NCBI RefSeq assembly: GCF_000427405.1
Contig: NZ_KE386491.1
Location: forward strand, 248,001 to 312,000
Direction of reading: 5' to 3'
Source: Flectobacillus major DSM 103
GTDB lineage: Bacteria; Bacteroidota; Bacteroidia; Cytophagales; Spirosomataceae
Length of the DNA stretch: 64,000 nucleotides
The notes below the pieces were generated by a model. The model saw nothing but the letters and a program-made list of their open reading frames with translations. It had not been told where the DNA came from and did no database searches. Made by a program: the position numbers and the translations under genes. Each line of letters starts with the position of its first letter. The first letter of the stretch is position 1. Below, one piece after another: positions 1 to 64,000 of the stretch.

Positions 1-2
1 AG

Positions 3-2852
3 TCTTTGGCATATTCGGCACAAAGTGTAAAAGATGAACAGCTCAATACCATTCGTCAAACAAATTTAAATAACGCATTGGCTGGTAAAGTGGCTGGTAT
101 TCAGGTGCGAAGCCAATCAACAGTAGCATTGGGTCGCGATGCCAGTATCCGTATTCGTGGTGCAGGCTCATTGAGCGACAAAGCCCCACTTTATATCCTT
201 GATGGCAACCCTGTTGGGTCATCGGATGTAAACCTAGATGACGTTGAATCGGTAACAGTATTGAAAGGGCCAAGTGCAACAGCCTTATATGGCCAACGTG
301 GCGATGCAGGTGTAATCATTATGACTTCTAAAAAAGGAACTCATAAAAAAGGTGCTGGTGTGGAATTGAACCAAAGTACTTTTTATGAAACAGCCTATAT
401 TTTGCCTAGATATCAAAACTCTTATGCGGGTGGAGCTACCTCCGACTTGATGAAATTTACTTGGGAAGCTGGTATGCCTGAAGAATGGAAATCTTTGAAT
501 GGCAAATACTATCATGATTATTCGGATGATGCTTCATGGGGGCCTCGTATGGTAGGGCAAGAGTATATTCCTTGGTATGCGTGGTACCCTGGAACACAAT
601 ATACTGGCAAGACAGCAGCATTAACTGCTCAGCCAGACAATATTCGGAATTTCTACCAAGGTCAACTTTCCACTAATACCAATATCAACTTCTCGAAAGC
701 AGGCGATAACTACTCTACTCGTATATCATTTACAGCCCAAAACCAAAATGGTTTGATGTACAATTCGAGTGGTGCTAAGTACACCATTTCATCACAAACA
801 ACAGTAGACTTAGGTAAAAACCTAACTGCTACTGCCAATATCAACTTGGTAGATTATACCATCAAAGGGCAGTTTAATGATGGTTATGCAAACCAATCGT
901 CGGGTTCGTTTAATGCTTGGTTTCACAGAGATTTGGATTTGGGTAAGTTAAAAGAATTAAAAGATTTGACTTCTCCAGAAGGTATTTTGGCTAGCTGGAA
1001 CCACAACAACCCAGGAGCGTATGCCACTTCACCATTAAATTTCTACGGAGCCAACTACTGGTACAACTTTTATTCATACTTTGAAAAATTAAGTATTTCA
1101 GAGAGCCGAAGACGTATGTTTGGCGATGTAAACTTGACTTATAAAATCAATAGTGATTTGAAAGTAGCAGGTTTTGTTCGTTTCAATCAAGGTAATACCT
1201 TCGGGGAGTCCAAAGTGCCATCTATTCTTCAAAACTCTGCTACACAAACAGGTGTAAAAGCTAGTTATGGTACTTATCAAACCTACGGGAATATTGTAAA
1301 CAATTTTAATACTCCAAACGAGATGAACTACGAGTTGATGGCTACTTATAGCAAGCACATCCAAGATTTTAGTGTGGATATTCTTGCAGGTGGCAACATT
1401 CGTCACGATAGCTACAGAACGATGTCGGCTAGTACTCAAAACGGTTTGGTAATTCCTGATTACTTTACATTGAGCAACTCACAATCAGCACAGGCATTAA
1501 GTTCGTATCGTTCAGACAAAGAAATCCGTAGCGTATATGCACGTGGTTCGTTTGGTTATAAAGACCTCATTTTCTTGGAAGGTTCATTGCGTAATGACCG
1601 CAGTTCGGCTCTTCCAAAAGATGCTAACTCTTACACATACCCATCTATTGGTACTTCTTTTGTGTTTGGTGACCTGATTCGCAATACTGTTCCTGCGTTA
1701 TCATTTGGTAAACTACGTGCAAGCTGGGCACAGGTAGGCTCTGACTTAGGCCCATATTCATTGGCGTTGAATTACTCATTGGCAGGTTCAAAATTTGGCA
1801 CTTACTCAATGATGGGTACACCTAATACAATTGTAGACCCTAATATCAAGCCAGCCTTGTCGTCTTCTTACGAATTTGGTCTTGATTTGAAATTCTTTAA
1901 AGACCAGCTAGGCTTGAATGTGACGTATTACAACGAAGACAAAATCAATGAAATCATTACTGTGCCAATCTCAGGAGCAAGTGGTTTTACTTCAAAATTG
2001 ATTAATGCTGGTAAAATCAACCGTCATGGGCTAGAAATTTCGTTGAATGCTACGCCAGTTAGAACCAAAGACTTAACATGGACAACTACTGTAAACTGGG
2101 CTAAAAATAGCTCGAAAATATTAGCTCTTGCCGATGGCGTAGACGCAATCGTTGTAACATCCGATGCCTTTGGTGTTGGTACTGTAGTACATCAAGTAGG
2201 TGAGGCTTGGGGCCAAATTCGTGGTGGTGCATATACTTACAAAGATGGTAAGAAAGTAGTGACAGCCGATGGCATTTACGTAGTAACACCAAACTCGTAC
2301 TTGGGTAGTGTATTGCCATCTTTTACGGGTGGTTGGTTTAACCAAATCCAATACAAAGACTTTATCTTCTCTGCCAATATCGAATTCTCTAAAGGAGGTA
2401 AATACTTCTCATTATCAGATTATTGGGGTGGTTTCTCTGGTTTGTTTGAAAGAACGGCTGCTTTGAACGACAAAGGAAACTCGGTACGTGACCCTGTTGC
2501 TGATGGCGGTGGTGTACACGTAACAGGGGTAACAGCCGACGGTAAAGATGTTGATACTTATGTAGATGCCTATACCTATTATCACCAGTTTGCTACCAAT
2601 AAGCTATCTCAAGAACACGTTTTTGACCTTGACTTTATCAAATTAAGAGAAGTTAGTATCGGTTACAAAATTCCTGTAAAAGGCGGTAAGTTACTTCAAA
2701 ATGCAACTGTTTCAGTAGTTGCTCGTAACCCTTGGTTGATTTATACCAAAAACAGAGACTTTGACCCATCAGAAATGTCTCAGATTTTTGGTGAAAACGG
2801 TCAGTTCCCTGGAACACGTTCTTTAGGGGTAAACATCAAATTAGGTTTCTAA
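3..2852 (+). CDS. SusC/RagA-type TonB-dependent outer-membrane receptor, 5' truncated by window edge
   Basis: The reading frame is open from the first base, so the true start lies outside the window; the apparent TTG start at 6 is an artefact of the edge. The visible 949 or so residues begin inside the plug domain (NALAGKVAGIQV, then IRIRGAGSL and PLYILDGNPV, the standard SusC plug motifs, then VLKGPSATALYG) and continue through a 22-strand-type beta-barrel to a C-terminal GVNIKLGF. Missing are the signal peptide, the carboxypeptidase-regulatory-like domain and the TonB box. The family imports oligosaccharides or peptides through the outer membrane, energised by TonB, with a SusD lipoprotein as lid; that lipoprotein follows 26 bp downstream. 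The substrate cannot be deduced. Confidence 0.95.
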   Translation, partial: SLAYSAQSVKDEQLNTIRQTNLNNALAGKVAGIQVRSQSTVALGRDASIRIRGAGSLSDKAPLYILDGNPVGSSDVNLDDVESVTVLKGPSATALYGQRGDAGVIIMTSKKGTHKKGAGVELNQSTFYETAYILPRYQNSYAGGATSDLMKFTWEAGMPEEWKSLNGKYYHDYSDDASWGPRMVGQEYIPWYAWYPGTQYTGKTAALTAQPDNIRNFYQGQLSTNTNINFSKAGDNYSTRISFTAQNQNGLMYNSSGAKYTISSQTTVDLGKNLTATANINLVDYTIKGQFNDGYANQSSGSFNAWFHRDLDLGKLKELKDLTSPEGILASWNHNNPGAYATSPLNFYGANYWYNFYSYFEKLSISESRRRMFGDVNLTYKINSDLKVAGFVRFNQGNTFGESKVPSILQNSATQTGVKASYGTYQTYGNIVNNFNTPNEMNYELMATYSKHIQDFSVDILAGGNIRHDSYRTMSASTQNGLVIPDYFTLSNSQSAQALSSYRSDKEIRSVYARGSFGYKDLIFLEGSLRNDRSSALPKDANSYTYPSIGTSFVFGDLIRNTVPALSFGKLRASWAQVGSDLGPYSLALNYSLAGSKFGTYSMMGTPNTIVDPNIKPALSSSYEFGLDLKFFKDQLGLNVTYYNEDKINEIITVPISGASGFTSKLINAGKINRHGLEISLNATPVRTKDLTWTTTVNWAKNSSKILALADGVDAIVVTSDAFGVGTVVHQVGEAWGQIRGGAYTYKDGKKVVTADGIYVVTPNSYLGSVLPSFTGGWFNQIQYKDFIFSANIEFSKGGKYFSLSDYWGGFSGLFERTAALNDKGNSVRDPVADGGGVHVTGVTADGKDVDTYVDAYTYYHQFATNKLSQEHVFDLDFIKLREVSIGYKIPVKGGKLLQNATVSVVARNPWLIYTKNRDFDPSEMSQIFGENGQFPGTRSLGVNIKLGF

Positions 2853-2878
2853 CAAACGATTTTAATTGAAGAGTAAAG

Positions 2879-4324
2879 ATGATACGTAAAAATATACTTA
2901 AATCGCTGGGATTAGCATCTGTGATGCTTTTTGCAGCTAGTTGTTCGGATTTTGGAACAATGAACGACAATCCCAATGCTATTGTAACGCCAGTAACTTC
3001 TGCTTTATTGACAAACGCTTTGTTGGACTTTGATAGCCCCGCTACAACTGGTTCGATGAGAAATGGTTTGTATTGTCAATATTTTGCAGAAACCCAATAC
3101 ACGGAAACTTCGCTGTATGCAATTCCGCAAATTGGCTGGGATGGTTTGTACGCAGGGTCATTATATGATTTACAAAACATAATCAATAACAATACCGATG
3201 CTGCTACCAAAGTGTATGCAGCCTTGAACGGCTCAAACAATAACCAAATTGCTTTGGCAAGAATTGTAAAAGCATACCGCTTGTTGATGATGACCGACCA
3301 ATGGGGCGATATGCCATATTCGGAAGCCTTGAAGCTAAACAATATTCCAAAATATGACTCGCAACAGGATATTTATACAGGCTTATTTAAAGAATTAAAA
3401 GAAGCCGTTGCTCAATTTGACGGTGGGGCTGTTCCTGCAGGCGATATTGTGCATAGCGGTAATATTACTCGCTGGAAAAAATTTGCCAACTCTTTGCGTT
3501 TAGTTATGGCTCTTCGCTTGTCAAAAGTAGATGCTACTACTGGTAAAGCACAGTTTTTGGATGCTTTGGCTTCTAATGGCGGTGTAATCGAATCTAATGA
3601 TGACAACACCCAAGTAGTATACCCTGGCGGTACATACAAAAGCCCTTGGTTCAATCTTTATAATGGCCGCAAAGATTATGGTGTTAGCGATGTATTGGTA
3701 AATATGCTTAATAGTACTTCCGATGCCCGTGTTTTGGCTTTTGGTGAAGCCAACGCTAGCGGTACAGTTGTACCAATGCCTTATGGGTTAACTCGTGACG
3801 ATGCCGTTAATTATACCAATGCACACGCCGACTGGTCAAGAATCCTGAACCCTAATTTCCGTTTAGAAACGTCGACGACTTATGTACTAACGGCTTCTCA
3901 TGTATTCTTGGCAAGAGCCGAAGCCGCAGCTTTGGGCTGGACAACCGAAAGTGCTGCTACTATGTATAGCAAAGGAATAGAAGCCTCTTGGAAACAATGG
4001 GGGGTATTTGACCAAACTAAATTCAATACCTTCCTTACCTCAGAGGCGGTTCAGTTGGGTAGTACCGATGCCCTTACTAAAATCCGTACACAACGTTATA
4101 TTGCTTTCTTCCCAGATGGTGCCAACGGCTGGTCAGAATGGCGTAGAACTGGCGTTCCTAATTTAACTCCTTCTTCAAAAGCAACCAATGCCAGTAAACA
4201 AATTCCTCGTCGTTTTGTGTATGGTTCAAACGAACCCAACTTGAACAAAGCTAATTATCAAGCTGCTGTTTCAAGATTGACAGGTGGCGATACACAGGAT
4301 GCCAAAATCTGGTGGGATAAATAG
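2879..4324 (+). CDS. SusD/RagB-family nutrient-binding outer-membrane lipoprotein
   Basis: 481 residues. The N-terminus is a lipoprotein signal (hydrophobic run then LFAASC, with Cys22 as the lipidated residue). The body has the SusD-like_2 hallmarks: an early NDNPNA segment, the TPR-like helix with QWGDMPYSEAL, RWKKFANSLRL, and a C-terminal RIRTQRYIAFFPDG-type helix ending in the IPRRFVYGSNEPNLN segment. It would sit on the SusC protein encoded just upstream and bind substrate at the cell surface. It is clearly in one operon with its neighbours (gaps of 26 and 27 bp). SusD-like_2 proteins occur in many non-glycan systems as well, so the ligand is open. Confidence 0.93.
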   Translation: MIRKNILKSLGLASVMLFAASCSDFGTMNDNPNAIVTPVTSALLTNALLDFDSPATTGSMRNGLYCQYFAETQYTETSLYAIPQIGWDGLYAGSLYDLQNIINNNTDAATKVYAALNGSNNNQIALARIVKAYRLLMMTDQWGDMPYSEALKLNNIPKYDSQQDIYTGLFKELKEAVAQFDGGAVPAGDIVHSGNITRWKKFANSLRLVMALRLSKVDATTGKAQFLDALASNGGVIESNDDNTQVVYPGGTYKSPWFNLYNGRKDYGVSDVLVNMLNSTSDARVLAFGEANASGTVVPMPYGLTRDDAVNYTNAHADWSRILNPNFRLETSTTYVLTASHVFLARAEAAALGWTTESAATMYSKGIEASWKQWGVFDQTKFNTFLTSEAVQLGSTDALTKIRTQRYIAFFPDGANGWSEWRRTGVPNLTPSSKATNASKQIPRRFVYGSNEPNLNKANYQAAVSRLTGGDTQDAKIWWDK

Positions 4325-4351
4325 TCGTATTTCAATTTAATTTTTGAAGCA

Positions 4352-5191
4352 ATGAAAAAGTATATCAATACATTAAATATAATCCTTTTAGGCTCGCTAC
4401 TCTCAATGACGGGATGTATCACTGAGGGCGAAGACCTAATTGCAGGCAAGGGGTCTAATTTTGTAAGAATTCCTGCTGCTACAACAGCATTGACCACGGT
4501 TGGTTTAGAGCTTTCGGCTGGTGACAAAACAGCCGATTTAGTCGAAATTATCCGTGATGTCAACTCTAATGCTGAGTTGCAAAAAGAGGCTACCGTCAAA
4601 CTCAAAATAGACGATGCTCTTATTACAAGCTATAACGCTGCTCATAGCACATCTATCAAGCCATTGCCTACTTCGTATTATAAGTTATCGGCATCGGAGG
4701 TGAAGTTTGCTGCTGGTGAATTTAGCAAAATCATACAACTTACTATCGACCCTACCAAAATTGTAGGAGCCGACTACGCAGTGGGTGTTACTGTGGAAAG
4801 TGCTGGCGAATACAAAGTGCGTTCTGGATTAGGTTCTGCTTTGTTTAAAATTATTGCCAAAAACCAATGGGATGGCCGTTATAAAGCAGCAGGGGTGTTT
4901 TCGCACCCAACTGCTGGTGACCGGGCTATCGACCGTGTAAAAGACCTAGTAAGTATCAATGCCAATACCGTTGTTGCAGAGTTAGGTGACTTAGGTGGCT
5001 CGGGTTATTATATGTGGTTGACCATAAATACCGACAACTCGGTAACAGTAAAGCCTTCTGGAGTAACGCCAAATGTAGACCAAAGTTATTCTAAAAACTA
5101 CTACGACCCTGCTACCAAGAAGTTCTATTTACATTACTCTTACAACTTAACAGCTCCTCGTATAGTAAAAGAAACATTGACGAGACAGTAA
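4352..5191 (+). CDS. DUF1735/DUF4361-type surface lipoprotein
   Basis: 279 residues with a type II signal peptide (LLSMTGC, lipid Cys near residue 22). The N-terminal half looks like the DUF1735 (BT_3987-like) fold: alternating strands, the motif TSIKPLPTSYYKLSASEVKFAAGEFSK split by a short loop, and a DPTKI segment. The C-terminal half (WDGRYKAAGVFSHP onward, ending YDPATKKFYLHYSYN) resembles DUF4361. Such proteins are found as third genes of SusCD operons in Bacteroidota and are thought to be surface glycan- or ligand-binding proteins. Gap to SusD is 27 bp, so it is the last gene of the operon; a strong hairpin follows. No catalytic motif is visible. Confidence 0.8.
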   Translation: MKKYINTLNIILLGSLLSMTGCITEGEDLIAGKGSNFVRIPAATTALTTVGLELSAGDKTADLVEIIRDVNSNAELQKEATVKLKIDDALITSYNAAHSTSIKPLPTSYYKLSASEVKFAAGEFSKIIQLTIDPTKIVGADYAVGVTVESAGEYKVRSGLGSALFKIIAKNQWDGRYKAAGVFSHPTAGDRAIDRVKDLVSINANTVVAELGDLGGSGYYMWLTINTDNSVTVKPSGVTPNVDQSYSKNYYDPATKKFYLHYSYNLTAPRIVKETLTRQ

Positions 5192-5306
5192 AGGTGCTTT
5201 ACTTTTCTATTGGTAGATAAACGAGTTGAAGGCCAACTTGAATATGCTTTTTATCAGTAGCGATGTAATGCTTTGCGGCTAAAGATTTGTCACTCTGGCA
5301 TTTAAT

Positions 5307-5349
5307 ATGCAAAAGGCGTTCGGAATTAGTTTTTCGAACGCCTTTGCAT
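5307..5349. terminator. Hairpin between convergent operons
   Basis: AAAGGCGTTCG (5312-5322) pairs perfectly with CGAACGCCTTT (5335-5345) around a 12-nt loop, and ATGC/GCAT extends it by four pairs past one bulged A. It lies between the end of the SusCD operon (plus) and the minus-strand genes that end at 5496. There is no clean U-tract on either side, so it may also act as a 3' stabiliser. The rest of 5192-5495 shows nothing else I can name. Confidence 0.7.
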
Positions 5350-5495
5350 GAATAGCCCCTAATTTTTTGTCATTTGAGCAATTGATAAGCCTCTCAACAA
5401 ACACAAATAGGGGGGAATATTACCTAAAATTCGGAATGATTCATATTTCTATTGTTATAGCTGAACAATAAAACTACCAGCTAATAGTAACTAAT

Positions 5496-5951
5496 CTATT
5501 TATTTACTCGAAGAGGAGGTTTGCCAAAGGTAAATACCCACCCAATTAATCCCAAAAGGAAAAATAGCGGATATTCTCGCCAATTAATAATAGTGGCAGT
5601 GCTAGGTGCCAACGGCCAGTAGGCTACCATAACGGTATCGTGAAGCTGGTAGTTGAGAATACCCCAAAGCGGACTCCCTTCGTTGAGCAAAGTTAGGCTA
5701 TCTGTTGGTGTTGCTGTGCAAAAGCGAAAATAGACACTTCGGGCTTTCCAACTTTTTTTGGTATTGGTGTAGGTAGGTTTTCGTGAAAAATAAGTGCTTT
5801 TAAAACCAATAATACGGCCATTGGTTGTTGTGCCAAGAATAGGCAAAAGTACCTGTTTGCCTACAAACAAATATCCAAATAGCACAAGTGAGCTTATTCC
5901 TATTAATCGAATAACCGCTATTTTAAGCTTAAAACCTACAAGAAATGGCAT
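5496..5951 (-). CDS. Small two-TM protein resembling DUF3592
   Basis: 151 residues or so from the ATG at 5951 (MPFLVGFK). I chose this start because longer in-frame versions run into the upstream gene, which stops at 5968. A TM segment near residues 12-30 (AVIRLIGISSLVLFGYLFV) and a second at the C-terminus (YPLFFLLGLIGWVFTFG) flank an 85-residue extracytoplasmic stretch. That stretch contains TTNGRIIGF, an aromatic YFSR...VYFRF pair and HDTVMVAYWPLAPSTATI, the pattern of DUF3592 proteins (conserved GDxVxVxYxPxxPxxAxI). The role of that family is unknown. It is the last gene of a minus-strand unit behind a small secreted protein, 16 bp away. Confidence 0.6.
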   Translation of the reverse strand: MPFLVGFKLKIAVIRLIGISSLVLFGYLFVGKQVLLPILGTTTNGRIIGFKSTYFSRKPTYTNTKKSWKARSVYFRFCTATPTDSLTLLNEGSPLWGILNYQLHDTVMVAYWPLAPSTATIINWREYPLFFLLGLIGWVFTFGKPPLRVNK

Positions 5952-5967
5952 CGGTGGAGTTCTGTTA

Positions 5968-6462
5968 TTACAAAAGTGATAAATCGCTGAAAGTACCCGA
6001 AATCTCACCTTCGGCTTCAGTACTAAATTTTCCTTTGCCGTTGGGCGGATAGTATTTTCCTTTGAAACTTCCCTCAATTTTACTCCCATTGGGTTTTATG
6101 GTTATCGAGCCATTGTTAATAATAAAAGGGGTTTGGTTGAAAACCAGAATAGCCTGTTGTTTGTTGCCACTCATAGTATAATTCCCAGCCTCGATTTTCG
6201 GAACAATAAGTGTAAGGGTGTTATCTTCGCCAATCAAACCACCAGCAATAACATATTCATTGTATTTGGTTTTGACCAAACTCGTTTTGATGGTATAATT
6301 TTTCCCTTTGATAGTAAAGGTGAGTTTACCGCTTTGGTTAAGCATTTGATTACGCATTTGCATGGCTTTTTCATAGCTTGATTGAGCTACACAAATCTGG
6401 CAACAAAAACAAAATACGCTTATCAATAACGAATTTGTTAGAATTAGCAGGTGTTTATTCAT
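5968..6462 (-). CDS. Small secreted protein of unknown function
   Basis: 164 residues from the ATG at 6462 (MNKHLLILTNS). The upstream in-frame extension to 6597 is unlikely because the ATG at 6462 begins a good signal peptide ending around VAQSS. The mature part is beta-rich: LTFTIKGKNYTIKTSLVKT, an AGNYTM turn, FIINNGSITIKPNGSKIEGSF and a final EGEISGTFSDL. The last motif (evaluated 'G.F.G' strands near the end) is reminiscent of secreted lipid- or calyx-type beta proteins common in Bacteroidota, but I do not recognise the family. It probably shares a transcript with the two-TM protein that follows 16 bp later. Confidence 0.65.
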   Translation of the reverse strand: MNKHLLILTNSLLISVFCFCCQICVAQSSYEKAMQMRNQMLNQSGKLTFTIKGKNYTIKTSLVKTKYNEYVIAGGLIGEDNTLTLIVPKIEAGNYTMSGNKQQAILVFNQTPFIINNGSITIKPNGSKIEGSFKGKYYPPNGKGKFSTEAEGEISGTFSDLSLL

Positions 6463-6639
6463 GATAAAAATGTTTAGAATGTATGCCAAGGAGTTGATAG
6501 TGTAAAGTTGAGTAAAAAAAGAGTACTTGTAAATACCCTTTACAGGTGACAGACGGTACTTGCAAAAAAACATATAACTCGCTGAAATATAGGTCAACAG
6601 CGATAAATAGCCTTAGGAATCAATATGTTTGCAGTAACG

Positions 6640-6661
6640 ACCTTACCCTTTTGGGTAAGGT
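6640..6661 (-). terminator. Hairpin after sensor kinase gene
   Basis: ACCTTACCC and GGGTAAGGT form a perfect 9-bp stem with a TTTT loop, 8 bp beyond the stop codon of the minus-strand kinase gene. No U-tract follows on the minus strand, so the call rests on stem strength and position. Confidence 0.6.
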
Positions 6662-6668
6662 TATTGTT

Positions 6669-9605
6669 TTAGATAGGAATATCAATGGTAATTTTTGTAC
6701 CTATGCCTTTGGTACTTTCAATCAATAGCGAGCCTCTGAGCTTTTCGGTGCGTTCTTTTAGGTTGATAAGTCCATTTCTATTTGTTTTTTGTGAAATATC
6801 AAAACCTACGCCATTGTCTTCTATAATCATATTTAGGCTTTTTTTGCCAATATTTACGACAATCTTAGCCTCTGTACACTGGCTATGTTTGGCAATATTG
6901 TTGAGCGACTCCTTAAAAATCAAATACACATCATGGCGTTTTTCCATAGGAATTGTTTTATCCGAAATATCAGTAGGCATTATTACCTGATAATTAATAT
7001 TTTTGGCCTCCATCAGTTCGCTAGCGTAGCGGGTCATTCTCGACAAAATATTGTCGATACTGTCGTTTTGAGGTTTAATACTCCATACAATATCATCGAT
7101 GGCTTCTGAAATTTTACGAGCATCTTCGGCAATACGTTCCACAAAAGATTTATTTTCGGGACTATCGTCTAGTCTTTGTTTTAGAATATTGCTAATAATA
7201 CTAATACCACTAATGGTAGCTCCTACTTCGTCATGTAAATCGGCTGAAATACGATTTCTTACCAAATAAATGGCCTTGATTTGCTGAATACGATACAAAT
7301 AAACCCCATACATGATTATCCCGACGATGCCTGCCAAAATGAGCTGAAACCACCATGTTTGATAGAAATAAGGAATAATCTCGAAAGGTACAATCAACGG
7401 CTGCTCAGACCAATTGCCCATACCATCGCCTAGCTGAATTGCCAATTGATATTTTTTGGGAGTAAGGTTAGAAAAGGTAATATTTTCTACGGTGCCATTA
7501 TCAATCCAGCCCGACTGAATCCCCAACAGTTTGAAGCGGATATGGTTTTGAGAAATAGGTCGAAAATTGAGTGGACTTACTTGAAAGCTCAAGTTGTTTT
7601 GGACAGGACCAAACACCAGCGGACGGCTCAAATCGACACTACTGGTGTCGCCTACAATTTGAATATTAGATATGCGTAATTCTGAAAATACTTTTTTGGT
7701 TTGTAGTTTATTGATATTCAATATATTAAATCTATTGATAAATCCAGTCCAAATTTCATTATTAGGAGTTAAAAGAAAACCATTCACCACATTATTATCG
7801 CTCAGTCCGTCGGTTTCGGTAAAATAAGACACATGATTGTTTGGATTTACACAACATAAGCCATCGGTAGTAGCTAGCCAAATATTGTTCTGGAAGTCGA
7901 TACCCAACGAATGGCAGTTGCCCCCTCGAAGATTAAGCTTGATAGACGAACCAATGCGAGAAATATTACCCGTTCGAGTATTGAGGCAATTAAAGCCTCC
8001 ATATCCCGAAAAAACTACGGTATTACTATCTATTTGGGCAACACTCAAATAATAATCGCTAACAAAATCGAGGTGGCGGTTATTATTTTCGGCTAAAACA
8101 AATTCGTTTTTGAAAGTATCAAAATAGCAAATCCCAAATCCCTTAGGAAACCACGCTGCCAACCAAATTTTACCATCGCTGGTCTGAAGAAAATCATGAA
8201 AAATATTTTCGAAAAAGAAATTGGCATGGGGTAGTTTTTTCCATGGTGTAATAGGGTATCGATGCGGATAACTAAATACCTGAATAGGCCCATTTTCGTA
8301 AAGACACCAAAGCCTATTATTGGTATCAATACCTATTTTTTGTAGGGTATAAGGCGACTCTAAGAATAAATGCCACTGCTGATTTTTAGGGATAAATTGG
8401 TAAATGCGAGCAGGTGTACACGCCAAAAAAGTACCATCTGGAAGGCGTAGTATTTGTATAACTCGTTCTTCTTTAGGTAGTTTGAACGACTCGAAGGTGT
8501 TTTTGTTTCGATTCCAACGCAGTAGCCCCGAATGCGATAAACCGAGCCAAAAAAGTTCAGCATTTTCTTGAGCAAAGCATGATACTTTTACAGGAAATGA
8601 CACCAGATTTTTGGGAAGTTGTATGTCTTGAAAAAGCTCGGCATCATGGTGGTTGTATTTGAGCAAGCCCGATGAAGAGGCAATCCAAAAGATTTTGTTT
8701 TGCTCATCCTGAAACAGCGTGCTATAAGAATATCCCTCTTCCGAAAGGTTTTTGAACGATTGAAAAGAACCATTCTGGCTCGAAAAAAGGAATATGGCTC
8801 GCTCGCTTCCTATCCAAAATAGATTTTTTTTATGCGATTTTCTTATCATTTTGGGGCTATCATTGCCCGCAGGAAACAGCCCTATTTTACGAAAAGTATT
8901 TGTGTTTATGTAATATTCCCAAATACCTCCATCTTCGGTAGTCAATAATAGCGATTGAGGAGTATTGAAGCACAAATCAGTAATACGAAGCGTTGTTGAT
9001 ATTTTTTTGAGCTTTTGTTGTTGATTATCAAATACTTGTAAGCCCCACGCATTGCCAATCCAGATATTACCCTGAGTGTCTTCGGCATATTTGGTCACAA
9101 AAATAGAAAGGTTAGTCTTTGAAACAATATGAAGGGAACTCAGTTTGCGAGTATTTGGCGTATAGTATTTGATATTATTGAAATCGTTCATCCAGACCCT
9201 GCCCCTAGTATCTACAAATATATTTTCATGGTGGTCATTTTCGGGAATAGCATCGCTGAGATTGGAGGTAATGTACTGTGTAGTTTTTAGGGTTTTTCCA
9301 TCAATAGCATATAGCCCGTTGATATTGGCAAACCAAATACGCCCTTGGTTATCGGCATGGAGGCCAAATAATACTTCTTTTTGTGGAAAAAGAATAAAAT
9401 GGTAGCCATCGTACCGAGCCAAGTTTTGTTTGAACCCAAACCACAAATAGCCCTGAGTATCTTGGGTAATAAAATTGACCTGATTGGACGGTAAACCTTC
9501 TTTACTAGAAATTTTATCGAAAATAATACCTGAATCTTGTGCTAAAACCGAAGGTAGCCAAAAGCATAAACAATATAATAGCAAGCCATATTTTCCAAGT
9601 TTCAT
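6669..9605 (-). CDS. Two-component sensor histidine kinase with periplasmic propeller (HisKA_3 type)
   Basis: 978 residues. Signal peptide 1-22 (ends VLAQ), then about 650 residues of two-component-regulator-propeller repeats (recurring GYLWFG, GRIWFAN, GNIWIGNAWGL, NNIWLATTDGL), a Y_Y_Y-like domain to about residue 745, and one TM helix at 751-771. The cytoplasmic part has a HisKA_3 dimerisation helix, RISADLHDEVGA, with phospho-acceptor His791, and an HATPase_c domain with NNIAKHS (N box), DNGVGFD near 930 and GLINLKER. This is the NarX/LytS-like kinase class that partners with LuxR-type regulators; unlike hybrid HTCS proteins it has no receiver or AraC domain. No response regulator is encoded in the window. 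It should sense an extracellular ligand at the inner membrane. It could control one of the nearby SusCD operons, but that is inference. Confidence 0.93.
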   Translation of the reverse strand: MKLGKYGLLLYCLCFWLPSVLAQDSGIIFDKISSKEGLPSNQVNFITQDTQGYLWFGFKQNLARYDGYHFILFPQKEVLFGLHADNQGRIWFANINGLYAIDGKTLKTTQYITSNLSDAIPENDHHENIFVDTRGRVWMNDFNNIKYYTPNTRKLSSLHIVSKTNLSIFVTKYAEDTQGNIWIGNAWGLQVFDNQQQKLKKISTTLRITDLCFNTPQSLLLTTEDGGIWEYYINTNTFRKIGLFPAGNDSPKMIRKSHKKNLFWIGSERAIFLFSSQNGSFQSFKNLSEEGYSYSTLFQDEQNKIFWIASSSGLLKYNHHDAELFQDIQLPKNLVSFPVKVSCFAQENAELFWLGLSHSGLLRWNRNKNTFESFKLPKEERVIQILRLPDGTFLACTPARIYQFIPKNQQWHLFLESPYTLQKIGIDTNNRLWCLYENGPIQVFSYPHRYPITPWKKLPHANFFFENIFHDFLQTSDGKIWLAAWFPKGFGICYFDTFKNEFVLAENNNRHLDFVSDYYLSVAQIDSNTVVFSGYGGFNCLNTRTGNISRIGSSIKLNLRGGNCHSLGIDFQNNIWLATTDGLCCVNPNNHVSYFTETDGLSDNNVVNGFLLTPNNEIWTGFINRFNILNINKLQTKKVFSELRISNIQIVGDTSSVDLSRPLVFGPVQNNLSFQVSPLNFRPISQNHIRFKLLGIQSGWIDNGTVENITFSNLTPKKYQLAIQLGDGMGNWSEQPLIVPFEIIPYFYQTWWFQLILAGIVGIIMYGVYLYRIQQIKAIYLVRNRISADLHDEVGATISGISIISNILKQRLDDSPENKSFVERIAEDARKISEAIDDIVWSIKPQNDSIDNILSRMTRYASELMEAKNINYQVIMPTDISDKTIPMEKRHDVYLIFKESLNNIAKHSQCTEAKIVVNIGKKSLNMIIEDNGVGFDISQKTNRNGLINLKERTEKLRGSLLIESTKGIGTKITIDIPI

Positions 9606-9792
9606 GTCAAGATGGAAATAGATTAATAATATAACTACAAAAACAAAGGCAATATAAATAAAAGTATATAGCCAAAAGGTAACAGAGCTAATATTCCTAA
9701 AAAGAAATAGATATTATTGAAGATGCTCCTATATTTATGTGTGTCAGAAATTTTTATTTCGTAAATTTCGCAACCATAACAATCCCTTTTTT

Positions 9793-10242
9793 ATGTCAAA
9801 AAGAATTTTTTCGCCTCGAAAACGAATTGCCCTAATAGCCCACGACAACAAAAAATCCGAACTAATCGATTGGGTTTATTATAATCGTGGAGTATTGTCT
9901 CGTCATGAATTATTTGCTACTGGTACAACTGGTAGGCTTATCGAAGAATCAATAGACCGCCCTGTTACTAAGTTTTTGAGTGGCCCACTTGGTGGTGACC
10001 AACAAATAGGGGCGTTGGTAGCAGAAGGAAAAATAGATATTCTCATTTTCTTTTGGGACCCTATGGCTTCACAGCCTCACGACCCCGATATTAAGGCTCT
10101 TTTGCGACTGGGGGTGGTCTGGAATATTCCTATGGCCTGTAACCGTGCTACTGCCGATTTTATATTAACATCGGCTCTTTTGCAAGATGCATACGAAACC
10201 TCACAAACCGACTATTCAACGTATCTTACACGAAAGGTGTAA
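9793..10242 (+). CDS. mgsA: Methylglyoxal synthase
   Basis: 149 residues from the ATG at 9793 (MSKRIFSP); a longer frame from 9739 lacks family similarity in its first 18 residues. The enzyme converts dihydroxyacetone phosphate to methylglyoxal and phosphate, a cytosolic bypass of lower glycolysis under phosphate limitation or sugar-phosphate overload. The whole family signature is visible: ALIAHDNKK (His17, Asp18, Lys21), ATGTTG for phosphate binding, SGPLGGDQQIGALVAEGKID with the catalytic Asp69, FFWDP, QPHDPD with His96, and RLGVVWNIPMACNRATADF. Length matches the E. coli protein. It is divergent from the sensor kinase and probably a single-gene unit. Confidence 0.97.
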   Translation: MSKRIFSPRKRIALIAHDNKKSELIDWVYYNRGVLSRHELFATGTTGRLIEESIDRPVTKFLSGPLGGDQQIGALVAEGKIDILIFFWDPMASQPHDPDIKALLRLGVVWNIPMACNRATADFILTSALLQDAYETSQTDYSTYLTRKV

Positions 10243-10330
10243 TAGCTTGAAGTGCTGGCAAATAGGTGTTGGTCAGGCTATTGTCTTTTTATAACCCCAG
10301 CCTCATTACTAAAAAGTAAATACTGAGCGA

Positions 10331-10645
10331 ATGAAAAATATTTTTTGGACAGGATATACCAACGACGAAAGGCATACTGCGATTGGCAAAGTTCAGCAGG
10401 TAGTTTCAAAGTATGGAGATTTAGTTGATTTTAAGCTTTTTTCAGATATTTCATTAAGCATGAAAATCGAAATAGAGGAGTTGAATGTCGACAAACTATA
10501 CGATGAATTAAGCCATACTATTGGCGTTGATAATTTTACCTACTTAAATTCAAAAGCAACGAAGGAAAGAACTGTCTATTTGAGTATTACATTTAGTAAA
10601 GGAACAGGAAATTTGAAAACCGAAATACCCGCTGTACCGGGCTGA
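10331..10645 (+). CDS. Conserved-looking small cytosolic protein, function unknown
   Basis: 104 residues, no signal peptide or membrane segment. The sequence opens MKNIFWTGYTNDERHTAI, has a mixed alpha/beta pattern (DLVDFKLFSDISLSMKIEIEEL reads as strand-turn-strand, VDKLYDELSHTIG as a helix) and ends with a GTGNLKTEIPAVPG tail. The pattern of strand, strand, helix, strand would fit a small ferredoxin-like fold. I do not recognise a named family. It is 88 bp after mgsA on the same strand and could be co-transcribed. Codon use is like its neighbours and the frame is clean, so I believe it is real. Confidence 0.65.
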   Translation: MKNIFWTGYTNDERHTAIGKVQQVVSKYGDLVDFKLFSDISLSMKIEIEELNVDKLYDELSHTIGVDNFTYLNSKATKERTVYLSITFSKGTGNLKTEIPAVPG

Positions 10646-10700
10646 TAGAAAGAATAAATCTGTAAAGTAGGTCATCAATTATCGTGATAAATACACAAAA

Positions 10701-10738
10701 AAAACACCCCAACAGTAAGAACTGCGTTGGGGTGTTTT
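10701..10738. terminator. Bidirectional intrinsic terminator (murA / 104-aa gene)
   Basis: AAAACACCCCAAC (10701-10713) pairs over 13 bp with GTTGGGGTGTTTT (10726-10738); loop of 12 nt. On the minus strand the stem is followed by a run of T from the A-tract at 10697-10704, giving a textbook terminator for murA, which stops at 10761. The plus-strand tail is four T. Confidence 0.92.
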
Positions 10739-10760
10739 AACAATGGGCCTTTGTACTATT

Positions 10761-12068
10761 TTATAAACGAACAATCTCGGCTCCAATTGCATTGAGGCGT
10801 GTATCAATATTTTGATAGCCTCTGTCAATCTGTTCAATATTTTCAATAATTGAAGTGCCTTTGGCTGAAAGGGCAGCAATAAGCAATGAAACCCCCGCAC
10901 GAATATCTGGTGAAGTCATTCTGATACCACGCAATTGTTGTGCACGGTTCAAGCCAACTACCGTAGCACGGTGTGGGTCGCAAAGAATAATCTGAGCCCC
11001 CATTTCAATCAATTTATCGACAAAGAATAAGCGACTTTCAAACATTTTTTGGTGAATCAGCACCGTTCCTTTAGCCTGAATAGCGGTTACAAGTACGATA
11101 CTCAACAAGTCGGGTGTAAAGCCAGGCCATGGGTGGTCAGATACCGTAAGCATAGAGCCGTCGATAAATGTTTCCAATTCGTAATGTTCTTGAGCAGGCA
11201 CAAAGATATCGTCGCCACGAATTTCTAATTGTATACCTAGCTTTTGGAATACCGTTGGTATAATTCCTAAATCAGGAATAGAACAATTTTTAATCGTGAT
11301 TTCAGACTGAGTCATAGCCGCCAAACCAATGAAAGAACCAATTTCGATCATATCTGGCAACATCGTATGTTCTGTTCCAAAAAGCTCAGAAACTCCTTCA
11401 ATCGTTAGTAAGTTTGACCCGATGCCCGAAATTTTGGCACCCATTCTTACCAACATCTTACAAAGCTGTTGTAAATAAGGCTCGCAAGCAGCATTATAAA
11501 TCGTTGTAGTACCCTCTGCCAGCACTGCCGCCATAACAATATTGGCTGTGCCTGTTACAGAAGCTTCGTCGAGTAGCATATATGCCCCTTTCAAAGCCGA
11601 GGCATCTACTTCATAAATACCACCATCTTCTTGGCTGTAGTTGAATTTTGCACCCAACTTCATAAAGCCATAAAAGTGAGTATCGAGGCGACGACGACCA
11701 ATTTTGTCACCACCTGGCGAAGGAATTCTCCCTTTTTTGAAACGAGCCAATGTAGGCCCCAAAAGCATTACCGAACCACGCAACGCAGCTGCTTTTCTTT
11801 TGTATGTTTCTGAGTTTAAATAATCTAAATTTACTTCTGAGGCATCAAATTTGATAGAAGAATCACTCAATCTTGTACAACGAACACCCATATCACCCAA
11901 CAAATCAATCAATTGATTGACATCCCTGATATTAGGAATGTTATGAATTGTTACGGGTTCTTTGGTTAGAACAACTGCACACAAAATTTGCAAAGCTTCG
12001 TTTTTGGCTCCCTGTGGGATAATCTCGCCTTTGAGGTGGCGACCGCCTGTAACTTTAAATGATGCCAT
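10761..12068 (-). CDS. murA: UDP-N-acetylglucosamine 1-carboxyvinyltransferase
   Basis: 435 residues. MurA transfers enolpyruvate from PEP to UDP-GlcNAc, the first committed step of peptidoglycan synthesis, in the cytosol. Visible are the substrate-binding GAKNEALQ with Lys22-Asn23, the repeated inside-out alpha/beta barrel, RGSVMLLGPTLAR, and the active-site loop SPGGDKIGRRRLDTH. In that loop residue 121 is Asp where E. coli MurA has the fosfomycin-target Cys115. Natural Cys-to-Asp MurAs (mycobacteria, chlamydiae, Borrelia) are active and fosfomycin-insensitive. The gene lies 63 bp downstream of the DUF4290 gene, a pairing common in Bacteroidota, and ends in a strong terminator. Confidence 0.98.
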   Translation of the reverse strand: MASFKVTGGRHLKGEIIPQGAKNEALQILCAVVLTKEPVTIHNIPNIRDVNQLIDLLGDMGVRCTRLSDSSIKFDASEVNLDYLNSETYKRKAAALRGSVMLLGPTLARFKKGRIPSPGGDKIGRRRLDTHFYGFMKLGAKFNYSQEDGGIYEVDASALKGAYMLLDEASVTGTANIVMAAVLAEGTTTIYNAACEPYLQQLCKMLVRMGAKISGIGSNLLTIEGVSELFGTEHTMLPDMIEIGSFIGLAAMTQSEITIKNCSIPDLGIIPTVFQKLGIQLEIRGDDIFVPAQEHYELETFIDGSMLTVSDHPWPGFTPDLLSIVLVTAIQAKGTVLIHQKMFESRLFFVDKLIEMGAQIILCDPHRATVVGLNRAQQLRGIRMTSPDIRAGVSLLIAALSAKGTSIIENIEQIDRGYQNIDTRLNAIGAEIVRL

Positions 12069-12131
12069 AAAATAGTAATTTGAGGGATAGTGTTGATTGT
12101 TTTGTTAGGATAAAGCCATTGCTTAGGCTCA

Positions 12132-12857
12132 CTATCTTTTTCCGTTGTTGCGATTGTTATGATTATTATTTCGATTATCGTTGCGGCCATTATTATTGTT
12201 ATTGCCGTTTCTGTTCCGATTATCGTTTGGATTGTTGCGTCCGCCACTAAAGTTGTTGGTACGTCCTCCGTTATTGGTACGGCTATCGTTACGTCCGCCA
12301 CTGTTACTATTGTTTGGTGTATTAGGGCGATTGTTACGCAAATTACCCAATGCCGAATTACCCGAAATCGCCTGTACAATTGGTGCAAGCTGATTACCAG
12401 AAATTTCTAGTAAATGCCCCCAAATTACCTCGTCGTCTACTACCTCTTTGTTCCAGTTTTGGTAAAAAGTTTTCATCAAACGAGCAATATGAGCTACCAA
12501 GATACGCTTTTCTTCTTCGTCCTGCTCGGCAATAGCACGTAAAATCAGCAATTCTACATTGCGGCCATAATAACGAAAACGTAATTCATTAACATTATAA
12601 GGTACCGTTTTGGGGAGTTTACCTACCGCATCGGGCGATGGCGGAGGAAACGGGCTATCTACATCCAATTTAAAATTGGACATAATATAAAGGTCATCCC
12701 AAAGTTTATTGGAATAGTCTTGGTTGTCTCGCATATTAGGGTGTACCTGCCGCATGAGTTCCACCAACAAATATGCGTATTTTGTACGTTTGTCTTTGTC
12801 CTGAATAGTGAGAATATAATCAACCAGCTTTTGGACGTTTGTTCCGTATTCTTTCAT
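12132..12857 (-). CDS. DUF4290 protein with Asn/Arg/Gly-rich tail
   Basis: 241 residues, cytosolic. Residues 1-165 are the DUF4290 domain: MKEYGTNVQKLVDYIL, the helix KRTKYAYLLVELMRQVHP, LWDDLYIMSNF, SPFPPPSPD, VPYNVNELRFRYYGRNVELLI and WGHLLEISGNQL. The domain is Bacteroidota-specific with no known function. Residues 167-241 are low complexity, dominated by N, R, G, with S, T, D, and are probably disordered. murA follows after 63 bp on the same strand, so an envelope-linked role is possible but unproven. Long open frames on the opposite strand across 12159-12410 come from the biased tail codons. Confidence 0.9.
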   Translation of the reverse strand: MKEYGTNVQKLVDYILTIQDKDKRTKYAYLLVELMRQVHPNMRDNQDYSNKLWDDLYIMSNFKLDVDSPFPPPSPDAVGKLPKTVPYNVNELRFRYYGRNVELLILRAIAEQDEEEKRILVAHIARLMKTFYQNWNKEVVDDEVIWGHLLEISGNQLAPIVQAISGNSALGNLRNNRPNTPNNSNSGGRNDSRTNNGGRTNNFSGGRNNPNDNRNRNGNNNNNGRNDNRNNNHNNRNNGKR

Positions 12858-12894
12858 TGCTTCAATGAGTGAATGAATGATGAAGTGATACCAG

Positions 12895-12902
12895 CAAAAT
12901 TA
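12895..12902 (-). promoter_or_regulatory. Candidate -7 box for DUF4290-murA
   Basis: The minus strand reads TAATTTTG, matching the Bacteroidota primary-sigma -7 consensus TAnnTTTG, 38 bp before the DUF4290 start codon. No convincing TTG at -33 is seen, so this is a weak call. The remaining intergenic sequence (12903-13228) shows no gene or clear repeat. Confidence 0.35.
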
Positions 12903-13228
12903 ACCAGTTTCGATAATAATATTTTGCTTGACACTTACCTCTTTTCTGACTCAAGGCAAAAATAGGAATAAATCGTTGGTATATAAAATTTATTGTTTGC
13001 TCTTATTACGATGTTTTTAAGCATTTATTACCAAATACCTTTCTCAATTTTGTGATAAGTGGTGCAACGAGAAATTTGAAATTGAATTATATTGCGAAAA
13101 ATCAATGTTTTAACTGCTTGTAATGGAGTTATGGATGGTATTATTACCCAAAGATGTTCAGTAACAATATCTTGATAGATAAGCCCAAAATACCTTCGTT
13201 GTACAGGCAAAAATCATTTAACAAACTT

Positions 13229-15259
13229 ATGAAATTAACCAAAATAGCCATTTGGACATGGGCATGTATTGCTTTGGTGGCTTGCCAAACCCACAATAAT
13301 GCAGATACAAGAACTAGCTTTTTTGATTTGACAGGAATGGATTCTACAGCTAATCCTGCCGATGATTTTGCAACCTACGCCAACGGCAAGTGGTTGAAAA
13401 ATACCAAAATTCCCGACGACCAATCGGGTTGGGGTTCTATTTATGTTTTGTCGGAAGATAACTTAACCAAAACCAAACATATTTTGGAGGAGGTTGCCAA
13501 AACTGGTGGCTCGAAAGGTTCGGTAGAACAAATGGTAGGCGACCTCTATGCGTCGGGTATGGACACACTCACTATCGAAAAATTGGGTATAGAACCTATT
13601 AAGGGTACGTTGGCTCAGATAGAATCTATCAAAACGGTTGCCCAATATTTAGATTTTGTCAGCAAAAACCCGAGCAATAGGGGTGGGGCTTTGTTTGGAT
13701 TTGGGATTTATCCTGACGATAAAAACTCTACCAAAAATATGGTTAATTTTGGACAAGCTGGATTGGGTTTGCCCGAAAAAGACTATTATGTAAAAACCGA
13801 TCCTGAAACCCAAAAAGTAAGAAATGCTTATTTGACATACCTTACCAAATTGTTGAGCTTGTCGGGTGTAGATTCAACAACAGCACAAAAACAAGCCAAA
13901 GAGGTATTAGCATTTGAAACCATTTTGGCCAAATCACATAAGTCACCAGTTGAATTGCGTGATCCCGTAAAAAATTACCATAAGTTTGCCGTTTCGGCTC
14001 TGAGCAAAGTAGCTCCAATGGATTGGAAAACTTTTCTTAGCAATCTTCAATTAAAAGTAGATACCGTTTTGGTGTCACAGCCAGCCTATTATACGGCTTT
14101 GTACCAGACCCTCAATACTACGCCCATCGAGGTAGTAAAGCTACGTGAAAAAGTAGCCTTACTCGACCAAGCATCACCTTATTTGAACAAGGCATTTCGT
14201 GATGCTCGTTTTGATTTTTATGGCAAAGTATTGAACGGCCAGCAAGTGCAATCTGAACGATGGAAAAAAGTAGCCGACCAAGTCGATAGCGGATTGGGTG
14301 ATTTGCTAGGGCAGCTTTGGGTAAAAAAATACTTCAAACCTGAAGCCAAAGAACGCATGCTAACCTTGGTTAATAATCTTCAAAAAGTATATCGCCAGCG
14401 AATCGAAAAGCTCGACTGGATGTCGGCCGAAACCAAGCAAAAAGCTTTGGTGAAAATGGATAAAATTATCAATAAAATTGGCTATCCCGAAAAATGGAAG
14501 TCGTACAAAGGAGTTAGTATCGACCCAGCCAAATACTATGATAATATGATGCAAATAGCGGCTTTTGGCTATCAAGAAAACCTCGACAAACTAGCCAAGC
14601 CTGTCGATAAAACAGAATGGGGAATGACACCACCTACAGTAAATGCTTATGCTAATCCATCGTTCAATGAAATCGTTTTTCCAGCAGGAATTTTGCAGTT
14701 TCCATTTTTTGATAATGCAGCCGACGATGCCATCAATTATGGAGGAATAGGTGCTGTAATTGGTCATGAAATGACACACCTGTTTGATGACCAAGGCCGC
14801 CAATACGATGCCGATGGTAATTTGAAAGATTGGTGGAAAGAAGAAGATGCCAAAAAGTTTATGGCTAAAGCACAAATAGTTGTAGATCAGTATAACAGTT
14901 TTACCGTATTAGACAATCTGCATGTAAATGGCGAACTAACATTGGGCGAAAACCTAGCCGATATAGGAGGTATAACGTTGGCTTATGAGGCATTTTTATT
15001 GACAGACCAAGCTAAATCAACAGAAAAAATCGATGGATTTACACCTGCTCAGCGTTTCTTTTTGAGCTGGGCACAGGTTTGGCGTATGAAAAACCGTGAC
15101 GAAACCATGCGTGTACGTATCAGTACAGACCCTCACTCGCCCGAACAATACAGAATAAATGGGCCATTAATGAACTTCGAGCCATTTTATGAGGCTTTCA
15201 ATGTAAAAAGTACTAACAAAATGTATCTTGCTCCCGAAAAAAGAGCGATAATTTGGTAA
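13229..15259 (+). CDS. M13-family (neprilysin/PepO-like) zinc metallopeptidase lipoprotein
   Basis: 676 residues from the ATG at 13229 (MKLTKIAIW), chosen because it gives a lipoprotein signal ending LVAC-Q; the frame opens further upstream without one. The mature protein starts with the M13 N-lobe (FFDLTGMDSTANPADDF, YANGKWL). The catalytic lobe has NAYANPSFNEIVFPAGILQ, then VIGHEMTHLFDD with zinc ligands His513 and His517 and catalytic Glu514, and GENLADIGG with the third ligand Glu574 and Asp578. Length is standard. It is expected to cleave peptides in the periplasm or at the surface. It is monocistronic, convergent with the ROK gene. Confidence 0.96.
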   Translation: MKLTKIAIWTWACIALVACQTHNNADTRTSFFDLTGMDSTANPADDFATYANGKWLKNTKIPDDQSGWGSIYVLSEDNLTKTKHILEEVAKTGGSKGSVEQMVGDLYASGMDTLTIEKLGIEPIKGTLAQIESIKTVAQYLDFVSKNPSNRGGALFGFGIYPDDKNSTKNMVNFGQAGLGLPEKDYYVKTDPETQKVRNAYLTYLTKLLSLSGVDSTTAQKQAKEVLAFETILAKSHKSPVELRDPVKNYHKFAVSALSKVAPMDWKTFLSNLQLKVDTVLVSQPAYYTALYQTLNTTPIEVVKLREKVALLDQASPYLNKAFRDARFDFYGKVLNGQQVQSERWKKVADQVDSGLGDLLGQLWVKKYFKPEAKERMLTLVNNLQKVYRQRIEKLDWMSAETKQKALVKMDKIINKIGYPEKWKSYKGVSIDPAKYYDNMMQIAAFGYQENLDKLAKPVDKTEWGMTPPTVNAYANPSFNEIVFPAGILQFPFFDNAADDAINYGGIGAVIGHEMTHLFDDQGRQYDADGNLKDWWKEEDAKKFMAKAQIVVDQYNSFTVLDNLHVNGELTLGENLADIGGITLAYEAFLLTDQAKSTEKIDGFTPAQRFFLSWAQVWRMKNRDETMRVRISTDPHSPEQYRINGPLMNFEPFYEAFNVKSTNKMYLAPEKRAIIW

Positions 15260-15272
15260 ATCATCATTTATC

Positions 15273-15400
15273 AAGATGAGTCATCCTGAATTTTGGGATA
15301 ATTTACAATAGAGACCTCCTGTTTGTATTTATTGGAAAAAAGCACACAAATGTTAGGTATTTATTGACTATTAATCAAAAAAGGCGGGAAGACTCATCTT
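15273..15400. repeat. Widely spaced inverted repeat between convergent genes
   Basis: AAGATGAGTC (15273-15282) is repeated in inverse as GACTCATCTT (15391-15400), 108 nt apart, in the gap between the peptidase (plus) and ROK gene (minus). It could close a long 3' stem or be chance; no other structure supports it. Further along the same gap lies TCACTCATTCACTCAAT (15451-15467), related to the 23-bp repeat at 25536. Confidence 0.4.
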
Positions 15401-15487
15401 TAGATACAAAGCATTGCATCTCTATGGGTGAAAAACATATTCAACAATAATCACTCATTCACTCAATATCTTTATACGTTAGTTGCA

Positions 15488-16723
15488 TTAATCTTCTGCC
15501 AAAATCTTTTCCATGGCGTAAGCCTGCAGGCCTAATATTTTGGCGGATTCGCCCAGTTCTGATATTTCGATACTGAGGTTTTCTTTGTAGTCGGCCAAAC
15601 AGAATTTATAGATCGCTTGTTCTATAGGATTACTAATAAATTTGCCAGCTTTGGCCAATACTCCGTTGATAATAATGGACTTAGGGTTGAGCAAGTGTAC
15701 GGCCATCGAAAGCCCTTTGCCCATTTCTCTACCAATATCGTGTAACAAATCAATAGCAAGGGCATCGCCACGGTTGGCTACGTCTATTACCATTTCAATA
15801 TCAATTTGTTCTATATTTTTATTGGCAAGTTGCGACACTTTTCCTTCTTTTAGCAACTCCTTAATTCTTTTGATCAAATAAGAAGCCTTTGTAACGGTAT
15901 CCAAGCAACCTACTTTGCCACAGTGGCAAAGTTCGCCATCGGGTCGTACCTGAATATGGCCTAATTCGCCAGCAAAGCCCGATTCGCCTTGCAAAATATG
16001 GCCGTTGGTAAGTACCCCAAGGCCCACTCCTCCCCAATCCATATTTACCGAAAAAACGTGTTGCATCCCTTTGGCAAGTCCAAAATGGTGTTCGCCCAGA
16101 ATGGTAGCTTGGGTATCATTGATAATATAAACAGGAATTTGCAAGCGACTTTTAATCATAGCCACTAAGCTTTTTCCGTATGGTGCAATTTTGGGATAGG
16201 TATAATTCAGTCCATTTTTGGGATTGATAAGGCCCGGCATAGAAAGAGCTATAGCAATAAGCTGACTAGAATCGAGCTTAGAATTGGCAAGAAAACTACG
16301 AATACCACCCACCAGAGCATCGAAAATACTAGGGCTATCTTCTAAAAATAAGTCGATGTCTTCCATATAAACAACCTTATTTTGAAGGTTAAGAATCGCT
16401 GCCTTAGAATAGTACGTGGTTATATCAAGAGCAAGGATATATCTTTCATGAGGATTCAAACTATACAGAATAGGTTTTCGCCCCAATTGTACGTCGGCCA
16501 TGCCCACTTCAATCACCCATTTTTCATCGATGAGTTCTTCTATTAAAGAGGTAACCGAGGGCACACTTGTATGTAGGTGTTTGGTTAATTGAGCAATGGT
16601 ATAGTTGCCGCCAGTGTACAAGCGTTGTAAAAGCTTTTTCTTAAGTCGATTCTTTTTTAAATCAACAATAGATTCTTTCTCTAAAACTTCAGGGTCGGAC
16701 ACAAATTTGTACATTTCAGACAT
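15488..16723 (-). CDS. ROK-family transcriptional regulator
   Basis: 411 residues. N-terminal winged helix-turn-helix at about 20-85 (LLQRLYTGGNYTIAQLTKHL, TSVPSVTSLIEELIDEKWV), then a ROK sugar-kinase-like domain: ALDITTYYSKAAI, ALSMPGLINPKNG, IINDTQATILGEHHFG, DWGGVGLGVLTNG. The ROK zinc site is intact (GHIQ with His256, then Cys266, Cys268, Cys273 in CHCGKVGC). Members such as NagC and XylR bind sugars or sugar phosphates and repress catabolic genes. It is transcribed divergently from the SusC gene at 17399 across a 675-bp AT-rich gap, so it is the likely local regulator of that locus; the effector is unknown. Confidence 0.93.
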   Translation of the reverse strand: MSEMYKFVSDPEVLEKESIVDLKKNRLKKKLLQRLYTGGNYTIAQLTKHLHTSVPSVTSLIEELIDEKWVIEVGMADVQLGRKPILYSLNPHERYILALDITTYYSKAAILNLQNKVVYMEDIDLFLEDSPSIFDALVGGIRSFLANSKLDSSQLIAIALSMPGLINPKNGLNYTYPKIAPYGKSLVAMIKSRLQIPVYIINDTQATILGEHHFGLAKGMQHVFSVNMDWGGVGLGVLTNGHILQGESGFAGELGHIQVRPDGELCHCGKVGCLDTVTKASYLIKRIKELLKEGKVSQLANKNIEQIDIEMVIDVANRGDALAIDLLHDIGREMGKGLSMAVHLLNPKSIIINGVLAKAGKFISNPIEQAIYKFCLADYKENLSIEISELGESAKILGLQAYAMEKILAED

Positions 16724-17365
16724 AAGATGGGCAAAATTATTAAGTGTTGTATTTAGGTATCATCCCATTGAATAGGTTTTTTCTAAATAATTGAAATAAA
16801 GTGTTTTAAGGATAATAAACTAGGTACAATGCTACAAAAGAACAAAAAAATAACATTTACAACAACAAGATTAATGGCTAAGTTTTTAAAGTACATACTG
16901 CTTTGTGGGTAACTGCTTATAAATACTTAGATTATTAATATATTTTAAAAATATAATTAAGTACAAATACTCTTTGTAATATCAAAACCCTTGCTATTTG
17001 CCATTTATTTTGTAATATTATCAAAAAAAAAGCGAATAATATTCTGTTTTAAAGATATTTTAATGTATTTTTATTTTGTTTGGATATTATTTATTTAATT
17101 TGTGATGTAGAAAGTATATATATTTTTTTTGTTAAGTTATTAAAATATTTTATTAATATCGCATAATAATTTGATTTTATCTGAGATAAATATGTGTTTT
17201 TTGTAGAATACAAGAGTTTAAAATAATATTATTTAATAATTAGTATCCCAATTTTCACTTTAAAATCAACCTAATCCCATGATGAAATCTTTTACTGTTA
17301 GTTGTAATCCCCCATAGCTGTTCTGGCTACATTCATTCTATTTTACCATTTAGAATTATTCATCC
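16724..17365. other. AT-rich divergent regulatory gap
   Basis: About 640 bp without a gene between the ROK regulator and SusC. It is exceptionally AT-rich, with long T runs near 17060-17160. I find no exact TAnnTTTG box. The segment ATTATTTAATAAT near 17229 recurs ahead of the other SusC gene (near 29490). An operator for the ROK protein is expected here but I cannot point to one. Confidence 0.5.
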
Positions 17366-17398
17366 ATTTTCTATTTTTTCACAGAAATCATTTATAAA
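17366..17398 (+). promoter_or_regulatory. 5' leader shared with the SusC gene at 29739
   Basis: ATTTTCTATTTT, then TTCACAG-AATC and an AAAATGAA start context occur in the same order here and at 29700-29738, with a 6-nt length difference. The similarity continues into the coding sequence. Shared leaders of this kind may carry translation or mRNA-control signals, or may only mark recent duplication. Confidence 0.5.
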
Positions 17399-20300
17399 AT
17401 GAAAGCATGCAGAAGTAAATTTACCTTCCTATTTACTGCGTTATTATTCCTTTCATGGCAAAGTATTTTTGCACAAACGCCAGTCAAAGGAAAAGTAGTG
17501 GACAGTAATCAATCTGCTTTGGCAGGTGTTAACATCCTTCTTAAAGGAACTACCAAAGGAACTGTTACCGACGCTTCGGGTAACTATACTATTAATGTTC
17601 CTAAAGGTGGTGTTTTGGTTTTTCGTTCGTTGGGCTTTTCATCAAAAGATGTAGAAGTTGGCGACCGTACGGTTATTGATGTTGTTTTGGAAGCTACTAC
17701 TCAAAACCTAGACGAAGTGGTAGTAACAGCTTTGGGTGTTCAGAAAGACAAAAAAGCTCTTGGTTATGCCGTAACCGAACTAAAAGGGGGCGAATTTACT
17801 CAGGCTCGTGAATTGAACCTTGGTAATGCCCTTTCTGGTAAAATTGCAGGGGTAAACGCTACCAGTACTGCAACTGGCCCAGGTGGTTCGAGCCGTGTAA
17901 TTATTCGTGGTAATGGTTCTTTGGGTGGTAACAACCAGCCTTTATATGTAATCAATGGTGTACCTATCGACAACACCAACGTAAACTCTGCTGGTATGTG
18001 GGGTGGTTTTGATACAGGCGATGGCTTGAACTCAATCAACCCAGACGATATTGAGTCGGTAACAGTATTGAAAGGTGGTGCATCTGCTGCTCTTTACGGT
18101 TTCCGTGCTGGTAGCGGGGTAATTTTGATTACAACAAAAAGTGGTAAATCTCAAAAAGGAATAGGCGTTGATTTTAACTCTACTTATACGGCTGAAATGC
18201 CATTGAAATTATCTGATTACCAATACCAGTATGGTGCTGGTACTCGTGGTGCCAAACCAACAACTGCCGACGAAGCTATTGCCGCTGGTAGATTGTCGTG
18301 GGGTGCTAAACTAGACGGTTCTTCGGTAATTCAAGCCGACGGTGTGTCTCGTCCTTATGTAGCTCAAAAAGATAATATCAAGAATTTCTACAATGTAGGT
18401 AGTACTTTCTCAAATACTTTGGCTGTATCGGGTGGCAACAAAGATGTAAACTTCCGTTTCTCGATGTCGAATGCTGATTCAAAAAGTGTTGTACCTAATT
18501 CAACTTTCAGTCGTAAATCATTCAACTTGAATACAAACGCTAATCTTTCTAGCAAAGTGGTGTTTGAGAGTGTAATGCAGTACAACGTTGAAAAAGGTGA
18601 AAACCGCTCGTTCTTGTCGGATACTCCTAAAAACCCGAACGTAGCAGCTCAATTGTTGGCAACAAGTATCGACATTCGTACTTTGGCTCCAGGTGTTGAT
18701 AGCCGTGGCTATGAAGCTCTTTGGAACGACAACGTGTATGCTCAAAACCCATACTTTGCTACTACTAAAGTAAAAAATACTGATGATCGTAACCGTTTTA
18801 TGGGTTCATTCAGTTTGAGATACAACTTCGACGATAATTTGTATGTAAGAGGTCGTTTAGGAACAGACTACAACCAATTGAAATACTGGCAAATTGAACC
18901 AACGGGTATTGCTTATAGCACTCGTGGTAGCTTAAGCCAGAGCGAAAGAAAAATTATTGAAACTAACGCTGAGGTATTGGTAGGTTACAAAAAAGAATTT
19001 GGTGACCTTTCTTTGAATGCTTTTGTTGGAGGTAACAAAATGTTGAGAACAAACGAAGCTACAGGTATTAGTGGTAGCCAGTTCAACGTTCCGTTCAACT
19101 ATTTCCCTAGCAACTTGATTTCAAGTAACTGGAACTACGAGTACAGAAAACGTGCTGTAAACTCTGTTTATGGTTCGGCCGACCTTTCTTACAAAAATAT
19201 CTTGTTCTTAACTTTGACAGGTCGTGAAGACTGGTTCTCTACTCTTGCTCCTAGCAACAACAATATCTTCTATCCAGGTGTGAGTACAGGTTTTATCTTC
19301 TCTGATGCCTTGAGCGAACGTCCAAGCTGGTTATCTTACGGTAAAGTACGTGCATCGTGGGCTACTGTAGGTGGTGGTTATCCTGACGAATATGCTTTGA
19401 ACTTACCATATACGTTGCAGTCAAACCCATATTTCTCTTACCCATTGATGAATATCGGAACAAACACAATTCCAAACTCGACTTTGAAACCTAACTCAAC
19501 TACAACATCTGAATTGGGTATTGAATTAAAAACTTTGGATAACCGTTTGGGTATCGACTTAACATTCTATAACCGTACTACAACCAACGATGCCGTAAAA
19601 GCTTCAGTATCATCTGCGAGTGGTTACCAAGACGTATTGTTGAACGTAGGTCGTGTTGAAAACAAAGGGGTTGAGGTGTTATTGACAGGTACTCCAGTAA
19701 AAACAAGCTCGTTTAAATGGGATGTTAGCTACAACTTTGCTTACAACGACAACACAGTTGTGAAAATAGCAGATGGTTTGAAAACACTTTCAATGGACGA
19801 GTCAAGAACTCGTAATGCTTATATCTATCACTTTGAAGGACAGCCATTTGGTATGATTGCTGGTTACAGAGCTAAAAGAGACGCTAACGGTAATGTCGTT
19901 TATAACAAAGATACAGGCTTGCCAATCCAAGGCGAATTTACTCAATTAGGTAAAGGTGTTCCTCCAGTAACAATGGGTTTAACTAACTCGTTTAGCTATA
20001 AAAACTTCAATATGAGTTTCTTGATTGATGCTAAATTTGGAGCTTCGTTGTATTCTGCTACAAATGCTTTTGCTACAAGATACGGCTTGACTCAAAGAAC
20101 AGTTGAAAACAATATCAGAGAAACAGGTGTAACAGTAAAAGGTGTTGACCAAAATGGTGAGGCGTTTACTAAAACTATCTCTGCTCAAGATTACTTTACA
20201 GGTATTTCAACTACCATTACTGACGAGTTTGTGTACAATGCCAACTTTGCTAAGTTAAGACAATTGACATTTGGTTATACTTTCCCTAAATCTGTATTGG

Positions 20301-20482
20301 GTAAAACACCAATTCAATCATTGAGTATCTCTTTTGTAGCTCGTAACTTGTTGATGTTGTTCAACAACGTACCAAATATTGACCCAGAATCGACTTATAA
20401 CAACGGTAATGCTCAAGGTTTGGAAATGTTTGGTGTGCCAACAACACGTAGTTTTGGCTTGAACTTAATGGCTAAATTCTAG
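17399..20482 (+). CDS. SusC/RagA-type TonB-dependent outer-membrane receptor
   Basis: 1027 residues. Signal peptide 1-25 (ends IFAQ), CarboxypepD_reg-like domain about 27-110 (VKGKVVDSNQSALAGV, KGTTKGTVTDASGNYTI), TonB-box-like region LDEVVVTALG, plug with NALSGKIAGVNA, VIIRGNGSL, PLYVINGVPID and VLKGGASAALYG, then a beta-barrel ending in FGLNLMAKF. It would import a ligand delivered by the SusD lipoprotein encoded 26 bp downstream. The first 110 residues are nearly identical to those of the receptor at 29739 while the barrels differ, so substrates probably differ. Divergent from the ROK regulator. Confidence 0.97.
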   Translation: MKACRSKFTFLFTALLFLSWQSIFAQTPVKGKVVDSNQSALAGVNILLKGTTKGTVTDASGNYTINVPKGGVLVFRSLGFSSKDVEVGDRTVIDVVLEATTQNLDEVVVTALGVQKDKKALGYAVTELKGGEFTQARELNLGNALSGKIAGVNATSTATGPGGSSRVIIRGNGSLGGNNQPLYVINGVPIDNTNVNSAGMWGGFDTGDGLNSINPDDIESVTVLKGGASAALYGFRAGSGVILITTKSGKSQKGIGVDFNSTYTAEMPLKLSDYQYQYGAGTRGAKPTTADEAIAAGRLSWGAKLDGSSVIQADGVSRPYVAQKDNIKNFYNVGSTFSNTLAVSGGNKDVNFRFSMSNADSKSVVPNSTFSRKSFNLNTNANLSSKVVFESVMQYNVEKGENRSFLSDTPKNPNVAAQLLATSIDIRTLAPGVDSRGYEALWNDNVYAQNPYFATTKVKNTDDRNRFMGSFSLRYNFDDNLYVRGRLGTDYNQLKYWQIEPTGIAYSTRGSLSQSERKIIETNAEVLVGYKKEFGDLSLNAFVGGNKMLRTNEATGISGSQFNVPFNYFPSNLISSNWNYEYRKRAVNSVYGSADLSYKNILFLTLTGREDWFSTLAPSNNNIFYPGVSTGFIFSDALSERPSWLSYGKVRASWATVGGGYPDEYALNLPYTLQSNPYFSYPLMNIGTNTIPNSTLKPNSTTTSELGIELKTLDNRLGIDLTFYNRTTTNDAVKASVSSASGYQDVLLNVGRVENKGVEVLLTGTPVKTSSFKWDVSYNFAYNDNTVVKIADGLKTLSMDESRTRNAYIYHFEGQPFGMIAGYRAKRDANGNVVYNKDTGLPIQGEFTQLGKGVPPVTMGLTNSFSYKNFNMSFLIDAKFGASLYSATNAFATRYGLTQRTVENNIRETGVTVKGVDQNGEAFTKTISAQDYFTGISTTITDEFVYNANFAKLRQLTFGYTFPKSVLGKTPIQSLSISFVARNLLMLFNNVPNIDPESTYNNGNAQGLEMFGVPTTRSFGLNLMAKF

Positions 20483-20508
20483 TTTTTTTACTCAAAACTT
20501 TTGAAATA

Positions 20509-22089
20509 ATGATTAGATATATAAAACAAAAAAGAGGATTAATGCTAACAGGTATGCTAACGGCTGCCTCGTTGTTAGTGTCATCATGCGATAGTGGGTT
20601 TGAAGAAATGAACAAAAACCCTAACGCTCTTACCGACCCAGTTTTAGAAAACTTGTTTACTTATAATATCGTTAAAACTGCAGGTACTGGATACGAAAAC
20701 CACCGTGCCAATTTGATTTACTGTGGTGCAATGATTCAGCATTTTGCTTCATTAACTACCTACTGGTCGGGCGATAAGTACTTGTCGAATGTTGAATATT
20801 ACAGTGCTTACTTTGATACTGGTTACCAAAACCAAGTAAAAGAAATCGAGCAAATTGTAGCTTTGACAAAAGATAACACTGCTTTGAGCAACAAGTACAA
20901 TATTGCTAGAATCTGGAGAGCTTATATCTATAGCCGTATGACTGACCTTTACGGAGATATTCCTTACTCTGAGGCTGGTAAAGGTTATTTGTCAAATGCG
21001 TATTCTCCAAAATATGACAAACAAGCTGATATTTATGCTGATTTGTTGAAAGAATTGGAAGCCGCTGGTGGTGCTTTAGACGCTTCAAAAGCAACTTATG
21101 GTACTGCTGACCCTGTATACGGTGGTGATGTAACAAAATGGAAGCGTTTTGCCAACTCATTGATGCTTCGTTTGGGTATGCGTATGACAAAAGTAGATGC
21201 TGCTTCTGCTCAAACTTGGGTGAAAAAAGCTATTAGTGCTGGTGTAATGCAAAGCAATGATGATATTGCTAAAATCAATCACCAAGATACTAATGATAAC
21301 AACCGTAACTTAGATGGTAATACCTTGAAAACTCAGGAGTATGATGCCGCTAACTTAAAAGGTAAAGCTAACAGTAAATTGAGTAGTACTTTTGTTTCTT
21401 TCTTGAAAGACAACAACGACCCTCGTTTGCCTTATATTGCTACTTTGTGGCAAGGTAATGCCGATGCTACACAATTACCAACAAGCTCGGCTCCTGCTGT
21501 ACAAAAGGGTTTACCAAACGGTTATGACAATACGACAATCAAAACTTTGATTCCAACTTGGACAGATAACTCTTTGGCTGAATATTCTGAAGCAAACCTA
21601 AACTACATCGCTAGTCCTGCTGCTCCAACAGTATTCCAAACTTATGCAGAAGTTGAGTACTTATTGGCAGAAGCTGCAGTGCGTGGTTGGGGTGATGGCC
21701 AAGCGGCTACTCACTATAACAAAGGTGTTACGGCTGCTATGAAAATGTTTAGTTTGTACGGTGCAACTATCTCGGATGCTGCTGTAACTGCTTATTTGAC
21801 GGCTCATCCATATACTGCAACTACTACCGAAGCTCAGATGCAACAAATACATACACAATATTGGGCTGTTAACTTCTTGAACTCGTACGAAGCGTATGCC
21901 AACTGGAGACGTACTGGATACCCTGTATTGAAGGCTACTAACTACCCTGGTAACGAAACTGGTGGTGTTATTCCTCGCCGTTTGAAATACCCGCAGTCGG
22001 AAGCAAGTAAAAATGCTGCTAAATACAATGCAGCAATAGCACAACAAGGTGCCGACTTGTTTACAACACGTATGTGGTGGGATAAGTAA
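20509..22089 (+). CDS. SusD/RagB-family nutrient-binding outer-membrane lipoprotein
   Basis: 526 residues, type II signal with lipobox LLVSSC. SusD-like_2 features: MNKNPNAL, YSRMTDLYGDIPYSEAGKG, KWKRFANSLMLRLGMRM, an AEVEYLLAEAAVRGWG helix and the terminal GGVIPRRLKYP block ending MWWDK. It forms the lid of the SusC channel encoded immediately upstream. An operon partner follows only after 183 bp that contain a hairpin, so the SusCD transcript may be more abundant than the downstream part. Confidence 0.94.
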   Translation: MIRYIKQKRGLMLTGMLTAASLLVSSCDSGFEEMNKNPNALTDPVLENLFTYNIVKTAGTGYENHRANLIYCGAMIQHFASLTTYWSGDKYLSNVEYYSAYFDTGYQNQVKEIEQIVALTKDNTALSNKYNIARIWRAYIYSRMTDLYGDIPYSEAGKGYLSNAYSPKYDKQADIYADLLKELEAAGGALDASKATYGTADPVYGGDVTKWKRFANSLMLRLGMRMTKVDAASAQTWVKKAISAGVMQSNDDIAKINHQDTNDNNRNLDGNTLKTQEYDAANLKGKANSKLSSTFVSFLKDNNDPRLPYIATLWQGNADATQLPTSSAPAVQKGLPNGYDNTTIKTLIPTWTDNSLAEYSEANLNYIASPAAPTVFQTYAEVEYLLAEAAVRGWGDGQAATHYNKGVTAAMKMFSLYGATISDAAVTAYLTAHPYTATTTEAQMQQIHTQYWAVNFLNSYEAYANWRRTGYPVLKATNYPGNETGGVIPRRLKYPQSEASKNAAKYNAAIAQQGADLFTTRMWWDK

Positions 22090-22157
22090 TAATGTCCTAT
22101 TGGGTTTTAGTCCAAACCTAAAGCCCAATGTACAACTTAATATATTTGAAGCTATTG

Positions 22158-22189
22158 TCAAAATGCCTCTGTTTACGGAGGCATTTTGA
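22158..22189 (+). terminator. Hairpin between SusD and FG-GAP gene
   Basis: TCAAAATGCCTC and GAGGCATTTTGA make a perfect 12-bp stem with an 8-nt loop, 69 bp after the SusD stop. The T-run is part of the stem, so it may be a terminator or a 3' stabilising stem that allows partial read-through. Confidence 0.75.
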
Positions 22190-22272
22190 ATAATAGAGAA
22201 GTCCAATTTTTTGTATCTTACTTATTTAAAGTTGTATCTTGTTAACTGATATTTATCCCGCTTGAGAATCGT

Positions 22273-25200
22273 ATGAAATTGACTTTTTCATTGCTATTAC
22301 CAATGTTCCTTGGGTTGATTACAGTCTCTGTAAATGCCCAGTTTAGGCTTGTCCCTTCTTCCGAGTCTGGTGTAACTTTCGTAAATCAGTTGACCGAAAC
22401 CGAAAAACACAATGTATTAGCGTATGAATATTTTTACAATGGAGGTGGGGTGGCTGTAGGCGATTTGAATAACGATGGCCTACTCGATCTGTACTTTACT
22501 GGTAATATGGTACAAGACCAAATTTACCAAAATCTTGGAAATCTAAAGTTTAAAAATGTTACTCAACAAGCAGGAGTCAGTAAAGGGGGGTGGAAAACAG
22601 GCGTAACCTTCGTCGATATTAATCAAGATGGCTGGCTCGATATTTATGTATGCTATTCGGGCGATGGTGACGCCAATGCTCGTCGAAATAAACTTTATAT
22701 CAATCAAAAAAACTTCAAATTCTTAGAAAAAGCAGCCGACTACGGCCTTGATTTACCCACAAATTCTACACAAGCAGCATTTTTTGACTACGACAAAGAC
22801 GGTGATTTAGATTGCTTTTTACTCAACCATAGCATCAAAGATTATAAACGCTTTGATGCCTCGGTGCTAAAAGCCCAGCGTGATGAAACTGCTGGCGACC
22901 GTTTGCTCAAAAATGAAAATGGAAAGTTTGTAGATGTAAGTGTACAAGCCAATATCAAAGGTAATCCTTTGGGTTTTGGTTTGGGTATTGCCATTGCCGA
23001 TATTAATCTCGACGGTTGGCCTGATATTTATGTTTCTAACGATTATATAGAACAAGATTACTTATATATCAACAATGGCGATGGCACTTTTACCGATAAA
23101 TTAGAAGAATCGGTTGGGCATTTGAGCCAGTTTTCGATGGGAAATGAGGTGGTAGATATGAATAACGACGGCTTCCCCGATATATTTACCCTTGATATGC
23201 TACCAGAAGACAACCGCCGTCAAAAGCTGTTGTATGGCCCCGAAAATTATGAGAATTATAAAAGTATGATTCGCAATGGTTTTTATCACCAAATTATGCG
23301 AAATATGCTGCAACTCAACAATGGTGATGGTACTTTTAGTGAAATCGCTCAGTTAGCGGGTATTTCTAATACCGATTGGAGTTGGTCGCCTTTGGTGGCT
23401 GATTTTGATAATGATGGATATAAGGATTTGTTTGTTACGAATGGATACCTCCGTGACTATACCAACATGGACTTTATGAAGTTTTATGCAGACAAAGAAC
23501 TCAAGGCAGCTCAGGGAAATCCGACGGCGATGATGGATATTTTAAAAGAAATGCCCTCTACTGCTACACAAAACTATATTTTTAGAAATAACGGAAAACT
23601 CCAGTTTGAGAATAAAACCAAAGATTGGCATTGCGACCAACTTTTGTTGTCGAGTGGGGCTGTCTATGCTGATTTAGACAATGATGGTGACCTCGAAATA
23701 ATTACTAACAATGTCAATAAAGAAGTTACAATTTATCAAAATGAGCAAAAATCTCAACATTATTTGACAGTTCAGCTTGGCGATATGGCCAAAAGTAATA
23801 CTTATGGGGCTAAAGTGTGGATATATTATCAAGGAAAAATGCAATATCGTGAGCATTATCCAACCCGTGGTTTTCAGTCATGTATGTTGATGCCCCTGCA
23901 TTTTGGAGTAGGTGAAAATACTTCGATTGATAGCGTTAAGGTAGTTTTTACCAATCAGACAACTCAGGTGTTTAAGTCAGTAAAGGCAAATCAGGTTTTA
24001 AATGTAAGTATCGAGAAAAGTACAAAAAGCAATATAGCTCAAGTTGTCAAAAATGTTTTTGTTCCTATCAAAAATGACACTATTCCTTATGGAAATGTTG
24101 AAGACGATTATAATGATTTTAAACGACAATTATTATTACCCAATATGTTATCGTATGTTGGGCCAAAAGTAGCCAAAGGTGATGTCAATGGCGATGGCTT
24201 GGAAGATATGTATATTGGTGGCTCAAAAGGGCAGTCGGGAGCTATCGTACTTCAACAATCAGATGGTTCATGGCTAGGTACAGAGCAAGCAAGTATCGAA
24301 TCGGATATTATGTGTACCGATACCGATGCACTGTTTTTTGATGCCGATAACGATGGCGACCTCGATTTGTATGTAGTAAGTGGCGGATATGCCTATTTAC
24401 CAGACGATTTATTGTTACAAGATAGGTTATATCTCAACGACGGAAAAGGACATTTCACCAAAACTGAAGACAACTTACTAACAGGCGATTTGAATAGTGA
24501 TGCCTGTGTTACTGCTCTAGATTTTGACCATGATGGCGATTTAGATTTATTTATTGGTGGAAGGGGAGTGCCTGGGGCATATCCACTCACAGTAACGAGT
24601 CGATTATTACAAAATGATGGCAGAGGCTTTTTTACGGATGTCACAAAAACCTTAGCACCAGCTTTTGAAAAGCTAGGTATGATTACTACAGCCAAAAGCT
24701 TAGACATCAATAAAGATGGCTGGGACGACCTGATTTTGGCTGGCGATTGGCAACCCATAAGTGTTTGGATAAATAACAAAGGAACTTTTGTACAAAACAA
24801 ACAGGCTATTATAGGTGATGAATTGAAAGGGTGGTGGAATACGATGGAGGTAGCTGATTTGGATAATGACGGCGATTTGGATGTAGTTTTGGGAAATTAT
24901 GGCATCAATAATCAGTTGAAACCTTCTGATAAAGAACCTGTGTCTTTAGTATATGGCGATTTTGACCAAAATGAAGCCGTTGACCCATTTTTGTGTTATT
25001 ATGTTCAAGGGAAATCGTATCCACTGGTAAGTCGTGATGAAGCCCTCAATCAAATGTTTGCTTTGCGACGAAAATTTACTAATTATGCTTCTTATGCCGA
25101 TGCCGAATTGAAGGATATGCTAACTCCCGAACAGCTTAAATTAGCTGATACACTAATAGCCAATACTTTCCAATCAATCGTATTAGAAAACAAAGGCAAT

Positions 25201-25539
25201 GGTACGTTTCAGCCTATTGCATTACCTGTTGAAGCTCAATTTGCTCCAGTTTATGCAATTGCTTTGATAGATATTAATAAAGATGGATTAAAAGACTTGA
25301 TTTTAGGGGGTAATCAGTTTCATACTCGTATTAAAATAGGAAAAATGGATGCTAACTACGGTATGCTTTTCATCAATAAAGGTCGTTGTCATTTTGATTA
25401 TTTGCCACAGTATCAATCAGGTTTTCAGGTAAAAGGCGAAGTTCGGGATATTATTACTACTAAGAATAAAAATGGTCAACAAGTACACTTTTTTAGAAAT
25501 AATGATACTGTTTCGAGTTATCAATTATTAGAAAAGTGA
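22273..25539 (+). CDS. Secreted FG-GAP/VCBS-repeat protein with ASPIC/UnbV domain
   Basis: 1088 residues, signal peptide 1-22 (ends VNAQ). Seven Ca-binding-type DxDxDG repeats come first (DLNNDGLLDLYFTG, DINQDGWLDIYVCY, DYDKDGDLDCFLLN and so on), then an ASPIC/UnbV domain at roughly 495-585 (YGAKVWIYYQGK, HFGVGENTSIDSVKVVF), then a second set of about seven repeats. This is an integrin-like beta-propeller architecture, related to CRTAC1; such proteins often sit with SusCD pairs in Bacteroidota. A binding role outside the cell is likely, the ligand unknown. The stop codon (25537-25539) lies inside the first unit of the 23-bp repeat array. The haloperoxidase gene follows the array. Confidence 0.93.
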   Translation: MKLTFSLLLPMFLGLITVSVNAQFRLVPSSESGVTFVNQLTETEKHNVLAYEYFYNGGGVAVGDLNNDGLLDLYFTGNMVQDQIYQNLGNLKFKNVTQQAGVSKGGWKTGVTFVDINQDGWLDIYVCYSGDGDANARRNKLYINQKNFKFLEKAADYGLDLPTNSTQAAFFDYDKDGDLDCFLLNHSIKDYKRFDASVLKAQRDETAGDRLLKNENGKFVDVSVQANIKGNPLGFGLGIAIADINLDGWPDIYVSNDYIEQDYLYINNGDGTFTDKLEESVGHLSQFSMGNEVVDMNNDGFPDIFTLDMLPEDNRRQKLLYGPENYENYKSMIRNGFYHQIMRNMLQLNNGDGTFSEIAQLAGISNTDWSWSPLVADFDNDGYKDLFVTNGYLRDYTNMDFMKFYADKELKAAQGNPTAMMDILKEMPSTATQNYIFRNNGKLQFENKTKDWHCDQLLLSSGAVYADLDNDGDLEIITNNVNKEVTIYQNEQKSQHYLTVQLGDMAKSNTYGAKVWIYYQGKMQYREHYPTRGFQSCMLMPLHFGVGENTSIDSVKVVFTNQTTQVFKSVKANQVLNVSIEKSTKSNIAQVVKNVFVPIKNDTIPYGNVEDDYNDFKRQLLLPNMLSYVGPKVAKGDVNGDGLEDMYIGGSKGQSGAIVLQQSDGSWLGTEQASIESDIMCTDTDALFFDADNDGDLDLYVVSGGYAYLPDDLLLQDRLYLNDGKGHFTKTEDNLLTGDLNSDACVTALDFDHDGDLDLFIGGRGVPGAYPLTVTSRLLQNDGRGFFTDVTKTLAPAFEKLGMITTAKSLDINKDGWDDLILAGDWQPISVWINNKGTFVQNKQAIIGDELKGWWNTMEVADLDNDGDLDVVLGNYGINNQLKPSDKEPVSLVYGDFDQNEAVDPFLCYYVQGKSYPLVSRDEALNQMFALRRKFTNYASYADAELKDMLTPEQLKLADTLIANTFQSIVLENKGNGTFQPIALPVEAQFAPVYAIALIDINKDGLKDLILGGNQFHTRIKIGKMDANYGMLFINKGRCHFDYLPQYQSGFQVKGEVRDIITTKNKNGQQVHFFRNNDTVSSYQLLEK

Positions 25540-26156
25540 GTTAGTGATTGAGTAAATTGTGAGTTAGTGATTGAGTAAATTGTGAGTTAGTGATTGAGTG
25601 AATTGTGAGTTAGTGATTGAGTGAATTGTGAGTTAGTGATTGAGTGAATTGTGAGTTAGTGATTGAGTAAATTGTGAGTTAGTGATTGAGTAAATTGTGA
25701 GTTAGTGATTGAGTAAATTGTGAGTTAGTGATTGAGTGAAAAGTGAGTTAGTGATTGAGTAAATTGTGAGTTAGTGATTGAGTGAAAAGTGAGTTAGTGA
25801 TTAAGTAAATTGTGAGTTAGTGGTTGAGTGAATTGTGAGTTAGTGATTGAGTGAAAAGTGAGTTAGTGATTAAGTAAATTGTGAGTTAGTGGTTGAGTGA
25901 ATTGTGAGTTAGTGATTGAGTGAAAAGTGAGTTAGTGATTAAGTAAATTGTGAGTTAGTGATTAAGTAAATTGTGAGTTGGTGATTAAGTGAATTGTGAG
26001 TTGGTGATTGAGTGAATTGTGAGTTGGTGATTAAGTGAATTGTGAGTTGGTGATTGAGTGAATTGTGAGTTGGTGATTGAGTGAATTGTGAGTTAGTGAT
26101 TGAGTGAATTGTGAGCTAGTGGTTGAGTGAATTGTGAGCTAGTGGTTGAGTGGTTA
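25536..26156. repeat. Tandem array, 27 units of 23 bp
   Basis: Counting from GTGAG at 25536, every unit start falls exactly 23 bp after the last, up to 26134, with no indel. Each unit is the 18-mer core GTGAGTTAGTGATTGAGT plus a 5-nt tail, AAATT, GAATT or GAAAA (GGTTA in the last). Differences within the core are transitions at positions 6 (T/C), 8, 12 and 15 (A/G); tail position 1 is also A/G. Units 11-13 and 14-16 are copies of a 69-bp trimer, begun again at 17. There are no spacers, so it is not a CRISPR. All frames on both strands carry recurrent stops, so it is non-coding. The plus strand contains just two C. Flanking genes point the same way, so it would be in a transcript. Confidence 0.97.
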
Positions 26157-26217
26157 GGTCAAACGGCAGCCCAATATTTTGAGTTCTCCAACCAATATCT
26201 TTTTCAAAAAATTACTC

Positions 26218-26254
26218 ATCACTAACTCACTCAATCACAATTCACTCAATCACT
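26218..26254. repeat. Inverted partial copies of the 23-bp unit
   Basis: ATCACTAACTCAC (26218-26230) and AATTCACTCAATCACT (26239-26254) are reverse complements of parts of the array unit, separated by TCAATCAC. They lie 62 bp after the array and 25 bp before the next start codon, and could pair with any upstream unit in RNA. Confidence 0.85.
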
Positions 26255-26279
26255 CAATAAAATATAAATACTGGTAAAA

Positions 26280-27611
26280 ATGAAAACACAAAGATGGATA
26301 TATGCTCTAATATGCTTTGGAGTGATATTCCAAAATACTACTTTAGCGAAAGAAACCCCTTCATTGACCGACACAAAGGCTTATGTAAAAGCCTTAAAGC
26401 AATTAACCGACGTGATGGTAAGCGATGTTACTGGCCCATGTGCTGCTGCACGTTATTATGCTTATGCCAATTTAGCTCCTTATGAAATTTTATCACAGAA
26501 TACTACTAATACCAAATTGGTAAAACTCAAAGGAAAGCTGAATGCCTATCCTAATTTTGATGATTTAAAATCTAAAGCACCAATCGCTGAGGATTTTGCC
26601 GCTATTTATGCTTTATTGAGAATGGGCGAAGATTTATTGCCATCGGGCTATACCCTCGAAAACCCTCGTAAAGAATTGGTAAAACAACTAGAACAGTCAG
26701 GTAAAATATCTTCACAAGTACTACAAACCTCTGTTGCCTATGCCGATTCTGTGGTGAAACGCTTGGTAAAATATGCAGCCAAAGACGGCTATGTAAAAAC
26801 AAGTGGCTATTTACGCTACACACCTATCAATAAAGAAGGTTTCTGGCAGCCAACACCTCCAGCATATACCGAAGCCTACGAACCACACTGGCGAACCCTC
26901 CGTCCTTTTGTATTGGATAGTGCCGCTCAGTTTAAGCCAGAACCTGCTATTCCTTATAGCAAAGACCCCAACAGTACATTCTTTAAGCTTGCTAAAGAAG
27001 TTTATGATGCTACTCAGCATCTTACAAAAGAACAAATTCATATTGCTAATTTTTGGGATTGTAATCCATTTTTCTTGAATCAAAAAGGGCACATTAGTTT
27101 CGGAACAAAAAAAATATCTCCTGGCGGACATTGGATGGGTATTACAGGCATAGCCTGTTTACAGAAAAAAGTAAATTTAGCCGAAGCCGTACGCTGGCAC
27201 GCTATGGTAGGCATTACGATGGCAGATGCTTTTATATCGTGTTGGGATGAAAAGTACAGAAGTAATAGAATCAGACCCGAAACTGTCATCAATCAACAAA
27301 TTGACCCCAATTGGCGAGGATTACTACAAACCCCACCTTTTCCAGAATATACCAGTGGACACAGTGTGATTTCTTCGGCAGTAGCTACGCTGCTTACCCA
27401 TTTAGTAGGCGATAACTTTGCTTATACCGATGTTGTCGAGGTTGAATTTGGTATACCAAAACGTTCGTTCAAATCATTTAAACAAGCAGCTTCGGAAGCC
27501 GCTATTTCTCGCTTTTATGGCGGTATCCATTTCAAAGACTCTATCGACTACGGAGCCAAACAAGGTGCTAACATTGGTGACTATGTAATACAGAAGGTAA
27601 TTTCTCAATAA
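26280..27611 (+). CDS. Vanadium-dependent haloperoxidase / PAP2-family secreted protein
   Basis: 443 residues, signal peptide about 1-23 (ends TLAKE). The C-terminal half carries the vanadate/phosphate-binding triad of the family: KYRSNRIRP (Lys325, Arg332), YTSGHSV (Ser359, Gly360, His361) and SRFYGGIHFKDSID (Arg411, His417). Family members are either haloperoxidases using bound vanadate or acid phosphatases; sequence alone does not decide between them. It follows the FG-GAP protein and repeat array and precedes a fucosidase by 86 bp. SusCD, FG-GAP/ASPIC protein and VCPO-like enzyme together form a recurring Bacteroidota arrangement whose function has not been settled, to my knowledge. Confidence 0.9.
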   Translation: MKTQRWIYALICFGVIFQNTTLAKETPSLTDTKAYVKALKQLTDVMVSDVTGPCAAARYYAYANLAPYEILSQNTTNTKLVKLKGKLNAYPNFDDLKSKAPIAEDFAAIYALLRMGEDLLPSGYTLENPRKELVKQLEQSGKISSQVLQTSVAYADSVVKRLVKYAAKDGYVKTSGYLRYTPINKEGFWQPTPPAYTEAYEPHWRTLRPFVLDSAAQFKPEPAIPYSKDPNSTFFKLAKEVYDATQHLTKEQIHIANFWDCNPFFLNQKGHISFGTKKISPGGHWMGITGIACLQKKVNLAEAVRWHAMVGITMADAFISCWDEKYRSNRIRPETVINQQIDPNWRGLLQTPPFPEYTSGHSVISSAVATLLTHLVGDNFAYTDVVEVEFGIPKRSFKSFKQAASEAAISRFYGGIHFKDSIDYGAKQGANIGDYVIQKVISQ

Positions 27612-27697
27612 ATTTTAATAATAGGCTATTGCCGTTTTACTATCGACGGCATATTGCCCAAAAGCAATTTTCTATAAAAACTCAAAATTAATTTACA

Positions 27698-29146
27698 ATG
27701 AAGAAAAAAGCACTATTGCTTGGCTTATTAGCAAGTATGCTTTGGAGTAAGTCCAACGCCCAACAGCACTCAGAACAAAACCATGACAAATATGTATGGC
27801 CAAAAGATGAGCTAGTAAAACAAAAACTTAATAAATGGCAAGATATAAAATTTGGTTTGTTGATGCACTGGGGAACGTATAGCAAGTGGGGAATTGTAGA
27901 ATCGTGGTCGTTGTGTCCAGAAGATGAAGGCTGGTGCGAGCGTCGTGGCGAATCGTCGAGCAACTGGTACGAATACAAAAAGGCTTACGAAAACTTACAA
28001 ACCACTTTCAACCCAACACAGTTTACACCAGAAAAATGGGCTGATGCTGCCCAAAAAGCAGGGATGAAGTATGTGGTTTTTACAACCAAACATCACGATG
28101 GCTTTTGTATGTTTGATTCAAAATATACGAACTACAAAGTTACTGATGCCAAGTCGCCTTTTGCAAGTAATCCTAAAAGCAATATCGCCAAAGAAGTATT
28201 TGATGCTTTTCGCAAAAAAGATTTTATGGTAGGGGCTTACTTTTCTAAACCCGACTGGAATACGCCTTCTTATTGGTGGCCTTATTTTCCACCCAAAGAC
28301 CGAAACGTAAACTATGACCCTAAAAAATATCCAGAAAAATGGCAACAGTTCAAAGACTTTACCTATAATCAAATTGAAGAATTGATGACTCAATATGGTA
28401 AAATGGATATTCTGTGGCTCGATGGGGGGTGGGTTCGTCCTTTTGAATCAATCGACCCTACTATTAGCTGGCAAAAAACAATTCCTTATAACCAAGATAT
28501 TGATATGCCTCGTATAGCTGCAATGGGTCGCAAAAATCAACCAGGTTTATTGGTGGTAGACCGTACGGTATCGGGCGAATACGAAAACTATGTTACTCCC
28601 GAACAACAAATCCCTGACCATTATATGCCTATTCCTTGGGAAACTTGTATGACAATGGGCGGAAGTTGGTCGTATGCACATAATGACCAATACAAATCTA
28701 CTCGTCAATTAATTCATACATTGGTAGATATTGTAGCTAAAAACGGTAATTTATTGCTGAACGTAGGGCCAAGCCCTGAAGGAACTTGGGATAACGATGT
28801 GTATAATCGTATGGAAGAGATAGGTAAATGGATGACTGTAAACGGTGAGTCGATTTATGAAACTAAGCCAGCGGCACCGTATCGTCAGGCTCAATGGGCA
28901 TTTACCCAGAAAGGTAAGGCTACATATATTACCTATTTAGCCAAAGAAGACGAAAAAACATTGCCAGCTACGCTTGTATTGCCTTTTAAGAGTGTAGGTA
29001 AAAAAGGTATTATTCGTATTTTAGGTGAATCAAAAGCCTTAAAAGGAAAAGAAGTTGCTGATGGTATCAGTATTATCATTCCTGAAAAAGTACGCCAAAA
29101 TTTGACTAATCAACCAGCTTGGGTATTCAAATTACAGGCCGAATAG
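27698..29146 (+). CDS. Alpha-L-fucosidase, GH29
   Basis: 482 residues, signal peptide 1-21 (ends SNAQ), so periplasmic or surface. The GH29 (beta/alpha)8 barrel is clear: KFGLLMHWGTYS, WADAAQKAGMKYVVFTTKHHDGF, GAYFSKPDW, then MDILWLDGGW with the catalytic nucleophile Asp242, and GEYENYVTPEQQIP, which in many GH29 enzymes supplies the acid/base Glu. WSYAHNDQYKS and NGNLLLNVGPSPEG follow. It hydrolyses terminal alpha-L-fucose from oligosaccharides. It is the only recognisable glycoside hydrolase in the window and gives the best hint of the locus substrate. Ends at a strong terminator, so it closes the transcript started at 17399 or has its own promoter. Confidence 0.96.
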   Translation: MKKKALLLGLLASMLWSKSNAQQHSEQNHDKYVWPKDELVKQKLNKWQDIKFGLLMHWGTYSKWGIVESWSLCPEDEGWCERRGESSSNWYEYKKAYENLQTTFNPTQFTPEKWADAAQKAGMKYVVFTTKHHDGFCMFDSKYTNYKVTDAKSPFASNPKSNIAKEVFDAFRKKDFMVGAYFSKPDWNTPSYWWPYFPPKDRNVNYDPKKYPEKWQQFKDFTYNQIEELMTQYGKMDILWLDGGWVRPFESIDPTISWQKTIPYNQDIDMPRIAAMGRKNQPGLLVVDRTVSGEYENYVTPEQQIPDHYMPIPWETCMTMGGSWSYAHNDQYKSTRQLIHTLVDIVAKNGNLLLNVGPSPEGTWDNDVYNRMEEIGKWMTVNGESIYETKPAAPYRQAQWAFTQKGKATYITYLAKEDEKTLPATLVLPFKSVGKKGIIRILGESKALKGKEVADGISIIIPEKVRQNLTNQPAWVFKLQAE

Positions 29147-29181
29147 ACTCTTTTGTTATATAATTTTGATTTATTTCGTTT

Positions 29182-29217
29182 CACGGTAGTGCTTCAAAAG
29201 CATTACCGTGTTTTTTT
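29182..29217 (+). terminator. Intrinsic terminator after GH29 gene
   Basis: CACGGTAGTGCTT pairs with AAGCATTACCGTG over 13 bp (one G-T pair), 3-nt loop, followed directly by seven T. A textbook rho-independent terminator. Confidence 0.95.
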
Positions 29218-29699
29218 ATCTCCCTATTTGAGTACTTCTCCTTTTTTTCTTTTGCCTTTTCAATCCTTTTTTTGATAAACTACCTAATAGTTATGATTTA
29301 TTTGGCTGTTTAAGCCAAATGCAGAATAAATGAGTACATAATAATTTTTTTTATTAATATGTATTTGGTATGATTCTTATTTTTAGAACTTTAATAAATA
29401 GAAAATAAGGGTTTTAATAGTTATTTTCAATTTTTAAATAAAATAATTTCAAGTTTATTGAGTATTTTTTCCCAATATCACATTATTAATATTATTTAAT
29501 AATAAAGATTATTTAATAATTTTTTTTATTAACTTGGTGCCAGTAAATCAAAAATGAGCATTTCGGTACTATGTTACTGATTGGTCTGATGATATACTTT
29601 TTTACTTCAAAGTCTTACTAACTATCAACAATGCAAACCTTTAAACTTAGGTGTATTCCACCTTAATTTCACACTTTCATCAGCTAGTTAGCTACTCAA
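29218..29699. other. AT-rich gap upstream of second SusC
   Basis: About 480 bp with no gene. It is very AT-rich; ATTATTTAATAAT occurs twice (near 29490 and 29510), also found ahead of the SusC at 17399. I see no exact -7 box of the TAnnTTTG type. Confidence 0.5.
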
Positions 29700-29738
29700 A
29701 TTTTCTATTTTAAATTTTTCACAGTAATCTTCTTTAAA
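29700..29738 (+). promoter_or_regulatory. 5' leader shared with the SusC gene at 17399
   Basis: ATTTTCTATTTT followed by TTTCACAGTAATC and AAAATGAA matches the leader at 17366-17398 in order and nearly in spacing. Confidence 0.5.
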
Positions 29739-32700
29739 ATGAACGCATGTAAAAGAATTTTTACAATCTTATTTACAGCTTTACTCTTTTTTTCATGGCA
29801 GGTGGTTTCGGCCCAGCAGCCTGTAAAAGGAAAAGTTGTTGACAGTAACCAATCAGCCCTAGCAGGGGTAAGTATTCTGGTAAAAGGTACTACCAAGGGT
29901 ACTGTTACCGATGCTTCAGGTAACTACACTATTTCGGTTGGTAAAAGTGCCGTATTGATTTTTCAGTCATTAGGCTTTGCAGCCAAGGAAATTGAAGTCG
30001 GTGGCCGCTCGACAATCGATGTGGTATTAGAATCTACTTCACAAAACTTGGACGAAGTTGTAGTAACAGCCTTGGGTATCAAAAGAGAACAAAAGGCTTT
30101 AGGGTATTCGGTAGGTACTATTTCGAGTAAAGAAATCACAGCTTCGGGTAATACCAACTTTGGCTCGGCTTTGTACGGTAAAGTAGCTGGGGTTAAAATC
30201 ACAACAGCTCCGGGTGGAGCTACCAGTGCGGTAAACGTACAGGTACGTGGTATCAACTCGCTGAATTACAACACACAGCCACTTTATGTAGTCGACGGTA
30301 TCGTAATTCGTGACTTTAACCAAGCTGGAGCTGGCGGGTTGAATAACGGTGGGTATTGGGACGACCAAAAAATTCGTGGTAACGGTATTTTAGATATTAA
30401 CCCTGCCGATATTGCTGGCCTAACAGTATTGAAAGGTGCTTCGGCAACGGCTCTTTACGGCTCGGAGGCATCAAACGGTGTAATCGTTATTACTACAAAA
30501 TCGGGTATAAAAGGCAAGGGATTAGGTGTGGAGTTGAACTATACCTTCAATCAGGAAAGAGTAGCCTTTACACCACAATACCAAAATGTGTATGGCCCAG
30601 GTTATGACCGTGCTACCAACCTATCTGTAGGTGCAAACGAAGATGGTTTTATTATTGGAGCAGATGGCTCTAAACGTGTAAACTACCGTGCTTATGCTCA
30701 GTTTGGCCCAAAAATGGATGGACAGATGCTTTCGTGGTGGGATGGTACTATGCAGGCTTATACTGCAAAACCAAACAACTTTAATGATTTTTATCAAAAA
30801 GGGTATAACTCAACTGTAAATGCCGCATTCTCAAATGCTACTGATAAGATGTCGTACCGTTTTTCTTATACTGGTACCGACTATGCAGGTATTATGCGTG
30901 GAAGCAACTTGAAACGTAATACTTTCAATTTGAACTCTTCTGTAAAATTGAGCAATCGTTTAACTGCCGATGTTGTGGTAAGTTATATCAACTCGAAAGT
31001 ACATAACCGCCCAGAGCAAATCAACCGTGTAACAGCTAACTACGGTGGTTTCTTTAGCCGTGCCGAGGATATGAATAACTTTTTGAATAAATACCAAACT
31101 TCGCAAGGTTATAAGTATGTAACTTACAACAACCCACAAAGAAATCCTGAAGAAGCTATCAAATACAATATTCGTGGTGGCGACATCATGGACTTGCTTT
31201 GGAATGCCTTGAGAAATAGCGAGGACGAAAACCAAGACCGTTTGTTGAGCAGTGTTACCCTAACCTACAAAATCTCGGATGCGTTTTCATTGAGAGGTCG
31301 TGGTGGTAATGACTTTACAAGCTTGGGTACTGAAATCAAAAAATACAACGAATACCCAACCTTGTTTAACAGTGGCAATAGCACTGGCGAATACCGTGTA
31401 GCAAATGGCCGTTATTCAATTGTATATGGCGATGCAATGTTGACTTACAACAAAAAGGTAAACAACGACTTAGACGTTACAGCTAGTGGTGGTATTCAAG
31501 GTCGTCAAGAAAAATACTACGACCAATCGGTAGGTACAAATGGTGGTTTGGTTATCGAAAACTGGTTTAGTATGAACAACTCTACTAACGTTTTGAGTGC
31601 TAGTGCTTCACGTAGAGAATTGATGAAATACGCCTATTTGGGTACAGTAAATGCTGCATATAAAAATATGTTGTTTGTAGAAGGTACTGCTCGTCAGGAA
31701 TATTCTTCAACTTTGCCAGCAGGCAATAATAGCTATTTCTATACTTCGGTAAACTCGGGTTTTGTATTCTCTGATGCTTTCCAAATGCCATCGTTTTTCA
31801 ACTACGGTAAAGTTCGTGCATCGTATGGTGTAGTAGGTAACGCACCTCCATTGTATGTAGCTAACACTACGTATTCTCAAACAATCTTACAAACTGCCAA
31901 TGGTCCAGTACCAGCTCTAAGAGCAAGCAGTAGCTACGGTAACGATTATATCAAGCCAGAACAGAAATATGAATCAGAGTTTGGTTTAGAAACCAAATTA
32001 TTCAAAAATAAATTAGGTGTCGACCTTACTTATTACAATAGCCGTATCAAAGACCAAATTTTACAAACCTCTGTTCCTACCAGTACAGGAGCTAGCTCGG
32101 TATTGGCCAACGTAGGTGAGCTTCGTTCGTTTGGTTGGGAGGCGTCGATTTATGCAACGCCAGTAAAAACAAAAGATTTTAGCTGGAATACACGTGTAAA
32201 CATGGCTATCAACAGAACAAAAGTACACAAACTAGCAGCGGGTATTCCTCAGTTAGTAGCGTATGATTCTGACCAGTCTGCTCTGAAAATTGTAGCTGAC
32301 GAAGGCGATTATTTAGGTAATATCTATACACACGTAAGAGCTACAGATGCCAAAGGTAACTTTATTATCTCTGACGATGGATTGTACACATTGACTTCTG
32401 ATTACAAAAAAGTGGGTAACGTAATGCCAAAAGTAGTGGGTGGTTTCTTGAACTCATTTAGCTACAAAGGTTTTACAATGGACATCAACATGGATTACCG
32501 TATTGGTGGTCAATTGGTATCGAACCCATTGTTGTATGCAACAGGTGCAGGTATGTTTGAAAGCACTATGAAATATCGTGACGAAGCCAACGGAGGTTTG
32601 CCATATTATGTAGATAGCAAAGGTAACAACGTATTGTTGTCGAGCCACACGGCTTCAGCTCCAAACGGTGCTAAAGTATACCACGATGGTGTATTGCTGG

Positions 32701-33062
32701 ATGGTGTAACTACTACAGGCGAAAAGAATACCAAGGTAATTGATGCTGCTTCATACTATATCAATACTTATACTTGGGGCTCTACAGGCTGGTACGAAAA
32801 CGGTTCGGTATATAACAACAGTTACTTAAAAGTAAGAGAGGCTGTATTGTCTTATACATTGCCAAATGCCATTGCTCAAAAACTTCGTTTACAAAATATC
32901 AGAGTGTCGTTGATTGGTAGAAACTTATTCTATATCTACCGCACTTTGAAAAATTTAGATCCTGAAGCTCCAATTGGAACAAGTTGGAATAGACAAGGTA
33001 TCGACGAAGGCTCGACTGCTGCAACTCGTAGTTTTGGGGTGTCTCTACACGCGAGCTTCTAG
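29739..33062 (+). CDS. SusC/RagA-type TonB-dependent outer-membrane receptor
   Basis: 1107 residues. Signal peptide 1-25 (ends VSAQ), CarboxypepD_reg-like domain 27-110, LDEVVVTALG, plug with ALYGKVAGVKI, VQVRGINSL, PLYVVDGIVIRD and VLKGASATALYGSEASNGV, then a large barrel ending FGVSLHASF. The first 110 residues closely match the receptor at 17399 (same VKGKVVDSNQSALAG and KGTTKGTVTDASGNYTI blocks), and the leader is shared too, while the barrels have diverged. A SusD gene follows 40 bp later. It may serve the same ROK/GH29 locus or be an independent system. Confidence 0.97.
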   Translation: MNACKRIFTILFTALLFFSWQVVSAQQPVKGKVVDSNQSALAGVSILVKGTTKGTVTDASGNYTISVGKSAVLIFQSLGFAAKEIEVGGRSTIDVVLESTSQNLDEVVVTALGIKREQKALGYSVGTISSKEITASGNTNFGSALYGKVAGVKITTAPGGATSAVNVQVRGINSLNYNTQPLYVVDGIVIRDFNQAGAGGLNNGGYWDDQKIRGNGILDINPADIAGLTVLKGASATALYGSEASNGVIVITTKSGIKGKGLGVELNYTFNQERVAFTPQYQNVYGPGYDRATNLSVGANEDGFIIGADGSKRVNYRAYAQFGPKMDGQMLSWWDGTMQAYTAKPNNFNDFYQKGYNSTVNAAFSNATDKMSYRFSYTGTDYAGIMRGSNLKRNTFNLNSSVKLSNRLTADVVVSYINSKVHNRPEQINRVTANYGGFFSRAEDMNNFLNKYQTSQGYKYVTYNNPQRNPEEAIKYNIRGGDIMDLLWNALRNSEDENQDRLLSSVTLTYKISDAFSLRGRGGNDFTSLGTEIKKYNEYPTLFNSGNSTGEYRVANGRYSIVYGDAMLTYNKKVNNDLDVTASGGIQGRQEKYYDQSVGTNGGLVIENWFSMNNSTNVLSASASRRELMKYAYLGTVNAAYKNMLFVEGTARQEYSSTLPAGNNSYFYTSVNSGFVFSDAFQMPSFFNYGKVRASYGVVGNAPPLYVANTTYSQTILQTANGPVPALRASSSYGNDYIKPEQKYESEFGLETKLFKNKLGVDLTYYNSRIKDQILQTSVPTSTGASSVLANVGELRSFGWEASIYATPVKTKDFSWNTRVNMAINRTKVHKLAAGIPQLVAYDSDQSALKIVADEGDYLGNIYTHVRATDAKGNFIISDDGLYTLTSDYKKVGNVMPKVVGGFLNSFSYKGFTMDINMDYRIGGQLVSNPLLYATGAGMFESTMKYRDEANGGLPYYVDSKGNNVLLSSHTASAPNGAKVYHDGVLLDGVTTTGEKNTKVIDAASYYINTYTWGSTGWYENGSVYNNSYLKVREAVLSYTLPNAIAQKLRLQNIRVSLIGRNLFYIYRTLKNLDPEAPIGTSWNRQGIDEGSTAATRSFGVSLHASF

Positions 33063-33102
33063 GTTATCTCATCAGCAACAAGGAATTTTAAATTTAATTC
33101 AA

Positions 33103-34692
33103 ATGAAAAAGACATTAATAAAGATAAGTAGCATTATTGCTATTGTTGGTGGTTTGACTAGCTGTAAGGATCAATTATCTGATTTGTACCTTAACCCAGA
33201 ACAAACTACTGCTCCTTCTATCGAGAAGTTTTTTACTCAAATTCTGAACAACGATAGAATCTATCCAAAATACTGGGATATGCGTACATTTTCATTGACG
33301 CATGCAGGGGTGTTTTCGCAAGCTATTTCGTTTACCAACGATAAATACATTTATCGTGAGCAAGCACAATATACTGAACAACGCTGGGGCGATTATTACA
33401 CAACTAACGGCAACGGAAGTGGTCCGTTGGCTCATTATCGTGAAATCGAAAAGCAATATGCTACACTATCGGCTGCTGAAAAGCAAAATGCTGATGTATT
33501 CTTGAATGCCTCGAAAGTTGCTTTTTACGAACAAACAGCTCAGATGGTTGATTTATGGGGTGATATTCCATTTAGCCAAGCTGGCCAATTGAATCTGAAC
33601 GGTTCTATTGTTTCGCCAAAATTTGACGATGCCAAAGAGGTTTATTACAGTGTTATAGCTGGTTTGAAAGATGCCGCTACTTATTTTGGTACAGCAAATC
33701 TTAGCTCAACAACGGCAAGCTCTTTCAAAAAACAAGACCTTATTTTTCAGGGGGATGTTTCAAAATGGAGACGTTTGGCCAACTCATTACGTTTGCGAGC
33801 TTTGATGAGAATTTCGTTTGTTGACGAAGCTAAAGCAAAAGCTGAAGTAATGGAAATGTTGAACAACCCAACTCAGTATCCATTATTGGAGGAAAGTGCA
33901 CAAAATGCTTTGTTGAATCCTGTAACAACTTATATCGACAATTTACGTAATGCTTTCTATGAGTCGAACAACCACCTCGGAGCGTCGTATTTGTTGGAAA
34001 AAGTATTGAAACCTGCCAACGACCCACGTATTGCCGTGATTTATGATAAGTCGGGGGTACAGGGTGCTAATGGAAAATGGATTCCGAATGCTGACTATTA
34101 TTCGTTGCCATTGGATTTGAATTCAAATGACCAAGCCACTAATATCGGAAATGGTAAATATGCTGTATTGGACTCAGCTACTTTTGTATACAATAGCAAA
34201 ATTCCAGGTGTGATTTTTACTTCTGCTGAAACCCATTTCTTGAAAGCGGAGGCTTTGGAAAGATGGGGCAATACGGCCGATGCAATGGCTGCCTATAACA
34301 AGGGACTTACGCATTCGGTAAACTATTTTTATTATTTGAATAGTATCAGTAATAGCACTGCTCCAAAAGTAGCTGCTCCTTCGGCTACCGAAATCAGCAA
34401 TTTTGTTAATAATTCAACAGCTAAATATGCTGGGTCGTCGGCACAAAAATTGGCTTTGATTTGGACACAAAAGTGGGTACAATTTGGCTTTATGCAATCG
34501 GTTCAGGCTTGGTCTGAATTGCGTAGAACCAAATACCCTCAGCTAACTTTTGTTCCAGACAATTCAGCAGGCTTTAACTTGCCTCCCAATCGTTTGACAT
34601 ATCCGGGTAGAGAAAGAACTTTCAACCCTAATTATAGTGCTGTGGCTGCTAAAGACACAAGAGATGCTAAGATTTTCTGGGATGTGAAATAG
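33103..34692 (+). CDS. SusD/RagB-family nutrient-binding outer-membrane lipoprotein
   Basis: 529 residues from the ATG at 33103 (MKKTLIKISS); a longer in-frame start would overlap the SusC gene and destroy the signal peptide. Lipobox GGLTSC. Features: LYLNPEQTT, AQMVDLWGDIPFSQAGQ, KWRRLANSLRLRALMRI, SAETHFLKAEALERWGN, and a terminal LPPNRLTYPGRERTFNPNY block. It partners the SusC 40 bp upstream. A terminator follows the stop by about 45 bp. Confidence 0.94.
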   Translation: MKKTLIKISSIIAIVGGLTSCKDQLSDLYLNPEQTTAPSIEKFFTQILNNDRIYPKYWDMRTFSLTHAGVFSQAISFTNDKYIYREQAQYTEQRWGDYYTTNGNGSGPLAHYREIEKQYATLSAAEKQNADVFLNASKVAFYEQTAQMVDLWGDIPFSQAGQLNLNGSIVSPKFDDAKEVYYSVIAGLKDAATYFGTANLSSTTASSFKKQDLIFQGDVSKWRRLANSLRLRALMRISFVDEAKAKAEVMEMLNNPTQYPLLEESAQNALLNPVTTYIDNLRNAFYESNNHLGASYLLEKVLKPANDPRIAVIYDKSGVQGANGKWIPNADYYSLPLDLNSNDQATNIGNGKYAVLDSATFVYNSKIPGVIFTSAETHFLKAEALERWGNTADAMAAYNKGLTHSVNYFYYLNSISNSTAPKVAAPSATEISNFVNNSTAKYAGSSAQKLALIWTQKWVQFGFMQSVQAWSELRRTKYPQLTFVPDNSAGFNLPPNRLTYPGRERTFNPNYSAVAAKDTRDAKIFWDVK

Positions 34693-34735
34693 GATGAAGT
34701 GTAGTGAATACTTCTATATGTAGGTATAGAAGTTT

Positions 34736-34770
34736 AGAGGCAGCCCCTGATTGGAGGCTGCCTCTTTTTA
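34736..34770 (+). terminator. Intrinsic terminator after second SusD
   Basis: AGAGGCAGCC (34736-34745) pairs with GGCTGCCTCT (34756-34765), 10 bp, loop of 10, then a T-run. It separates this operon from the convergent Kbp-like gene. Confidence 0.92.
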
Positions 34771-34823
34771 TGCGTGTACCAGTGGGTTACTACAGGAATC
34801 TACAACTTCAGCTTGTAAGTTAA

Positions 34824-35288
34824 TTACAAAGCAGGAATACGTAGTTGTTGACCAGGATAAATCAAATTAGGGTCTTTCAACATAGGTTTATTGGCTTCAA
34901 AAATAACAGGGTATTTCATCATGTCGCCATAATAATGTTGAGCAATTTTGGAAAGCGTATCGCCTTTTACTACTTCATGGTATTGGGCTTCTGGAGCTGG
35001 CTCGGCAACTGTAAGTTGGTTATCAACAACCTTTACACCTTCAACATTACCAACAGCTAAGGCTATTTTTTCAGCATCTTCTTGTTTTGTTACTTCACCA
35101 ATAATGGTTACGGTATCGGCTGAGGTTTTTACTGTTAATGAATTGTAAGGTAAACCTAATTGTTTGATGTGTGCCAAAAGAGCACTCGCTCTTAATGGTT
35201 CTACTGCAGCGGCTTTAGCAGGTTCTACTTCGGCATGGCTACCAAAAACTTTTTCGCCAACACCCTTAAAAAATGACATTAAACCCAT
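34824..35288 (-). CDS. kbp: Kbp/YgaU-like BON-LysM protein
   Basis: 154 residues, no signal peptide. It starts MGLMSFFKGVGEKVFG, like the N-terminus of E. coli Kbp (YgaU). A BON domain spans about 33-95 (VTIIGEVTKQEDAEKIALAVGNVEGVKVVDNQL) and a LysM domain 104-152 (HEVVKGDTLSKIAQHYYGD, IFEANKPMLKDPNLIYPGQQLRIP). Kbp is a cytoplasmic high-affinity potassium-binding protein in E. coli; whether this homologue binds potassium is inferred from end-to-end similarity. It is a single-gene unit on the minus strand. Confidence 0.88.
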   Translation of the reverse strand: MGLMSFFKGVGEKVFGSHAEVEPAKAAAVEPLRASALLAHIKQLGLPYNSLTVKTSADTVTIIGEVTKQEDAEKIALAVGNVEGVKVVDNQLTVAEPAPEAQYHEVVKGDTLSKIAQHYYGDMMKYPVIFEANKPMLKDPNLIYPGQQLRIPAL

Positions 35289-35370
35289 GATTTCTTAATT
35301 AAGTAATTTGATTAAGTATGAAATATTACCTTAAATACGGAAAAATTTAGATTAAGTCACTTATAAATAG

Positions 35371-35378
35371 CAAATTTA
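35371..35378 (-). promoter_or_regulatory. Candidate -7 box for kbp
   Basis: Minus strand TAAATTTG fits TAnnTTTG, about 83 bp before the start codon. A -33 TTG at proper spacing is not clear. Confidence 0.3.
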
Positions 35379-35460
35379 TTTATTAAGCCCTCAAAAAATA
35401 AGCAGCAATGCAGTTTCCCAAAACGTCAAAAGTATTTGGTTTACCACAATGCTGCCTATT

Positions 35461-35488
35461 TTTGTATGATTATACGTAATCATGCAAA
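35461..35488. terminator. Imperfect palindrome after tricorn-like gene
   Basis: TTTGTATGATTA (35461-35472) pairs with TAATCATGCAAA (35477-35488) over 12 positions with one G-T, loop TACG. It lies 35 bp beyond the stop of the minus-strand protease gene. There is no U-tract, so it is a terminator candidate only. Confidence 0.5.
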
Positions 35489-35523
35489 AAGAGTTTCAGA
35501 CTCTAGCACCTTTACTAAGGTAT

Positions 35524-38500
35524 TTATTTTTTAGCGTCGATTTCTTTTAGAAGCGTTTCTACAGCTACTTTCAACTGCTGGTCTGTTCCTTTTGAAATCC
35601 AATCTGGAGTATTTTCTACCAAAATGTCTGGAATAGCTGCTCCTAATTCTTGGTTTTTATCGGTAGCTTTTGTGTACCATCCTCGACCTGGCAAACGTAC
35701 AAACGAGCCGTCCATTAAGGTTTTACCACCTGTCGAAATTACAGAACCGTTGGTTGGTAAGCCCACCAATTTACCAATACCAAGTGATTTGTAAGCATGC
35801 GAGAAAATTTCGGCATTCGAGTAGCTACCTTCGTTGCAAAGGGCAATAGAGGGTTTTGTCCATGCCGAATAAACCAAGCGTTCGCCAATAGGATAATAAT
35901 CTCTAAATTTCTTTTTGTCTTTTTCCAAATCATTGCTTGCCCCTCGTGGAATTGTATAGGCGTGTTGCTTATAATTGAGGATTGTCATCAGATAGTCGGT
36001 TGTAGACCCACCACCATTATAACGAACATCTATCAAAAGACCTTCTTTGCCATATCCTGCGGCTATAAACTCACGCTCTACCACTTCAAAGCTAGGGAAG
36101 TCCATACTCTTGATATGAATATAACCTAAGCGTCCTTTCGAAAATTGGTCTACCAGTTTTTTTCTACCTGCCACCCATTCGTCGTACAAGTTGCTACTAA
36201 TACTTGGTGTTAGGCGAATCACTACTTCACGGCTTTTTCCTGAAGCATCATTTATGGTTAGTACCACTTTTTCGTTGGCCAAGCCATTCAACATTCCATA
36301 AAAGTTTTCAGATGCTTCTACATTTTGTCCATTTACGGCTACTATTACATCTCCTTCGTTAATCAGGCTTTTAGATTTAGTGGCTGGGGTTTCGGGTACA
36401 ACGTGCGAAACCTTCATGCCGTTGGCTGCTGGGACAAGCTCTGTACCGAGTAAACCTGTTGTTTCTTTTTGTGTTTCTGAACGGTCAGGAGCCGTTAATC
36501 CCATGTGACTAGCGTTCAGCTCGCCCAACAATAGATTAAACATATCTCTGAAATCATTAGATGTACTGGCATTAATACAACGCTCTTTGTATTTATCATG
36601 TAGTTTTACCCAGTTGTTTCCATGAAATTGAGGGTCATAAAAGCCGTCACGGATGGTTCTCCATGCTTCTTCAAAAACCTGAGTACGTTCAGCGAGATAG
36701 TCAATTTTCATCTTGGCTGCATAAGGCAAACTTTCAGAAACCCCCGATTTTGTATCTACACGTACCAAACCCCCTTGGCGGGTATAGTAAATATATTTAC
36801 CCTCTTTGTCTAAGGTTAAGTTGCTTGGGTTGCTTCCTCCTTTGGTAATTTCTTTTAATTCTTTGCCATCCCATTTAATACTATACAAATCTCTACCTTT
36901 GGCAGTGCTACTGCTGGTTGTATAATAAAAAGTGTCACCGTCTTTGCTGATAACAAATTCTGTTTCGTTGCCGGGGAAGTTTGTTACTTGAACTACTCGT
37001 TCATGAATACGGTCAAAGTCGATTTGAATAGCCTTTGGCCCTTTTTCTTTTTTGTCGGCCTTTGTACTACTTTCGGCAGGAGCATCTTTTTCTTGCCAAT
37101 CTTGGGTTTCTTTTTCCCAATCTTCTTTCTTTAGCCACACAAACCAAATATCGGCACTACGAGCCGAGCTTCTTTGCGATACAAAACCCAATTTTGAGCC
37201 ATCGGCACTCCAGAATGGATTACCGTCGCCACGTGGGTGCATCGAAACGTTGACTGGTTTGCTTGAGTTATCGGCAGGACTGATATATACCTCTTGATTG
37301 AAATACAAATCAGAAAGACTATACGCTACATATTTATTGTCGGGACTCCAAGCTATATCCGAAGGCTTGTTCCAGCTATCATTCAATATCTTTTCGTTGC
37401 TTAGTTTGCCATCGGCACTAATATCGGCAATTACAAATGTGCCTTTTCCTCGTACATAAGCAATTTTTTTGCCGTCGAACGATACCATAGGCGAAGTTTC
37501 ATCTTCGGCTGTTTGGGTAAGTTGTACAGTTTTATGCTTCAACGACTTAAAGATATTACGTTCGTTTTGGTCGGCAGAATTGACCAAATATAAGTCGAAG
37601 TTGCCATTGGCACGGTCGCTTGTAAACAATAAAGTAGAGTCATTAAGCCAAGCGGGTTCTATATCACGAAAAGCATGTTGTGAAAGATTAATACTTTTTG
37701 CTTTTTCTTTGTCAGCTTCTTTGATAAAAATCTCGCCACGAAGGGTATAGGCTACCAATTTGCCATTTGGCGACACCTTGTATTCTTCTAAGCCCGTGGT
37801 AAATGTTTTTTGTTCGGAAGCATCAAAACGCTCGTCGGCATTGATATTTACAGGGATTTGTTTGATAGAGCCATTGTTGGTATTGTAAGTAAACAAGCCC
37901 ATTTCTTTTTCAAAAACGATGCTATTGCCATCGGCCGAAATACTAAAATGTCGAATAGATTCATCCTTGAATTGTGTGAGCTTTTTAGGAGAACCCTCCG
38001 CTTTTCCTTCGTTTGAGATCTTGATTTGATATAAATTATAAGCACCATCAATACTACTCAAAAAATAGAGAAGGCCATTTTTGCCCCACTGAGGTACAAT
38101 ATCGTTGGTTTCAAACAAGGCCAACTTGTTGTAAGTCTTATTTTTGGTATCATAAATCCAAATCTCACGATTCGAGCTACCAGTGTAAGCTTGTCGAGCT
38201 ACAGGGTTGATGTCGCCACGCACAAGAGCCATAAAACGGCCATCGGGCGAAAGGGTTGGCTCAAAACCTACAGCATCCAAAATACGAGACTCAGTACCAC
38301 CTTTGGGCGAAATAGCATAAACTTCTAACGGTCGTTCTATTTGTTTGAACTCACGGCTTGTCGAAAACAATATTTTGTCGGGTTGAGTCCAGCTAGCAAT
38401 ATTATCTTGGTTAGAATGAAAGGTAAGACGCTTGGGCAATCCGCCAGTTGTTGGCATAACAAAAATGTCGTTGTTGCCAAATCGACTGCCAGAGAAAGCG

Positions 38501-38730
38501 ATTTGTTTGCCATCGGGGCTAAAAATAGGATTACTTTCGTAGGCTTCGTGAATTGTGAGTCGGGTTGCATTACCTCCTGTACTTGGTACTGTCCAGATGT
38601 CGCCTTGATAAGAGAATGCCACAACCGAGCCATCGTTGTTGATACTTGGTTGGCGAAGTACTAACGGATTTTGCCCAAAAGTACTTCCTGCATATAGTAA
38701 TGAAAAAATAAATAAAAACTGTTTTTTCAT
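35524..38730 (-). CDS. Tricorn-like S41 peptidase with beta-propeller and PDZ domains
   Basis: 1068 residues from the ATG at 38730 (MKKQFLFIFS), chosen because it yields a signal peptide ending TFGQ. About 650 residues form PD40/WD40-like propeller blades (IFSPDGKQIAFSG, TLSPDGRFMALV, SFDGKKIAYVRG, AWSPDNKYVAYS). Then come a tricorn C1-like core with NASHMG (His742), a PDZ domain (INEGDVIVAVNGQNVEAS) and the S41 catalytic domain (GLLIDVRYNGGG, EGSYSNAE with nucleophile Ser971). Homologues degrade oligopeptides; archaeal tricorn is cytosolic, while the signal peptide here argues for a periplasmic protein. Same strand as the CDF exporter upstream (131-bp gap). Confidence 0.94.
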   Translation of the reverse strand: MKKQFLFIFSLLYAGSTFGQNPLVLRQPSINNDGSVVAFSYQGDIWTVPSTGGNATRLTIHEAYESNPIFSPDGKQIAFSGSRFGNNDIFVMPTTGGLPKRLTFHSNQDNIASWTQPDKILFSTSREFKQIERPLEVYAISPKGGTESRILDAVGFEPTLSPDGRFMALVRGDINPVARQAYTGSSNREIWIYDTKNKTYNKLALFETNDIVPQWGKNGLLYFLSSIDGAYNLYQIKISNEGKAEGSPKKLTQFKDESIRHFSISADGNSIVFEKEMGLFTYNTNNGSIKQIPVNINADERFDASEQKTFTTGLEEYKVSPNGKLVAYTLRGEIFIKEADKEKAKSINLSQHAFRDIEPAWLNDSTLLFTSDRANGNFDLYLVNSADQNERNIFKSLKHKTVQLTQTAEDETSPMVSFDGKKIAYVRGKGTFVIADISADGKLSNEKILNDSWNKPSDIAWSPDNKYVAYSLSDLYFNQEVYISPADNSSKPVNVSMHPRGDGNPFWSADGSKLGFVSQRSSARSADIWFVWLKKEDWEKETQDWQEKDAPAESSTKADKKEKGPKAIQIDFDRIHERVVQVTNFPGNETEFVISKDGDTFYYTTSSSTAKGRDLYSIKWDGKELKEITKGGSNPSNLTLDKEGKYIYYTRQGGLVRVDTKSGVSESLPYAAKMKIDYLAERTQVFEEAWRTIRDGFYDPQFHGNNWVKLHDKYKERCINASTSNDFRDMFNLLLGELNASHMGLTAPDRSETQKETTGLLGTELVPAANGMKVSHVVPETPATKSKSLINEGDVIVAVNGQNVEASENFYGMLNGLANEKVVLTINDASGKSREVVIRLTPSISSNLYDEWVAGRKKLVDQFSKGRLGYIHIKSMDFPSFEVVEREFIAAGYGKEGLLIDVRYNGGGSTTDYLMTILNYKQHAYTIPRGASNDLEKDKKKFRDYYPIGERLVYSAWTKPSIALCNEGSYSNAEIFSHAYKSLGIGKLVGLPTNGSVISTGGKTLMDGSFVRLPGRGWYTKATDKNQELGAAIPDILVENTPDWISKGTDQQLKVAVETLLKEIDAKK

Positions 38731-38861
38731 AAAAAATGAAGGGTTTGATGAAGATTTAGCCCACAAATAAGCAATAAATTAGCTAAATCGTAAATTTTGG
38801 GAAAACTATTCGCCCAACTGCACGGCAACTACTATGTTCGGGAGAATTCCCCAAAAAAGGT

Positions 38862-39779
38862 TTAACAGTGAAGCCAAGGGCATATTTCTCCTTCATTTTC
38901 AAATTGTATAGTTGGATGCTGAACATTATAGCTAGATAATACCGATATAACTTGTTGTCGTAAAAAGCTATGGTTATGAGCTTGGGTATTGTCTATAACA
39001 AGATGAACAGTCAAGATATTAAAGCTTTCATTCAACCCCCAAATATGTAAATCATGTAGGCTTTTGATACCATCAATATCCAAAATCTGGTTTTTCAATT
39101 GTTCTTGAGGAACAGAATTGGGTACTGCTTCCAAAAAAATCATCATTGTTACCCTCAAATTACCAATAGCATTGTAACCGATAAATATTGCAATAGCAAT
39201 AGAAAGGAGAGGGTCTATCCAATAAAAATGAGTGTAATAAATCACAATTGAGCCAATCAAAATAGCAACCCATCCCAAAACATCCTCTAAAAGATGAAGC
39301 ATAATGGCTTGGCTATTGTGGCTATGAGTATGGCTATGTGAGTGGCCGGTATGGTGATGCGAATGATGATGGCCTTCATTTTTTTGTACTCTCCAAAATG
39401 CCAAACCATTGATAATAATGCCAATAATGGCCAAAACAAACATTCCCTTACTATCTACGACGCTAGGATTGAATAGTTTTTCGATAGCATTGATAAGCAT
39501 CAATATAGCTCCGACCAACAAAAAAGTAGATAATACTAATGCCGATAAAAGCGAAAAGCGTTTGTATCCAAATGAAAAAGTGCTATTGCGGCTTTTCAGA
39601 GATATTTTTTCCAAATAAATGCCTGTACCAATGGCCAAGCTATCGCCAAGGTCATGAAAAGCATCGGTTAAAATAGCTGTTGAATTGGTATAAATGCCAC
39701 CTAATAACTCGATAAAAGCAAAGCTGGTATTGAGCCAAAAGGCTATCGAAAGTCCTTTGTTGGTATGATGATGTGCCAT
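38862..39779 (-). CDS. Cation diffusion facilitator (CDF) metal exporter
   Basis: 305 residues from the ATG at 39779 (MAHHHTNKG); the ORF opens 13 residues further up without family similarity. Six TM helices, with metal-site motifs TDAFHDLGDS in TM2 and HLLEDVLG in TM5 (the HxxxD pair typical of zinc transporters), a His-rich loop between TM4 and TM5 (GHHHSHHHTGHSHSHTHSH), and the cytosolic ferredoxin-like C-terminal domain (LHDLHIWGLNESFNILTVHL). It exports Zn2+ (perhaps Co2+ or Cd2+) from the cytoplasm. The Fur-family gene lies 68 bp upstream on the same strand. Confidence 0.95.
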   Translation of the reverse strand: MAHHHTNKGLSIAFWLNTSFAFIELLGGIYTNSTAILTDAFHDLGDSLAIGTGIYLEKISLKSRNSTFSFGYKRFSLLSALVLSTFLLVGAILMLINAIEKLFNPSVVDSKGMFVLAIIGIIINGLAFWRVQKNEGHHHSHHHTGHSHSHTHSHNSQAIMLHLLEDVLGWVAILIGSIVIYYTHFYWIDPLLSIAIAIFIGYNAIGNLRVTMMIFLEAVPNSVPQEQLKNQILDIDGIKSLHDLHIWGLNESFNILTVHLVIDNTQAHNHSFLRQQVISVLSSYNVQHPTIQFENEGEICPWLHC

Positions 39780-39806
39780 GTCTATGTTGATTTTTGAGTG
39801 ATACAA

Positions 39807-39842
39807 CAAAAGTATCAACCTAGACTATGCAATGCTATTGCA
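39807..39842 (-). promoter_or_regulatory. Candidate promoter/operator of CDF exporter
   Basis: The minus strand has TACTTTTG (39814-39807), a TAnnTTTG match, 27 bp before the start codon. Just upstream is the perfect 6-3-6 palindrome TGCAAT-AGC-ATTGCA (39828-39842 on the plus strand TGCAATGCTATTGCA), overlapping the -33 region. The core TAGCATTGC is repeated upstream of the adjacent Fur-family gene, suggesting a Fur-family operator. Confidence 0.5.
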
Positions 39843-39847
39843 ATGTT

Positions 39848-40264
39848 TTATGAGCGACAATTTTCGCAAATACCACGAGCCATTACGCTTAGTTCTTCAA
39901 GCTGGAAGTTGTGAGGAATATCGACCACTGGAATAGAAATTTTGGGTAAACAAAAGGTATTCTGGCAGGCTGTGCAATAAAAATGAAGGTGGGTATCAGT
40001 GTGGGCATTTTCATGACAGCTATCCGAGCAAATGGCGTATTTGGTAGAATGTCCGTCGTTGACACTATGGATAAGTCCTTTTTTCTCAAAAGTTTTGAGG
40101 GTACGATAAAGCGTAATTCGGTCAGAATGTTCAAACTCCTTTTCTAAAATAGTTAGCGAAACGGCTGCATTTTGCTGTAGCAAAAAATCCAATACCAACA
40201 ATCGCATTGCTGTGGGATTGATTTGTTTGGCATTTAGGGTTATTTCTAAAGATTTACTGTCCAT
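39848..40264 (-). CDS. Fur-family metal-responsive transcriptional regulator (Zur-like)
   Basis: 138 residues. N-terminal winged helix about 15-75 (TAMRLLVLDFLLQQ, DRITLYRTLKTFEKKGLIH), then the dimerisation/metal domain with HTDTHLHFYCTACQNTFCL and the C-terminal CENC, giving the usual structural zinc pair CxxC...CxxC, with His-rich CHENAHTDTH nearby. Its position 68 bp upstream of a CDF exporter suggests zinc sensing, although Zur proteins usually repress importers. A 9-mer shared by the two upstream regions supports coordinated control. Confidence 0.9.
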   Translation of the reverse strand: MDSKSLEITLNAKQINPTAMRLLVLDFLLQQNAAVSLTILEKEFEHSDRITLYRTLKTFEKKGLIHSVNDGHSTKYAICSDSCHENAHTDTHLHFYCTACQNTFCLPKISIPVVDIPHNFQLEELSVMARGICENCRS

Positions 40265-40273
40265 TCTAGTATA

Positions 40274-40312
40274 TTGATAGAGAAAGCAATGCTACTTTCT
40301 CTATCAAATTTA
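40274..40312 (-). promoter_or_regulatory. Candidate promoter and 13-bp palindrome ahead of the Fur-family gene
   Basis: Minus strand TAAATTTG (40312-40305) is a TAnnTTTG match. Directly after it TTGATAGAGAAAG and CTTTCTCTATCAA form a perfect 13-bp inverted repeat (40274-40286 / 40295-40307) whose 8-nt loop lies in TAGCATTGC, the 9-mer found in the CDF promoter. It is 10 bp before the start codon. It may be an operator, a leader hairpin, or the terminator of the aminotransferase upstream. Confidence 0.5.
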
Positions 40313-40314
40313 TA

Positions 40315-41133
40315 TCAGCTTTGTTGTTCGTATTGTAAGAACAAATTTTGGAGCTGTTTTGTCACAGGGCCGATTTGTCCTTGATTAAAAACCGTGTCAT
40401 CTGTTTGGCTAATAGCTACAATCCTTTTGGTACTTCCTGTTGTAAATACTTCATCGGCTTCGAGGTATTCTTGGAGAGATACATCTCTTTCCTGAACCTC
40501 AAAGTGCTGCGAAGCCAATTGAATCACGTGTTTACGGGTAATACCAAATAACGCACCTTCTTTGGGAGTTACGATGATATTGTTTTTGACAATAAAGATA
40601 TTACTTCTTGACGATTCCGACACAATTCCTTCATGATGGTACAACAGATCGTCGGCTTGTGCGGCTTTCATTTGTGGAATAGCCCGAATCGGTACAATAT
40701 AACTAAGCGTTTTAATTTCAGGAATTTCTCGTTTGTAATTCATACTCAGCAATTTGAGTCCTTTATGAGGGTCTTTAAACTCAAAAGGTTTACCTATTAC
40801 AACAAGGTTTGAGGGTTGTGTAGGCGTGTAGCCATCGGGCGAATACCCACCCGTAAGAATCATTTTAATACCCAAAAGAGGATAAGGGTTCAAACGAATC
40901 GTTTCTAAAATGATTTCCCGAAGTTTTTCTCGTGATTCAGGAATAGGTAAGCCCATGAGTCGAGCCGAATTTTCAAAGCGGTCGAGGTGGTCTTCGATAA
41001 AAATCGGTTTTCCCTCAATAGCCCTAAAAAAGTCAAAAATACCATAACCTCGCAACAACGCTAAGTCAGTTACATGAATACGAGCTTCTTCGGCTTTTTC
41101 AAAACTACCGTTGACGTAAATATATTCTTGCAT
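40315..41133 (-). CDS. PLP-dependent class IV aminotransferase
   Basis: 272 residues from the ATG at 41133 (MQEYIYVNGSF). Fold-type IV features: ALLRGYGIFDFFRAI, HLDRF, PLP lysine Lys141 in EIKTLSY, the E-rich GIVSESSRSNIFIV strand, GITRKHVIQLA, and DEVFTTGSTKRIVAI for phosphate binding. Family members are branched-chain or D-amino-acid aminotransferases or 4-amino-4-deoxychorismate lyases. The context does not decide which. Branched-chain enzymes are usually longer, so a D-amino-acid type enzyme is somewhat favoured. Confidence 0.88.
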   Translation of the reverse strand: MQEYIYVNGSFEKAEEARIHVTDLALLRGYGIFDFFRAIEGKPIFIEDHLDRFENSARLMGLPIPESREKLREIILETIRLNPYPLLGIKMILTGGYSPDGYTPTQPSNLVVIGKPFEFKDPHKGLKLLSMNYKREIPEIKTLSYIVPIRAIPQMKAAQADDLLYHHEGIVSESSRSNIFIVKNNIIVTPKEGALFGITRKHVIQLASQHFEVQERDVSLQEYLEADEVFTTGSTKRIVAISQTDDTVFNQGQIGPVTKQLQNLFLQYEQQS

Positions 41134-41249
41134 AATCAATAACAGAATGAAATTTTACTAATTAAGTAAGTGTACAAAATATATAATAAGCTAGTTGAAA
41201 GTGCTGAGTTTTGAGATTAAATTTAAAAACCCAAGACTATTATGTAAAA

Positions 41250-42107
41250 TTAAACTTCATTGACAGGCTCGTCGAGGCGACGTAGCGAAACATGGGCATG
41301 AAAAATACTTTGGGCACTACCTCTAAACGCCCCATGAATAGGAGATACCAATGCAGGCAAAGCCGACGCTGCCAAAGGAATATGCCGTCCCGACACCAAA
41401 CAGTTTTGGGTAGGGTCATAACCTCGCCAGCCACCACCAGGCAAATAGACATTGACCCAAGCGTGCAAATATTGAGGTTGTGAAGGGTCGCTAAAGTAGT
41501 AGCCACTCACAAATTTGGCTGCAATACCCAGCGAGCGGCACATAGCCATAAACAATACACTATAGTCTCGGCACGAGCCTCTTCTTTCTAAAAGTGTTAT
41601 TTCGGGCGAATAAGGGGCTCCTTCTTCACGGATTTCGTAGGCAAAGCCATGAATAAATGTATTAAGTTCTGACAAAAAGCTGTTGGTATCCCAGTTGACA
41701 CTGGCAGCAATTTGCCGAGCAGTTTGGTCTACCAAAGTAGTAACGCCCGTTCTACCCAAATACGCCTGCAAAGAATCATGCAAATCGCCAGCGTATTTGA
41801 TAGGAAGCTTACTTGATTCAAAGGGGTGATAAATAAACGAATAGGGATTATATTCTGTGATTTCTATTTGAGAAACCGCCTTGATATGCAAATGGTTAGT
41901 TTTCTTGCTAAAAAAAGCAATTTGTTGAATATTATCGGCCGAATCGATATTTTTCGATACAAAGTCTGGGGTAGGGCTTATATCAAGCGAGTAGCTATTG
42001 GCTTTCAGATAAGGCCCCAGCTTGGGGTGCATATACAAATAATGCGGTTCAAGCCAAACTTCGCCTGTGTAATCGTAAAGCAACTCATGGACAATTTCGA
42101 TATTCAT
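41250..42107 (-). CDS. Transglutaminase-like protein of the Anbu/alpha-E locus
   Basis: 285 residues, no signal peptide. An N-terminal Bact_transglu_N-like beta region precedes the cysteine-protease-like core with the catalytic triad: RRGSCRDYS (Cys179), LHAWVNVY (His215), GYDPTQN (Asp231). In many bacteria such proteins are encoded with an Anbu proteasome subunit, an alpha-E protein and an ATP-grasp ligase and are proposed to act on peptide-like amide bonds. Here the first two partners are upstream on the same strand. 137 bp holding a 12-bp inverted repeat separate it from the Anbu gene. Confidence 0.92.
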   Translation of the reverse strand: MNIEIVHELLYDYTGEVWLEPHYLYMHPKLGPYLKANSYSLDISPTPDFVSKNIDSADNIQQIAFFSKKTNHLHIKAVSQIEITEYNPYSFIYHPFESSKLPIKYAGDLHDSLQAYLGRTGVTTLVDQTARQIAASVNWDTNSFLSELNTFIHGFAYEIREEGAPYSPEITLLERRGSCRDYSVLFMAMCRSLGIAAKFVSGYYFSDPSQPQYLHAWVNVYLPGGGWRGYDPTQNCLVSGRHIPLAASALPALVSPIHGAFRGSAQSIFHAHVSLRRLDEPVNEV

Positions 42108-42159
42108 AACTTTGTTTGTTGATATACTAATGCTGAGGAATAGTAGGGTATTTAGCTAT

Positions 42160-42211
42160 AAAAGAGTAAAACACAAGAGAAAAGAAAATTTCCCCAGTAT
42201 TTTACTCTTTT
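42160..42211. repeat. 12-bp inverted repeat between Anbu and transglutaminase genes
   Basis: AAAAGAGTAAAA (42160-42171) and TTTTACTCTTTT (42200-42211) pair perfectly around 28 nt. It could be a leader hairpin of the transglutaminase transcript or a partial terminator of the Anbu gene. Confidence 0.55.
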
Positions 42212-42244
42212 AAGAGCAAATGCCAATGCTAATCAAAAAATAGC

Positions 42245-42982
42245 TTATGCTGTAGTTAGCACAGATTTTTCGAGTATGGTTTGAACCCAATCGTCAGATA
42301 ATTTATCAACTGATTCTTTGAGTAATGCGTTCCACTGTTTGGTTACTAAATCCATTTCTTCTTTACCCAATCGGTGTTCGATTAGGTGAAAGCTATTGTT
42401 TTGATACACAATTACATCAATCGGATAGTCAACGTCGCTGGCACTTACTTGTGTAGCATCAAACGACAAGAAACCCAATTTTAAGGCCTCTTCAAGTGGA
42501 GTTTCGTAAGTTAAGCTACGGTTTAGCAAGGGTTTTCCATAATTAGAGTTACCAATAATTTGATAACGCAAGCCTTCGTTGATTTCAATCCAGTTACCTT
42601 CAGGAAACACCAAATACAATTTATGCTCATCATCTTTGGCCATCTGGCCGCCAATAATAGAGTGTAAGTTGAAGTGGTATCCTTCCGATTTCAACATTTC
42701 CTTATCCTCTTTGGCTACTTTTCGGAGCATATCGCCAAAGGCATTAACAGCCTCGTACATATAATCGAAAGTAACACCTTGTTCTTCGGTCAAACGATTG
42801 AAATAGGTAATAGATTTGTCACGAACAGAACGAAGCCCCGCTGTCATAATAAACAACGAATGCTTTCCTACTTCATGCACAGATACCTTTTTGTTTGAAT
42901 ATACCTCTGTACCCGCCGTAATACGAGTATCAGCAATGGCTATAAGTCCTCCACGAACTTTAATTCCTAAGCAATATGTCAT
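42245..42982 (-). CDS. Anbu-type proteasome-like protease subunit
   Basis: 245 residues from the ATG at 42982 (MTYCLGIKV); the slightly longer TTG frame is less likely because N-terminal Met removal must expose the catalytic Thr2. The Ntn-hydrolase fold is visible: GLIAIADTRITAG, NKKVSVHE, HSLFIMTAGLRSVRDK, SIIGGQ, then EINEGLRYQIIGNSNYGKPLL and LSFDATQVSASDVDYPIDVIVY. Anbu is the ancestral bacterial proteasome-related family; purified members form open ring or helical assemblies with little measured protease activity. Its genes usually sit with alpha-E, transglutaminase and ATP-grasp genes, three of which are present here. Confidence 0.92.
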   Translation of the reverse strand: MTYCLGIKVRGGLIAIADTRITAGTEVYSNKKVSVHEVGKHSLFIMTAGLRSVRDKSITYFNRLTEEQGVTFDYMYEAVNAFGDMLRKVAKEDKEMLKSEGYHFNLHSIIGGQMAKDDEHKLYLVFPEGNWIEINEGLRYQIIGNSNYGKPLLNRSLTYETPLEEALKLGFLSFDATQVSASDVDYPIDVIVYQNNSFHLIEHRLGKEEMDLVTKQWNALLKESVDKLSDDWVQTILEKSVLTTA

Positions 42983-43138
42983 TTGCAAATTTATGGGTGT
43001 TTAATACGAAGTAGGTGGCTTTTGGGGTTAACAACGAATTCTTAATATACTACAATCGCCTGCCTATCAATGTTTAGTGATTATGTTTCAATGCAAAGAT
43101 AAAAAAAGCTGAACACTAAGCACTAATACTATTAAGTA

Positions 43139-44107
43139 TTATTCACTAACAACAGGTTTTAAATCAAAATAAGTATTAAAAATAGCTCTTCCTACGCCAT
43201 TGTTTTTTGTTTGAAAGTCGTCGAGATATTGATGTAACCCTTTATCAAAAATATCATCAATTTCTGTAAACTCAACCTCCGAACGCAGCTTACTTAATGC
43301 TTTTTCTGCTAAATTAGAATAGCTATTAGTAATAGGTGAACCCGAAACTTCGTAAAGCGATAGCTCGGCCTGACGCAAACAGTGCATTACCGAACGAGGG
43401 AATTTTTTGTCTAACAGCAAAAATTCTACGATACTAGTAGGGTTCATGACGGGGTATTGCTGACGAAACATATTATAAGCACTTACCGAACGTAATACCG
43501 CCGACCAAAGCATTAGGTCGAGGGGCGAGCCCACAGCCTCAACACCCGGTAAAAGCGTAAAGTATTTTACATCCAAAAAGCGGGTTGTTTTGTCGGCTCT
43601 TTCCAAGAGCCTGCCCAACCGCCCAAAATGCCAGCCCTCGCCACGAGTAATTGTAGAGTCTACAATCCCATAAAATAATTGGCTTCCTGTTTTAATATTT
43701 TCCAAAAAGCCTTGATACTGTGAAAGTTCCCACGATTTACTTTCATGTACCGCATTTTTTACTGTCCAGTAAATCTGATTTACATACTCCCACATTTCTT
43801 TAGAGATACTCTCCCGAATGGTTCTTGCATTTTCACGAGCATTCATTAAGCACGACAAAATCGAGTTGGGATTGCGTACATCGAAAGCCATAAAGTGCAG
43901 AATGTTTTCACGGGTAGGCTCGTCGTAATGCTCTTGAAAAATAAAATGATCTGCGGTTGCAATAATCAAAGGCTCCCATTGTTCAGGCACATCAGGAGGC
44001 AGATCTAAGGCCAAGTTGAAGTTTACAGAAATAAAACGGGCATAGTTATCGGCACGCTCAATGTACCGGTTCATCCAATAAATAGAATTTGCAACTCGAC
44101 TCAGCAT
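43139..44107 (-). CDS. Alpha-E (DUF403) protein
   Basis: 322 residues, mostly helical. It begins MLSRVANSIYWMNRYIERADN, the diagnostic start of alpha-E domains, and contains NARENARTIRESIS, GRLGRLLERADKTTRFLDVKY and SVLRSVSAYNMFR, where the conserved Arg/Glu pairs sit. The function is unknown; the family is genomically linked to circularly permuted ATP-grasp enzymes and proposed to take part in a peptide-tagging or peptide-synthesis system with transglutaminase and Anbu. It is the first gene of this minus-strand set; no ATP-grasp gene precedes it. The next gene upstream is divergent SusC. Confidence 0.93.
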   Translation of the reverse strand: MLSRVANSIYWMNRYIERADNYARFISVNFNLALDLPPDVPEQWEPLIIATADHFIFQEHYDEPTRENILHFMAFDVRNPNSILSCLMNARENARTIRESISKEMWEYVNQIYWTVKNAVHESKSWELSQYQGFLENIKTGSQLFYGIVDSTITRGEGWHFGRLGRLLERADKTTRFLDVKYFTLLPGVEAVGSPLDLMLWSAVLRSVSAYNMFRQQYPVMNPTSIVEFLLLDKKFPRSVMHCLRQAELSLYEVSGSPITNSYSNLAEKALSKLRSEVEFTEIDDIFDKGLHQYLDDFQTKNNGVGRAIFNTYFDLKPVVSE

Positions 44108-44470
44108 AAGTTCTAGGATTAAGTTGAAAAATTGTTTTTGTTCAAAAGAAAGAGTGAATTCGTTCTTAGGTATAAATGCTTAATTGTTCTAAAATAAGAT
44201 AATTATTCCAAATAAAATTACCCTTATTTTCTAATTATACAATATTTATTTTGTAAAAATATGTTTTTTGCAAAATATTTCACTTGTGTATTGTACATAG
44301 TCGTTATAAATTTAGACTTTTCTTTGGTATAACAAATAAGCATTTAGAAACATTTTTTTTATCAAAGAATTAGAAAGTAAACAATATTTTGTATTTTTAG
44401 TTAATTACAATAGAGAAATTGGTCAAAAGCCAAATTCCACTTTTATTTATTAACCTTTTCTAAAATTCAC
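44108..44470. other. Divergent intergenic region, no gene
   Basis: 363 bp between the alpha-E gene (minus) and a SusC gene (plus). It is AT-rich. I see neither a clear TAnnTTTG box nor a strong inverted repeat, though promoters for both directions must be here. Confidence 0.45.
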
Positions 44471-47400
44471 ATGAGAAAATTTTTACTGCTAACTGTCCTG
44501 TTGGTAATAGGACACTGTGGGCTTACTTTTGCCCAAGACAAAGTGGTGACAGGTAAAGTCACTGATGGAAAAGACGGTTCTCCCTTACCAGGTGTAAGTA
44601 TTGCTGTGAAAGGCACAACCAAAGGTACTACTTCTGATGGTGCTGGGGTCTTTAAGGTAAATGCCGCCGACAATGCTGTTTTGATCATAAGCTTTGTTGG
44701 ATATTCTACACAAGAAATCAAAATTGGTAATCGTTCTGTTGTCAATGCATCTCTCTTTGAAAATGTCAATCAACTTTCTGAAGTAGTAGTTACGGGGCTT
44801 GCCACGAGTGTCAAGCGTTCTAATCTTGCCAATGCTGTTTCTACGATTTCGGGTTCTCAACTCACTGGTACAACTTCGCCAATTACAACCGATGGAGCTT
44901 TGTACGGTAAAATGACAGGGGTAAATATCCAGTCAAACTCGTCTGTGCCAGGTGGTGGTTTTTCTATGCAGATGCGTGGGGTTTCTACCTTGGGGGCATC
45001 GGCTGCACAGCCTTTGTTTATTGTTGATGGTGTATATATCGACAACAGCCAGTTCTCGAATGGTCGCTCACAAGCCAATAAGGCTACTGGAGGGTCGTCG
45101 TCGAGCCCACAAGATAACAACGCCAACCGTTTGGCCGACTTAAACCCCGACGATATAGAAAATATTGAAGTATTGAAAGGTGCTTCTGCGGCCGCTATTT
45201 ATGGTACTCGTGCCAATGCTGGGGTAGTAATTATTACGACTAAGCGTGGCAAAGGAGGAAAAACCAAAATTTCATTTGGCCAAGACCTTGGCTATTCTGA
45301 AGCATGGCGTTTTTATGGCGGTGCCGATTGGACAGCCGAAAAACTAACCAACTATTTTAGTGCAGCCGATGTACCATTGTTAGAAGCCGCCAAAGCTTCG
45401 GGGAAGTATTATAATTATGAAAAGGAAATTTATGGTGGAAAAGGAATCATCAGAAACTCACGTTTGAGCTTGACTGGTGGCGACGATAAAACAAAGTTTT
45501 ATGTAAATGGTAGTTTATCTGATGAAACAGGTATTATCAAAAATACAGGATTTACCCGAGCTTCTGTTCGTGCCAATATCGACCACAAAATTACCAAATG
45601 GCTTGATTTTGGTATTAGTACCAACTATATATTCTCAAACAACGACAGAGGTTGGACAGGTAACGACAACTCTAACGTAAACTACGGTTATAGCTTGGCA
45701 TACACACGTCCTTATATTAATTTGTATCCAGATGCCAATGGTAATTATCCAGACAACCAAGCAAGTGTTGGTGAAAATCCTTTGGCTATTAGAGACCGTG
45801 CTGTCAATAACCAAAAAGTAAATAGATTACTTCAAGGTTTTAATGTGAACCTTCGCTTGTTGAATAGAGAAAGCACTTCATTGACAGTGAAATTTAATGG
45901 TGGTTTGGATTACCAAAACGGTTTTGCTACGATTTATCTACCTTCTGATTTACAATCGCAACGTGCAGAAGCTAACCCAGGCTTTGCTCAGGATACTCGT
46001 ACAGAGGTAACCAATACCAACTGGCAAGTGGCTGGGGTTTTTACCAAATCATTGATGAATTCAAAATTAAATTTAACCACTTCAGCGGGTGTAGTGAGTC
46101 TTTCAAAAGATGTGCGTTTAACTTATACACGTGGTACTGGCTTGCCAGCAGGTATTTCAAACCCTGGTGCCGCTAAAGTAGTGTCGTCTATTCCTGAATA
46201 CCAAAAAAATAAAGATATTGGTATTTTTGCCCAACAAGAAGTAAACTTCAACGACCAAGTAATTGTGGCAGGAGGTATCCGTTTCGATAAATCTACGCTC
46301 AATGGTGAGTTTGACAAATACTATGCTTTCCCAAGAGGTTCGGTGGCTGTTAATGTATCTAAATTTGATTTCTTCAAAGTAGACGCTATCAATCAATTAA
46401 AATTCCGTTTAGCTTATGGCGAAACAGGGGGTGTACCTAACTGGGGTATTCCATTCAACCAATTGCTTACTGTAGGTACTGGTGGACAAGGTGGCTTGGT
46501 ATTAAGTACAACAGGTGGTAACGCCAAAATCAAACCTGAAACAGCAACAGAATTGGAGGGTGGGCTTGATTTTGGTTTGTTCAACAACCGTGTTACAGGC
46601 GAATTTACTTTGTATAAAAAGAAAGTATTCGACTTGATTCAACCACTTACTTTGGCACCAACTACGGGTTTGACTTCTATTCAAACCAACTTGGCCGACT
46701 TAGAAAACGTTGGTATGGAAATTTCATTAGGAGCTGACATCATCAGAAGAGAAAATTTCACTTGGTTTTTCCGCCCAATGTATTGGTATAACCGCTCAAA
46801 AATTACACGTCTCGAAATTCCTGAGCGTTTGACAGGTGGTTTTGGGGCAACTTTTGGTCAATGGCGTGTAAAAGGCCCTTCAAATGGGGTTTATTATTCT
46901 CCAACCGAAATTGTTGGGCAGCCTCGTACAGACCCTGCTGACCCTACGTCTTGGACATCTTATGGTGACCAACAACCAAAATTCGAAATGTCGTTTGATA
47001 ACAAGATTACTTTCTTAAAAAACTTTGAATTCTCGGCGTTATTTCACTGGAAAAAAGACTACACTATCGTGAGTTTGTCACGTGTATTGTGGGATGAAGG
47101 AGGGAATACTTCCGACTGGAATAGCACAAGCTTAGGATTAGGAAGCGACGGTAAACCTGCAACAGGCTCGAATGTAGTGCCTAATGGTATTGCTCGTCAA
47201 AATGTAAATGGTGTTGGACAAGAAGGTTATAACCCTTCATTGGTAAGCTATTTGCGTTTGCGTGAAGTGGCTTTATACTATAGAATTCCTAAAGCCACTA
47301 TTAAAAAGGCTTTTGCTGGAGTTGTAGAGAACATCAAAGTGGGGGTTTCGGGTAATAACGTTATTACCTGGACTAACTACAAAGCGGGTTATGACCCTGA

Positions 47401-47500
47401 AAGCTCAAACTTTGGTAGTCAGGCATTAGGTGGTGGTGTTGACCTTGGGTCGTCGCCAGGTATTCGTCGTATGATGTTCCACATCACTGTTGACTTTTAG
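44471..47500 (+). CDS. SusC/RagA-type TonB-dependent outer-membrane receptor
   Basis: 1009 residues. Signal peptide 1-21 (ends TFAQ), CarboxypepD_reg-like domain 24-100 (VTGKVTDGKDGSPLPGVSI, KGTTKGTTSDGAGVFKV), LSEVVVTGLA, plug with ALYGKMTGVNI, MQMRGVSTLG, PLFIVDGVYID and VLKGASAAAIYGTRANAGV, then a beta-barrel ending in MMFHITVDF. It is a different lineage from the twin receptors at 17399 and 29739. The SusD-like gene follows after 65 bp and ends in a terminator, so this is a two-gene operon with no linked enzymes. Substrate unknown. Confidence 0.97.
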   Translation: MRKFLLLTVLLVIGHCGLTFAQDKVVTGKVTDGKDGSPLPGVSIAVKGTTKGTTSDGAGVFKVNAADNAVLIISFVGYSTQEIKIGNRSVVNASLFENVNQLSEVVVTGLATSVKRSNLANAVSTISGSQLTGTTSPITTDGALYGKMTGVNIQSNSSVPGGGFSMQMRGVSTLGASAAQPLFIVDGVYIDNSQFSNGRSQANKATGGSSSSPQDNNANRLADLNPDDIENIEVLKGASAAAIYGTRANAGVVIITTKRGKGGKTKISFGQDLGYSEAWRFYGGADWTAEKLTNYFSAADVPLLEAAKASGKYYNYEKEIYGGKGIIRNSRLSLTGGDDKTKFYVNGSLSDETGIIKNTGFTRASVRANIDHKITKWLDFGISTNYIFSNNDRGWTGNDNSNVNYGYSLAYTRPYINLYPDANGNYPDNQASVGENPLAIRDRAVNNQKVNRLLQGFNVNLRLLNRESTSLTVKFNGGLDYQNGFATIYLPSDLQSQRAEANPGFAQDTRTEVTNTNWQVAGVFTKSLMNSKLNLTTSAGVVSLSKDVRLTYTRGTGLPAGISNPGAAKVVSSIPEYQKNKDIGIFAQQEVNFNDQVIVAGGIRFDKSTLNGEFDKYYAFPRGSVAVNVSKFDFFKVDAINQLKFRLAYGETGGVPNWGIPFNQLLTVGTGGQGGLVLSTTGGNAKIKPETATELEGGLDFGLFNNRVTGEFTLYKKKVFDLIQPLTLAPTTGLTSIQTNLADLENVGMEISLGADIIRRENFTWFFRPMYWYNRSKITRLEIPERLTGGFGATFGQWRVKGPSNGVYYSPTEIVGQPRTDPADPTSWTSYGDQQPKFEMSFDNKITFLKNFEFSALFHWKKDYTIVSLSRVLWDEGGNTSDWNSTSLGLGSDGKPATGSNVVPNGIARQNVNGVGQEGYNPSLVSYLRLREVALYYRIPKATIKKAFAGVVENIKVGVSGNNVITWTNYKAGYDPESSNFGSQALGGGVDLGSSPGIRRMMFHITVDF

Positions 47501-47565
47501 TAGTTGAGGTATTTGACCAAACTACTTATTCAGTATCCATTTTTCTCAAATTTATTTTCAAGAAG

Positions 47566-48903
47566 ATGAAAACATACAAGTTTAAAATATATTGGGCGGC
47601 AACCATGCTAATGGCGGGTGTGTCCTCTTGCAGTGTGCTAGAAACCACCGAAGTTATTGACCCAAACAGTCCTAGCCTTGCATCTGTACAAAATAATGCT
47701 AGTAAAGCTCAACTAGATGCCCTGGCCGTTGGTCAGGTAGCTCGTGCACGTGATGGCTTGGCAACGTATTTGCAAGTAATTGGTACGTTGGGTAAAGAAT
47801 TATTCAATTTTAATACTACGGAGTCTCGCTGGATGACTGAGCTAAATGGCTTACGTCCTATCGACAACTCTGCTTTTTATAATGGTGCTACTACGGCATT
47901 TGGAGCTCCAGTGCGTCAGGCCAATGCTTTGATTGCATCTTTGGATAAGACTACTTCGGTAACTGAGCAACAAAAAAATGCTTACCGAGGCCTTGCCAAT
48001 ACTTTCAAAGGCCTTGCCTATTTGTATCAGCTTAATGTACAGTACAACAACGGAGTACGTCTCAACGTAGAAGACCCCTTGAAACCAAGTAAATTTGCTA
48101 CTTATACTGAATCATTGGCAGGTATCAAAAAATTCTTGGACGATGGTGCTACACAGCTAGATGCAGCAGGAACAGCATTCCCTTTTGTATTACCAGCGTC
48201 TTATGCAGGATTCAATACGCCTGCAACGTTCAAAAAATTCAATCGTGCGATTGCTTTACGAGTGGCTATTTACCAAAAAGATTGGGCAGGAGCCGCCGCT
48301 TTGTTGCCTCAAACATTTTTGGATGCCAATGCTGATTTTAACCTTGGCCCTAAACATGCCTTTAATGCTACTTCGCCAGATATTGGTAACCCATTATTGA
48401 ACACTTCGTCTGTTCGTGTGGTAGCTCCAGAAAAACTTGTAACAGATGCCGAAGCAGGCGACAAGCGTGTGGCTTCTAAGGTAAGACTATTGGCAAGTCC
48501 TGCTGAATATAGCTCGGGTGTAACCTATACAACCAAGTACATTTTTAATATGTATACGGCTCTTGACCAGTCGGTAGCTATTATTCGTAACGAAGAACTT
48601 ATTTTGATTGCTGCCGAAATTGCAGCCCAGCAAAACAGAAGCTCAGATGCTGTTGCTTACCTCAATATTATTCGTGCTGGTGCTGGCCTTGGAGCTTACA
48701 AAGGTGGAACGTCACAGGCTGACTTAATCAATGCTGTGTTGCATGAACGTTTATATTCGCTGTGGTACGAAGGTCACCGTTTGGTAGACATGCGTCGCTA
48801 TGGAAAAATTGCTGAGATATACTTGCCTGTTGCAGGTATGAAGGTACTAGAACAATTAGAAAGACCTGTGGCAGAAGTAAACTGGGATAAAGCTAATCCA
48901 TAA
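47566..48903 (+). CDS. SusD/RagB-family outer-membrane lipoprotein
   Basis: 445 residues, lipobox GVSSC near residue 22. It has the canonical SusD order: VIDPNSPSL, a TPR-like segment (GLANTFKGLAYLYQLNVQYNNG), FKKFNRAIALRVAIYQKDW, the IIRNEELILIAAEIAAQQN helix, and the terminal HERLYSLWYEGHRLVDMRRYGK block characteristic of RagB/SusD. It would cap the SusC receptor encoded 65 bp upstream. Confidence 0.93.
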   Translation: MKTYKFKIYWAATMLMAGVSSCSVLETTEVIDPNSPSLASVQNNASKAQLDALAVGQVARARDGLATYLQVIGTLGKELFNFNTTESRWMTELNGLRPIDNSAFYNGATTAFGAPVRQANALIASLDKTTSVTEQQKNAYRGLANTFKGLAYLYQLNVQYNNGVRLNVEDPLKPSKFATYTESLAGIKKFLDDGATQLDAAGTAFPFVLPASYAGFNTPATFKKFNRAIALRVAIYQKDWAGAAALLPQTFLDANADFNLGPKHAFNATSPDIGNPLLNTSSVRVVAPEKLVTDAEAGDKRVASKVRLLASPAEYSSGVTYTTKYIFNMYTALDQSVAIIRNEELILIAAEIAAQQNRSSDAVAYLNIIRAGAGLGAYKGGTSQADLINAVLHERLYSLWYEGHRLVDMRRYGKIAEIYLPVAGMKVLEQLERPVAEVNWDKANP

Positions 48904-48949
48904 TAGATACTAAATGTGAATATTTAGGTATTTATGCCTTTAATATTAG

Positions 48950-48986
48950 AGAGGGGTTGTTTGAAAAAACAATCCCTCTATTTTTA
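48950..48986 (+). terminator. Intrinsic terminator after SusCD operon
   Basis: AGAGGGGTTGTTT (48950-48962) pairs with AAACAATCCCTCT (48967-48979), 13 bp with one G-T pair, GAAA tetraloop, then ATTTTTAT. The remaining gap to 49336 has no gene I trust. Confidence 0.95.
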
Positions 48987-49296
48987 TAGAAAAGAGCTTA
49001 TTTACTGTTTTTTCGGGTGTTTTCATATCAATAAGCCACTTTAATTCAAGTCTTTTTGCTAGATTTAACGAATGATTATTGTAATTTTACAGAGGATTGT
49101 AGAGGTTATTCGGCAGGTAGTTGGGTAGCCTCTCTTCTATTATCCGTTTATTTACTAAAACCATTTCTTTTTGCAATAATCTCAAAATAGAGTATAGAAT
49201 TTTGCATAATATCAAAGAAATTCCCCAAAAAGAGGCTTTTAGTCTTCTTTTTAAAGTGTTTTGTCGCATAGTATGTAAAAATTGAATGTCTCTCTC

Positions 49297-49304
49297 TATT
49301 TTTG
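49297..49304 (+). promoter_or_regulatory. Candidate -7 box for Spy-like gene
   Basis: TATTTTTG fits TAnnTTTG, 33 bp before the start codon; no -33 element at standard spacing. Confidence 0.35.
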
Positions 49305-49336
49305 TTACTGTCAAAAAGCAATAATCACTAAAAAGT

Positions 49337-49813
49337 ATGTCAAAGTCTGCTCAACGTATTTTATTTGCTTTCTTGTGTTTAGGAATACTCACTGTATCCT
49401 TCGATTCTCTTGCTCAGTATGGTTATGGCGGTGGCTATGGTCGCCAAGGTGGTTTTGGTAATCGAGGTGGTATTCCTCAGGCTGGCCAAGGCGAAACTCG
49501 TCGTAGAGACGACGGAATGGACCCCGAAAAAATTGCTGAAGAAGATACTCGCTGGATGACCAAAAAGTTGAAGTTATCCGAAGAACAATTACCCAAGGTC
49601 GAAGACCTAAACATTAAATATGCGTTTCAACGGTTTGATTTATTTGAAGAAATCAAAAAAGCAACCAATAATGGAACAATGCCCCCTTCAGACGAAGTAC
49701 GCGTTAAGATTCGTGAAAAAATGCAGAAAATGAAAGTCGACAAGGACAATGATATGAAAGCCATCTTAACTCCCGAACAGTACGAAACTTACCAAAAGAA
49801 ACGTAAAGACTAA
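49337..49813 (+). CDS. Small secreted Spy/CpxP-like protein
   Basis: 158 residues, signal peptide about 1-26 (ends DSLAQ). The mature N-terminus is a Gly/Tyr/Arg-rich stretch (YGYGGGYGRQGGFGNRGG), followed by a charged helical domain: WMTKKLKLSEEQLPKVEDLN, then KAILTPEQYETYQKKRKD. The two helix starts LSEEQ and LTPEQ echo the LTxxQ motif of Spy/CpxP periplasmic chaperones, and similar small proteins are widespread in Bacteroidota. A periplasmic chaperone or metal-stress role is possible. It is a single-gene unit with a terminator. Confidence 0.75.
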   Translation: MSKSAQRILFAFLCLGILTVSFDSLAQYGYGGGYGRQGGFGNRGGIPQAGQGETRRRDDGMDPEKIAEEDTRWMTKKLKLSEEQLPKVEDLNIKYAFQRFDLFEEIKKATNNGTMPPSDEVRVKIREKMQKMKVDKDNDMKAILTPEQYETYQKKRKD

Positions 49814-49871
49814 TCGGAGTTGATAATGATAAAGATTTTTTGATTGAGAAGTTTAAAGAGGTTTATACAGC

Positions 49872-49907
49872 AAAGTCACCCTTAGTTTAGGGGTGACTTT
49901 CTTTTTG
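49872..49907 (+). terminator. Intrinsic terminator after Spy-like gene
   Basis: AAAGTCACCC (49872-49881) pairs with GGGTGACTTT (49891-49900), 10 bp, loop 9, followed by CTTTTTG. Confidence 0.9.
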
Positions 49908-49984
49908 TAGTAAATAGCGGCTAGGTAGGTTATGTGGAATATAATAAGCTAGGGTATTTGCTCATATCCCGAATTAGTGGTTTA

Positions 49985-50365
49985 TTATAATGTTTCGGCT
50001 AAAAATCTTTTGAATTCATCTTTATTTTCTTGCCAGATTTTTTCAAATACAACAATCTTATCTCTTAAATCGCTGTGGTCGTCAAACAACACTCTGTCGC
50101 CTGCGGGGTTTCCTTTTACTTTTTCACCCAAAGCATTATCCGATATCCTTAATTCATGCGACAACTCGTCGTTTACTTCGTCTTGTCGGATAAATACACT
50201 CTCAAAATGCCCTACCTTAATTTTAATTTCTTGTGCTGTGTTTTGTGCCGATACCGTTGCTAATTGCCCCTGAAAGGTTTTTAACTCATCTTTTACAAAA
50301 TCTACTTTACTTTTCCACTCGTTAATTTCACTATGTAATTCTGTAATATGTTTTTTGTTGCTCAT
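49985..50365 (-). CDS. Small coiled-coil cytosolic protein, unknown function
   Basis: 126 residues, no signal peptide. Residues about 5-60 have heptad-like spacing (ITELHSEINEWKSKVDFVKDELKTFQGQL), followed by a helix-rich, strongly acidic/basic part (RQDEVNDELSHELRISDNALGEKV, DHSDLRDKIVVFEKIWQENKDEFKRFLAETL). No known motif. The balanced composition and long clean frame with an ATG at 50365 suggest a true gene. It is transcribed alone, convergent with the Spy-like gene. Confidence 0.7.
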   Translation of the reverse strand: MSNKKHITELHSEINEWKSKVDFVKDELKTFQGQLATVSAQNTAQEIKIKVGHFESVFIRQDEVNDELSHELRISDNALGEKVKGNPAGDRVLFDDHSDLRDKIVVFEKIWQENKDEFKRFLAETL

Positions 50366-50853
50366 GGTTGTGACTGTTTTTTATGTTGGGTACAGATTAA
50401 TTATTATTTTAAAGTAAGGATTTTAAAATGAAGAATATTCTCATTTTCAGTGTTTTATAGAAAAATATTCCGCTGTTATCTGAAACAAAATTCAGCTATT
50501 TTTACGAACTTCTACATGATTTCCATCAGACAAATCAAAGACCTTACTCATATTTATTCCTGAGCAAATCCAAGTATCGCAAACCCTTTTCTTTGTAGCA
50601 TGATTTGCCCTGATTAGGACGGACAAGTAGGGTCAAAATATAAGTATTTAAAGATTATATTTACCTAAATAATGGAAAGGTAATACATGCCATAAAAGGA
50701 TGAGGAAATGTCTATTACAGGTAGTTTTTGGGTCGACTAATAGAGAAAGCCAGAGCCGATACTTTTGTGACAAACTAGGCCAAAAAATGCTTTGTATTCC
50801 TACCTCTTCAACACCGAATAATCACCCAATAATATAAAACGAAACCCAATTGT
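50366..50853. other. Divergent gap before PSCyt1/DUF1553 gene
   Basis: 488 bp without a gene. The only signal I can propose is TACTTTTG (50760-50767), a TAnnTTTG match 86 bp before the next start codon; no suitable -33 TTG is seen. The middle (50500-50640) is less AT-rich than usual for gaps here but has stops in all frames. Confidence 0.4.
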
Positions 50854-53800
50854 ATGAAAATTAGTCTCTTAACGAAATGCTATCTTGTGGTGTTACTGAT
50901 TGGTTTGGAAAGTTGTAAAAAAGACCAATTACCCGCAGAGTTAGCTCAATGGGAAGATAAACTTCCCGAAAAAATTGATTATAACGAGCATATAAAGCCT
51001 ATTTTATCGGATAGGTGTTTTAAGTGTCACGGCCCAGACAAAAATAAAATTGAAGCAGGCTTACAATTAGCCAATTTTGATGGTGCAACGGCTTCTTTGA
51101 AAAGTGGTAAAACCGCTATTATCCCGGGGAATATCAATAGGAGCGAGTTGGTTGAGCGGATTTTGTCGCACGATCCCGAAACGATAATGCCAACACCAAA
51201 GTCTAACTTGAAACTGACCGACGAAGAGAAGGCTTTATTGGTAAGATGGATTCAACAAGGGGCAGAATACAAAGAACATTGGGCGTTTGTAGCTATCGAA
51301 AAACCTGCTATTCCTTCAGTACAACAAACCTCATGGGTACAAAATCCTATCGATAATTTTATCTTGGAAAAACTCGAAAGTAAGAAAATTAAGCCTTCTC
51401 CCCAAGCCGACAAAGCTACATTACTTAGAAGGGTATCAATGGACATGACAGGCTTACCACCGACAGTCAAAGAATTGGATGATTTTTTACGAGACAAATC
51501 GCCAAATGCTTATGAAAAAGTAGTAGATAGGCTTTTGAACTCGCCACATTATGGCGAACGCCAAGCTGTAGACTGGCTTGATTTGGCCAGATACGCCGAT
51601 TCTCACGGTTATCAGGACGATGGTATGCGAAATGTATTTCCTTGGCGTGACTGGGTGATTAAGTCTTTTAACCAAAACCTACCTTACGATAAGTTTGTAA
51701 CTTGGCAACTGGCAGGCGACTTGCTTCCTCATGCTACTACCGAAACCCAAATGGCCACTTGTTTTTTACGCAATCATCCCCAAACACAAGAAGGCGGCGT
51801 TGTCGATGAAGAATATCGTACCGAATATGTACTAGATAGGGTAAATACCCTTGGAAAAGCATTTTTAGGGCTTACGGTAGAATGTGCCCGATGTCATGAC
51901 CATAAATATGACCCTATTGCTCAAAAAGAATTTTATCAGTTATCGGCCTTTTTCAATAGCAATAATGAGTCGGGGATTATTCCTTATAATGGAGAAGCTT
52001 CGCCTACCATTACATTGGCAACGAAGGCTACTAAGGCCAAACTACGATATATTCTTACCAAAATAGCTCCTCTCCAAAAAGCAATAGTACCACAGCAGCC
52101 TATCTACCAAAAGAACTTTGAAAACTGGATTCAGGTAGCTATTAAAACGCCTCAGCAGTTTGCCCAAAGTAACAAGGGATTAATTGCCGATTTTTCATTT
52201 GAGGGAAATACCCTTCGTCCAAATAAGCGTTTTGATAAAAAATTGAATAAAGAAATTACCGAAATGCTTCCTTTGGGCTATAAAAATGCAGCTATCGATA
52301 CCGTAGATGCTTGGATTGCAGGCGATATGGACAGAAAGCCAAGCTTTGTAAAAGGTAAAAAAGGCAGAGGTCTTAGATTTATGGGCGACTGCGGTATAGA
52401 TTTTCATAAATCCTTGGATTTTGAACAGGTTCAACCCTTTTCGGTAAGTCTTTGGATTAACCCCCTGAAAGTTGGCGAAAAAGGCCCCATTTTCAACTCT
52501 ACCAATGGTGAGTTTGAAGGGCATCGAGGGTATCGCTGTTGGCTTCTGCCCGATGGTACATTACAGGTAAGCTTGAGTTATGTCTGGCCAGCCAATTGTA
52601 TAGATATTGTAACTACCCAAAAGGTCAAATATCGGCAATGGCAAAATATCACATTGGTGTACGATGGTCTTGGCAAAGCAAAAGGAGTGAAGATATACCT
52701 CGATGGAAAGGAAATGCCTCGTCAGGTGCTTACCGACAACCTGAGTAAGTCGATACTGTATGGCGAAAATAAAAGCCATTGGGACAGATGGACAGATATG
52801 CCTTTTATGATGGGTAAGGAGTTTAGAGAAACACTGCAAAATTTGGCTATCGACGAGCTAAAAGTGTATAAACGACAATTATCGGCTATCGAAATTCAAG
52901 ATTTAGTGTATCAAAAAAATGCTATTTTATCGATTCTCCAAACTCCTCGAAATTGTTGGACAGCTTCGCAGACGCAGGATTTATTTACCTATTATTTACT
53001 AAACTTTGATCCTATTTATGACAAAAATACCCGTGAATTGAGCTACTGGCGTGACCAATTCGTACAAGTAAATACCGACAGGAAAGAAGTGATGGTTATG
53101 AGCGAACGCAAAATTCCTCGAAAAACCTATATCCTTAATAGAGGTGTGTATGATGCTTTGGGTGAGGAGGTTTCTTGGGGTACAATCAATAAGATTTTAC
53201 CTTTTTCCGACGATTATCCTAAAAACAGATTGGGTTTAGCACAATGGTTGCTCGATAAAAAAAATCCCTTATTTGCTCGTGTTGCTATCAATCGAATCTG
53301 GCAGAACTACTTTGGCTTTGGTATTTGTAAAACTTCCGATGATTTTGGTAATCAAGGCGAAATGCCTTCTCATCCTGCTTTATTAGATTGGCTGGCTACA
53401 GCATTTCGCGATTCGGGTTGGGATGTCAAGGCTATGCACAAACTAATAGTAATGTCGGCTACTTATCAACAAAGCTCAACCCAACGAGCCGATTTACAGG
53501 AAATAGATGCCGAAAACCGCTTATTGGCTCGTGGCCCAAGCTATCGATATGCCCATGAACAAATCCGAGATGCTATTTTGGCTAGTAGTGGCTTATTAGT
53601 TCGCAAAATAGGAGGCCCAAGTGTGTATCCTTATCAGCCAGCGGGTATTTGGGAAGCCCTAGCTACTCGAAATGTTACTTCTTATAAAATTCAGCATGGC
53701 GATTCTTTGTACCGACGAGGTATGTATACCATCTGGAAGCGTTCGTCGCCTCCTCCGTCGGCTATTACCTTCGATTCACCAGAAAGGTACTTTTGTGTTA

Positions 53801-54168
53801 TAAAACGCCAGAAAACATCTACACCTTTGCAGGCATTGGTACTAATGAACGACCCTCAATACAATGAGGCTGCTCGCAAATTGGCCGAAAGAATGCTCAA
53901 AGAAGGTGGTGCTACCATTCAAGATAGAATAACCTTTGCCTTTAAAGCTATGGTATCTAGGTATCCAAGTGCCAAAGAGGTACAAATTTTAACCCAATTG
54001 TATCAAGACGAGAAAAAAGACATAGAAACGCACCCTTCAAGAGCCAAAGAGTTGCTCAATGTAGGTGAGTCGCCTATCGACCAACAGCTTAATCCTGTAG
54101 AATTGGCTGCCAATACGGTTATAGGTATGACGCTCATCAATTTTGACGGAACAATTATTAAGCGATAA
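50854..54168 (+). CDS. PSCyt1-DUF1549-LamG-DUF1553 cytochrome lipoprotein
   Basis: 1104 residues, lipoprotein signal (LIGLESC, Cys21). Order: PSCyt1 c-type heme domain with RCFKCHG (Cys55, Cys58, His59); DUF1549 (PSCyt2) about 155-370 (NPIDNFILEKLESKKIKPSPQADK split across a loop, and CARCHDHKYDPI with a second CxxCH at 344-348); a concanavalin/LamG-like insert about 440-690 (PFSVSLWINP, YLDGKEM); DUF1553 (PSD1) from about 790 (NRLGLAQWLLDKKNPLFARVAINRIWQNYFG). The architecture, typical of Planctomycetes and some Bacteroidota, is unsolved biochemically. It is followed by its usual partner, a DUF1501 protein. Confidence 0.92.
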   Translation: MKISLLTKCYLVVLLIGLESCKKDQLPAELAQWEDKLPEKIDYNEHIKPILSDRCFKCHGPDKNKIEAGLQLANFDGATASLKSGKTAIIPGNINRSELVERILSHDPETIMPTPKSNLKLTDEEKALLVRWIQQGAEYKEHWAFVAIEKPAIPSVQQTSWVQNPIDNFILEKLESKKIKPSPQADKATLLRRVSMDMTGLPPTVKELDDFLRDKSPNAYEKVVDRLLNSPHYGERQAVDWLDLARYADSHGYQDDGMRNVFPWRDWVIKSFNQNLPYDKFVTWQLAGDLLPHATTETQMATCFLRNHPQTQEGGVVDEEYRTEYVLDRVNTLGKAFLGLTVECARCHDHKYDPIAQKEFYQLSAFFNSNNESGIIPYNGEASPTITLATKATKAKLRYILTKIAPLQKAIVPQQPIYQKNFENWIQVAIKTPQQFAQSNKGLIADFSFEGNTLRPNKRFDKKLNKEITEMLPLGYKNAAIDTVDAWIAGDMDRKPSFVKGKKGRGLRFMGDCGIDFHKSLDFEQVQPFSVSLWINPLKVGEKGPIFNSTNGEFEGHRGYRCWLLPDGTLQVSLSYVWPANCIDIVTTQKVKYRQWQNITLVYDGLGKAKGVKIYLDGKEMPRQVLTDNLSKSILYGENKSHWDRWTDMPFMMGKEFRETLQNLAIDELKVYKRQLSAIEIQDLVYQKNAILSILQTPRNCWTASQTQDLFTYYLLNFDPIYDKNTRELSYWRDQFVQVNTDRKEVMVMSERKIPRKTYILNRGVYDALGEEVSWGTINKILPFSDDYPKNRLGLAQWLLDKKNPLFARVAINRIWQNYFGFGICKTSDDFGNQGEMPSHPALLDWLATAFRDSGWDVKAMHKLIVMSATYQQSSTQRADLQEIDAENRLLARGPSYRYAHEQIRDAILASSGLLVRKIGGPSVYPYQPAGIWEALATRNVTSYKIQHGDSLYRRGMYTIWKRSSPPPSAITFDSPERYFCVIKRQKTSTPLQALVLMNDPQYNEAARKLAERMLKEGGATIQDRITFAFKAMVSRYPSAKEVQILTQLYQDEKKDIETHPSRAKELLNVGESPIDQQLNPVELAANTVIGMTLINFDGTIIKR

Positions 54169-54332
54169 TCAACGGGCTAGGTTTCTTTTAAAACGAAGTA
54201 GGTTAGACGTGTTTTTGAATATAAAAATTTGAGTATTAGCTCTTCAATTTTCGTATTCAGTAATTATATCTTAATCAAACTAGACTTTTTGAGGGCAATG
54301 TGTTTTAGGTAATAATACAAACCAATCAGACA

Positions 54333-55784
54333 ATGAATACTAAGCAACATATACAAGATATAGAACGACAACTCAGCAGAAGAGATTTTTTGTTTCGTAC
54401 AGGTGGGTTGTCACTTGGTGCAATGGCCTTGGGCAATCTTTTTAACCCTTTCCAAAGTTTTAGTAATACAGCCAATACGCCCATTGGGCCACATTTTACG
54501 CCCAAAGTAAAACGGGTGATTTACTTGTTTCAGTCTGGAGCTCCATCGCAGTTGGAGTTATTTGACTACAAGCCCAAGCTTAAGGAAATGTTTGGACAAG
54601 AGTTACCCCCGTCGGTACGTGGAGGACAGCGGCTTACGGGGATGTCGTCTAATCAGAAGTCATTTCCTTTGGCTTTTGGTAAATTTGAGTTTGCTCAATA
54701 TGGTCAGTCTCGTGCTTGGATGAGCGACTTGTTACCACATCATCATCAAATAGCCGATGAGCTTACTTTCATCAAGTCGATGTACACCGAGGCTATTAAT
54801 CACGACCCTGCTGTAACATTTTTCCAGACAGGCAATCAGCAGGCTGGTCGTCCTTCTATGGGGTCGTGGGTTAGTTATGGTTTAGGCTCGGACAACCAAA
54901 ACTTACCAGCTTTTTGTGTGTTGCTTTCACGCTCTAACAACTACGACCAACCCCTGTATGCCAAGCTTTGGGGCAATGGATTTTTACCATCCGAGCATCA
55001 AGGTGTAATGTTTAGGGCAGGAAAAGACCCTGTTTTGTATCTGAATAATCCCAACGGAATGGATAGAACCTCACGAAGACGTATGTTAGACTATCTGGGG
55101 CAGTTGCATCATGAGCAATTCAAAAAAGAACACGATGCCGAAATCAATTCACGGGTAAACCAATACGAAATGGCCTACCGTATGCAGATGTCTGTACCCG
55201 AAACCTTAGACTTATCAAAAGAACCCGACTATATTTATGATATGTACGGAGCCGACTCTCGCAAACCTGGTACTTTTGCCGCTAATTGTTTGTTGGCCAG
55301 AAAATTAGCCGAAAAAGATGTTAAGTTTATTCAGTTGTATCATCAAGGGTGGGATCACCATAGCGGTTTGCCCGATAATATTAAAAAAATCACTAAGGAT
55401 GTAGACCAAGCTTCGGCAGCCCTAATCAAGGACTTGAAACAAAGAGGAATGCTCGACGACACCCTCGTGATTTGGGGAGGCGAATTTGGTCGTACTAATT
55501 ACTCGCAAGGCAAGCTAACCCCCGATAATTATGGACGTGACCACCACCCACGTTGTTTTACGATATGGATGGCTGGTGCTGGGATTAAAAAGGGTGTTTC
55601 GTTTGGTGAAACTGACGAGTTTGGATATAATATAGCCAAAAATCCTGTACATGTACACGACTTACAGGCCACGGTATTACATTTGATGGGTATTGATCAT
55701 GAAAAACTTACCTTCAAGCATCAAGGCCGTAGATATAGATTAACTGATGTAGCGGGCAAAGTAGTAAAACCTATTTTGGTATAA
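54333..55784 (+). CDS. Tat-exported DUF1501 protein (sulfatase-like fold)
   Basis: 483 residues. Twin-arginine signal with SRRDFL (Arg16, Arg17) followed by a hydrophobic run GGLSLGAMALG. The core matches DUF1501: VIYLFQSGAPSQLELFDYKPKL, HDPAVTFFQTG, GRPSMGSWVSYGLG, QLYHQGWDHH, LVIWGGEFGRT and the metal-like GRDHHPRCFTIWMAGAGI, with HVHDLQATVLHLMGIDHEKL at the end. DUF1501 is distantly related to alkaline phosphatases and sulfatases and commonly follows PSD1 genes. The Tat signal suggests folding, perhaps with a metal, before export. 164 bp separate it from the PSD1 gene. Confidence 0.92.
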   Translation: MNTKQHIQDIERQLSRRDFLFRTGGLSLGAMALGNLFNPFQSFSNTANTPIGPHFTPKVKRVIYLFQSGAPSQLELFDYKPKLKEMFGQELPPSVRGGQRLTGMSSNQKSFPLAFGKFEFAQYGQSRAWMSDLLPHHHQIADELTFIKSMYTEAINHDPAVTFFQTGNQQAGRPSMGSWVSYGLGSDNQNLPAFCVLLSRSNNYDQPLYAKLWGNGFLPSEHQGVMFRAGKDPVLYLNNPNGMDRTSRRRMLDYLGQLHHEQFKKEHDAEINSRVNQYEMAYRMQMSVPETLDLSKEPDYIYDMYGADSRKPGTFAANCLLARKLAEKDVKFIQLYHQGWDHHSGLPDNIKKITKDVDQASAALIKDLKQRGMLDDTLVIWGGEFGRTNYSQGKLTPDNYGRDHHPRCFTIWMAGAGIKKGVSFGETDEFGYNIAKNPVHVHDLQATVLHLMGIDHEKLTFKHQGRRYRLTDVAGKVVKPILV

Positions 55785-55850
55785 CTATTTGGTATATTTT
55801 AAAGAAAAAAGCCTTTGGCCAGTTAGTTGAAATAGTATTTTATATTGAAT

Positions 55851-55886
55851 AACCTAAGCCTCTATTACTGAATATAGGCTTGGGTT
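55851..55886 (+). terminator. Hairpin after DUF1501 gene
   Basis: AACCTAAGCCT (55851-55861) pairs with AGGCTTGGGTT (55876-55886), one G-T pair, and is followed shortly by GTTTTTAT. It lies 67 bp after the stop codon. Confidence 0.6.
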
Positions 55887-56044
55887 TGAGGTTTTTATGA
55901 TTGATAATCAGTGGTTTAGTTATTGGTAAAGGCTAGCTAATACTCAAAAGGCCATATCGTAGTAATGAATTTTACTTATATTTGTACTAAATCTAAAAAT
56001 TAGACGTTATCAAGGCGTTAAAACCCCAATAAAAAACATTTCTT

Positions 56045-56500
56045 ATGAAACAAGTTGCATTATTTTTAGTTGGACTACTTTTAGTAGTGTCTAGTTGCAA
56101 AAAAAACTCAGTTACAGTAAAAACAAATACTGAAAAATTAACCGCCAAAGTTTGGTTAGTCGAAGAAGCGAATGCTGCAGGAGGGGTTGTAGTTGTTTAT
56201 AAAAAAGACCAAGCTAACAATGGCTATGATTTGTCGAAAGTTAGGCTTGAGTTTCTTTCTAATGGAACAATCAGAGGTGTCGATAACAACGGTAATAGCT
56301 CAACAAGTGGTACTTGGAAATTTGTAGAAAACGAAACTAAAATAGAAATATCTGGAATCAATCTTGCTGGTGTAAACTTTGGAACAATACAAGTTATTCG
56401 CCTCGAAGACGCTAATTTTGATTTTAAAGGCAAAGCTTCTATTCCTCAATTAGGTATTCCAGAAACAGAGGCTACAATCAAAATGATTCCTGCTCAGTAA
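56045..56500 (+). CDS. Small lipoprotein with lipocalin-like beta pattern
   Basis: 151 residues, lipobox VVSSC (Cys19). The mature part begins with KLTAKVWLVEEANAAGGVVVVYK and continues LRLEFLSNGT-like strands (VRLEFLSNGTIRGV, SGTWKFVENETKIEIS, TIQVIRLEDANFDFKG), the pattern of lipocalin-like_DUF lipoproteins in Bacteroidota. Ligand and role unknown. It stands alone with a terminator 64 bp downstream. Confidence 0.75.
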   Translation: MKQVALFLVGLLLVVSSCKKNSVTVKTNTEKLTAKVWLVEEANAAGGVVVVYKKDQANNGYDLSKVRLEFLSNGTIRGVDNNGNSSTSGTWKFVENETKIEISGINLAGVNFGTIQVIRLEDANFDFKGKASIPQLGIPETEATIKMIPAQ

Positions 56501-56563
56501 GCTTATAGTATTGGAAATACCTACAATATATTTCCTGCTGTGAGCAAAAACTTTCTTTATAAT

Positions 56564-56609
56564 TACCTCGAATACGTATCCTATGAGCTACTATTCGAGG
56601 TATTTTTTT
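56564..56609 (+). terminator. Intrinsic terminator after small lipoprotein gene
   Basis: TACCTCGAATA (56564-56574) pairs perfectly with TATTCGAGGTA (56592-56602); loop 17 nt; seven T follow. Confidence 0.93.
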
Positions 56610-56660
56610 GTTCTACAATCAAGGCATTATCCATTACTCAGAGAGAGAACACAGTAAGTT

Positions 56661-57569
56661 TTATCTTCTTTTGCTTCTTGGGTGAAAATCCACAATCGTT
56701 TGTTTCAAATATTCACGGTCTAAATGCGTGTATATTTCGGTAGTAGTAATACTAGCATGGCCAAGCATTTCCTGAATAGCCCGTAAATCGGCACCACCTT
56801 CAATCAAATGCGTAGCAAATGAGTGTCGGAATGTATGTGGGCTAATATTTTTTTGAATACCAGCACTCAGAGCCAAGTCTTTTATGATTAAAAACACCAT
56901 TACACGAGTAAGTTGCTTGCCTCGTCGATTGAGAAACAAATGGTCTGAAAAATCGTTGTGAATAGGTTGATACTTGCGTATTTCTTCCAAATAAATAGTA
57001 GTATAGTGCATTGCATCTTTGCCGATAGGCACTAGCCTTACTTTATCACCCTTGCCTCGTACCCTCAAAAAACCAATATCAAAATAGCATTCTGAAAGTT
57101 TTAGGTCGATTAGCTCCGAAACCCTAAGCCCAGAGCTATACAGTATTTCGAGCATAGCCCTATTGCGTGTACCTTCAGGAGTGGATAAGTCTATGGCATC
57201 GAACAGCCGAATAATTTCGGGAAAACTTAGTGTAGAGGGAAGTTTTCGGCCTGTTTTAGGAGCACTAATCAAAGCTGTGGGGTCTACTTTAATAACATCT
57301 TCGATACTCAAATATTTGAAAAATGCTTTTAAGCCCGACAACATCCTAGCTTGAGAAGTAGCTTCGAGGCCTAGTTCGTCGATAAAAAGGAAAAAATCAA
57401 AAATATGTTTGTCCGTAATTTCCTCAACAGCGGGTAATTCTGGCAAAGAAATTTCGAGGTATTCCCAAAATTTTGCTACATCATGCCAATAAGCCTCAAT
57501 CGAGTTTTCGGAAAGCGAGCGTTCTAAAGTAAGATAGTTTTTGAAATTTTTCAGATAAATTTGCCACAT
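56661..57569 (-). CDS. xerD: Tyrosine recombinase XerD
   Basis: 302 residues from the ATG at 57569 (MWQIYLKNF); the ORF runs 12 residues further up but this start matches family length. N-terminal SAM-like domain about 1-90, then the catalytic domain with all active residues: SGLRVSEL (Arg149), RGKGDKVRLVP (Lys173), SPHTFRHSFATH (His245, Arg248), LGHASI (His271), EIYTH (Tyr280). XerD with XerC resolves chromosome dimers at dif. A housekeeping function is favoured over an integrase because the neighbours are core genes and there are no flanking repeats. Confidence 0.93.
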   Translation of the reverse strand: MWQIYLKNFKNYLTLERSLSENSIEAYWHDVAKFWEYLEISLPELPAVEEITDKHIFDFFLFIDELGLEATSQARMLSGLKAFFKYLSIEDVIKVDPTALISAPKTGRKLPSTLSFPEIIRLFDAIDLSTPEGTRNRAMLEILYSSGLRVSELIDLKLSECYFDIGFLRVRGKGDKVRLVPIGKDAMHYTTIYLEEIRKYQPIHNDFSDHLFLNRRGKQLTRVMVFLIIKDLALSAGIQKNISPHTFRHSFATHLIEGGADLRAIQEMLGHASITTTEIYTHLDREYLKQTIVDFHPRSKRR

Positions 57570-57656
57570 TGTAAAGAACAAGTATAATATTTGTTTTAAT
57601 AACAATTAAGGGCTTTAATTGCCACAATTGAACGCCCAAAAGGTTCTATTTGTTAT

Positions 57657-57710
57657 AAATCTGACACAACAACGAAAGAATATCGAGTTTAAAGTTGTTG
57701 TGTCAGGTTT
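57657..57710. repeat. Strong inverted repeat between divergent xerD and aroQ
   Basis: CTGACACAACAAC (57661-57673) and GTTGTTGTGTCAG (57694-57706) form a perfect 13-bp stem, extendable to 17 with one T-G pair; 20-nt loop. It lies between genes transcribed away from each other, so it is not a terminator by position. The rest of this 380-bp gap shows no gene. Confidence 0.75.
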
Positions 57711-57949
57711 GAAATAAAGCACTAAGCTAGCAATCTGGTGTGGAAATAACTAATAAATATGAAGGGGCTTTGTAGTATTGATAAAAGCATTGCTACAGAT
57801 TGTTTGGTTGTTGTTGAACTGAGTAATTTTTAAGGGAGAAAACTCCTCAATTAAAAGAGTAATAAGTTGTTGTTTTTGGTCAATAATGGTATCGGCTGAT
57901 TATAAAATCGATAAGTTAGTAACCAAAAGAATTTTAAACAGGAATCGCA

Positions 57950-58375
57950 GTGGTAAAGAAACAAATTTTGATTGTGAATGGCCCAAATCTAAATTTATTG
58001 GGCAAACGTGAGCCAGAGATTTATGGACACCAAACTTTTGAACAGTATTTTGAAATACTAAAAGATAAATACGAAACACAGGTAGAACTGCACTATTTTC
58101 AGTCGAACCACGAAGGGGCATTGATTGATAGAATCCATGAGGTAGGCTTTACATTCGATGGAATTGTGCTGAATGCAGGAGGTTTTACGCATACGTCTAT
58201 TGCCTTGGCCGATGCCATTGCTGCCGTAAAAACACCTACAGTTGAGGTTCATATTTCAAATGTACACGCTCGTGAGTCGTACCGTCATCATAGTTTTTTA
58301 AGCAAAAACTGTATTGGTATTATTATTGGGTTTGGTTTGAGAGGGTACGATTTTGCTATTCAGACATTTCTGTGA
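57950..58375 (+). CDS. aroQ: Type II 3-dehydroquinate dehydratase
   Basis: 141 residues, GTG start at 57950 (no ATG in frame; a modest AGGA lies 7 bp before it). The enzyme dehydrates 3-dehydroquinate to 3-dehydroshikimate in the shikimate pathway, in the cytosol. Family motifs: ILIVNGPNLNLLGKREPEIYG (the string here is given in two parts: ILIVNGPNLN and LLGKREPEIYG), with Arg20 and catalytic Tyr25; SNHEGALIDRIHE; NAGGFTHTSIALADA; VEVHISNVHARE with His101. Length is normal for type II enzymes. Confidence 0.97.
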   Translation: MVKKQILIVNGPNLNLLGKREPEIYGHQTFEQYFEILKDKYETQVELHYFQSNHEGALIDRIHEVGFTFDGIVLNAGGFTHTSIALADAIAAVKTPTVEVHISNVHARESYRHHSFLSKNCIGIIIGFGLRGYDFAIQTFL

Positions 58376-58445
58376 TATGAAGCCAATAAGATTAGGTGAA
58401 TCTGCTTGCGGCGATAAATCTTATTCTGTTGGCATATCACCTAAT
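58373..58445 (+). repeat. Overlapping alternative hairpins after aroQ
   Basis: ATTAGGTGA (58391-58399) pairs perfectly with TCACCTAAT (58437-58445). In competition, TGATATG, GCCAA and TAAGATT (58373-58393) pair with AATCTTA, TTGGC and ATATCA (58417-58439) as a bulged stem. The two share bases and cannot both form. The first arm overlaps the aroQ stop codon. Confidence 0.6.
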
Positions 58446-58468
58446 CATTTTCAGCATTACATATTACT

Positions 58469-59566
58469 ATGATAACATTTTATCCAGGGCCTTCAAAAGT
58501 ATATCCAGTGGTTGAGCATTTTCTCAACGAAGCTTTTCATGAAGGTGTATTAAGTATCAATCACCGTAGTCAGGCTTGTATGCAGATTACTCGTACAGCC
58601 ATCGACTTGCTGCATCAAAAATTGCACATTCCAAGCGACTATACCATTTATTTTGTTTCGTCGGCTACCGAAGTATGGGAAATTATAGCCCAGTCGCTTA
58701 CTCAGCACCATAGTACCCATATTTATAATGGAGCTTTTGGCGAAAAATGGGCAGATTATGCCGAGCGAATTTTGCCTAAAGTAAGCCGCCTAACTTTTGG
58801 TGTAGAAGAATTGATTAGTGCCGTAAATTTACCCAAAGAAACCCCCGATGTAGTGTGTATTACACATAACGAAACATCGAACGGAACACAGGTGAAAGAA
58901 TGGCCAGAAGTACAAAAAGCGTATCCAGAAGCATTGATAGCTGTAGATGTAACTTCGTCGATGGCGGGTGTACAACTCAACTGGCAAGAGGCCGATATTT
59001 GGTTTGCTTCTGTACAAAAATGCTTTGGCCTACCTGCGGGTATGGCTATTATGGTTTGCTCGCCACGGGCTTTGGTACGTGCCGAACAAATTGGCGACCG
59101 CAAGTATTACAATAGCTTGCTGTTTATTCATGATAATTTCAAAAAATACCAAACTCATTATACTCCCAATGTACTAGAGATTTTCCTTTTGTCGAAAGTC
59201 TTACCGTTGTTGCCAGATATTAGCGAAACCAATGCCCGTATTGAGGCTCAAGCAAGTGCTTGGTACACGTTTTTTGATGAAAACTTCGATACCGATGTAA
59301 CCACAGGCAGCGTACGCCCTTTGGTGAATGTTGCTGCCTTACGTTCAAATACGGTATTGGCCATAGAAGGCTTACCAGAAGTGATTACTAGATTAAAAAA
59401 GGCATTTGAACAAACTGGTATAACCGTTGGAAATGGCTATGGGGCTTGGAAAAATACCACTTTTAGAATTGCCAATTTTCCAGCTATTTCCGAAGCCGAC
59501 ATATTGGCTTTGCAAGAACAATTATTAATACTTTTGCCCGAAAAGGCTTTATCTCCGTCAACCTAA
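58469..59566 (+). CDS. Class V aminotransferase, SerC-like
   Basis: 365 residues, PLP fold type I. Opens ITFYPGPSKVYPVV (phosphoserine aminotransferases start FNPGPSxLP), contains GVLSINHRSQACMQ, FVSSATEVWEIIAQS, HNETSNGTQV, AVDVTSSMAGVQLNW and the PLP lysine Lys184 in SVQKCFGLPAG, then NTTFRIANFP near the end. This is the SerC-like branch common in Bacteroidota; phosphoserine transaminase (serine synthesis) is the favoured role, with alanine-glyoxylate type activity possible. 93 bp after aroQ; MarC follows after 38 bp. Confidence 0.82.
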   Translation: MITFYPGPSKVYPVVEHFLNEAFHEGVLSINHRSQACMQITRTAIDLLHQKLHIPSDYTIYFVSSATEVWEIIAQSLTQHHSTHIYNGAFGEKWADYAERILPKVSRLTFGVEELISAVNLPKETPDVVCITHNETSNGTQVKEWPEVQKAYPEALIAVDVTSSMAGVQLNWQEADIWFASVQKCFGLPAGMAIMVCSPRALVRAEQIGDRKYYNSLLFIHDNFKKYQTHYTPNVLEIFLLSKVLPLLPDISETNARIEAQASAWYTFFDENFDTDVTTGSVRPLVNVAALRSNTVLAIEGLPEVITRLKKAFEQTGITVGNGYGAWKNTTFRIANFPAISEADILALQEQLLILLPEKALSPST

Positions 59567-59604
59567 GAAACCTTAAATTCAACACATAAATCTATCAACA
59601 AACC

Positions 59605-60177
59605 ATGCACTTCGATTTTAAAGAAATTTTCTCGGTATCACTTATCCTCTTTTCGGTAATTGATATACTCGGTTCGATTCCCGTAATCATAGACTTACGA
59701 CGGAAAACAGGAAATATCCATGCCGAACAAGCCACCTTGGTTTCGGGTGGAATCATGATTGCCTTTTTGTATGTAGGAAAGTCTATTCTTAATCTATTCG
59801 GCGTAGATGTAAATTCCTTTGCCATAGCAGGGGCATTGATTATCTTTTTGATAGGACTAGAGATGATTCTGGGAAGAAATATTTTTAAGTCGGAAGAAGT
59901 AGAAGGTAGTAAGGCTGCTTCTATTGTGCCTTTGGCCTTCCCAATTATTGCAGGAGCTGGCACAATGACCACCATTTTGTCATTAAAGTCGCAGTTTGAT
60001 GAAATCAATATTTTGATTGGCGTTTTGTTGAATCTTGTTTTTATTTATATCGTATTGCGTTCAAGCGAATGGATAGAAAAAATGCTAGGTCATGCAGGCA
60101 CCAATGTACTTCGTCGTGTATTTGGGGTAATTTTGTTGGCTATTGCAATCAAAATTATTAAATCGAGGTTAGGGTAA
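59605..60177 (+). CDS. MarC-family inner-membrane protein
   Basis: 190 residues with five or six TM helices: SLILFSVIDILGSIPVI near the N-terminus, SGGIMIAFLYVGKSILNLFGV, SFAIAGALIIFLIGLEMIL, the conserved LAFPIIAGAGTMTTILSL, ILIGVLLNLVFIYIVL and VFGVILLAIAIKII. The motifs AFPIIAGAGT and GIxLIxLG identify the MarC (UPF0056) family. Despite the name, a role in multiple antibiotic resistance was not upheld in E. coli; function is unknown. 38 bp after the aminotransferase gene, probably one operon. Confidence 0.93.
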   Translation: MHFDFKEIFSVSLILFSVIDILGSIPVIIDLRRKTGNIHAEQATLVSGGIMIAFLYVGKSILNLFGVDVNSFAIAGALIIFLIGLEMILGRNIFKSEEVEGSKAASIVPLAFPIIAGAGTMTTILSLKSQFDEINILIGVLLNLVFIYIVLRSSEWIEKMLGHAGTNVLRRVFGVILLAIAIKIIKSRLG

Positions 60178-60270
60178 AGCTACCATAACTTGGTATTAGT
60201 TGTTAAGAGTTTGATAATGGTAAACTAATTTACAAGTAATAGAACTCCGTACTCAAAAACAGTAAAAATA

Positions 60271-60310
60271 AAACTCCGTAAGTGCAATAATACACTTACG
60301 GAGTTTTTTA
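60271..60310. terminator. Bidirectional terminator (MarC / TonB receptor)
   Basis: AAACTCCGTAAGTG (60271-60284) pairs perfectly with CACTTACGGAGTTT (60293-60306), loop 8, with T-runs on both outer sides. It lies between convergent genes. ACTCCGTA is also present just upstream (60244-60251) as a partial copy of the left arm. Confidence 0.95.
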
Positions 60311-60339
60311 TGGAATAGGAATATGTTTTAGCCCAAAAA

Positions 60340-63147
60340 CTAGAAATTGAAATTGACTCTGGCAAAAACATAGCGTCCATTAAAGCCAAACTGTTGTACA
60401 CGACGAGAATAAACAAAACGTCCCAGCCCCATATTGGCCGAGTGCGTATGTACGTCTTGATACACATCAAATAAGTTGTTAGCACCTACCGCAAAGTTCA
60501 ACGATTTAGTCAACTGATAATTTACGGTTAAGTCTGTTACAATTTTTGAAGAGAACGTTTGGTCCAACGTTTCTTTTGCTCCATTGTTAAAGGTATTAGC
60601 TACGTAGTTGGCACTGCTCAAAATAGTTGGGTCTAAATACACCACTTCACCAAAGCGAACAGCACGAAGCATTACCCCCAATTTACCAACTTTATAGTTG
60701 ACAGTACCTGTTATTTTGCTTCTTGGACTAGCCACTTCAATACGGCTTTGGTCTTCACGGTTAAAGTAATTACCAATTTGTCCAGTAGCAATAAGCTTTT
60801 CGGTAGCATTAATAGCAGGTTTGCCATCAGCACCTTTGATTACCTCGTTGTCGATAAATGCCCCAGCCAAAGTTACTTTAATAGAGTGGTCTCCAGCAAG
60901 ACGAGTGCTATACGATGCAACAGCCTCAATACCTCTTGAACGAGTATCGATAGCATTGGTAAAGAAATTAACAGTAGTAGCACCAGCCGCGGCCAACTGA
61001 GCCGCCACGGTAGCGTCGCCATTGGCTGTAAAGTTATTGGTAAGGATAATACGGTTTTTGATGTCAATCTGATAAGCATCTACCGTAAGCTCTAATTTAC
61101 CCAATTGAGCGGTAGCTCCAATACTGTAGTTTTGCGATGTTTCAGCTTTTAGCTCAGGAATACCAAAAATTTTGGCAGGCTGACTATTGTTGGGGAACGT
61201 ACCACTTTCAACAGGCGTTTGCACACCATTGACAGTTTGGAAAAGTGTATTGGTTTTTGAATAATACTGTTGTTGTAAAGAAGGAGCTCTGAAACCGGTA
61301 CTGATTGCACCCCGAACCGCAATTTTGTCGGTAAGTTTATAACGAGAAGCCACTTTATATTTAAGGCCAGTATTACCAAAGTCAGAATAGTTTTCAAAAC
61401 GCAAAGCACCCGAAAGTACCCATGCTTTTGTAATATCTAATTCTAAGTCGGTATAAACCCCAACGTTGTTTCTTGAATGTGTACCTGCGTTAGAAGGTAA
61501 AAATCCTGCAAAAACTTGAGCTCCAGCAGCAACACCCAAAGCCGTATTGTAGTTTTTATACGAAGCCTCTTCACCTGCACGAGTACCAAATTCATCTACA
61601 CGGAACTCAGCACCAAAGGCTACGTTTAGGCCATTAAGTACATCGTCAAACTTGCGACTCATGTCGAAGTTTGTAGTATTTTGTGAGAATGTATTGCCAC
61701 CAGCATCAAATTTTCTTTGGAAAGAAGTAGTACTAGCTGCCTGAGTATAGTTTACAGAATTATCTACACCGTAGTCGAAGGTATTTTTACCATATACATT
61801 ACTCAAATCAAAATTCCAGTTGGTCAAAATTTTACCGCGAATACCCGCTGCCACCGAAATGTCGGTTACATCAGAAGTAATTTCAGGCAAAAAGCCATTA
61901 GGGTATACAGCAAATACATTGGTTCTTACTGCAGCAGGCACAGAGTTGGGATAACGATAAAAACCCGCAGAATTACCTTTTTTGTTATTCCAGCCCCCAA
62001 AAGCATAAACATCGAGGTTGGTATTGATAGGCAATAAAGCATTTACGACAATGCCGCCACCTTTTACACGAGAGTTACCGATTCGCATATCAAAATCGTT
62101 GCGAGTCAGACCATTTTCTGCAATAATTTGGTCATCGGTTTTACCTGTTATTGTTGGATACACTTGGCCAGTATAAGTACCTGTACGGTTAGTTTGGCCA
62201 CGAGAAACATATTCACCTGTAATATTGACATATCCTTTTTCGCCAATACGAACACCGTAGTTTAAGCCCAACTGTCCTGTAAACCCGTCTGTTACCGAAA
62301 CATCTTTTGGCTGGCCATTCGAGTAATTAATGGCATAGTTTTTCTGATAGTTGGTAATATGTTCACCAGCCGATAAATTACCGCTAAGACCAGTTTGCTT
62401 TTTCAACACAATGTTGATTACCCCAGCAATAGCATCCGAACCGTATTGAGCGGCTGCACCATCTCTTAGAATTTCAATTTTTTCTACAGAAGTAGCAGGA
62501 ATAGCGTTCATGTCTGTACCAACAGTACCACGGTTTACAGTACCATTTACGTTAACCAACGATGATTGGTGTCTTCTTTTGCCATTTACCAATACCAATA
62601 CTTGATCGGGGCCTAAGCCTCTTAATTGAGCAGGGTCTACGTGGTCAGTTCCGTCAGAAATAGCCTGACGAGTAGATTGGAACGAAGGGGCCACAAATGT
62701 TAAAATTTGGTTAATATCAACCTGCCCAACATTGTTGGTTACCTGCGAAAGCGGAATAACATCGACAGGTACAGGAGTATCAATTTTGGTACGTCCCGAG
62801 CTTCTTGTTCCTGTAACTACTACCTCATCGAGCGAAGAGATACTTTCGGCCAATACAAAATCTTGTGATACTACCGACGATTCAACTTGTACCTGAACCG
62901 TCACAATTTGATAACCTATCGAGCTAGCCTTAATATTATAGCTTCCTGCTTGTAGTTTTAGGCTATAGTTACCATTTGCATCGGAAACCGTTCCGATGTT
63001 TTTACCAACAACCGTTATTGATGCCCCAGGAATAGCTTGCCCTGTTTTGGTATCCTTTACCACACCTTTAATACCCTGAGCTAATACGTTAAAACTAGAG
63101 AGAACAAGGATTAATAAAACGTAGAAATAATGGAGTTTTTTTTTCAT
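60340..63147 (-). CDS. TonB-dependent outer-membrane receptor (non-SusC type)
   Basis: 935 residues. Signal peptide 1-23 (ends VLAQ), CarboxypepD_reg-like domain about 25-105 (IKGVVKDTKTGQAIPGASI, VSDANGNYSLKL), TonB-box-like LDEVVVTGTR, plug domain with NQILTFVAPSFQ, LRGLGPDQVLVLVNGKRRH, EILRDGAAAQYGSDAIAGVINIVLK split in the sequence into two halves, then a 22-strand barrel ending YVFARVNFNF. The last Phe is the usual barrel-assembly signal. The plug resembles iron/vitamin-type receptors more than SusC, and no SusD is adjacent. Substrate unknown. It is a single-gene unit. Confidence 0.95.
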   Translation of the reverse strand: MKKKLHYFYVLLILVLSSFNVLAQGIKGVVKDTKTGQAIPGASITVVGKNIGTVSDANGNYSLKLQAGSYNIKASSIGYQIVTVQVQVESSVVSQDFVLAESISSLDEVVVTGTRSSGRTKIDTPVPVDVIPLSQVTNNVGQVDINQILTFVAPSFQSTRQAISDGTDHVDPAQLRGLGPDQVLVLVNGKRRHQSSLVNVNGTVNRGTVGTDMNAIPATSVEKIEILRDGAAAQYGSDAIAGVINIVLKKQTGLSGNLSAGEHITNYQKNYAINYSNGQPKDVSVTDGFTGQLGLNYGVRIGEKGYVNITGEYVSRGQTNRTGTYTGQVYPTITGKTDDQIIAENGLTRNDFDMRIGNSRVKGGGIVVNALLPINTNLDVYAFGGWNNKKGNSAGFYRYPNSVPAAVRTNVFAVYPNGFLPEITSDVTDISVAAGIRGKILTNWNFDLSNVYGKNTFDYGVDNSVNYTQAASTTSFQRKFDAGGNTFSQNTTNFDMSRKFDDVLNGLNVAFGAEFRVDEFGTRAGEEASYKNYNTALGVAAGAQVFAGFLPSNAGTHSRNNVGVYTDLELDITKAWVLSGALRFENYSDFGNTGLKYKVASRYKLTDKIAVRGAISTGFRAPSLQQQYYSKTNTLFQTVNGVQTPVESGTFPNNSQPAKIFGIPELKAETSQNYSIGATAQLGKLELTVDAYQIDIKNRIILTNNFTANGDATVAAQLAAAGATTVNFFTNAIDTRSRGIEAVASYSTRLAGDHSIKVTLAGAFIDNEVIKGADGKPAINATEKLIATGQIGNYFNREDQSRIEVASPRSKITGTVNYKVGKLGVMLRAVRFGEVVYLDPTILSSANYVANTFNNGAKETLDQTFSSKIVTDLTVNYQLTKSLNFAVGANNLFDVYQDVHTHSANMGLGRFVYSRRVQQFGFNGRYVFARVNFNF

Positions 63148-63397
63148 AAAAGCTTGTAATTTAAAAAATGGTTAATAAAAAATGTACTTAAATTATCGGT
63201 AAGTTATTACAAATTGAATAAGATTCAAAAAAAAACATATCGTAATACCCAATTTTCTTAGGCAAATAAGTAATTTATCAAAGAGATACTGGTATTTATA
63301 CTCAGAAAAATAGCGAGTGAAAAATGATGAATTATAGAGGAGGAGAGAAGGTGTTCTGGGGGTAAATAAGTGTAATGATGAGGATTTATCATGAAAA

Positions 63398-63437
63398 AAG
63401 GCACAAAGTAGTGGGTATATTTGCTACTTTGTGCCTT
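63398..63437 (-). terminator. Intrinsic terminator for the upstream beta-barrel gene
   Basis: AAGGCACAAAGTAG (63398-63411) pairs perfectly with CTACTTTGTGCCTT (63424-63437), 14 bp, loop 12. On the minus strand TTTTTT follows, 19 bp beyond the stop codon at 63456. The remaining gap to the receptor start (63148-63397) holds no gene I can see. Confidence 0.93.
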
Positions 63438-63455
63438 GTATGGCTTCAGGAAAAA

Positions 63456-64000
63456 CTACTTGAACATATATCGAATTCCAACACCATAAGAAAGCGAAAT
63501 GTTGGGGTTGAAATTGTAGTTGAACTGACGTTGTGTATAAGTTTGAACTGGGCCTTGATTAGGACTAACAGACCCATTTTCCCAAGAATAACCCAAGCTG
63601 GCTACATTGAGGTTGAGCAACTGACCTGTAAATGCCCATTTGTCGTTGAGGGTATAAATTAACCCTGCTCCACCTGTCAAGTTTAGACTGATTTGATTGT
63701 TGGTTTTATCAGTAAAAAGAAAGGGGTCGTTAGAGGTGATATTGGCAATATCGGATTTTGTATAATTAACACTCCCCAATATACGTCCATACAAACCAAA
63801 CTTTCCAAAAATATTTTTATAAAATTCTTGTCCCTTGCCCAAGCCAAACGATAAGCTTTTGTTTTTGCTCAAACCCGTACTAGGCAGATTACTGTCGGTA
63901 TAATTCACAGAAAACGACCATATTCGGGCTGAGTTTTTGCTAATATATTTACCCCAATTAATACTACCTGAATAGTTTTGGGGAGTCTTTTGACCAAAGG
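63456..64000 (-). CDS. Outer-membrane beta-barrel protein, 5' part beyond window
   Basis: The frame stays open to the window edge; the GTG at 63908 is internal, since in-frame residues NYSGSINWGKYISKNSARIW precede it. The visible 181 or so codons show alternating amphipathic strands (NSARIWSFSVNYTD, GLYGRILGSVNYTKSD, ISLNLTGGAGLIYTL, FTGQLLNLNVASLGYSW, NISLSYGVGIRYMF) typical of an 8- to 10-strand porin-like barrel. It ends in Phe-Lys rather than Phe. The family cannot be named from this part. It may be co-regulated with the receptor downstream, but a terminator lies between. Confidence 0.8.
   Translation of the reverse strand, partial: FGQKTPQNYSGSINWGKYISKNSARIWSFSVNYTDSNLPSTGLSKNKSLSFGLGKGQEFYKNIFGKFGLYGRILGSVNYTKSDIANITSNDPFLFTDKTNNQISLNLTGGAGLIYTLNDKWAFTGQLLNLNVASLGYSWENGSVSPNQGPVQTYTQRQFNYNFNPNISLSYGVGIRYMFK

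Follow-up and report, generated by a model that had tools for sequence, protein, structure and literature searches.

A 27-unit tandem array in Flectobacillus major is one overgrown arm of a dispersed intergenic element, probably of the REPIN or foldback type

The stretch of Flectobacillus major DSM 103 DNA analyzed here (64,000 nucleotides, hereafter the window) contains a long, perfectly phased tandem array between two genes. The array does not stand by itself but forms the overgrown arm of a tripartite element, in which it is followed by a core of ca. 60 bp and a short inverted arm (Table 1). Copies of the core with arms are dispersed through the F. major genome in both orientations. The array is best explained as the hypertrophied arm of a non-coding, REPIN- or foldback-like interspersed element located at gene 3′ ends, a reading to which we assign a probability of roughly 0.6. 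The repeat family of this genome and some of its relatives is apparently undescribed and resembles hairpin repeats and insect foldback elements; no description of it was found in the literature searched, mostly at the level of search results.

Table 1. Positions of the element, its flanking genes and a second, minimal arm in the window
Feature	Position	Strand	Basis or remark
Upstream gene, FG-GAP / ASPIC-UnbV protein	22273..25539	+	ORF; Pfam PF13517, PF07593
Long arm, 27 units of 23 bp (8+8+7)	25536..26156	+	TRF, core matches, unit typing
Core alignment stretch	26151..26218	-	both ends reach slightly into the arms
Short inverted arm, GTGATTGAGTGAATTGTGATTGAGTGAGTTAGTGATGAGT on minus strand	about 26211..26258	-	
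Downstream gene, PAP2-superfamily protein	26280..27611	+	ORF; Pfam PF01569
Minimal GTGA arm, two units, between convergent ORFs elsewhere in the window	15451..15462	-	

An earlier note on this DNA had described 27 copies of a 23-bp unit in exact phase over 621 bp, beginning inside the stop codon of the FG-GAP gene. The array and its phase were confirmed. The 18-nt unit core was matched 27 times at up to 3 mismatches (0.02 matches expected in shuffled sequence), with successive starts always 23 bp apart and no indels, and TRF reported positions 25536-26152 with period 23, 26.8 copies, 92% matches and 0% indels. The first unit begins at 25536, with the TGA stop codon (25537-25539) inside its GTGA; unit 27 is of full length, with its final 5 nt diverged to GGTTA. 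What the earlier note missed, although the array it saw is real, is the 8+8+7 make-up of the unit (GTGAGTTA + GTGATTGA + GTGAATT), the core, the inverted arm and the genome-wide family. Stops are present in all three frames of the plus strand (41-42 per frame, longest open run of 10 codons); the minus strand has fewer, 9-10 in each frame, and its longest stretch without a stop is 58 codons. The array strand contains just 2 C in 621 nt. No match above the gathering score was obtained with Rfam in the 64-kb window, and a CRISPR reading was rejected, the units being arranged head-to-tail without spacers.

Typing of the units gave the order AABBBAAACACDECDECDDFGFGGBHI. As can be seen, higher-order repeats (CDECDECD and FGFG, duplications of 69 and 46 bp) are present, and it thus follows that two- and three-unit blocks were themselves duplicated; growth of the arm by slippage or unequal exchange fits this pattern. 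That the array is an artefact of assembly is hardly credible. One copy elsewhere in the genome (L132) does run into N at its array, and the fetched parts of the first 452.8 kb of the contig contain ca. 5,000 N, but the array itself is free of N and its unit variants are ordered, phased and free of indels across 621 bp.

The array lies in a gene cluster that includes SusC/SusD-like genes and an alpha-L-fucosidase gene (ORFs, Pfam). The gene that follows, which had been called a haloperoxidase gene, is where the earlier note placed it, but Pfam assigns it to PAP2 only. The gap between the FG-GAP and PAP2 genes is 740 bp here. In six relatives (L009, L010, L011, L012, L013 and L018, among 80 loci fetched) what is likely the same gene pair, the FG-GAP orthologue being an ORF of 1085-1116 amino acids before PAP2 and assigned by length and position alone, is separated by 59, 59, 9, 2, 2 and 0 bp, free of tandem arms in each case. 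Since these gaps are short and arm-free, this lineage has probably gained the element. A control element specific to these two genes finds no support: the likely same pair lacks arms in the six relatives, and the motif recurs at some two dozen sites of the genome and in 12 genera. One of the six sequences, NZ_JAAALB010000011.1 (L010), is titled Cellulophaga sp. BC115SP and falls in the Flectobacillus genus group; its title is probably wrong.

The octamer pair GTGADTKAGTGADTKA has at least 145 matches in the F. major genome (6.22 Mb), at least 89 of them on the plus and at least 56 on the minus strand. Array starts form 21 groups plus a few further places. According to the earlier note, an array scattered through the genome at random gaps would lose its local significance; the scattering is largely there, but the places are not random, being ordered near stop codons. 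At many of them arms flank a shared core. A model of this core (R1), built from nine cores, retrieved 12 strong copies in the genome (E of 8.5e-12 or lower; 5 plus, 7 minus), nine of which match by construction and three of which are not in the model; the next match had E=0.04. The copy in the window (26152-26214, model positions 5-67, E=1.6e-16) is one of the nine sequences in the model. All 12 strong copies have an arm of the GTGA/TCAC type on at least one side. Copies with nearly identical cores differ in arm length: perfect runs of TCACAAC units number 7 at L116 and 40 at L126, and those of TTCATTCC units 1 at L115 and 8 at L119. A tandem array of varying copy number, as a minisatellite or VNTR is understood to be, is therefore seen both among same-core copies and among orthologues in related species. 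The suggestion of a polymorphic VNTR thus gains indirect support, unit number differing between same-core copies and between the orthologous arms of different species at one locus (locus 2, below). The arms are candidate VNTR markers for Flectobacillus and its relatives.

The distribution of the core and that of the arms beyond this genome were analyzed separately. In the other 221 of the 222 family genomes searched, no convincing copy of the core was found under stricter filters, with which weak matches are lost; five single weak matches (E from 1.5e-4 to 4.8e-4) were all inspected and have no arms. Among the four congeneric genomes the best core match had E=0.03. The strict 23-nt arm pattern GTGADTKAGTGADTTGTGADTKA was found in 27 of the 222 family genomes, spread over 12 of the 36 genera; one congener has 66 matches, the F. 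major genome 40, and 195 genomes have none. Outside the family it was absent from all 391 genomes sampled (395 drawn, 4 within the family excluded). The pattern read backwards, used as a control, gave zero matches save 2 in one genome; for the 16-nt pattern this control is invalid, as the tandem motif is almost its own mirror image and the reversed pattern matched 70 and 12 times. Loci were chosen by the strict patterns, so that short arms are under-sampled, and at most 27 of the 30 strict-pattern loci of the family search were viewed. Within one genus (g3, G043-G050) strict arm matches range from 0 to 54 by species, which makes it a natural comparison for the spread and removal of arms. Carriage of the arms by phages was considered and rejected, the arm pattern being present in just 2 IMG/VR contigs (3 stretches). 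On one predicted viral contig, IMGVR_UViG_2919352079_000002 (L333, 6600-7420), two GTGA arms are followed by near-identical core sequence.

The arms follow simple rules. Among GTGA-to-GTGA spacings of 0-12 nt at the loci studied, 284 of 359 in the F. major genome and 396 of 496 in relatives are of 3 or 4 nt, against 16 of 57 in the arm-masked F. major genome. The 4-nt tails are TTTA, GTTA, ATTA, ATGA or TTGA in 187/203 (own genome) and 230/241 (relatives) cases, and the 3-nt tails GTT, ATT or TTT in 74/81 and 144/155. The vocabulary is small, with five GTGA-octamers and three GTGA-heptamers. When neighboring arms at most 250 bp apart were scanned at 91 loci, all 54 opposite-strand pairs faced inward and 0 outward; 36 pairs (13 and 23) were on the same strand. 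The cores have a median length of 58.5 bp (58 cores). Since most of these cores are mutually unrelated, spread as a unit could be demonstrated only for the own-genome core; the data suggest it for the small G004 core family. A palindrome like gtagcggtaacccttgcggttaccgctac lies in or beside the elements at L195, L211, L251 and L284 and is apparently a separate, REP-like repeat.

These regularities bear on the simplest alternative, namely that the arrays are plain minisatellites, neither mobile nor functional, that grew by slippage from chance GTGA-rich seeds. Such growth would account for the copy-number differences and higher-order repeats, and heptamer arrays (TAACTGA) are known from other bacteria, according to the consulted part of PMC4679880. 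However, a small unit vocabulary recurs in this and related genomes, the arms are confined to one family (0/391 genomes outside), and inward pairs and a dispersed core are present. Chance seeds predict none of these, and we consider plain minisatellites unlikely.

The elements prefer gene ends. Position was analyzed at 104 given loci, leaving out one element inside an ORF, elements without flanking ORFs on both sides and clusters of fewer than 3 units; ORFs were taken from a simple longest-ORF caller. Of 88 element-bearing gaps, 54 are codirectional, 31 convergent and 3 divergent, while 212 background gaps include 120 codirectional, 39 convergent and 53 divergent ones. Divergent gaps are thus under-represented (3/88 versus 53/212, Fisher p=2.7e-6), with the background drawn from the F. 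major genome only (N-containing gaps left out), though most elements are from relatives. The distance from stop codon to arm has a median of 9 nt and ranges from overlap to 620 nt (n=116); that from arm to the next start has a median of 43.5 nt (n=54).

Closeness to stop codons and rarity in divergent gaps are also what one would expect of a functional RNA element at mRNA 3′ ends, whose paired arms would form a long stem after the stop, in either direction, protecting mRNA ends or aiding termination, with copy number tuning the effect. Since opposite arms face inward, they can fold together. The predicted fold of the window element lies far below those of shuffled sequences (z -13.6, 20 shuffles), as do those of the core region (z -4.8) and of L120 (z -4.9), and some cores (loci 2, 3 and 5) contain hairpins that look terminator-like by eye. 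An RNA hairpin is therefore possible for the window element on the strength of these predicted folds. On the other hand, any inverted repeat would give such scores, the L129 fold is no better than shuffles (z -0.6), and terminator prediction gave nothing in the window element, its sole call in 25400-26500 being inside the next gene. RNAalifold on the core yielded a single hairpin of 5 pairs, none of which shows a compensatory double change. Pairing of arms with their own partners was compared with permuted partners in 45 elements that satisfied the two-arm rule, out of 80 loci given. Over all genomes the true partners scored 911, which 1 of 2000 permutations reached, the permutations averaging 811 (sd 26); with permutation inside genomes the mean was 868, and 911 was reached by 131 of 2000. 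Hairpin arms that co-evolve locus by locus, a signal clear across genomes and weak inside them, were accordingly rejected: within genomes own arms pair just weakly better than swapped ones. Moreover, the 0 to 54 range in g3 is odd for an important function, and neutral repeats too accumulate at 3′ ends. Taken together, a functional 3′-end RNA element seems doubtful to us, though worth weighing.

BIMEs are bound by nucleoid protein or gyrase, and the arms might likewise be tandem arrays bound by such a protein and marking gene ends. A motif that is degenerate yet fixed, family-restricted, intergenic and inverted would suit this role. The wide spread of arm sizes, with 2 units at one extreme and 27 triple units at the other, would not, nor would a number of matches per species that runs from 0 to 66, with few in some congeners, and we regard a protein-binding array as quite improbable.

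Congeners were compared by alignment at five loci, with three genomes for loci 1, 2 and 5 and two for the others; the flanks are ca. 88-98% identical. At locus 1, the element is kept and the arms vary more than the core. At locus 2, the terminator-like hairpin of the core is kept and the number of arm units differs between species. Both arms are kept at locus 3, where the cores of G001 and G002 are unrelated in flanks ca. 94% identical; at locus 4, the core is kept and the arms are rearranged. Locus 5 retains the left arm and the terminator-like core. The aligned slices cut off the right end in one genome at loci 2 and 5. It follows from this comparison that arms are fluid, able to persist and able to outlive their core. 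Neither a target-site duplication nor a clean empty site could be made out at these five loci; the elements there are mostly inherited in place, and recent transposition is therefore not seen.

The plan of the element is one of inward arms of GTGA-initial heptamers and octamers around a short core, close after stop codons. If it is of the REPIN or foldback type, it would spread as a non-autonomous palindromic unit by means of some activity and would be tolerated mainly at gene 3′ ends. Slippage or unequal recombination would then have added 23, 46 or 69 bp at a time until the arm in the window reached 27 copies, and an effect on mRNA (hairpin, stability or termination), if any, would be secondary. 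A more specific version, in which one Bacteroidota family maintains a bacterial foldback-type system with inward arms of small vocabulary, exchangeable cores at gene ends and a dedicated enzyme beyond slippage alone, is put forward tentatively, as the less probable case.

The search for such an enzyme centered on Y1 transposases. Y1_Tnp had no match in the F. major genome at E of 0.001 or lower, and a RAYT-like protein of a congener had none there either, in a weak search that lacked a positive control; RAYT-driven REPINs are thus not supported in this genome. In 10 arm-bearing genomes there are 43 Y1 matches. The surroundings of 30 of them were inspected, out to about 1.0-1.5 kb or as far as the contig reached; none had a tandem GTGA pair beside the Y1 gene, and one (L294) had a TCAC pair. 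Among the matches listed, an arm and a Y1_Tnp gene lie ca. 2.5 kb apart on the same contig in G047 (C515) and G049 (C447), probably one ancestral arrangement, and ca. 4 kb apart in G046 (C255 and C253). A RAYT/Y1 link to the arms may exist in these three genomes.

Comparison with known systems gives partial likenesses. REP, REPIN and BIME sequences are short and extragenic and form inverted pairs, with a less conserved spacer between the partners and a predicted hairpin; they are located mostly after genes, between codirectional or convergent ORFs, and some families are species-specific (PMC3116915, PMC3733652, in the parts consulted). To the extent of those parts, the arms studied here are alike: they are extragenic, lie after genes and form inverted pairs (54/54 inward) around a less conserved spacer, the 58.5-bp median core. 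They differ from REPs, which are each a short imperfect palindrome of 20-60 bp as those portions have it, in being C-poor, degenerate tandem arrays of GTGA-initial 7/8-mers in variable number. REPINs are associated with a RAYT (Y1 tyrosine transposase), of which none was found in the F. major genome.

With foldback transposons the element shares inverted termini that are built of tandem repeats and vary in unit number. Galileo is reportedly an insect foldback transposon whose inverted termini have internal tandem repeats. In Tetris, arm repeats of such termini have grown into satellite-like arrays (PMC4079207), much as the tandem repeats of the window arm have. Tetris units, however, are ca. 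220 bp, while the bacterial element has units of 7-8 bp and no known transposase; the comparison is one of analogy, not relationship. Were the foldback reading true, bacteria would possess a counterpart to these insect elements.

Cyanobacterial STRR sequences are short intergenic tandem repeats of 7 nt. Inverted DNA-uptake-sequence terminators are inverted pairs of a fixed short motif after genes; the element differs from them in its tandem arms, its variable core, the absence of a called terminator at the window element and the absence of uptake evidence. TAACTGA heptamers occur in Beggiatoaceae, Cyanobacteria and five Bacteroidetes as direct arrays, which in the genome studied mostly lie a short way ahead of starts (PMC4679880, to the extent consulted). 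Judged from that text, they share short intergenic 7-nt tandem units and some long arrays with our element, and differ in the unit itself and in lacking the inverted two-arm arrangement close after stops. Given these differences from REPIN, foldback and TAACTGA repeats, the element belongs to no single known family and is best regarded as a variant of the REPIN/foldback type. What had appeared as an isolated array is thus part of a family-wide repeat system with clear rules of vocabulary, orientation, position and core exchange, and it offers a route from an interspersed element to a satellite-like array.

Two further repeat families, each of ca. 160 bp, were observed in G001 and G002, with at least 95 and at least 89 matches to the whole query (L315, 6908-7069 and 13496-13656). 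One of them has a terminator-like palindrome in common with the core at L282 (L315, 18677-18725).
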